Part shown: one piece after another, positions 1 to 23,795 of the stretch
Numbering within the stretch: the first letter of the stretch is position 1
Layout: each line of letters starts with the position of its first letter
Origin: a virus
Virus record (IMG/VR): IMGVR_UViG_3300025118_000149
Coordinates: 1-23,795 of that record
Reading direction: 5' to 3' (one strand)
Length of the DNA: 23,795 nt
Made by a program: the position numbers and the translations under genes
Notes under the pieces: model-generated
The model's input: the letters and a program-made list of their open reading frames with translations, nothing else
Database searches by the model: none
What the model was told of the DNA's origin: nothing

Positions 1-884
1 TCTACATTGTTTAGTTGCATTAGTAAATAATTTCTCTTTAACAAGTTACTACTTTTTTTTATATTTTCCAAGAGTTTTATTTTAGAATCTGAATTATTTA
101 CAAAATTTATTAAATCCATAGCCGTAAAATCTTCATCTTCTGTAATTTGTGGAATGTATTTTATCAAAGATTTTAAACCAGCTCCCATAACTCCATTGAT
201 ATTATCTGATTTATCTCCATCCACAATTCTATATGTTAACATATTTCTTGATGGTAAACCAAACTCTTCCAATACTGCTTGTTTGTTATATAATTTTTTC
301 TTTGTAGGACTCCATACCTTCACTCTATCATCAACTAATTGAATAAAATCTTTATCTGTTGACATCAATATACAATCACTTTCTGGCAGTAATTGTTGTG
401 AGATATAAGCCATTGTATCGTCTGCTTCAATCCCATCAACTGAAACTAATGTTAGAGGTAATTGTTCTAAATACTCAACCAACCTACCCATTTGTTGTCT
501 CATAGATTGTTGTTCATCTTGAGGAGCTGTTCCCCAATCCACATTACGATTCAATCTTCGTTTAACTTTACGAGTACCTTTGTATTCTGGATATATTTTC
601 TGTCTTCTTTTACTTCCACCCTTTCCGTCAAACACAATAATACAACGAGATGGTTTCAATATATCACAACTATATCTAACTGATTTCATAAAACCAACCA
701 TACCACCAATATGTAATCCATCTTCATTTAACGCAGGATTAACTGCAAATGACCTGATAAATGTATTCAGGCCATCTACAATCAATACTCTGTCGTTAAG
801 ATGATTTACAGCTTTGTGTGTATCATCTTTTGTTTGGTCTAAAAAAGATAAATATTTTTCATTTAATTCTTTTTTAGAGTTCAT
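1..884 (-). CDS. FEN/T4 RNase H-family 5'-3' nuclease, 3' end cut by window
   Basis: This gene encodes a flap/5' nuclease that would remove RNA primers or 5' flaps during replication and recombination. The first 294 residues are present and the frame runs off the left edge. Family motifs appear in order: VLIVDGLN with metal-ligand Asp37, IVFDG with Asp86, the basic arch region around KRRQKIYPEYKGTRK (about 92-106), GIEADD (151-156), STDKDF (175-180), and the helix-three-turn-helix approach VDGDKSDNI (221-229) followed by GVMGAGLKSL. T4 RNase H is about 305 residues, so little is probably missing. The ATG at 884 lies inside the end of recA (11-base overlap). GAGG sits about 7 bases upstream, which suggests translational coupling. 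An 8-base T run at 53-60 does not break the frame. Family assignment is firm. Its role as the replication RNase H is inferred from neighbouring recA and gp32. Confidence 0.9.
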   Translation of the reverse strand, partial: MNSKKELNEKYLSFLDQTKDDTHKAVNHLNDRVLIVDGLNTFIRSFAVNPALNEDGLHIGGMVGFMKSVRYSCDILKPSRCIIVFDGKGGSKRRQKIYPEYKGTRKVKRRLNRNVDWGTAPQDEQQSMRQQMGRLVEYLEQLPLTLVSVDGIEADDTMAYISQQLLPESDCILMSTDKDFIQLVDDRVKVWSPTKKKLYNKQAVLEEFGLPSRNMLTYRIVDGDKSDNINGVMGAGLKSLIKYIPQITEDEDFTAMDLINFVNNSDSKIKLLENIKKSSNLLKRNYLLMQLNNV

Positions 885-1992
885 CCAATACCTCATCGGT
901 TTGTTCTACATCATCAATACCAAGTTCCTTAGAATCATATTTAATAATACAAGCATCACAGATTAATTTGTAACAATAATCTTTTAATTCTGAATTTTCT
1001 AACATTAGATTTTCAAAATCTTTAGATAAGAACTTGTATTCTTTAATTAATTCACCAGTTTCAAGGTCACAATGTTGTAATGTATACCAAGCACCACCTA
1101 CTTTTAAAAGTTTGTGTTCTTTCATTACAGTTAACCAACTACCAAAGTCATCAATACCTTTATCAAAGTAAAGTGGAAACTCTACAGTCCTCATTGGAGG
1201 GCCGAGACGATTCTTAATCACTTGTCCTTTAATCTTAATACCTACAGTATTTTTATTAGTATCTTTGATTTGTCCAGCATTTTTGAATCTAACACGAGTT
1301 GATGAATGGAATGGAAGAGCCTTACCACCTGAAGTAGTCCAAGGATCTCCAAACATTACACCTAACTTTTGTCGTAATTGATTTGTGAAAATCAATGCAA
1401 CTTTTTGTCGTGCTATCATTTGTGTTACTTTTCTCATAGCTTTTGATATGATGATTGCTTTGGCTGTTGCCCAACCATCTTTATCAAAGTCAGCATCCAT
1501 TTCTTGTTTAGTAGAAGCAGCTGCTAATGAATCAACTAAGATTGTAACTAACTTATCTTTGTTTGATTCTCTGATTTTGGTAACAATTGTTTCAATAGTA
1601 TCAAATATTTCTTCACAAGTTTCAAGATGTACATATAACATTTTACTTGTATCAATACCAATAGCCCTCAAGTATTCTTGAGATACTGCTGATTCTGTAT
1701 CAATGTAAACTGCGATACCATCTTGTTTTTGTGTTGAAGCCAATAGATGAGAACCTATTAGAGATTTACCACTTCCTTCTAAACCATTTAATTCTGTGAT
1801 TTTACCTACGGCAACACCACCATTTGGTTTATTAGCAATTGCTAAATCTAACATAGTTGAACCAGTTGAAATCCAACCCGTCACATCAGTAGGATTACCA
1901 CCTTCTTCAAGAAAGTAAGCAACCTTTTGATGTTTGAATTGTTTATTCAGTTCATCGGCAATTATTCCAGCCAATTCGTCTTTTTCTGACAT
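874..1992 (-). CDS. recA: RecA-family recombinase
   Basis: This is an ATP-dependent strand-exchange protein, filling the job UvsX has in T4. The 372 residues contain a Walker A motif GLEGSGKS (70-77, Lys76), the catalytic-Glu segment YIDTES (Glu100), a Walker B strand ILVDS (Asp154), and the L2 region with NQLRQKLGVMFGDP followed by TTSGGKALPF (204-227). This L2 region reads like cellular RecA more than T4 UvsX. The C-terminus is acidic (DDVEQTDEVLDEL), as is usual for RecA. The start has a clear AGGAG 7 bases upstream of the ATG. The gene lies 112 bases downstream of the gp32-like gene, and the 5' nuclease gene starts inside its last codons, so the three form a recombination/replication group. 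Whether recA has its own promoter is unclear. The intergenic region holds inverted repeats. Confidence 0.95.
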   Translation of the reverse strand: MSEKDELAGIIADELNKQFKHQKVAYFLEEGGNPTDVTGWISTGSTMLDLAIANKPNGGVAVGKITELNGLEGSGKSLIGSHLLASTQKQDGIAVYIDTESAVSQEYLRAIGIDTSKMLYVHLETCEEIFDTIETIVTKIRESNKDKLVTILVDSLAAASTKQEMDADFDKDGWATAKAIIISKAMRKVTQMIARQKVALIFTNQLRQKLGVMFGDPWTTSGGKALPFHSSTRVRFKNAGQIKDTNKNTVGIKIKGQVIKNRLGPPMRTVEFPLYFDKGIDDFGSWLTVMKEHKLLKVGGAWYTLQHCDLETGELIKEYKFLSKDFENLMLENSELKDYCYKLICDACIIKYDSKELGIDDVEQTDEVLDEL

Positions 1993-2031
1993 ATTGTTCT
2001 CCTATTATGTAAAGAGTGAGAGAGTGATGCT

Positions 2032-2049
2032 ATGAATACTTGTATTCAT
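2032..2049. repeat. Inverted repeat in the gp32-recA intergenic region
   Basis: ATGAATAC and GTATTCAT form perfect 8-base arms around a 2-base centre. The arms are flanked by a looser outer pair, GAGTGATG at 2022-2029 and CATCCCACTC at 2074-2083, the latter with a 2-base bulge. It could be an operator, an mRNA processing structure in the recA leader, or a weak attenuator. No T-tract follows, so it is not a classical terminator. The function is unknown. Confidence 0.5.
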
Positions 2050-2104
2050 GTGAGAAGTTTCATATGTGAATTTCATCCCACTCATTACAATTTGTTGTTA
2101 TTGA

Positions 2105-2869
2105 TTAATTATTGAACAAGTTATCAAATGCATCTGACACATCAGTTTTAGCAGTTGTCGCAGTTTGTTCTGCAACCTTTTCAGTAGTGTTCGTTGGAGC
2201 ACTTGTTTCTGCTTCATCTGATGGATTCAGAAAGTTTTGTAAAACTTCTTTCAACTCATCATAAGTTGGCTCATTGTAAAGTTTTGTCAAATCAGATTGA
2301 TTATCAAAGATACTTTCTAATAACTTAGCATCTTCAGTAATCGGTGTCTGATTAGGTTTAACTCTTACAGTAGTTTTACCATATTGATTTCCAGCTTCAG
2401 CAGGTGTTTGTCTTTCGATACCAATATCTCTACCATTAGTAGCATCAGTAATGTCACCATAATCAGGGTCAGCAATTACACCAAGAAGTTCTTGATATAC
2501 AGTTTTACCGAATCCCCAAAATTTAACACCTTCTGATTCTTTACCACGAACTACAACTGGTGCAAAAGTTCTCATTTTAGGTTCAAGTCTTTTACCTTGA
2601 ATCCATTCGTCTTTATTACCTGTTGATTTTAGTTTGTCAGCAAATTCAGCTACTGGATCTGGTCTTCCAAATGAAAGAGGTGATAGGTAAGTTTTATTAT
2701 TACCTAAGTTATAATGAAAGAATAACTCAATGAATGGGTTATCTTTATTATGTTTGTAAGGAACAACACGAACAACTTGTTTACCTGGTTCAGGTTTCCA
2801 AAAGTTATCTTTTGTATTTGAAGTTGATTGTAATGTTGCGAGTTTGGATTTTATTGCATCTATATCCAT
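2105..2869 (-). CDS. 32: gp32-like single-stranded DNA-binding protein
   Basis: This is a T4 gp32-family ssDNA-binding protein of 254 residues (T4 gp32 is 301). It would coat single strands during replication and load partner proteins. The N-terminal basic/Ser-Thr segment (KSKLATLQSTS) resembles the cooperative-binding region. The core begins with KPEPGKQVVRVVPYKH (25-40) and continues through FWGFGKTVYQELLG (about 119-132) and the IADPDYGDITD segment. A Thr/Ala/Glu-rich linker leads to an acidic-hydrophobic tail, DVSDAFDNLFNN, which in this family recruits partners. The protein contains no cysteine at all, so the zinc site of T4 gp32 is absent. AGGAG lies upstream of the ATG, and a sigma70-like promoter sits about 90 bases upstream. 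Confidence 0.85.
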   Translation of the reverse strand: MDIDAIKSKLATLQSTSNTKDNFWKPEPGKQVVRVVPYKHNKDNPFIELFFHYNLGNNKTYLSPLSFGRPDPVAEFADKLKSTGNKDEWIQGKRLEPKMRTFAPVVVRGKESEGVKFWGFGKTVYQELLGVIADPDYGDITDATNGRDIGIERQTPAEAGNQYGKTTVRVKPNQTPITEDAKLLESIFDNQSDLTKLYNEPTYDELKEVLQNFLNPSDEAETSAPTNTTEKVAEQTATTAKTDVSDAFDNLFNN

Positions 2870-2957
2870 TTGTATTTCTCCTGTGTTTTATTATTTATCG
2901 TTTATTATTTATGGTTAACTCTTGTAACCATATAACCTATTTTTACTTCTTACCTAT

Positions 2958-2987
2958 AATATATATCAAAATTGCAATATAAGTCAA
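2958..2987 (-). promoter_or_regulatory. Sigma70-like promoter for gp32-recA-nuclease
   Basis: On the minus strand, TTGACT (2987-2982) is followed after 18 bases by TATATT (2963-2958). An A-tract precedes it and overlaps the end of the Cys-rich gene, like an UP element. The flanking TAAAAAAAAGCTTG is shared exactly with the promoter at 7470-7498. The leader to the gp32 ATG would be about 80 bases. Confidence 0.6.
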
Positions 2988-2995
2988 GCTTTTTT

Positions 2996-3382
2996 TTATT
3001 TTTTTTCAAATTTTTTCCATTTACCTATTGGACACTCTGCAGTTGCATAATGACATTTAACATTCATAAAACAACCACACTCTGTACATCTACCATCTTT
3101 CTTATCTGTATCAGGATTAACCTCATCATATTTTAAAAGTGGACATTGTTTACAGATTTCCCATCTTTCTTCTGCTACCTCTTGAGGAACAATTACATGC
3201 TTTCCCCTCATAAAGGCTTTCAAACTCTTCCAATGAGTAACAGCTAAGTCTCGAATCTGTTGAGATATTGGTGGAAGTTTCTTTTCTTCCTTTAACATAT
3301 CCTCCGATTCTTTTATCTTCTTTAACTCATCTTTGGTTGCTTCTCTATCAACCGTTACTTTTGGTTTAAATTTGAAACTCAT
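2996..3382 (-). CDS. Small Cys-rich probable zinc-binding protein
   Basis: This 128-residue protein has a charged, helical N-terminal half and a C-terminal cysteine cluster. ERWEICKQCP (72-81) is followed by GRCTECGCFMNVKC (97-110) and AECPIGKW (115-122), giving seven cysteines (77, 80, 99, 102, 104, 110, 117) and nearby His111. The CxxC...CxxCxC pattern fits a metal-binding knuckle or ribbon. I know similar small proteins from tailed-phage genomes but no established function. The ATG overlaps the stop of the thioredoxin-like gene by 4 bases (ATGA), so the two are translationally coupled and may act together, for example in redox chemistry at a metal site. The function is not assigned. Confidence 0.75.
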   Translation of the reverse strand: MSFKFKPKVTVDREATKDELKKIKESEDMLKEEKKLPPISQQIRDLAVTHWKSLKAFMRGKHVIVPQEVAEERWEICKQCPLLKYDEVNPDTDKKDGRCTECGCFMNVKCHYATAECPIGKWKKFEKK

Positions 3383-3933
3383 TTTACTCCGAGATGATTC
3401 ATCAATTTATCTAATTTTTGTTCAACAATAGATATTCTATCATTTGAATTTTGTTGTTGATTTTTTCTAGCTTCCCATTGTTTTTTAAATCCATCAACAA
3501 CATCCTCTGTCGTTGTAAGATTAGGTAGATGATTATTTTCACCTCTCCACTTTTCATAAGCTTGTTTCCACTCATCTATAAGTTTTTCATCTTCCCAATC
3601 CTGTGGTAGAGGTGGGGGTGGTGATTTTGGTTTAGGTAATTCTGGTATTTCTTCACCATCAGCCCATTTTTTAATTGTTTCTTCATCTCTCCAACCACAT
3701 ATTGTATTTCCAGTTTCATAATCAACTAAAAGTGGTGTTCCACATCTTAAATCATATTTGTTTTCAATTTCTCTTTTTAAACCTTGATTATCTTCCTCAC
3801 TTAAATCAAGTCTCAAAATATCATAACCATCACTATTTAATTTTTCTACTATTGAATCTATCTGTTTACAGAAAGCACAGCCTACTGAATGAAAATAATA
3901 TAATGTTGATTCTTTTTTGGATTTTTTTTCCAT
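3379..3933 (-). CDS. Thioredoxin/glutaredoxin-fold protein with C-terminal extension
   Basis: The first 90 residues look like a thioredoxin-fold redox protein. A beta strand LYYFHSVG leads to the CAFC active site (Cys19-Cys22). DILRLDLS follows, then the cis-proline site GTPLLVDY (Thr66-Pro67) and a final CGWRDEETIKKW. After that comes a proline-rich linker (PPPPLP, 105-110), a charged helical region with repeated Trp (DWEDE, EWKQAYEKW), and a short C-terminal heptad-like helix (ISIVEQKLDKLMNHL). At 184 residues it is about twice a phage glutaredoxin. Possible roles are reducing a ribonucleotide reductase or delivering electrons to the coupled Cys-rich protein. The extension could be a docking or oligomerisation segment. 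The fold is well supported; the substrate is unknown. Confidence 0.75.
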   Translation of the reverse strand: MEKKSKKESTLYYFHSVGCAFCKQIDSIVEKLNSDGYDILRLDLSEEDNQGLKREIENKYDLRCGTPLLVDYETGNTICGWRDEETIKKWADGEEIPELPKPKSPPPPLPQDWEDEKLIDEWKQAYEKWRGENNHLPNLTTTEDVVDGFKKQWEARKNQQQNSNDRISIVEQKLDKLMNHLGVK

Positions 3934-3952
3934 AACCTATTTTACCACTGTT

Positions 3953-4351
3953 TTATTGAATTTTTTCTATTTTGAAAATTCTTGTGTTTATTTTGTTCAA
4001 ACCATCCGAATTTGTTACCATTAACATATTCTTAAAGTTTTCCCAGGGTATCATAAATTTATTATCTAAGACACCATTGTTTAAATTCTTTATACATTCG
4101 TTTAATGCATTTATTGTATATAATGTATTTGAATGTTTTTTTCTATGTAGTGAAATCGTTCCCTCTACTTTATTGTAATCTATACCATTATTTGTATCTA
4201 CATTATAAGTACAAATTAACTCATTCACATTGTTTTCATTTTGCAATACATATACTTTACTGAATATAATTTCATAAGCGTCAACTATTTTCTCAATTGT
4301 TTCATCAAGACTATCTTTTGTTGTGAATGTTGCTAGTAGTTGAGATTTCAT
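3953..4351 (-). CDS. Conserved T4-like phage protein of unknown function
   Basis: This soluble 132-residue protein begins MKSQLLATFTTKDSLDETI and has alternating strands and helices. Features I recognise from conserved hypothetical proteins of marine T4-like phages are ELICTYNVD (about 44-52), ISLHRKKHSNTLYTINALNE (about 66-85) and KFMIPWENFKNML (about 98-110). The strong conservation suggests a core role, but none is known to me. Its ATG overlaps the stop of the 622-residue gene in TAATG, so translation is probably coupled. It sits between the nuclease-like and thioredoxin-like genes in the putative early operon. Confidence 0.7.
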   Translation of the reverse strand: MKSQLLATFTTKDSLDETIEKIVDAYEIIFSKVYVLQNENNVNELICTYNVDTNNGIDYNKVEGTISLHRKKHSNTLYTINALNECIKNLNNGVLDNKFMIPWENFKNMLMVTNSDGLNKINTRIFKIEKIQ

Positions 4352-6219
4352 TATTCTTCTTCAGACTGTTTTTTCAAAAAGTTAGTTTTCTGTGGTTCTG
4401 GCCATTCATTTACATCTGTTCCAAATTTTAAAGCGTTTGACATAAAATTAGTTTGTGCCATTTCGAATGTAGGTGAAGCACCTATTCCCCTCGACCTTGA
4501 CTTTATCGTAAACAATGGTAATTCACTACCATCATCTAGTTTAATTTTAATCGTACCATCTTTCGCACCATCTTTGTAATCAATCTTTAATCTATCTCTT
4601 AAAGCTTTTTGTAATAATTTTTTATTTTCATCTGATTTTACATTTCTATAATCTTTAAGAGCATTTTCTACATCTGAACCAAATAAATTTAATAAAGTTC
4701 TTTCACTTAATTGAGAACCATCAGGTTCAATTCCATACACAGTCATAAATTTATCAAGATTCATATCAGTATCAGTTCCAAAAATTTGTTCAACATGTAT
4801 ACCTTTTAAAACCTCATCTTTTATAGCAGATTCTATTTGTTTACTATCTTGTATACCTTGTAAAAATCTCTGAGTTAATCTAATATCAGCATCTCTCATA
4901 TCATTGTAAATAGAAGGGTCTTCATTCATCATTTCTTCGGTTGCTGATATTTTAGCTAGAATTTTGACATCATTTTTTGTCATCTTCTTATCTGATTTAC
5001 CTTGTAACCTATCAAACAATCCATCATCCATTCTATTAATGTATGTTTCATAACTAGGGCCTAAAACTTTTCTAGCATATTCAGTATCAGTTTTTAATCT
5101 ATTTACAACATCTGGATAAGCTTTAGATATTCTTAATTTATCCACTCCACTATTAATAGATTGTTTTAAATCTTCTTGAAAACTTTCAATACCAGCTTTC
5201 TTTTTAAATTCTTCAACTTCTGCTTCTGAAACTCCTCTTTCAATTAAATCATTAGATAGTTTATCAAACACTTGTTTATGTCCACCATTTCTTATAAACA
5301 CTTTACCATCTTTTTTAAGTGATACCCCAACTCTAGTTCCATCTTTTGTTTTAACAAACATATCAGCTGATGTTCCATGATTTTCAACATCTATAGTTTT
5401 ATGTCCACTCTTAGTATCCCAAACAATCTCATCAATATTATCAATACCAAATGTAGATTGAATGGATTTGGTAGCAGCTATAGAAGCGTTAACCCATTCT
5501 TTAGTTAAAAATGTGTCTTTATCATTTGCAATAGACATTAATGTTTCTGTTACCTGTTCATAAGATTTACCCTCTTTTAACATTCTTAATGCTTTATGAG
5601 TTGCAGCCTCACCAGCTCTTGAAACATGTGTTCCAGCACCTTTGTCAAAATCAGATGTTCCACTTTCTTTATCTTTTTGTTCTTGAGTCTTTGAATAGTT
5701 TAAAGCTGCATCGGTATCATTATGGTCTCTATCTCTAAAGTAATCTAAATCTTCTTCGTCACCATCCATTTGTGACATAAAATCATCCATATCCTCTTCA
5801 TCATCACCATCCATTTGGTCTAACTGGTCACCAGTTTCTTTTTCTTTTTTAAATGGTGTATCAGGAATCTTTGTTTTTGATTTAATTTCTTTCTCATCAC
5901 CACTACCACCTTTTGCAACTAATTTACCATCTACTGCCTGATGTGTAACTTCACCACCCTCTTTTCCATAGGCACCTTTTCCGTGATGAACTAATCCCAT
6001 CTTTTTAGCTTTTTCTTTTTCCTTATCATCAAGTCCACCATCTTCATTGATTAAATTCTGAATAACTTCGTATATAACTTTGTTTGGTAAATTCAATTCT
6101 TCCATTGATTCACGAAGTTCTTGGATGTGGTGTGCGTTTTTTGGATTAGGCATTCCATCGTGAACACGATATGCCCATTCAATTAAAATCTCTTCTATGA
6201 TTTCTGAAATATGTTTCAT
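4351..6219 (-). CDS. Large acidic-linker protein with possible PD-(D/E)XK-like nuclease core
   Basis: I do not recognise this 622-residue protein as a named family. It has a helical N-terminus (MKHISEIIEEILIEW, 1-15). Next is a Gly/Lys stretch around LVHHGKGAYGKEGG (76-89), then a very acidic linker with two near-copies of QMDGD(D)EED (about 135-158). A folded region starts at about 195: RAGEAATHKAL (201-211), then DEIVWDTKSGHKTIDVENHG and SADMFVKTKDG (284-294), then RVGVSLKKDGKVFIRNGG. The order Glu204, Asp286, Ser300-x-Lys302 resembles a PD-(D/E)XK nuclease core with Ser in place of the usual Glu/Asp. The C-terminal 300 residues are helical. The start abuts the stop of the polymerase-like gene (TAAATG), with GAGG upstream. 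A DNA-processing role is inference; a virion protein is the main alternative. Confidence 0.6.
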   Translation of the reverse strand: MKHISEIIEEILIEWAYRVHDGMPNPKNAHHIQELRESMEELNLPNKVIYEVIQNLINEDGGLDDKEKEKAKKMGLVHHGKGAYGKEGGEVTHQAVDGKLVAKGGSGDEKEIKSKTKIPDTPFKKEKETGDQLDQMDGDDEEDMDDFMSQMDGDEEDLDYFRDRDHNDTDAALNYSKTQEQKDKESGTSDFDKGAGTHVSRAGEAATHKALRMLKEGKSYEQVTETLMSIANDKDTFLTKEWVNASIAATKSIQSTFGIDNIDEIVWDTKSGHKTIDVENHGTSADMFVKTKDGTRVGVSLKKDGKVFIRNGGHKQVFDKLSNDLIERGVSEAEVEEFKKKAGIESFQEDLKQSINSGVDKLRISKAYPDVVNRLKTDTEYARKVLGPSYETYINRMDDGLFDRLQGKSDKKMTKNDVKILAKISATEEMMNEDPSIYNDMRDADIRLTQRFLQGIQDSKQIESAIKDEVLKGIHVEQIFGTDTDMNLDKFMTVYGIEPDGSQLSERTLLNLFGSDVENALKDYRNVKSDENKKLLQKALRDRLKIDYKDGAKDGTIKIKLDDGSELPLFTIKSRSRGIGASPTFEMAQTNFMSNALKFGTDVNEWPEPQKTNFLKKQSEEE

Positions 6220-7461
6220 TTATAACCTCTTTGTAATGTCTTGCATTTCACCATAGTTTAAACCCATTTTGGATTTGGTGTAATGTTTATTTTCTTCTAA
6301 AATTGATTTTATTTCTCTCAAAGTTTCCACTCCATCTGTTTCTGAAAAATCGAATAGAAAACTATCATACCCATATAAAACCAATTTTGTCTTCTTCCCT
6401 AATAAATAGTCTTGAATTAATAAAATCTTCTTAATATTAGATTCAGTTTCTAAAGCCTGAATTAAATAGTTAAAAACTTTATTTCTATTTAAATCCTCGT
6501 AATTCTTAAATAATAGTTTCCGTCTATAAATATCAGTTGAAACACAATTATGAGTATTTATTTCGTTCCATTTCTTATTTATATAAGTATGAACTTTATC
6601 AAAAAATGGAACTTTTTCTCGTGTTTCTTTGTCAACTCCACCATATAATAATTTAAAAGTTCTTTGTTTTGATTCCTCATATGAACAACCGTAGTCTTGA
6701 GCTAAGTATTCATGAACTGATTGTATACCAAAAAAATGTCCAACTAAATCACCAATTAATCTCAAGTGATATGCATCAAAATCAAACTCCACAAGATAAT
6801 CATTTTCAGCTACAAAAGCTTTTCTTTTTTCAGGTGGTAGAGCTGCAAAATTTACAGAACCAAATGAATTACTTGGACGACCTGTTGTTGTCCATAAATT
6901 ATAGTTTGAATAGAGTTTTCCATCTGATATATGTTTCTTTACTCTTATGTCAAATATATCACATACATCATCTGAAACCTTGATTCCATTCTTTTCAATT
7001 GAGGTAAATGCCTTAATAACATCATTCATATATTCATCATTTTCACCTGTATATGCTCTAGCCATCTTCTCATATACTTCACTACAATACTCATTATGTT
7101 TCGATAATGGTATGATTTCGTTAAGTTTTTTAACATTGTAGAACTTACTACTCAGGAAATCTATTGCATTATTACGAATATTATTGTCAAATGGTTTACC
7201 TGTTTCATTCCACCAAATGAAGTTTTTATCTGAAACATCTTTAAATTCATAAAAATGATTTAATAATTTTTTATCAGGTGTTTGAATAAATTCTTCATTC
7301 AACCACTTATAATCTTCCATAAATTTATCTGAATCAGGATGTTTTTGAATTATAAAGAAGTTATCATCACCCTCTGGTTGACACCATAAGGCTGATAATC
7401 CATTGTTTTTATGTAATGGATGTAGGTTTGGATCTTTAAATATAGGTATAACACAATACAT
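6220..7461 (-). CDS. Compact divergent family-A DNA polymerase-like protein
   Basis: This 413-residue protein has recognisable Pol I-type motifs in the right order. These are a thumb-entry helix AFTSIEKNGIKV (151-162), TTTGRPS (191-197), motif A DFDAYHLRL (Asp227 as the catalytic Asp, Arg234), motif B KQRTFKLLYGG (Lys265, Phe269, Tyr273), NxxxQ in the Q-helix (Asn331, Gln335), and motif C VLYGYDSFLF (Asp366). Both metal-binding aspartates are kept. The oddities are His232 where Pol I has the steric-gate Glu, Ser367 where it has Glu of HDE, and Tyr261 where it has the first motif-B Arg. Only about 30 residues separate the thumb helix from TGRPS, so the thumb is largely gone. Residues 1-140 are unrecognised and show no DxE exonuclease motif. 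It leads the putative early operon. T4-like phages normally replicate with family-B gp43, so a repair or gap-filling role is plausible. Confidence 0.75.
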   Translation of the reverse strand: MYCVIPIFKDPNLHPLHKNNGLSALWCQPEGDDNFFIIQKHPDSDKFMEDYKWLNEEFIQTPDKKLLNHFYEFKDVSDKNFIWWNETGKPFDNNIRNNAIDFLSSKFYNVKKLNEIIPLSKHNEYCSEVYEKMARAYTGENDEYMNDVIKAFTSIEKNGIKVSDDVCDIFDIRVKKHISDGKLYSNYNLWTTTGRPSNSFGSVNFAALPPEKRKAFVAENDYLVEFDFDAYHLRLIGDLVGHFFGIQSVHEYLAQDYGCSYEESKQRTFKLLYGGVDKETREKVPFFDKVHTYINKKWNEINTHNCVSTDIYRRKLLFKNYEDLNRNKVFNYLIQALETESNIKKILLIQDYLLGKKTKLVLYGYDSFLFDFSETDGVETLREIKSILEENKHYTKSKMGLNYGEMQDITKRL

Positions 7462-7469
7462 CGTATCTC

Positions 7470-7498
7470 AATATATAACATTTTTAGGAATAAAACAA
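7470..7498 (-). promoter_or_regulatory. Sigma70-like promoter for the polymerase-like operon
   Basis: On the minus strand, TTGTTT (7498-7493) is followed after 17 bases by TATATT (7475-7470). The upstream TAAAAAAAAGCTTG overlaps the hub gene's 3' end and is identical to the sequence before the gp32 promoter. The -10 ends only 8 bases before the ATG at 7461, so the transcript would have almost no leader. Confidence 0.55.
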
Positions 7499-7506
7499 GC
7501 TTTTTT

Positions 7507-10500
7507 TTAATCTTTTATGTAACCAATATATTTGGTAAAAAAATTAAAAGTTTTTTGATAATATGAATTACTTTTATCTAATATTCCTATCTTATCACCA
7601 TAAGCCATTAGTGTATATCTCCCATTAGGTTTTAATCTAAAATCAGGTGGCCATACTTTATAATAATCTCCATCCCAATGATATGCTAAATCTACTGAAC
7701 CTCCTAGAGCTCCATATTTACTATAAAAAGTACTGTCATCACCATTATCATTTTGTGTTCGTATAGCAGTATTCGCAGAATCTTTATCTTTAAACTTTGC
7801 ATTAAAATTTCCCTCGTGATTTTGAATAACACCTTTAGAATCTTTAAGGTCACCTTTTAATTCAGAAGCCATTTTAAATTCTATAGCATAATCAAATGCC
7901 CAACTTTCATCATATTTAACTTGAATATCAGTCATATATTGAGCTAAATCTGCAATTTTTACTTGGTTACCATAAGTCCACACCCCATCATCAGCCTCTA
8001 TCTCATCTTCATAACCAACATTTGTTAAAGCCGATGGTGATAATCTAATTTTATCTGGTTGATTGCTAGGAGTTACAACAGTTGTTGCTTTTGGTAACAA
8101 TCTAAATTGAGTATCCAATGCAGTATACCAACCACCTGGACCAATTTCATGTGTTACTTTTATCACCTGTAAATAAGTTGACTCTTGATACCTCTTAGGT
8201 AAATAATCTACTTTAAAAGTATCACCCACTTGAATTGAAGCTATACCTAAAATTGTTAAATTTAAAGTATAAGGTAACAAGTTTGGTATTTCTGGTTGAA
8301 CAGTTGAGTTTATTGTATATTTATAATATTCTTTAAAGGTTTTAGCTACTTTAAATCCAGCAGCTTCAAGATTTGTGTCACTAATTTTTATAATTTCATT
8401 AGCTGATAGTTTTGGTTGTTTATCTGAATCTCCAGTTACAGATTTTTTATTTGTCAAACCACCTTCAATTACCTCATTTTTACTTGTATTGGGATTATAT
8501 ACCGTATCTGCTATTAACTCAGGCTGTTCCACAGTTGATATTTTATAAACATTAGTATCAAATAAATTATCAACGGATGTAAAAACATTGAAAACTTCAG
8601 AATCCACTTTAGGTTCATCTAATAATTGTTTAACTCTATGATTGCCCATATCAGGTTCATATATGATTTTTAATAAATCTTTATCGAGAGTTCCAGCAGC
8701 AATAGCTTGTTGAACATCAGAATTTGTTGAAAATACCGTATCACCAACACCCATTCCTTGTATTGCATACATATTACCAATATTACCTGATGGTAATTTA
8801 AATCCTAAATTATAATCTTTAATCATTGAATTAGGAGATTGAACTTGAAATGTAAAAAGTTCATCTTCATTTAAACCTTTGTTTTCAGATGTAATTGTAT
8901 AATTGGCATCTATTATTTCTATTTCAGCATCTGTTTCACCTTGTTTCATTCTCCAATCAAATAAACCATCACCTTCTTTATTTAATTCTTTTAAAATTTC
9001 TTGTATCACTTTTTTAACATCTGAATTAGATTCAAAGGCTTTTACAATCATATCTACATTAATAAAAATTTCTCTGATTGGTATCCTATTAATTTTTTTG
9101 TCATCTTCTGTTGTTAATTCTATTTTAACCCCATCTTCATCTAATACTTCAGGTGATTTTCCTTTTTGATATGAGTAAGAACCACCACCTTTGACTGTAT
9201 TACCTTCCGTATCGAGTTCCGCAGGTTCGTCACCATACCACCACTCTGGATACATAAAACTAGGCACATCTTCAGGTATTTGCATTAATACATGTTGTTT
9301 TTCTCTGTTTTTTATTGTCCATCGTGTGAAAGCATTTGATGAGTTCATTTTAACTTGTAGATTTTTACCATTGACTATATCATCATTATCTTTTCCAAAA
9401 CCAAATTGTGAATTTATTATTAAATCTTCAAATAAACCCCAAGCAATATAACTATTGTCCGCATTTAAGTTTTCTACAAAAACACCTGTTCTAATTGAGT
9501 TTCCTTCAGGTCCAGTTTTACCTGATAATTGTTGTTGTGCTAATAATAATAAATTTTTGTTGTAAATTTCTACAGTATCTGATGTTGAGTTAGCGTTTGG
9601 TGTTGACATTAATTGTTTTAAATCATTATCCGAATCTCCACCGTCTTCACCTTGTGAAACAACAGCCCTTAAACCTAAATACAAAATACCTCTTGTTAAT
9701 ATATTTTTAACTCTCATTCCAATATCATCATCAGTTGTGAAACTAAGTAGTGCACTATTTTTTGATGTTAAGGTAACTGAACAATCCACACCACCATCTT
9801 CTCTTACAGTAGCACTATAATCGATAACAATACCTTGTAGTACTTCAACATCACCTTGATTTTTTGTTATGAATCCTATTTTTTCATCATACAAATATTT
9901 CTGTAAACCACCATTGTCTTTTTCAGCGAAAGTAATTAAATCTTCAGGTCTGTATAAATTAGGTATATCCGAAAATCCAAAATCTACAAAAATTTGTGCA
10001 CCTGGTGCTAAAAAGTATTTTGAAAATATGTTATCAAAATCATAGAAGTTGTGAACTACAAAATTAACAGTAGTTTTTTTGATTAATCCCATACCACCTT
10101 CTGTTTCAGATGTTATGGATGTGATACCTGATTGTGGTTTCATTAATGGATTTTTTTCGGATTCGTTTGGAAACAATGCTTCAAAAGGACTTACAGATTC
10201 ATTCGGTTTAGCCTCTCCATAGTTTTCTAAATAATTATGATTACCAATTTCATAGGTTTTACGAACATAATCCATTTGGTCTCTTGTTCCACCTCTAACA
10301 ATGTATTCTTTTGGACTTCCATCTGGATTTTTTACTTCTGTAATTGAAGTTTTGTTTGTAACTGTACCAAACTCATCTGCTTTTTCTTTTTTCAATCTTG
10401 CAAGAGTTTCAGGACTTGGATCTTTAACATCAGCAGCTGGTATTGTTTCAAGAATTTCTATATCAGCGGATTCAATTATTTTAACTGATGTCCACATTCT

Positions 10501-10665
10501 TACGAATGGTAATTTATTAGCATAATCAAAATTAGATACTACTATATTTCTACCCTCTAAAGATTCACCTGGTTCTAAATTATCAGTTACTCCTTGTCTA
10601 GCTTCTAATTTATCTCTGACGATACCCTTTAAAGGTGTTCCAAAAATTCGTTTATTGATTGACAT
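7507..10665 (-). CDS. Large baseplate protein, probable hub component
   Basis: This 1052-residue virion protein lies between the LysM baseplate gene and the early operon. The N-terminus begins SINKRIFGTP. Residues 196-300 carry a conserved-looking beta block: TTVNFVVHNFYDFDNIFSKY, then APGAQIFVDFGFSD, then VLQGIVIDYSATV and VDCSVTLTSKN. Residues 810-860 read SIQVGDTFKVDYLP...VIKVTHEIGPGGWYTALDTQFR, a pattern like the beta-barrel found in gp27-type hub proteins that sit between tube and spike. A C-terminal domain of about 190 residues is unfamiliar and may decorate the baseplate. Its position in the tape measure-baseplate operon supports the role. The start has GAGGG upstream. Baseplate assignment is likely; hub versus wedge is uncertain. 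Confidence 0.6.
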   Translation of the reverse strand: MSINKRIFGTPLKGIVRDKLEARQGVTDNLEPGESLEGRNIVVSNFDYANKLPFVRMWTSVKIIESADIEILETIPAADVKDPSPETLARLKKEKADEFGTVTNKTSITEVKNPDGSPKEYIVRGGTRDQMDYVRKTYEIGNHNYLENYGEAKPNESVSPFEALFPNESEKNPLMKPQSGITSITSETEGGMGLIKKTTVNFVVHNFYDFDNIFSKYFLAPGAQIFVDFGFSDIPNLYRPEDLITFAEKDNGGLQKYLYDEKIGFITKNQGDVEVLQGIVIDYSATVREDGGVDCSVTLTSKNSALLSFTTDDDIGMRVKNILTRGILYLGLRAVVSQGEDGGDSDNDLKQLMSTPNANSTSDTVEIYNKNLLLLAQQQLSGKTGPEGNSIRTGVFVENLNADNSYIAWGLFEDLIINSQFGFGKDNDDIVNGKNLQVKMNSSNAFTRWTIKNREKQHVLMQIPEDVPSFMYPEWWYGDEPAELDTEGNTVKGGGSYSYQKGKSPEVLDEDGVKIELTTEDDKKINRIPIREIFINVDMIVKAFESNSDVKKVIQEILKELNKEGDGLFDWRMKQGETDAEIEIIDANYTITSENKGLNEDELFTFQVQSPNSMIKDYNLGFKLPSGNIGNMYAIQGMGVGDTVFSTNSDVQQAIAAGTLDKDLLKIIYEPDMGNHRVKQLLDEPKVDSEVFNVFTSVDNLFDTNVYKISTVEQPELIADTVYNPNTSKNEVIEGGLTNKKSVTGDSDKQPKLSANEIIKISDTNLEAAGFKVAKTFKEYYKYTINSTVQPEIPNLLPYTLNLTILGIASIQVGDTFKVDYLPKRYQESTYLQVIKVTHEIGPGGWYTALDTQFRLLPKATTVVTPSNQPDKIRLSPSALTNVGYEDEIEADDGVWTYGNQVKIADLAQYMTDIQVKYDESWAFDYAIEFKMASELKGDLKDSKGVIQNHEGNFNAKFKDKDSANTAIRTQNDNGDDSTFYSKYGALGGSVDLAYHWDGDYYKVWPPDFRLKPNGRYTLMAYGDKIGILDKSNSYYQKTFNFFTKYIGYIKD

Positions 10666-10667
10666 TT

Positions 10668-10937
10668 TTAACTACCCTCAGCGTCTACTGTTGTGGCTGG
10701 TATTCTCAATGATGTTCCTGCTGGTATGTTGTTTGTACTTAAATTATTAACTTTAGCTATGAACCACCATAATGATGAATCACCATAAAACCTATTTGCC
10801 AAATTATCACATCTATCACCTTCAACTGCAATAAAATAACTATCTGTATTTTTTTCTTCTACTTTTTTGTAAATAGTTGTTTCATAGTATTTTTTATTAC
10901 TCTTTTTACTTTTATCTGTAGATTTATATCTTGACAT
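10668..10937 (-). CDS. 53: LysM-domain baseplate protein (gp53-like)
   Basis: This 89-residue protein has a Lys/Ser-rich N-terminal arm (residues 1-30) followed by one LysM-like domain (about 35-80): YFIAVEGDRCDNLANRFYGD, WWFIAKVNN and IPAGTSLRIP. Small LysM proteins are a standard part of contractile-tail baseplates (T4 gp53 and the P2 gpX and Afp7/PVC7 groups), where the domain packs against the hub or wedge rather than binding peptidoglycan. It sits between two large baseplate genes, 2 bases from each, with GGAG upstream. T4 gp53 is longer (about 196 residues), so this is a minimal version. The fold is well supported; the exact equivalence is inferred. Confidence 0.8.
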   Translation of the reverse strand: MSRYKSTDKSKKSNKKYYETTIYKKVEEKNTDSYFIAVEGDRCDNLANRFYGDSSLWWFIAKVNNLSTNNIPAGTSLRIPATTVDAEGS

Positions 10938-10939
10938 TT

Positions 10940-12556
10940 TTAATCTCCGATATACCCATAAAATTGTGTTTCAAGATTTGGTACTGTAGAATGTATAACT
11001 TGATAACCAATGGTTGCTGTTACAAATTTTGGAACTCTTTTTCCAACTTCTGTTTCATATGGTGAAGCTTGGTCTACTGAATAAGATAATGATTTTACAT
11101 ATCCTTGAAGTTCAGAATTAGTTTTTCCAAACATATCACCTATTCTTAATTTTGTCAAAGGTGCTTTCATTCTATTACCATAACCAACATTTGTTACCAC
11201 ATTTGATGTAGTAGTTCCATCATCAACTTCTGTTGTAACCTCATCTTTAAAATATTCAGGATAACAAAGTGATGTTAATTTATTCATTTTTTCGTATATT
11301 TTACCCAATTCATCTTTTGTTTGTGCAAATAATTTAAGAGTAAAATTAATTTCTCTCTCCGACATACTATAAGTATAAACAGGTTCACTTCTTCCAATAT
11401 ATTGTGTTGAATTATAACTTGGTGAAATGTTTTCTGATAATCCTTCTATGAATGCTCTAAAAAATATATATGCACCATCTCTCATATCTTTAAAGTAAAA
11501 TGGCATTCCGTTTTCTTCACCCTCAATTGTTCCATCTTTCGTTGAGTTGGGGTGAGCATCTTCTATTTTTTCTTTATATTGTATTCTACCTAATCTTGAT
11601 GAAACCTCCGAATTACTAACACCAAAATCTAATAAGGTATGTTTATCACCCTTACCACTATAGGTACTTTTAGCATCTGTTGGAACACCACTTAAACCTT
11701 TTATTGATTCAACTAATTTATTACCAAAATCTGAAAGATTTGTATTATTTCCACTTTCATTAGATCCATCTGTAAAAGTATCGTTTATTTTGTATGAAGT
11801 TGAATTACCAGGATATTCATCACTTCCAAACCATGAACTTAAACCTGGCTCTGTTTTATCAAATAAACTAACAGGAACTCCACCAGCTCTAAATCCTGAT
11901 TGAATTAATGAAGAAATAGGATTATATGTTTGTTTAAACCTTTGTCTTGATTGTTGTAATTTACCATCTTTACTAATAAATACTGACTTAGAATTAGACC
12001 CTAAAAAGTTTTGCTTCGCAATAAAAGCTACACCTGCGGGAGATGTTAAAAATTTAGTAAGTCTTAGTGCATCCGTAACAGACCGAGCTATTGGTAAATC
12101 TCTACCACCAAAATTATTTAATCTACCATTTAATCCCCTATCACCACTAGAAGCTATTTTACTAACAATATATGGCTCTTTACCCGTATCTTGTAAAAAT
12201 TGTGAAACATTACCACCTAATCCTAAATTAGAAATTAATTTACCAACACCACTAATTACAGATGTTCTAAAATTGGTATCACCTCTAATATTTAAATTAT
12301 CACGATTTACATTTGGATAACTTATTGGTACTAATCCTTTATGAGATGGATTATCTAAAGGTGAATGATTTGAATCATATAATGATTCCCAACTCATTCC
12401 TTCAAGTGGTGGTTGTCCTATTAATTCATTTAATGGAGTTGTAGTGAATTGTGTTAACTTTGTATCATTTACATTAGTTATTACATTTGATGAAAATGAT
12501 TCAATGTTATTAATTAAATCTTCTTGAAATACACTTTTTAAATTTTCTAAACCCAT
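10940..12556 (-). CDS. Baseplate/tail-tube junction protein
   Basis: This 538-residue protein is encoded directly after the tape measure. The middle is Gly/Ser/Asn-rich and low in complexity (about 70-330). A structured C-terminal part begins near 355: MPFYFKDMRDGAYIFFRAFI, then NISPSYNSTQYIGRSEPVYT, EINFTLKLFAQT and MNKLTSLCYPEY. It ends with KAPLTKLRIGDMF and SVDQASPYE near the C-terminus. Blocks of this type occur in phage baseplate proteins that cap the hub and start tube assembly, a role filled by gp48/gp54 in T4. The gene order (tape measure, this gene, LysM, hub) agrees with T4 29-48-54. The N-terminus (MGLENLKSVF) resembles that of two neck-region proteins in the same window. AGGAG precedes the ATG. 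I am fairly sure it is baseplate but not which subunit. Confidence 0.6.
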   Translation of the reverse strand: MGLENLKSVFQEDLINNIESFSSNVITNVNDTKLTQFTTTPLNELIGQPPLEGMSWESLYDSNHSPLDNPSHKGLVPISYPNVNRDNLNIRGDTNFRTSVISGVGKLISNLGLGGNVSQFLQDTGKEPYIVSKIASSGDRGLNGRLNNFGGRDLPIARSVTDALRLTKFLTSPAGVAFIAKQNFLGSNSKSVFISKDGKLQQSRQRFKQTYNPISSLIQSGFRAGGVPVSLFDKTEPGLSSWFGSDEYPGNSTSYKINDTFTDGSNESGNNTNLSDFGNKLVESIKGLSGVPTDAKSTYSGKGDKHTLLDFGVSNSEVSSRLGRIQYKEKIEDAHPNSTKDGTIEGEENGMPFYFKDMRDGAYIFFRAFIEGLSENISPSYNSTQYIGRSEPVYTYSMSEREINFTLKLFAQTKDELGKIYEKMNKLTSLCYPEYFKDEVTTEVDDGTTTSNVVTNVGYGNRMKAPLTKLRIGDMFGKTNSELQGYVKSLSYSVDQASPYETEVGKRVPKFVTATIGYQVIHSTVPNLETQFYGYIGD

Positions 12557-12565
12557 TTCAATCTC

Positions 12566-14503
12566 CTATGCCATTCCTTCAACAGCATCACCTGTTGCAG
12601 CACCCATAGCTCTAGCTAATGCTGGTTTTGGACCTGATAAAGCACCTTCCAATACTGCAGCTACTCTTTCAAGTTTTTGAGTTGTTTCAGATTGTAATGC
12701 TTCTAATCTTGAAGTATCTACTCGTCCTCCACCTCCAGTTCCACCACCAATAGCTCCTGCCAAACCTGGCGCAGCCATTAAATCATCATTTTTACTTAAT
12801 TCAAATAAACCACCCTCTTTTGGTGACACCATTGTTTTACCTTTAGCTGGACTAATTATATCACCCGCAGGAGCAGCTGAAAGAGCTCCAATCATTGAAG
12901 CAACAGCTGCAGTAGCCAAACCAACTAATACAGGTGTTCCAAATCCAAGAGTAGTCGCAGAACCAGCTGCAGCAGCAGAAAAGAATCCTGCTATTGCATT
13001 ATATATGTTTGCAGCGGCTGCTAACATAGCTTTTCCTTTTATTGCGACGAATAATCCAAGTAAAGCTGGACCCATTCCAATAGTACTATCAATTACCTCA
13101 ACTAAACCACCGAATGTACCAACTATAAAATCTAATGTTGGGCCTAATGTTTCAGCTAATGTAACACCTATTGATTGTAAGTTATTAATTAAAGACGCTG
13201 TAGCGGTTAAAACTTCTTCTGGTATTGGTTTAATTTCTGTCTTAGATAATGCACCTTGAAGTGTTAATGCTTCTTTTTCTTTATTTACAATTTTTGCTAA
13301 TTCACCAACCTCTACACCAGCAGCGTCTGCTAGGGCTTTTCTTTGTATAGCATTCAGTCTATTAAATTCTTCAGCACTTCCGAGTTGTTCAACAACTGCA
13401 GCTGTAGCTCCCTCTATATCATTTGCCAATGCTAACTCTCTTGCTTTTTGGAAGTTTAATTTTCTACCAATTAATACTGACGCTTCATTCTCTGCATTTA
13501 AAGATGATTGAAAGTCTAATAATCCACTTGTAATTTTTTCAACTGATTGTAAATTTATTCCTAATTTTCTAGCTTGAACTGCAGCTCTTAAAATATTCTC
13601 ACCACCTTTATCTGCAAATTGTGCAAAGAACTCCGATGATTGTGCAACATCAGCTAATACTTTATCTGGTGCAACATTGTTAGCATTTGCCAATGAAGTA
13701 GTTGAAGCTAATAAATTAGCTGCTTGGTCACCAGTGAGATTTTGAGTCTGTGTGAATAAACCAATTAACTTAGTAGTATCTGTTAAACTAGCACCTGTTG
13801 ATACTGCTAATCTTGATACATTTTCTGATAACTTAGTAGATTCGGAGACACCAAGTCCAAATTCATTAGCTAAATTTGATGTTGCTACTTGTGCTTCTTC
13901 AGCACTCAACCCTAATGATGTAAATTGTGCATTTGCCCCAGCCAACTCATCTCTAAATTCCGTAACACCAATAACACCAAATTGGTCACCAATCGCTTGT
14001 TGAGTAGCGTTGAATGTTAATAGTGCGGCTGTAGCTATGGTTATTGGATTAGTTAAAAATGAACCTATGGAAGCACCAATTCCACCGAAAGCAGAATCTA
14101 CTTCACTTAATCCTTTTTTAAATGAATCTTGTATTTCAAGTGATTCTATCTGTACATCTAATGCAGCTTTATCTGTTTGAAGTGATTTTATTTTAGCAGC
14201 ACTAAACCCCTTTTGAAATTTACCAGCTTTAGTTCTCGATTTAGATAATGTTTCTTCAATTTCTGATTGTTTACTTTTTAGATTACTTATTCTCTGATCT
14301 AAACTTAAATTTTTATTATTATTTTGAACTAATGTAGCTAAGACAGTTGCTCTATCTTTCATATCATCAGTAATGTTTTTTGATGAGTCTTTTTGAGCTT
14401 GTAAAAGAGTTGCGTATTGTTGAGTTAAATTATTTTGTTCACGCAATCCTTCATTGATTTGTGCCTGTAAATCTTTTTTATCTCTTATTTCTTCGTTGGC
14501 CAT
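12566..14503 (-). CDS. Tail tape measure protein
   Basis: This 645-residue protein would set tail length and line the tube. The N-terminus (1-130) is coiled coil with many Gln/Lys. A hydrophobic stretch follows (about 142-168: IGASIGSFLTNPITIATAAL). Then comes a long Ala-rich helical body containing the typical tape-measure segment DTTKLIGLFTQTQNLTGDQA. A strongly hydrophobic block lies at 479-545 (PALLGLFVAIKG, LAAAANIYNAIAGFFSAAAA, VGLATAAVASMIGALSAA). A Gly-rich linker and a C-terminal helix end the protein. At the usual 1.5 angstrom per residue it predicts a tail of roughly 97 nm, close to T4. It lies downstream of the gp26-like chaperone candidates and upstream of baseplate genes, as expected. 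Its ATG has no good Shine-Dalgarno and is 4 bases after the previous stop, so coupling is likely. Confidence 0.85.
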   Translation of the reverse strand: MANEEIRDKKDLQAQINEGLREQNNLTQQYATLLQAQKDSSKNITDDMKDRATVLATLVQNNNKNLSLDQRISNLKSKQSEIEETLSKSRTKAGKFQKGFSAAKIKSLQTDKAALDVQIESLEIQDSFKKGLSEVDSAFGGIGASIGSFLTNPITIATAALLTFNATQQAIGDQFGVIGVTEFRDELAGANAQFTSLGLSAEEAQVATSNLANEFGLGVSESTKLSENVSRLAVSTGASLTDTTKLIGLFTQTQNLTGDQAANLLASTTSLANANNVAPDKVLADVAQSSEFFAQFADKGGENILRAAVQARKLGINLQSVEKITSGLLDFQSSLNAENEASVLIGRKLNFQKARELALANDIEGATAAVVEQLGSAEEFNRLNAIQRKALADAAGVEVGELAKIVNKEKEALTLQGALSKTEIKPIPEEVLTATASLINNLQSIGVTLAETLGPTLDFIVGTFGGLVEVIDSTIGMGPALLGLFVAIKGKAMLAAAANIYNAIAGFFSAAAAGSATTLGFGTPVLVGLATAAVASMIGALSAAPAGDIISPAKGKTMVSPKEGGLFELSKNDDLMAAPGLAGAIGGGTGGGGRVDTSRLEALQSETTQKLERVAAVLEGALSGPKPALARAMGAATGDAVEGMA

Positions 14504-14507
14504 TTAA

Positions 14508-14759
14508 CTAAACACCCTTAATAAAATCTTTTAATTTGAATTTATTGAGTTTAATTTTTTTCTTTGAACCATAGTCTTTCATTTCGTCATTCATCATTTT
14601 TTCTAAAGTTTCTACTTTTTTGTTTAAACTTTGAATGTCTTTTTTAATTTTACTATTTTTTTTGAGTTGGGGGAAGACTTTAAATATTTGTAGAAGATTA
14701 TCAAAGAATCCCTCTTTAATAATAGTATTGTTTTTCATATATGATTTTTTCTTTGACAC
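14508..14759 (-). CDS. Small basic coiled-coil protein, unknown function
   Basis: This 83-residue Lys-rich protein has a central amphipathic/coiled-coil helix (KIKKDIQSLNKKVETLEKMM, about 38-57) and a basic C-terminus. The start is a GTG with AGGAG 6 bases upstream. An overlapping ATG two bases earlier gives only eight codons. It lies between the gp26-like/frameshift pair and the tape measure, where tail-assembly accessory proteins are common. It is first in a unit headed by the 15-base late element. I do not recognise the family. A tape-measure chaperone or hub accessory protein is a guess from position. Confidence 0.6.
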   Translation of the reverse strand: MSKKKSYMKNNTIIKEGFFDNLLQIFKVFPQLKKNSKIKKDIQSLNKKVETLEKMMNDEMKDYGSKKKIKLNKFKLKDFIKGV

Positions 14760-14785
14760 ATTACTCTCCTATTTAGGTGTATCTA

Positions 14786-14800
14786 TTCATATATAAATAT
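14786..14800 (-). promoter_or_regulatory. Late promoter-like 15-base element, copy 1
   Basis: ATATTTATATATGAA on the minus strand is identical to the elements at 16469, 17082 and 19039. It ends 26 bases upstream of the GTG of the small gene and would drive that gene, the tape measure and the baseplate genes. Confidence 0.55.
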
Positions 14801-14815
14801 CAAATATGTAGAAAA

Positions 14816-15046
14816 TTACCTTTTAAATCTTGGGTTGGTTTTAGATTTTGATTTTTGTTGAGCCTTTTTCATCTCATCATTTTCTTTTTTACGAGTTTCT
14901 GATAATTGTTTGTAATAGAAATTTCTTAAATATATAGGCATATCATATACATCGGAATGTGTGAAACCTTTTCCATAATACATTAATTGAAATATTTGTT
15001 CGTGAATCTTAGGTTTGTCTTTAGGATTCAGGCCAAAAAAACCCAA
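14816..15046 (-). CDS. gp51-like small tail-assembly frame, probably expressed by frameshift
   Basis: This open frame of up to 76 codons encodes GLNPKDKPKIHEQIFQLMYY, then GKGFTHSDVYDMPIYLRNFY, and ends in a Lys/Gln-rich basic tail. Similar small proteins follow gp26 in marine T4-like phages, and T4 itself has gene 51 after 26. There is no ATG in its first 20 codons. The only early start is a TTG (15046) with no Shine-Dalgarno, and an in-frame TGA lies two codons before it. The frame overlaps the end of the gp26-like gene by 26 bases across GGGTTTTTTT. The natural reading is that ribosomes shift +1 (or -2) on that run, giving a fusion of about 314-315 residues, like lambda G-GT. The alternative is independent initiation at TTG or at the ATG near codon 22. 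Confidence 0.7.
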   Translation of the reverse strand: MGFFGLNPKDKPKIHEQIFQLMYYGKGFTHSDVYDMPIYLRNFYYKQLSETRKKENDEMKKAQQKSKSKTNPRFKR

Positions 15047-15761
15047 CTGTCATTGGTATATTTACCTTGACAGTTTCACCTCCAATTTCTATTTCCTGTG
15101 ATAACTCAATATCTGGTGAATTTTTTTTGATTTGTTCTCGTAAAAACATTGAATCTCTTGATAACATATTTTGAGATATATCATTAATTACTGATTGTGA
15201 ATTATCACCATCAACTTCTTTAATAATATATCTTAATCTTGTAGTTAATTCAGGAGATACAGAACCTAATTTCTTAGAAGCTTTTAAATCAGTTTCAATT
15301 AATCTTTCTTCCTTACCTGTAAGTAAACTAAATTTAATTTTCTTTTTAGATATTGGAAGTGTTATTTCAAATAAATTTTCTGAAATACCTTTTGGTAATT
15401 TTTTAAATGGACAATCCGCTAAATTAAATGTATGATTTATTGTTTCACCATTATTTGGATTTGTAACTTGACATTCATACTCAGGCCCATAAGCTAATAT
15501 TCTAGCTGCAACCATTACAGCATTTTTATCACCCAATATCATATCATCTGTTTTCACACCATCTGTTAATATTAATGAATCCAATAATCTATCAATCACA
15601 ACACCTTTTTTAATAAGATTCTGTGATGTTAATATATCTTCTTCTTTTGCAGTCATATACTTGACTTCCACTTTACCCTCTTTTAAAGGATGCCCTTCTG
15701 GATATAATTTACCCTCACTTGGTAAATCAATTATTTCACTTGGAAATTTATTATCTGCCAT
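15021..15761 (-). CDS. 26: gp26-like baseplate hub/tail assembly protein
   Basis: This 246-residue protein opens with FPSEIIDLPSEGKLYPEGHP (5-24) and KVEVKYMTAKEEDILTSQNL (31-50), which I recognise from gp26-family proteins of T4-like phages (T4 gp26 is 208). The remainder has a beta-rich segment around YECQVTNPNNGE, followed by ITLPISKKKIKFSLLTGKEE. It ends in IPMTVGFFWPES. T4 gp26 is described as a hub component or assembly factor. The position upstream of the tape measure, and an overlapping out-of-frame partner, fit a tail-assembly chaperone. GGAGG precedes the ATG. The last codons contain the G3T7 slip site. Confidence 0.8.
   Translation of the reverse strand: MADNKFPSEIIDLPSEGKLYPEGHPLKEGKVEVKYMTAKEEDILTSQNLIKKGVVIDRLLDSLILTDGVKTDDMILGDKNAVMVAARILAYGPEYECQVTNPNNGETINHTFNLADCPFKKLPKGISENLFEITLPISKKKIKFSLLTGKEERLIETDLKASKKLGSVSPELTTRLRYIIKEVDGDNSQSVINDISQNMLSRDSMFLREQIKKNSPDIELSQEIEIGGETVKVNIPMTVGFFWPES
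15035..15044 (-). promoter_or_regulatory. Candidate programmed +1/-2 frameshift site
   Basis: On the minus strand GGGTTTTTTT is read GGG TTT TTT TGG in the gp26-like frame. Skipping one T, or slipping back two, continues as GGC CTG AAT in the downstream frame. A -1 slip meets TGA within three codons, so it is excluded. Mu uses -2 and SPP1 uses +1 in tail genes. Confidence 0.55.
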
Positions 15762-15773
15762 TATAACCTCCGA

Positions 15774-15953
15774 TTATTTTGATTCGGAAACAGACGCTTG
15801 TCTATAACCTGTAACTAATTTTTTTATTTCACCAATGGCTTTTCTAGCTCTACCACCAGCTGCTTTCGTACCTTTTTCTGAAAATACTGAATGATTTTCT
15901 TCAAATTGTTCGAATAATTCTTTTATATCATTATATAATTTATCTGTTGACAT
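15774..15953 (-). CDS. Histone H1-like (Hc1-type) small DNA-binding protein
   Basis: This 59-residue protein has the layout of bacterial H1-like proteins: a short helix (LYNDIKELFEQFEENHSVF), then the motif EKGTKAAGGRARKAIGEIKK (26-45), then LVTGYRQ. The K-x-K-A-A-G-x-R-x-R-K-A pattern is typical of the small H1-like proteins abundant in Bacteroidota. It has a good GGAG 6 bases before its ATG and lies between the lysozyme and the gp26-like gene under the same late promoter element. It may condense phage DNA, act on host chromatin, or be packaged. Late placement favours a packaging or virion role, by inference. It is short but convincingly coding: the neighbours are spaced around it at 12 and 21 bases. 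Confidence 0.75.
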   Translation of the reverse strand: MSTDKLYNDIKELFEQFEENHSVFSEKGTKAAGGRARKAIGEIKKLVTGYRQASVSESK

Positions 15954-15974
15954 TTTTGTCTCCTATAACTTTGG

Positions 15975-16454
15975 TTAAACTTCTATTGCTCGTCTAAACC
16001 AACCTAACCAAAATTTCTCTTGATTTGGTTTGTCTATAACTATGTTAGCAAATCGTAACACACGATATGCTCTTACTCTATCTAATGAGATGTTTTGTAT
16101 TGCTTTTAGAGTAGCTGGCCCCATTCCACCATCTACATCAATTTTGTTTCTATTTTTAGAATTAGCAGCCTGTTGTAATACTTTAACAGCTCCACTTCTA
16201 CCAAAATTAACACACATATCAAAATAGATATGTTTTAATTGTGAAGGAACTTCATCACACTTACCTCGTCTCCAATAGTCTGTATGATATATTTTTTTAG
16301 CTTGTTCTTTGGTAAGATTTTTAATATCCACATTAGGATACCATCTTTTAGCGATTCCATACTTGGTTTCACCACCAGCATCATCTGGGTCATTTACATA
16401 ACCACCTTCGTGGTCTAAAACTATTTCTATTATTTCATCAAATGTTGTTTTCAT
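15975..16454 (-). CDS. GH108-type lysozyme/endolysin
   Basis: This peptidoglycan muramidase has 159 residues. The glycosyl hydrolase 108 signature is HEGGYVNDPDDAGGETKYGI (15-34), with Glu16 as the likely catalytic residue. It is followed by LTKEQAKKIYHTDYW and a C-terminal peptidoglycan-binding-like part: FGRSGAVKVLQQAAN, then DVDGGMGPATLKAI. There is no signal peptide and no membrane segment. The length matches stand-alone members. It heads a late unit with the H1-like and gp26-like genes, sitting between tube and baseplate genes. It could be the lysis endolysin or a virion lysozyme that opens the wall during injection, as the gp5 lysozyme domain does in T4. No holin is visible beside it. 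GAGG lies 9 bases before the ATG. Confidence 0.85.
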   Translation of the reverse strand: MKTTFDEIIEIVLDHEGGYVNDPDDAGGETKYGIAKRWYPNVDIKNLTKEQAKKIYHTDYWRRGKCDEVPSQLKHIYFDMCVNFGRSGAVKVLQQAANSKNRNKIDVDGGMGPATLKAIQNISLDRVRAYRVLRFANIVIDKPNQEKFWLGWFRRAIEV

Positions 16455-16468
16455 ATAAACATCCTCAT

Positions 16469-16483
16469 TTCATATATAAATAT
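16469..16483 (-). promoter_or_regulatory. Late promoter-like 15-base element, copy 2
   Basis: This is an exact copy of ATATTTATATATGAA, ending 14 bases upstream of the lysozyme ATG. The tight spacing means transcription would begin just before the GAGG ribosome site, which fits a -10 type element. Confidence 0.55.
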
Positions 16484-16494
16484 ATATTAAATAA

Positions 16495-16531
16495 AAAAAC
16501 CCTCAATATTTCTTCTGTATTGGGGGTTTTT
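16495..16531 (-). terminator. Terminator after the tail tube gene
   Basis: Arms 16495-16508 and 16518-16531 pair over 14 bases around a 9-base loop and carry A/T runs on both sides, so it can act in both directions. On the minus strand there is one C-A mismatch and a following T run. On the plus strand the same position is a G-U pair. It lies 24 bases beyond the tube stop. Confidence 0.8.
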
Positions 16532-16555
16532 CTCATATTTTAGTTAAGTATTTTA

Positions 16556-17044
16556 TTAGAATTTAAGTATTGCGTAATCATATCGTAATGTTAGTGCAAT
16601 TTCTACAGGATCTGATGAATCAAATGCCATATCACCAAAATTAGCTGATTGTATCCAAGCTCCTTTTAATTCCCATTCTTCAACAGTCGCTCCAACTGGG
16701 TCTAAAACATTAAATGTTATGTTTTTCTTATAAAAATCAGAATATCCATCTCTACCAGTTACTGATTCGTGGTGTAATCTTACCCATTCAATTACTTGTT
16801 GGGAAGCACTTGGTACGATTGGGTCGTATAAAGTAATTTCTAAAGGTTGCCATCTTGTTTTACCTTTAACATATCTTGTAACATTCATATGTTCTAATAT
16901 TACTTCATCTGAATCAACTTGAGGTCGATTTGCAGTTTTAATTAAATATGCATTGATACCATCTATTTGCATAATAAATCTATTTTTGAGCTTTGGCTCA
17001 AAAGGGGTAAACATTATATCTTGTGGTTCTAATAATTCAGCCAT
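16556..17044 (-). CDS. 19: Tail tube protein (gp19-like)
   Basis: This 162-residue protein (T4 gp19 is 163) stacks as rings to form the inner tube. Family features include KLKNRFIMQIDGINAYLIKT (19-38), VILEHMNVTRYVKGKTRWQP, EITLYDPIVPSASQQVIEWV, and a C-terminal strand region DSSDPVEIALTLRYDYAILK. It is alone between a late element (17082-17096) and a strong hairpin terminator (16495-16531). This fits a protein needed in high copy and separate control from sheath. The leader and first bases TAGGAGAAATTCAATGGC are identical to those of the sheath gene. Confidence 0.93.
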   Translation of the reverse strand: MAELLEPQDIMFTPFEPKLKNRFIMQIDGINAYLIKTANRPQVDSDEVILEHMNVTRYVKGKTRWQPLEITLYDPIVPSASQQVIEWVRLHHESVTGRDGYSDFYKKNITFNVLDPVGATVEEWELKGAWIQSANFGDMAFDSSDPVEIALTLRYDYAILKF

Positions 17045-17081
17045 TGAATTTCTCCTATTAAAAAATACTTAAACCTTTACT

Positions 17082-17096
17082 TTCATATATAAATAT
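17082..17096 (-). promoter_or_regulatory. Late promoter-like 15-base element, copy 3
   Basis: This is an exact copy of ATATTTATATATGAA, ending 37 bases before the tube ATG. It lies just downstream of the sheath terminator, so the tube appears to be a separate transcription unit. Confidence 0.6.
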
Positions 17097-17111
17097 CAAT
17101 AAATATAAAAA

Positions 17112-17141
17112 AAAGGGATTTATTTAATTATAAATCCCTTT
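17112..17141 (-). terminator. Rho-independent terminator after the sheath gene
   Basis: A perfect 12-base stem (AAAGGGATTTAT / ATAAATCCCTTT) surrounds a 6-base loop. On the minus strand it is followed by a run of T (17111-17107), then TATATTT. It lies 23 bases beyond the sheath stop. Confidence 0.9.
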
Positions 17142-17164
17142 AATTTAGTTATTTTAATTAACTA

Positions 17165-18973
17165 TTACTCTGGAAAAGAAGCACCTGTTGGTTGTATTGT
17201 GAAATCTAATACAATAAACTCAGCAGTTCTTGTAGGTTGTAAGAATAATTGTCCGACTAATTGATTTCTATCAATTGTGTCAGGTGTGTTATTCGTTTCG
17301 TCCATTACTACTCTAAATGCACTCAATCCACTTTGTGATTGAACTTGTTCTAAGAATGGATTAACAATTCCCAAGAATTTTCTTCTTGTTGCTGCTGTGT
17401 TTTGTTCAAATACTAAGAATCTTGATGAACTTGCAACAAACTTCTTAACTTTGATAAGTAATCGTCTTACATTGATTCTATCAAGAGCACTTGATTTTTT
17501 CTGTAATGTTTTTTGTCCAAATACAGTCACCCCTTGTCCAGGGAATGTTGCGATTGGATTAACATTTGAATCATACAATGTATCTCTATCAGATTGAGTT
17601 AGTTTTCTTTCAGCTTGAAGTGCAGTTGTGATTCCACCACGATTTAAACCAGCTGGTGCAAACCATGGATGAGCAACTCTATCGTTGAATGCATATATTC
17701 CACCCATTACTGTTGAAGGTGGCACCCATCTTTGAGTTCCAGCAACTTGTGAATCAGGAACTTTAATCCATGGCCAATACATAGCTGCAAAGTTTGAATT
17801 TCTAGCTTCAGCTTGTGTTACAGCGTTCGCAACATTTTTACCATAAAGAACTGGGTCAAGTACTGTAAAACAATCAGCTCTATCTTCACAAACATCAATA
17901 GCTTTTGCAGTTACGGTTGAGTGAATAGAGTCAATGATACCAGGCATTAAGATTAAATTAATATCGAACTCATCTTGGTTTTTTAATATATTTAATGCTT
18001 GAACATAAGCATTTGTTCCATCAGCACCAGTCGATAATACATATCCTTGTGAACCAGCAGATGATATATTTTCATAGAAATTATAAGTAGCATTTGTAGC
18101 TGTACCAACTCGATTACCTAAAGCATCAAACCCACTCACTCCGTTTGCACCACCAGTAAATCCACCATGTGATGAACCACTACCAGCAGCTGGTAATGAA
18201 CCAGAAGCACCACTTAATCTAATACTTCCATTTTCATCCAAATAATCATTTGTTAATGAAGTTACAGTTGATACTCTTACAAACCTTGATTTATTTGGAT
18301 ATGAACCAGTTAATTGTAAGAATGGATTTGAATTTTCATCAGTTCTTACAGTATAAACTTGATCTCCAATTGCTTTAGCAACATAATTGTTTGAATTTGG
18401 GTCAAGATTTACACCTGTAAATGTTTCTAATGTTTGTTTTCTTTTAATATTATCATTACCAGCTCTAATCAATAATGTAAATGTACCTTTTGAATTATTT
18501 ACATTTGATATTTCGTATCTAATGTTATGTTTTGAACCACTAAGATTAATATTATTTGTAGTCACAGTAGTATCAGCGTTGTTCATTATTGCACCATCGG
18601 CTAATGTTTCTAATGTGAATGAACTATTACCACCATTTGCATCGTCACCACTACCAGTAGCAACAGTAGCAGTAGCTGGACTGAATGTTCCATCTAATAT
18701 TCTTACTACAGTTAATGTGTCTGAATTTTTTAAATATTCTTCAGCTGCATGTGATGTTAAAAATTGGACTGATGAACCAGTTGAACCATTTTTAAATACA
18801 TCTCCAAATTTCGCTTGGAAATCAGAAAATGATGTTACAACGGTTGGGATTCCTGCAGGACCTTTTAAGGTAGGTCCGATTAGAGCAGCTCCAATATCAG
18901 CGACAGCAGAAGGTAAAAATGTCTGATCTATTTCATTTGTAAATACACCAGGACTTATAATTTTTTCGGCCAT
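17165..18973 (-). CDS. 18: Contractile tail sheath protein (gp18-like)
   Basis: The sheath subunit surrounds the tube and contracts on infection. The 602 residues start AEKIISPGVFTNEIDQTF, the usual sheath N-terminal arm. The early domain contains SAVADIGAALIGPTLKGPAG and later AAEEYLKNSDTLTVVRI. The variable protruding domain (about 100-290) is rich in Gly, Ser, Asn and Thr. The conserved C-terminal contractile domain includes INVRRLLIKVKKFVASSSRF, VFEQNTAATRRKFLG, and ends with FIVLDFTIQPTGASFPE. T4 gp18 is 659 residues. It is a one-gene unit between the element at 19039 and the terminator at 17112. AGGAG precedes the ATG, and a leader hairpin lies at 19015-19036. Confidence 0.95.
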   Translation of the reverse strand: MAEKIISPGVFTNEIDQTFLPSAVADIGAALIGPTLKGPAGIPTVVTSFSDFQAKFGDVFKNGSTGSSVQFLTSHAAEEYLKNSDTLTVVRILDGTFSPATATVATGSGDDANGGNSSFTLETLADGAIMNNADTTVTTNNINLSGSKHNIRYEISNVNNSKGTFTLLIRAGNDNIKRKQTLETFTGVNLDPNSNNYVAKAIGDQVYTVRTDENSNPFLQLTGSYPNKSRFVRVSTVTSLTNDYLDENGSIRLSGASGSLPAAGSGSSHGGFTGGANGVSGFDALGNRVGTATNATYNFYENISSAGSQGYVLSTGADGTNAYVQALNILKNQDEFDINLILMPGIIDSIHSTVTAKAIDVCEDRADCFTVLDPVLYGKNVANAVTQAEARNSNFAAMYWPWIKVPDSQVAGTQRWVPPSTVMGGIYAFNDRVAHPWFAPAGLNRGGITTALQAERKLTQSDRDTLYDSNVNPIATFPGQGVTVFGQKTLQKKSSALDRINVRRLLIKVKKFVASSSRFLVFEQNTAATRRKFLGIVNPFLEQVQSQSGLSAFRVVMDETNNTPDTIDRNQLVGQLFLQPTRTAEFIVLDFTIQPTGASFPE

Positions 18974-19014
18974 TGAATTTCTCCTAAGTTAACTTTTTAT
19001 TTTTTGAGGTAAAC

Positions 19015-19036
19015 ATACTATTTTGCGCATTAGTAT
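19015..19036 (-). other. Leader hairpin of the sheath mRNA
   Basis: ATACTA and TAGTAT form a 6-base stem with a 10-base loop, starting 2 bases downstream of the late element. A hairpin at the very 5' end could protect this abundant message. The stem is short and AT-rich, so support is modest. Confidence 0.35.
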
Positions 19037-19038
19037 TA

Positions 19039-19053
19039 TTCATATATAAATAT
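19039..19053 (-). promoter_or_regulatory. Late promoter-like 15-base element, copy 4
   Basis: This is an exact copy of ATATTTATATATGAA, ending 65 bases before the sheath ATG, in the gap after the small coiled-coil gene. Confidence 0.6.
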
Positions 19054-19090
19054 ATGATTAAACTCTCAAACAATGATTTTTTTTTGTTTA

Positions 19091-19363
19091 TTACGATTTA
19101 TTTTCTGATGATTCAGATGGTGTGAATACACCTGTTTCTGGATTTAAAGAACCTTGTCCGTATTTTTCGGTAATTCCGTCAAGAAATTTCTTTTCTTCAT
19201 CTTGAATTGATTTTAAACCTTCTTCTAAAGTTACTTCGTCATTATCTAATCTGATTTGAGCTAATTTTAATTGTCCGAATTGATTTTGAACATTTGCATA
19301 ACTTTTTTGTATGTTTTGAACTTGTGTTAGTTCGTCTTTTGTAAATTTTACTTCTTTTGGCAT
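19091..19363 (-). CDS. Small coiled-coil phage protein, unknown function
   Basis: This 90-residue, mainly helical protein reads KFTKDELTQVQNIQKSYANV, then QNQFGQLKLAQIRLDNDEVT, a second charged helix SIQDEEKKFLDGITEKYG, and a short tail (GSLNPETGVFTP, then Ser/Glu). Proteins of this type, ending in KYGxGxLxxxTGxF, are common beside structural genes in marine phage genomes, with no known function. Two antiparallel helices suggest a prefoldin-like or assembly-chaperone shape, which is inference. It sits between the gp15-like gene and sheath, with GGAGG before the ATG and a looser copy of the late element upstream, so it may be its own unit. Confidence 0.75.
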   Translation of the reverse strand: MPKEVKFTKDELTQVQNIQKSYANVQNQFGQLKLAQIRLDNDEVTLEEGLKSIQDEEKKFLDGITEKYGQGSLNPETGVFTPSESSENKS

Positions 19364-19403
19364 TTATAACCTCCAATTATGAATTGTTTATTGTCTATAT
19401 ATA

Positions 19404-19418
19404 AGTATATATAAATTT
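19404..19418 (-). promoter_or_regulatory. Late promoter-like element, divergent copy
   Basis: It shares the 10-base core ATTTATATAT with the four exact copies but differs in the flanks. A second overlapping AT match lies at 19394-19408. It is 40 bases before the ATG at 19363. Confidence 0.35.
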
Positions 19419-19432
19419 TTAAAACGAGTGAT

Positions 19433-20296
19433 TTATTTTCCCACTTGTTTGTCTGTAGCATCACCTTCCATACCAAAAGTAACTCTTGATGTGGTTGTGA
19501 ATTTTTTCATATTTGATATTTTATTTGTAACTACAGAATTTAAATATTCAGGTAATAGATAAGCCTTTGTTGTCAAAGTAAATGTAGATTTTATAAATCT
19601 CTCACCATCTTGATTCATTTCCGAAGCATCTGATACACTATCTATTGTACATAAAAATTTCATATCTTCACCTTTTCCCCAATATGTATGTGATTGGTCT
19701 ACAAAAGATTCCACTAATGGATTCATTTGTTCTATAAAATTTGTCCATAATACAAATTCATATGTTACATCGGTATAGTTTGGCATTCCAGTAACTACAT
19801 TTTCATAAACAGGTTGAACTCCTTGTTGAACTGAAAATCTATCATATTGATTGTCTTTACTCCATCTTGAACTCCTAACTACATCTATGTGATTACCTTT
19901 AACATCATGTGGAAATGATTGTCCTGATAAATCATTTCTTGAAATTTCTGTTCTTCTTAACATTATCAATGGAAGTATTAATGAATTATTTTTATCCCTC
20001 AATACTCCTCTTTTTCTAACAGCTTTCCATCTTTCTTCGTTACCATAAAATACAGGTATCTTTAAAGTTTCATTTGCTTCTCTAACTCTTGGTTTCATCA
20101 CATTTTTAACATGATTTAAAACTGCAGTATCAACATCTTTAAGTGTTATTGCATAATTATCCGATAAATTATTACCTGGTATAATAGTTGTTTCTCTATT
20201 ACCACGAATAGTTGTTCCTTTAGTAGATACTTCATTAGCTCTATTAACTAATTCTTTATTCACCACACCTTTGTTTGTAATCTTATTTACTGCCAT
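19433..20296 (-). CDS. 15: gp15-like tail terminator/sheath stabiliser
   Basis: This 287-residue protein (T4 gp15 is 272) caps the finished tail and joins it to the head neck. Features shared with gp15 are: LKIPVFYGNEERWKAVRKR (about 78-96), parallel to the IRVPITYASKEHF segment of T4; SLILPLIMLRRTEISRN; VTYEFVLWTNFIEQMNPLVE (about 178-197); and a late beta segment FIKSTFTLTTKAYLLPE. The N-terminal 40 residues are polar and probably disordered. The position next to the sheath gene matches T4 (15...18, 19). The start overlaps the end of the 52-residue gene by 14 bases, with GAGG 8 bases upstream, so it is coupled to the small neck-region genes. Confidence 0.8.
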   Translation of the reverse strand: MAVNKITNKGVVNKELVNRANEVSTKGTTIRGNRETTIIPGNNLSDNYAITLKDVDTAVLNHVKNVMKPRVREANETLKIPVFYGNEERWKAVRKRGVLRDKNNSLILPLIMLRRTEISRNDLSGQSFPHDVKGNHIDVVRSSRWSKDNQYDRFSVQQGVQPVYENVVTGMPNYTDVTYEFVLWTNFIEQMNPLVESFVDQSHTYWGKGEDMKFLCTIDSVSDASEMNQDGERFIKSTFTLTTKAYLLPEYLNSVVTNKISNMKKFTTTSRVTFGMEGDATDKQVGK

Positions 20297-20441
20297 TTCG
20301 TTTCCTCAATGCTTTTAGTTTATTAAGTTTATTGTTTACCTTACCTTTTACTTCTTCTGATTTAATACTACTCATATCAGCTTTTCCACCTCTACCTAAA
20401 GGATTACAATCTGAACAAGTATTTCCACACGAACAAGCCAT
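20283..20441 (-). CDS. Tiny Cys-cluster protein sharing a C-terminal cassette with a neighbour
   Basis: This 52-residue protein begins MACSCGNTCSDCNPLG, with cysteines at 3, 5, 9 and 12, a tight C-x-C-x3-C-x2-C set that could hold a metal ion. The rest, GKADMSSIKSEEVKGKVNNK followed by LNKLKALRKR, is nearly the same as the end of the 126-residue protein encoded at 20748-21128. The ATG is 2 bases after the stop of the 100-residue gene, and the end overlaps the gp15-like start, so it is held in a tightly coupled operon. Coding status is supported by the protein-level match to the neighbour. The function is unknown; a small neck or tail-top accessory component is possible. Confidence 0.7.
   Translation of the reverse strand: MACSCGNTCSDCNPLGRGGKADMSSIKSEEVKGKVNNKLNKLKALRKRNGSK
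20352..20384 (-). repeat. 33-base direct repeat, copy A (copy B at 20811-20843)
   Basis: The two 33-base tracts are identical and lie 459 bases apart. They encode the ADMSSIKSEE part of the shared C-terminal cassette in the 52- and 126-residue proteins. Recombination between them would delete the 100-residue gene. Confidence 0.9.
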
Positions 20442-20443
20442 TT

Positions 20444-20746
20444 CTATTTATTCTTCTGTTTATAAATTTTTATAATTTTTCCACTCGGACCAGACCTTAT
20501 ACCTTGACCACCTGGACCTGGACCTATATCTCCCTTTTTTGGACCAATAATGGGTTGATGACCATATTCGAATATACCAATATCATCTCCAAAATTAGAT
20601 GATATCGCATCACTTATAGGTGTATAACTACTACCAAATTTTATTTTACCTTTAGATGATATCGCATCACTTATAGGTGTATAACTACTACCAAATTTTA
20701 TTTTACCTTGTGGAGCGAATACACTTTTCAAATCTTTTAATGCCAA
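20444..20746 (-). CDS. Small protein with a perfect internal tandem duplication
   Basis: This 100-residue protein of unknown family begins MALKDLKSVFAPQ, then two identical 19-residue units containing GKIKFGSSYTPISDAISS. An acidic stretch (FGDDIGIFEYG) and a Gly/Pro-rich end (GDIGPGPGGQGIRSGPSG) plus a basic tail follow. The start is a TTG, but AGGAG sits 8 bases before it inside the end of the upstream gene, so initiation there is credible. Without the duplication the protein would be 81 residues. Its N-terminal decapeptide resembles those of the 538- and 638-residue structural proteins. It sits in the neck/tail-top operon, where a small structural or assembly role is likely but unproven. 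Confidence 0.65.
   Translation of the reverse strand: MALKDLKSVFAPQGKIKFGSSYTPISDAISSKGKIKFGSSYTPISDAISSNFGDDIGIFEYGHQPIIGPKKGDIGPGPGGQGIRSGPSGKIIKIYKQKNK
20595..20709 (-). repeat. Perfect 57-bp tandem duplication
   Basis: Two copies with a 57-base period match at every position (20595-20651 and 20652-20708, plus one base). The period is a multiple of three, so the frame is preserved and 19 residues are duplicated. The lack of any difference, even at silent sites, points to a very recent event. Confidence 0.95.
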
Positions 20747-20747
20747 C

Positions 20748-21128
20748 TTATCTTCTCCTATTTCGTAAAGCCTTTAATTTATCTTTTTTAGTTTTAACTT
20801 TACCTACATATTCTTCTGATTTAATACTACTCATATCAGCTTTACCGATTGCAATCTCTTTCTTAATATCTACTTCAATGGCTTTTGTACCTGTTTGACT
20901 TGGTGAATCAAAGTTATCTAACTTATTCATCAACTTACCCATCATTTGTTCCATTTGTAAATTACCATTTGGTTCAGGTGTGTAAGTATGTTTTCTTTCA
21001 CCATATACATCTTCATCCTCTTGTACATTACCACTCACTTCAACCTTTGGTTTAGGTGTGTCTTTATAATTAGGATTAGAAGTATCAAACTTCGTAATTT
21101 TCTTATGTGTTATTTGTTGAACTGCCAT
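20748..21128 (-). CDS. Small neck-region protein, unknown function
   Basis: This polar, probably largely disordered protein has 126 residues: MAVQQITHKKITKFDTSN, an acidic section (VQEDEDVYGE), a Met/Asn-rich helix (LQMEQMMGKLMNKLDNF, about 57-73), then VDIKKEIAIGKADMSSIKSE and a basic end KLKALRNRRR. The last 32 residues match the end of the 52-residue protein. The N-terminus MAVxxITxK is also like that of the gp15-like protein. GAGG lies before the ATG. The stop is next to the TTG of the following gene. I do not recognise it. The location suggests an accessory component of the neck or the tail terminator. Confidence 0.65.
   Translation of the reverse strand: MAVQQITHKKITKFDTSNPNYKDTPKPKVEVSGNVQEDEDVYGERKHTYTPEPNGNLQMEQMMGKLMNKLDNFDSPSQTGTKAIEVDIKKEIAIGKADMSSIKSEEYVGKVKTKKDKLKALRNRRR
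20811..20843 (-). repeat. 33-base direct repeat, copy B
   Basis: This is identical to 20352-20384. It lies in the 3' part of the 126-residue gene. Confidence 0.9.
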
Positions 21129-21141
21129 TAGTTATCCTCTA

Positions 21142-23058
21142 TTATTGAAAGTTATCAGTTAACTCCTGTCTACCTATAAAATAAGTTTGTAATTTTGTTA
21201 TTTCATCACTATTCAACTCTTTATTGTAATACGCCATTTCAAATAAGTCAAATGCATCTGCAACATAGCTATCATCACCAATCATATTTATTTTAACATC
21301 TACATCTTTATTAAAACCACTATCTGTTCCAACATTGGTTTTATTTATAAATGTAGTTATCAATCCACCATCAGCATATGAAGCCTTTTTAATCGTTAGT
21401 AAGAATTTAGTATTGTATACTACATCTGAACTTGCATTTACAGTAGCAGCATCATTATCGCTATCATCCTTTCCTCTAATGTTAATAACATTACCACCAT
21501 CTGTATTATAATTACCTGTAAATCTAATTCGATTGTCATCTCCCTCACCAATCGCTTGCCCTAAATTAGTTATTTCTGTTTCACCATCAGCATCATCACC
21601 TGCATTATCTTGTTGTTGTAAAACATAAAAGGCAGTAAATCCATCTAACAACATCGTGTTTGTAAAACTCATTCTATCAGCTTTTGAATTACCACCTGAT
21701 TGTGGTTCTCTATATCCAAATCTTATACCATTTGAACCTGTATCAATGTGTGGATTACCTATGTTTGTAGTTCCGTCTTTTAATCCAGATGTATCACCTG
21801 AATGTGATGTTTGCATTTCAACTAAGTGATTACCATTAGTACTTAAATCGGTAATTTGTGTTACTTCATCTTGAACTCCCCAAGATGGGTCAGTTACAGT
21901 GGATTTAACTGTGCTTTCGGCATTTCCATAAAATGATAATCCTGATATTTTTAATGGTAATAATCTATTATCTGGCGCATCTCCTCTACCAATACTATAA
22001 TGTCTAGCTTCATTTAAATTAGCTTTCATAGATATTCTAGCTTTATCAACAGCCATCTGACTTTCATTAAATATTTTTTTAGCTATCGTTTCATCTAATT
22101 GAAACAAATAATTACTTTCTGGTATTTCCAACCATTTGTTCCAAGTTAATTTTTCACTACCTTGTTTTTTTCTTGAAATTTCTGATAATGTTCCAACTAA
22201 TTTAAATGTGCTTAAATTATTTGTTTCTTTTAAAAATTTATCAAACTCATCTTTTCTATCAACTATTATATCTTGAAAACTTTGAGCTTTTTCTAATTTA
22301 GCTTCTAATATAGAATTTTCTTGTGATAAACTTGTAAGATGTGTTACTTCTTTTGATAATGAATATACTTGTCCATTTAAATTTGTAACTTCTTCCTTTT
22401 TTTCTCTTAATTCTTGTCTTACATTTTCATTAATTTTAATATTTTTTTGTAAGTTATCAATTAAATTATTAGCTTCTTTTAATTTATCTAAAGATTCTTT
22501 TAGTTTAGTTTTGTAATTGTCAATCTTATCATTTTTTGATACTAAAGCTTTTTCATATGTATCTAAATTATTTATATATTCTTGATATACTCTTTTTCTT
22601 TCCGTCTTAACTTCATTGACAACTTTTTTACTATTTTTAGTTTCGTGATTTAATTTATGATTTAACTTATTAAATTTTTCATTTAATTGTTTATTAAGTT
22701 TTTTAGCTTTTTCAATCACACTATCTTTATAAGAAAGTCTTTCTTTTTGTTCATTAATTTTTTCATATAAAGGATTAAACTCTGATTTAATTTTTTTAAT
22801 ATCATTTTCTTTTAATTGAAGTTTATTTATATAATCTTTTTCTTTTATTGAAAAAGTACCCTCTTCAAAATGTCTCGCTTTATTTAATTCCTGTAAAAGA
22901 TTATTCTTTTCATTTTCCAAATTTACAACTTGATTAGATAAATTTTGTGTATTTTCCTCTAACCTTTCAATAATTTTTTCTTTGTTTTCTATCTGGTCTT
23001 CATATTGAGAAGTTATTGGTTTTCCACTAAATCTTTCTTTTAATATATCTAAACTCAT
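21142..23058 (-). CDS. Long coiled-coil protein with C-terminal LamG/lectin-like domain
   Basis: The 638 residues fall into two parts. Residues about 20-285 are an almost unbroken coiled coil, rich in Lys/Glu/Asn/Leu heptads and lacking proline apart from one NPLYEK break near 95. After a linker (about 286-365), residues about 370-632 form a beta-rich Gly/Asp/Asn/Thr domain. This includes ISGLSFYGN, TDLSTNGNHLVEM, LDGFTAFYVLQQ, TKFLLTIKKASYADGG and the ending FDLFEMAYYNKELNSDEITK. That ending is typical of LamG/concanavalin-like domains, which bind sugars. Beside neck genes, a rod with a binding head resembles the whisker position of T4 (fibritin, wac), but there is no foldon. A neck whisker, fibre or host-surface adhesin is inferred. 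The ATG directly follows the stop of the tiny basic gene; GAGG is 10 bases upstream. Confidence 0.65.
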   Translation of the reverse strand: MSLDILKERFSGKPITSQYEDQIENKEKIIERLEENTQNLSNQVVNLENEKNNLLQELNKARHFEEGTFSIKEKDYINKLQLKENDIKKIKSEFNPLYEKINEQKERLSYKDSVIEKAKKLNKQLNEKFNKLNHKLNHETKNSKKVVNEVKTERKRVYQEYINNLDTYEKALVSKNDKIDNYKTKLKESLDKLKEANNLIDNLQKNIKINENVRQELREKKEEVTNLNGQVYSLSKEVTHLTSLSQENSILEAKLEKAQSFQDIIVDRKDEFDKFLKETNNLSTFKLVGTLSEISRKKQGSEKLTWNKWLEIPESNYLFQLDETIAKKIFNESQMAVDKARISMKANLNEARHYSIGRGDAPDNRLLPLKISGLSFYGNAESTVKSTVTDPSWGVQDEVTQITDLSTNGNHLVEMQTSHSGDTSGLKDGTTNIGNPHIDTGSNGIRFGYREPQSGGNSKADRMSFTNTMLLDGFTAFYVLQQQDNAGDDADGETEITNLGQAIGEGDDNRIRFTGNYNTDGGNVINIRGKDDSDNDAATVNASSDVVYNTKFLLTIKKASYADGGLITTFINKTNVGTDSGFNKDVDVKINMIGDDSYVADAFDLFEMAYYNKELNSDEITKLQTYFIGRQELTDNFQ

Positions 23059-23178
23059 TTATTTTATACCTCGTTTTTTAAATCTTTTTATTTGTGCTGG
23101 TGTTCTACCAGTTCTTTCTAAAATCTTATTCTTTTTCTGTCTGTCTTGTTTTCTTTGTTTTGCTGCTCTATTTGGCAT
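23059..23178 (-). CDS. Tiny basic phage protein
   Basis: This 39-residue protein is very basic: MPNRAAKQRKQDRQKKNKIL, then ERTGRTPAQIKRFKKRGIK. Similar short MPNRAAKQRK-type proteins occur beside structural genes in marine T4-like phages as far as I recall; the function is unknown. Its ATG overlaps the upstream stop by one base (TAATG), and its TAA is immediately followed by the next ATG, so it is embedded in the operon without gaps. Nucleic-acid binding is possible from composition alone. The coding call rests on this packing and the family resemblance. Confidence 0.65.
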   Translation of the reverse strand: MPNRAAKQRKQDRQKKNKILERTGRTPAQIKRFKKRGIK

Positions 23179-23651
23179 TATCTTGGCCTCTCTTCTATTT
23201 GTAACGATGATAATCTTGAACGATTAGCAGTTGCTACAATATTATGTTTAAAATTTGGATGTCCAGCGAATAATTGTGGTTCTGTTGTTCCATTAATTTC
23301 CCAATAGTAATTATTCCAATCCACAATATCACCCATTTCTGGATAAAAATTCAATGAACCACTTGATAGATTTTCTCTTTGGAAGAACATACTGATATTA
23401 CTATTTAAATCAGCACCAAAATCTTCTTGAACAATTTCAGGTTCTGCATATTCAATTAAACAATTAACTCTGAATCCTATATCATAGTATTTAGCAGTTG
23501 ATTCACCATACATATTGTCTTCTGTTTTTTCAATATTCACTTTATAAATATCAACCGATTGTCCGACAATCTCATCAATTAATTCTTCATTCATTTGATT
23601 AATTAAATCAAATTCTTTTTGTGGTATAAAAAATGGTTTTGTTTGAGACAT
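23178..23651 (-). CDS. Probable neck/head-closure protein
   Basis: This 157-residue soluble protein opens with a helix (EFDLINQMNEELIDEIVGQS). Then comes a beta-rich body with YYDIGFRVNCLIEYAEPEIV (about 55-74), SMFFQRENL, and FYPEMGDIVDWNNYYWEING (about 102-121). The end, FKHNIVATANRSRLSSLQI, is of a kind seen in phage neck proteins. GDIVxWxxxYWEI is typical of head-closure or connector proteins that join the portal to the tail. Position upstream of the gp15-like gene agrees with T4 gp13/gp14. I cannot tell which it replaces. The ATG starts 4 bases after the previous stop and has only a weak ribosome site, so coupling is likely. Confidence 0.55.
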   Translation of the reverse strand: MSQTKPFFIPQKEFDLINQMNEELIDEIVGQSVDIYKVNIEKTEDNMYGESTAKYYDIGFRVNCLIEYAEPEIVQEDFGADLNSNISMFFQRENLSSGSLNFYPEMGDIVDWNNYYWEINGTTEPQLFAGHPNFKHNIVATANRSRLSSLQIEERPR

Positions 23652-23655
23652 TTAA

Positions 23656-23795
23656 TTATCCTATGTATATTTTAAGTGGAGCTTTATTCAATACTTCTTG
23701 TTGAGCATTTGCAACTTCTTGTTCTGTAATTGCTTGTTCCTTTTTACTAACAGCTTCAAAGAATAAACTTAATTCTTCTAATAGATTTGCTTTTT
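23656..23795 (-). CDS. 3' end of an upstream neck-region gene, 5' part outside window
   Basis: The last 45 complete codons of a gene entering from the right edge are visible. They read as a charged helix, LLEELSLFFEAVSKKEQAIT, then Glu/Gln-rich residues, ending in KAPLKIYIG. Too little is present to name it. Position suggests another neck or head-completion protein. Confidence 0.6.
   Translation of the reverse strand, partial: KANLLEELSLFFEAVSKKEQAITEQEVANAQQEVLNKAPLKIYIG

Follow-up and report, generated by a model that had tools for sequence, protein, structure and literature searches.

A thumb-truncated family-A DNA polymerase of the divPolA1 family in the replication cluster of a T4-type phage

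The question raised by the locus

The thumb of DNA polymerase I (Pol I) serves DNA grip and processivity. What, then, does a family-A DNA polymerase do that has almost no thumb and is encoded by a T4-type phage? The question is raised by an ORF of a 23.8-kb virus contig from a marine T4-type myophage (the whole stretch analysed, hereafter the window), which carries T4-like tail tube, sheath, sheath stabiliser and baseplate genes and whose annotated genes lie on the minus strand and lead into a replication cluster at the left end of the contig. The ORF runs on that strand from 7461 to 6220, from ATG to TAA (Table 1), and a reading-frame check of the plus strand gave many stops. With dN/dS values of 0.13–0.30 between the window gene and six relatives, the gene is under purifying selection and is not a chance ORF. 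A scan for promoters and terminators around it returned nothing above chance.

Table 1. Positions of the polymerase gene, its key codons and its neighbours in the window
Feature	Position	Strand	Basis
5'-3' exonuclease, FEN family, runs off contig end	3..896	-	Pfam E 3.6e-32, alignment
UvsX/RecA-like recombinase	874..1992	-	Pfam and PHROG matches
gp32-like single-strand DNA-binding protein (SSB)	2105..2869	-	Pfam gp32 E 1.3e-15, phrog_1192
g132, 132-aa protein, ferredoxin-like N-terminal part in model	3953..4351	-	linkage, model
g622, 622-aa protein	4351..6219	-	ATG directly after divPolA1 stop (TAAATG)
divPolA1, thumb-truncated family-A DNA polymerase, 413 aa	6220..7461	-	homology, profile alignment, model
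divPolA1 residues 1–142, vestigial 3'-5' exonuclease-like domain			
divPolA1 residues 143–162, thumb-entry helix and strand			
divPolA1 residues 163–180, thumb remnant			
divPolA1 residues 181–413, palm and fingers			
R195 codon, TGR loop (E. coli R668)	6877..6879	-	R in 271/271
D227 codon, motif A catalytic Asp (E. coli D705)	6781..6783	-	D in 271/271
H232 codon, at Pol I steric-gate position E710	6766..6768	-	H in 271/271; E in full-size PolA of related phages
Y261 codon, at motif B position R754	6679..6681	-	Y in 255/267; R in full-size PolA
K265 codon, motif B (E. coli K758)	6667..6669	-	profile alignment, relatives' alignment
Q335 codon, Q-helix (E. coli Q849)	6457..6459	-	Q in 271/271
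D366 codon, motif C catalytic Asp (E. coli D882), after Y365 (for H881)	6364..6366	-	D, Y each 266/266

Family assignment and spread

An earlier note on this DNA had proposed that the enzyme could be a new polymerase subfamily. The proposal had been anticipated: a family with the same diagnosis was named divPolA1 by Yutin et al. (2024, Virol J 21:200; PMC11348598) in 14 phages, including the Flavobacterium immuto phages. The text on divPolA1 in that paper describes (i) a palm with catalytic residues, a truncated thumb and an inactivated exonuclease domain, the last with a superposition in which the acidic residues are lost; and (ii) occurrence in addition to a regular polymerase, which may belong to family A, B or C, with replication genes downstream; and it leaves open whether divPolA1 itself is the replication enzyme (PMC11348598). 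The window protein shares 33.2% identity over 81% (E 6e-47) with gp001 of Flavobacterium phage immuto (host Flavobacterium sp. LMO8), a founding member named in that text. By this homology, we assign the window gene to the known divPolA1 family as a new member; the catalytic Asp pair, the truncated thumb, the loss of exonuclease acidic residues and the downstream replication genes were all found in it as well. The active-site substitutions and the linkage to the small protein g132 described below are not mentioned in the paper's text on divPolA1 (PMC11348598). Together with the wide spread of the family and the intact 5' nuclease in its cluster, they are what our analysis adds to the published family. 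Our literature search found no biochemistry for any divPolA1 member.

According to the same text, barbaviruses, which have another polymerase, also encode an additional family-A polymerase that lacks a canonical thumb, divPolA2; its N-terminal globular domain is unrelated and its genomic neighbourhood varies (PMC11348598). By contrast, the N-terminal part of the window protein aligns with Pol I, and its gene order is conserved.

The window protein scored 23.9 bits against Pfam DNA_pol_A, below the curated cut-off of 34.3; 26 of 64 divPolA1 members matched that profile at E<=0.01, and several immuto-type members passed the cut-off. In a sequence search of the PDB, a profile built from the 64 relatives matched Pol I large fragments, mainly from residue 185 onward.

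The gene occurs on hundreds of environmental phage contigs: searches of IMG/VR gave 398 stretches with the window query, 312 with the immuto query and 109 with the Microcystis phage Mel-JY01 query, sets that may overlap. It is also present in the 484-kb uncultured phage LR756508. A viral_contigs scan with this huge-phage member as query gave no match. The sole divPolA1 in the bacterial and archaeal genome collection, accompanied by g132 (CALMEO010000055.1, 53155–66336), is carried by a 104.6-kb contig from an uncultured-bacterium MAG; this contig is probably phage DNA that was binned with a bacterium. A polymerase lineage that has persisted without a thumb in three or more phage clades offers a ready-made test of the thumb's function.

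Thumb deletion and predicted fold

The earlier note had listed motifs A, B and C, the TGR loop and the Q-helix in order within 413 residues, and the profile alignment to E. coli Pol I bore this out, the motif order being intact. In addition to the pairs in Table 1, F269, Y273 and N331 were matched with E. coli F762, Y766 and N845. Between E156 and R195 the window protein has 38 residues. In 271 distinct relatives, 22–42 residues lie between the equivalents of E541 and R668, compared with 126 in E. coli Pol I, whereas the full-size PolA of Flavobacterium-/immuto-type relatives, used as a control, has 216 residues in the same span. The thumb deletion in divPolA1, which the note had also described, is thus true, about 88 of about 126 thumb-region residues being gone. 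The fingers are shortened as well: the equivalents of D705 and K758 are separated by mostly 37–45 residues (52 in E. coli by numbering) and those of K758 and D882 by mostly 97–100 (123 in E. coli), which reproduces the shortfalls of 15 and 23 residues given in the note.

The AlphaFold2 model of the window protein (pLDDT 90.6, pTM 0.89) has a predicted family-A palm and fingers fold. Pol I large fragments were the best PDB matches in Foldseek (E 2.8e-16) and in the VIA structure comparison (Z 26–27 over about 346–387 residues). Residues 1–408 of the model align with residues 315–876 of Bst Pol I (about 385 residues, Z 26), starting within the exonuclease-like domain. Because the alignment runs end to end, the first 140 or so residues are placed by the model at the exonuclease-domain position, with no substitute thumb predicted within the chain. 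The candidate explanation that residues 1–140 supply a full thumb was rejected, since this region of the model aligns with the exonuclease-domain region of Pol I.

Among 64 sequences, only H14, K65 and P118 are invariant in residues 1–140, and none of the invariant residues is acidic; proofreading activity therefore appears very unlikely from the sequences. By analogy with Pol I, the loss of the thumb is expected to lower DNA grip and processivity.

Like the large fragments of E. coli, Bacillus and Taq Pol I, divPolA1 has the palm fold, motifs A, B and C, the TGR loop and the Q-helix, and the same domain order of an exonuclease-like domain, a thumb (a remnant in divPolA1), and palm and fingers. 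It differs from them in the missing thumb-region residues, in the shorter spacings, in the replacement of E710, R754 and H881, and in having its 5' nuclease as a separate gene. A full thumb and the E710/R754/H881 set, as found in canonical Pol I, are absent from the window protein.

Active-site substitutions

Residues were counted in the alignment of 271 distinct relatives, some positions being scored in 266 or 267. The equivalent of E710 is His in every relative, that of H881 is Tyr in every relative scored, that of R754 is Tyr in 255 of 267, and that of E883 is Ala or Ser in all relatives scored. Ser at the E883 position is also present in the active Tt72 polymerase (PMC9324360). The equivalents of R668, D705, K758, F762, Y766, Q849 and D882 are kept in all or nearly all of the 271 (F762 in 271/271). 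In alignment, the full-size PolA of the same phages retains E710, R754 and H881; the substitutions therefore belong to divPolA1, in which E710→H, R754→Y and H881→Y are fixed or nearly fixed.

Three fixed or nearly fixed substitutions might mark a catalytically weak or inactive descendant that has been retained for a structural or regulatory part in the replication complex. We hold this to be scarcely probable, given that both catalytic Asp residues and the equivalents of K758, Y766, Q849 and R668 are kept in all or nearly all relatives.

E710 together with F762 has been described as a gate that excludes ribonucleotides (PMC9324360). Because this steric-gate Glu is replaced by His, divPolA1 could have relaxed sugar selection and make or extend primers with rNTPs, much as RNA polymerases of this superfamily use them. 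The invariant His, the nearly fixed Tyr at R754, the Ala or Ser at E883, and the retention of the canonical residues in full-size PolA fit such an activity, but the other gate residue, F762, is invariant, the His may itself act as a gate, and immuto has an annotated DnaG primase, so that we regard such relaxed selection as quite unlikely.

The regular polymerase beside divPolA1

No family-B polymerase was found in the window, which ends 6.2 kb downstream of divPolA1. One was found in Mel-JY01, in Mel-type contigs, where in one case (contig G025, L464/L467) it is seemingly split over two ORFs, and in the relatives G003, G006, G007 and G010, of which G006 carries a divPolA1 90% identical to that of the window. 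In window-type relatives the family-B gene lies 12–19 kb downstream of divPolA1, and in Mel-JY01 it adjoins clamp-loader genes. A similar apparent split into two ORFs (L085/L086) was seen in the 484-kb phage (LR756508.1, 259–268 kb). Immuto-type contigs of Flavobacterium phages encode a full-size family-A polymerase; family C gave no match in the 13 records tested. The statement of the earlier note that T4-type phages use a family-B replicase thus holds for several relatives, but not for the Flavobacterium-type members, which have full-size family A instead.

Two long contigs, G001 and G002, showed no family-B gene, and both end before its place in relatives. G001 (168.8 kb), which matched none of families A, B and C, was considered as a case of divPolA1 as the sole polymerase; this was rejected because no more than about 2 kb separate its divPolA1 from the contig end, so that truncation explains the absence.

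Since relatives encode a separate full-size replicase, divPolA1 is most likely an accessory enzyme and not the replicase, in agreement with the note's view that it has a different job. The opposite arrangement, in which divPolA1 is the true phage replicase and some other task falls to the regular polymerase, draws on the position of divPolA1 in a conserved replication cluster, the regular polymerase being, in the text on divPolA1, of differing families and in a variable place (PMC11348598). We consider it very improbable: divPolA1 is small and lacks the thumb and the proofreading residues, the family-B polymerase of Mel-JY01 is the one that adjoins clamp-loader genes, and the contigs lacking family B end short of its expected place. 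The family of the companion polymerase varies while divPolA1 stays, which suggests that the job of divPolA1 goes with the set of SSB, recombinase and nuclease and not with any single replicase.

The gene cluster and the 5' nuclease

The order divPolA1, g132, SSB, recombinase, 5'-3' exonuclease and DnaB-type helicase is conserved in all three clades. The window itself holds the SSB, the recombinase and the 5'-3' exonuclease downstream of divPolA1, and the helicase is seen in relatives. The 5' nuclease is a homologue of the nuclease domain at the N-terminus of E. coli Pol I, with its acidic active-site motifs intact in the alignment; the motifs IVDG, FDG, EADD, STDKD and GDxSDN are kept. In cellular Pol I the 5' nuclease and the polymerase are on one chain, whereas in divPolA1 phages they are two genes of one cluster. 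Mainly because a 5' nuclease with Pol I motifs is a separate gene of the divPolA1 cluster, we infer that the two resemble a split Pol I. In Mel-JY01, the gene annotated as 'DNA polymerase I' (L082 20255–21295; PP395634.1 55792–56832) is the 5'-3' exonuclease, and the divPolA1 gene carries the annotation 'hypothetical protein'.

The RNase H/Okazaki processing set of T4 is a related arrangement, in which the 5' nuclease (RNase H) is likewise encoded near the gp32 gene. T4 differs from the divPolA1 phages in that, to our knowledge, it has no family-A polymerase, its gaps being filled by gp43.

We give about an even chance to short-patch gap filling behind the FEN-type 5' nuclease as the role of divPolA1. 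Working beside a separate full-size polymerase, as seen in relatives, divPolA1 would be a weakly DNA-holding, non-proofreading, short-patch polymerase acting on SSB-coated DNA or recombination DNA. The 5' nuclease would remove RNA primers or flaps, leaving short gaps, and divPolA1 would fill them, the two genes together working as a split Pol I. An enzyme without a thumb would be suited to short bouts of synthesis at a nick or gap, and partner proteins, g132 being the first candidate, could hold the DNA. Other observations count against gap filling. The substitutions cost divPolA1 residues that other family-A enzymes retain and need to bind the nucleotide and select its sugar, so ordinary gap filling with dNTPs cannot be taken for granted; and the 5' nuclease matched 1,633 of 50,697 phage records, widely without divPolA1, so the pairing is not exclusive.

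The same cluster could instead serve a recombination- or lesion-associated polymerase that extends 3' ends in UvsX-made D-loops or synthesizes past damage, with no role in primer removal. The UvsX-like recombinase and gp32-like SSB genes and the absence of proofreading residues are in line with this, and a reduced thumb and an open site would be compatible with poor or altered templates. The cluster, however, also includes a 5' nuclease and a replicative helicase and is thus a general replication cluster, and our search found nothing lesion-specific, so that we judge this role unlikely. Among the jobs put forward in the earlier note, gap filling is made plausible by the neighbouring 5' nuclease, but translesion synthesis and end repair found no specific support.

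The linked protein g132

The protein g132 contains a conserved motif, H-R-K-K...NTxYTINxLN, and had no Pfam match and no significant PHROG match. It occurs together with divPolA1 in exactly the same six of the 50,697 phage records. For comparison, g1052, the upstream neighbour of divPolA1 used as a control, had no match in these records, and the SSB and the 5' nuclease matched 100 and 1,633. The g132 gene lies downstream of divPolA1 in 143/143 loci that extend at least 3.5 kb in that direction; in the reverse test, divPolA1 was found in 88/88 g132 loci with at least 4 kb upstream. Two apparent cases of g132 without divPolA1 (L360 and L347) were rejected, the polymerase being just upstream in the same contigs beyond the locus edge. 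The dN/dS of g132 is 0.065–0.13, so that it is more constrained than divPolA1. The linkage indicates a shared module and is not evidence of physical partnership; the divPolA1 phages may be one lineage.

The model of g132 is confident (pLDDT 94.5) and had no clear PDB match. Because its ferredoxin-like matches, over the first 70 or so residues, are weak (best Z 6.9, Foldseek E >= 0.13), no function was derived from the fold. A divergent RegA, the T4 translational repressor encoded next to gene 43, was likewise rejected as an identity for g132 (hhalign probability 0.4%), and a regA-profile search of these divPolA1/g132 loci gave no match.

Conceivably, although we think it highly unlikely, divPolA1 and g132 are a two-part polymerase, in which g132, or a surface that it recruits, would replace the thumb in trans and the His/Tyr/Tyr site would confer unusual nucleotide selection, for example of ribo- or modified nucleotides. 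The substitutions and the linkage offer testable handles on three points: how divPolA1 selects between rNTPs and dNTPs, whether it fills gaps together with the 5' nuclease of its cluster, and whether a DNA clamp may act in trans.

Other genes of the window

In the clade of the window, g622 lies between divPolA1 and g132. It contains a GLVHHGKGAYGKEGGEVTHQAVDGKLV stretch and a TSADMFVKTKDGTRVGVSLKK stretch, the latter resembling by eye a PD-(D/E)xK nuclease core, and belongs to no Pfam family; longer versions (about 750 aa) are found in other clades (L347 and L360). Between g132 and the SSB, the window has genes for a DUF6171-like Cys-rich protein and a glutaredoxin/thioredoxin-like protein (2996–3382 and 3379–3933, minus strand, with a 4-base overlap), which are also present there in many relatives, not all. 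A 638-aa protein (21142–23058, minus strand) had no PHROG match and no Pfam match above cut-off; its long N-terminal half is coiled-coil-like, and its C-terminal part resembles by eye a lectin-type domain. A small ORF (20444–20746, minus strand) contains an in-frame duplication of about 18 residues (GKIKFGSSYTPISDAISS).

Follow-up and report, generated by a model that had tools for sequence, protein, structure and literature searches.

A tail gene resembling gene 26 of phage T4, carried on a viral fragment of 23.8 kb (IMG/VR record IMGVR_UViG_3300025118_000149, positions 1-23,795; hereafter the window), very probably specifies two forms of a tail assembly chaperone, the longer of which would arise through a +1 slip of the ribosome into an overlapping gp51-like frame. 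The evidence comes from the layout of the two frames, its conservation, the coding character of the tail frame, the startless tails of many relatives, and a codon signature at the slip site. The front part of the protein is homologous to both gp26 and gp51, and the pair is positioned between the tail tube and tape measure genes. From these comparisons we infer that ribosomes slip in living cells, in which direction and how often, and that the products act as chaperones. The features of the locus are as follows.

17165..18973, minus strand: tail sheath protein (phrog_23, E 9e-80; PF04984)
16556..17044, minus strand: tail tube protein, gp19-like (phrog_4542, E 3e-30; PF06841 just under its cut-off)
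15774-15953, minus strand: Hc1 histone H1-like protein, an ORF of 59 aa (PF07432, E 1.6e-15)
15021..15761, minus strand: gp26-like gene, predicted short form ('G'), 246 aa, with an ATG preceded by a GGAGG Shine-Dalgarno sequence and the C-terminus VGFFWPES*
15035..15044, minus strand: candidate slip site GGG TTT TTT T (in the 0-frame GGG TTT TTT TGG), from the sequence, with a +1 slip of tRNA-Phe on UUU-U
15021..15034, minus strand: overlap read in both frames, from the sequence, as the end of WPES* in the 0-frame and as GLNP in the +1 frame
14816..15034, minus strand: tail in the +1 frame ('T'), 72 codons, GLNPKDKPKIHEQIFQL...RFKR and a stop, gp51/DUF6760-like, kept in all relatives
14508..14759, minus strand: small ORF between the chaperone gene and the tape measure gene (weak matches only)
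12566..14503, minus strand: putative tail tape measure protein, 645 aa, assigned on position and length

Read on the minus strand, the last codons of the gp26-like gene are GTT GGG TTT TTT TGG CCT GAA TCC TAA, in which GGG occupies 15044-15042, the seven-T run 15041-15035, and the 0-frame stop TAA 15023-15021. The second frame is entered at the T run by a +1 (or -2) change and continues to a stop at 14818-14816; a -1 change leads directly to TGA, a stop of which an earlier note on this DNA had also spoken. The same note described the second frame as lacking an ATG for 21 codons, with a TTG that has no Shine-Dalgarno sequence and a stop two codons before it, and each of these details was confirmed: the TTG is at 15046, the frame opens past a TGA located two codons upstream of it, no Shine-Dalgarno sequence accompanies this TTG in the window, and the first ATG is codon 22. 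A second frame that is open across the overlap and has no start of its own is what a lambda G/GT-type pair would show. The lambda comparison extends to gene order, since the pair lies between the tube gene (16556-17044) and the large ORF at 12566-14503, which agrees with the comparison made in the earlier note to lambda G/GT and its place ahead of the tape measure gene; a lysozyme-like gene and the Hc1 gene lie between the tube gene and the gp26-like gene. Likewise, a large ORF is present 3' of the tail frame in 61/87 relatives, at a median distance of 314 nt, and an annotated tape measure gene occupies the equivalent place in immuto, SP-15, and LIS04.

It is proposed that most ribosomes would read the gp26-like gene to its stop, yielding the short form. 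A minority would slip +1 with tRNA-Phe on the UUU that precedes a U (or C) in the Phe-Phe (FF) pair, re-pair on UUU or UUC, and continue into the tail, giving a predicted long form of 314 residues. On the model of lambda gpG/gpGT, the domain shared by both forms would cover the tape measure protein, tube or hub subunits would be recruited through the rare tail, and both forms would then leave; a lambda-like role is thus suggested for the window pair.

The gp26-like protein scores 34.2 bits against PF12322, above the curated cut-off of 24.5, which places it in the T4 gp26 family, and it also matches phrog_150 (E 9e-11). The 23.8 kb window, itself a fragment, contains one PF12322 gene; G003 and G004, relatives of 148 kb and 120 kb, also contain one each. 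Neither a sequence search among solved structures nor a DNA-level search among phages found a relative. The gp26-like part and the tail part were modelled separately with AlphaFold2. For the gp26-like protein (pLDDT 89) the two best PDB matches are 3klu, YqbN (Z 5.0), and 2ob9, the HK97 tail assembly chaperone (Z 4.7), scores that stand above those of unrelated entries but are too low to prove homology and fall short of what would be telling for a tail-chaperone fold. YqbN, encoded by a phage-like element, is of the tail-chaperone type. The tail is modelled as three helices (pLDDT 83), with no significant match among viral structures. Its PDB matches, the best being RecQL4 (Z 5.3), were discounted, as they look like a common helix arrangement.

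Relatives were collected through the gp26-like protein, giving 80 IMG/VR loci, 12 phage records, and 12 contigs from metagenome-assembled genomes (MAGs). Most of the loci are metagenomic, and they are related to one another, so that the counts given here overstate independence. A complete 3' end of the gp26-like gene is available in 78 of the 80 IMG/VR loci, the other two contigs stopping too early. The layout of T run, overlap, and +1 tail is present in all 78 and in 11/11 MAG contigs (from bacterial bins) that reach the junction, which supports the frameshift joining of a gp26-like gene to a gp51-like tail put forward in the earlier note. Flavobacterium phage immuto and Microcystis phage Mel-JY01 share this layout, and it is found more distantly in Streptococcus phage GXN1, Listeria phage LIS04, Bacillus phage SP-15, Rhodothermus phage RM378, and the large uncultured phage LR756508, most of which have variant slip sites. 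The slip site is retained as NTTTTTTTGGCCT or NTTTTTTTACCCT in nearly all relatives; in nearly all of the 78 IMG/VR loci the T run, or its variant, is followed by GGCCT or ACCCT. Among 87 distinct loci, the 0-frame stop is 15-36 nt past the first slip codon. The earlier note had raised the question whether relatives keep the G3T7 run and the overlap; the overlap and the T run or a variant of it are kept, but the G3 is not, the preceding codon being GGG, AAC, GAG, CGA, AGC, or others, with a third base that is never T. Homopolymer runs are error-prone, and a sequencing or assembly indel within one long gene might be imagined; since both the run and the region of the 0-frame stop recur in approximately 90 independent contigs and in isolate genomes, an error of this kind is hardly credible.

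The tail, which the earlier note had described as conserved-looking, is present in all relatives and has the consensus GLxPxxKPxIHEQIFQLxYYGxGFTxxDVYxMPxYLRxFYxKKL followed by a charged end, with invariant Y, P, and R positions and a length of 62-86 residues when complete. With phrog_634 the window tail gives E 0.018 and the best of 38 relatives E 0.0016 (6/38 match), consistently at the end of the profile. With PF20546 (DUF6760) the window tail scores 15.7 bits (E 0.016), which does not reach the cut-off of 27 bits, and 9/38 relatives match (best E 1.5e-4); PF20546 was also recovered blind in the window (E 8.7e-4). Past the 0-frame stop, the tail frame has a pN/pS of 0.36 when pooled (78 pairs) and of 0.16-0.27 against the nearest relatives, values from which purifying selection is seen to act on this frame.

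A conserved tail might instead be made as a separate protein, by re-initiation or from a non-standard start near the 0-frame stop. In the window a TTG precedes the T run by 5 nt; the junction of some relatives is close to a TTG, GTG, or ATG, where minor separate initiation is possible; in relatives whose tail is read by -1, an ATG is frequent just past the stop, and gp51 of P-SSM2 is annotated in this way; and PAU and the injection-system-like locus L234 have a Shine-Dalgarno sequence and an ATG there. The window TTG, however, lacks a Shine-Dalgarno sequence, 37/85 loci have none of ATG, GTG, and TTG up to and including tail codon 9, three -1 relatives (L209, L211, and L212) have kept the slippery heptamer with no ATG, and the codon signature described below tracks the direction of the shift. 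Separate initiation is therefore very unlikely to be the route by which the tail is made.

Frameshifting being the favoured reading, its direction can be addressed from the slip sites. The earlier note had left the choice between +1 and -2, and both do enter the second frame in the window. Cognate +1 re-pairing of tRNA-Phe (UUU to UUU or UUC) is possible at one or another Phe codon of the overlap in 92/92 loci, a slippery site conserved throughout. A -2 shift, as is known in phage Mu (PMC5009743), would add one extra Phe (VGFFFGLNP), and the T7 run present in most loci, taken alone, fits it equally with +1, cognate -2 re-pairing being possible in 85/92 loci owing to this run. In the remaining seven (L001, L003, L004, L031, L055, L066, and L067) the T run is only 3-5 long and has no cognate -2 re-pairing, whereas +1 works. 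Because these 7/92 loci allow neither -2 re-pairing nor homopolymer slippage, +1 ribosomal frameshifting is favoured; +1 is the more likely direction on this evidence, the -2 shift is very unlikely, and a +1 slip of peptidyl-tRNA-Phe would be the simplest single mechanism.

Slippage of RNA polymerase on the T run, with one U lost or two added and normal reading thereafter, would place the change in the transcript. The seven-T run found in 82/92 loci suits this explanation, but runs of 3-5 retain the same frame relation, one added U would lead to an immediate stop in the window, and the base before the run, which is never T, would be left unexplained; polymerase slippage thus appears highly improbable. 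Part of the T run reflects protein constraint, because T4 gp26, where no shift occurs, also keeps the FF pair in its protein sequence.

The codon signature separates the loci by direction. No T is found before the run in any of 87 distinct +1 loci, where 36.1 would be expected from synonymous use in the same genes, and this absence spans codons for Gly, Asn, Glu, Arg, Asp, Gln, Ser, Lys, Ala, and Thr. As the T-less third base holds over the codons of ten amino acids, many separate changes are implied. A T in this position would create the -1 heptamer T_TTT_TTT, so its absence removes a competing -1 site. Where Tyr follows the run in the +1 loci, it is encoded by TAC in 16/16 (background 23%). 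The reverse pattern is seen in 70 distinct cyanophage-type loci, in all of which a T precedes the run (expectation 42.5) and TTC encodes the second Phe (background 25%). The contrast between the +1 and -1 groups is plain from these sequences, though shared descent inflates the figures.

No clear stimulator was identified at the +1 site. The A site holds UGG or UAC rather than a stop codon, and the anti-Shine-Dalgarno signal next to the site is weak, so the pairing of an A-site stop with a Shine-Dalgarno sequence a few nucleotides upstream, as in prfB, is absent. Nor does the site resemble the X_XXY_YYZ heptamers of dnaX or of the cyanophages, with an open -1 frame: there is no T before the run, and in the window the -1 frame stops at once. 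Among the +1 loci, no RNA structure beyond chance and no consensus fold was detected. A purine-rich stretch at approximately -37 to -19 of the slip site in these loci shows anti-Shine-Dalgarno pairing above background; it was rejected as a stimulator of known type, being too far upstream.

Cyanophages, KVP40, and Aeh1 appear to make both forms through a -1 shift at the same FF codons. In 79/80 IMG/VR loci similar to P-SSM2, T_TTT_TTC is present, the 0-frame stops after one further codon, and the gp51 tail occupies the -1 frame. The heptamer T_TTT_TTC is also present in S-PM2, KVP40, Aeh1, and phiW-14, and T_TTT_TTT in HTVC008M and phiM12. GAGGG, which can pair with the anti-Shine-Dalgarno sequence, is located approximately 9 nt upstream in 97-99% of the -1 relatives, and a downstream stem-loop (GTATGGCTC/GAGTCATAC) has a mean z of -2.3 and one pair with a compensatory change; from sequence, these are textbook stimulators. 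The gene, the slip codons, and the tail are thus the same as in the window, but the shift is -1 on T_TTT_TTC, accompanied in the cyanophages by GAGGG and the stem-loop, whereas the window has a predicted +1 shift and neither element. The sole exception of the 80 (L183, near 2180) no longer has the heptamer, and its gp26 continues in frame into gp51; no second gp26 copy was found in this 236 kb record.

Related arrangements were observed in contractile-injection-like or prophage loci of bacterial genomes. In L230, L233, and L234 a PF12322-like gene is followed by DUF6760 in the -1 frame, which may indicate frameshifting or coupling, and GGGGAG/TGATG in L234 suggests coupling. In L231, L232, and L236, DUF6760 is fused in frame to the PF12322-like gene.

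In T4, the same two products are supplied by separate genes, 26 for the short form and 51 for the long. PF12322 matches T4 gp26 (E 8e-65) and, in T4 gp51, the N-terminal ~200 residues (E 1.8e-53), phrog_634 matches the end of gp51, and gp26 and gp51 match each other by BLASTP (E 1.7e-6). Judged by sequence, 26 and 51 are divergently encoded paralogues supplying the two forms. Examination of 11 named phages of the T4 superfamily for PF12322 showed two such genes in T4, RB43, and 44RR2.8t, all without a slip site, and one in P-SSM2, S-PM2, HTVC008M, phiM12, phiW-14, KVP40, Aeh1, and Vi01, in each of which the tail occupies a different frame at the gene's 3' end. Both forms would therefore be retained in all, with duplication where the frameshift is absent. 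The T4 pair shares with the window the PF12322 front and the kind of tail (phrog_634), gp51 joining the two as the predicted frameshift product would; it differs in consisting of two divergent genes with no slip site, gp26 ending GLKEFFELL with TTC TTT G. The proposal that T4 26/51 is a split version of a tail chaperone needs correction: gp51 is more than a second half, as it carries the PF12322 front as well as the tail.

Both T4 proteins are listed as hub assembly chaperones, gp51 being essential and absent from the particle (PMC3004832). Cyanophage gp51 has been reported to lack the first ~200 residues, at ~20% of the T4 length, and Aeh1 to lack gp51 (Sullivan et al., 2010; PMC3037559); the gp26-gp51 overlap would account for both. 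The G/GT frameshift has been described in a standard review as conserved in long-tailed phages 'except T4' (PMC5009743). According to citing papers, T4-like phages with a short and a long fused TAC gene were described by Vladimirov et al. (2022) (PMC10885494), to whom poly-T -1 signals in the TAC genes of T4-like phages are also credited (PMC12846349). As far as these citing accounts extend, the T4 arrangement is already published, and what is new here is the +1 version in a broad lineage and its codon signature.

Similarities with other phage systems are partial. Lambda G/GT and the HK97 chaperones share an overlapping pair between tube and tape measure genes, with a short form and a rare frameshifted long form; the lambda shift, however, is -1, no sequence similarity was found, and the structural match is the weak one to 2ob9 noted above. 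A +1 shift in a phage tail gene is known in haloarchaeal HSTV-2 and in Listeria phage PSA (PMC5009743), the latter using a Pro codon next to a stop or a pseudoknot, whereas in the window the slip codon is Phe UUU-Y and the A site holds a sense codon. The two-gene tail chaperonin of 0305phi8-36 (orf143/144), made with no frameshift (PMC2147016), is likened to the window by gene form alone. On balance, it is somewhat more probable than otherwise that one chaperone, at the same Phe-Phe codons, has switched direction in evolution, being +1 here and -1 in cyanophages and in certain phages of vibrio and aeromonas, or has given way to gene duplication, as in T4, and that +1 on UUU-Y, lacking a stop or a known stimulator, is a type for which no described equivalent was found.

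This comparison fits T4-type phages and their distant kin keeping both products by three routes: +1, -1, and duplication. Natural +1 and -1 sites at one codon pair provide a test bed for the determinants of frameshift direction. Public annotations of such genomes truncate or omit the tail: it is recorded as a separate hypothetical protein, cut to an internal start, or left out (L002, 4737-4973; L001, 4842-4952; and, after the gp26-like gene, L005 and L007). Elsewhere in the window, the Hc1 ORF just upstream of the gp26-like gene is a chromatin-type protein within a tail operon, and a 100-aa ORF at 20444-20746 on the minus strand contains a direct repeat of approximately 18 residues, with GKIKFGSSYTPISDAISS present twice.
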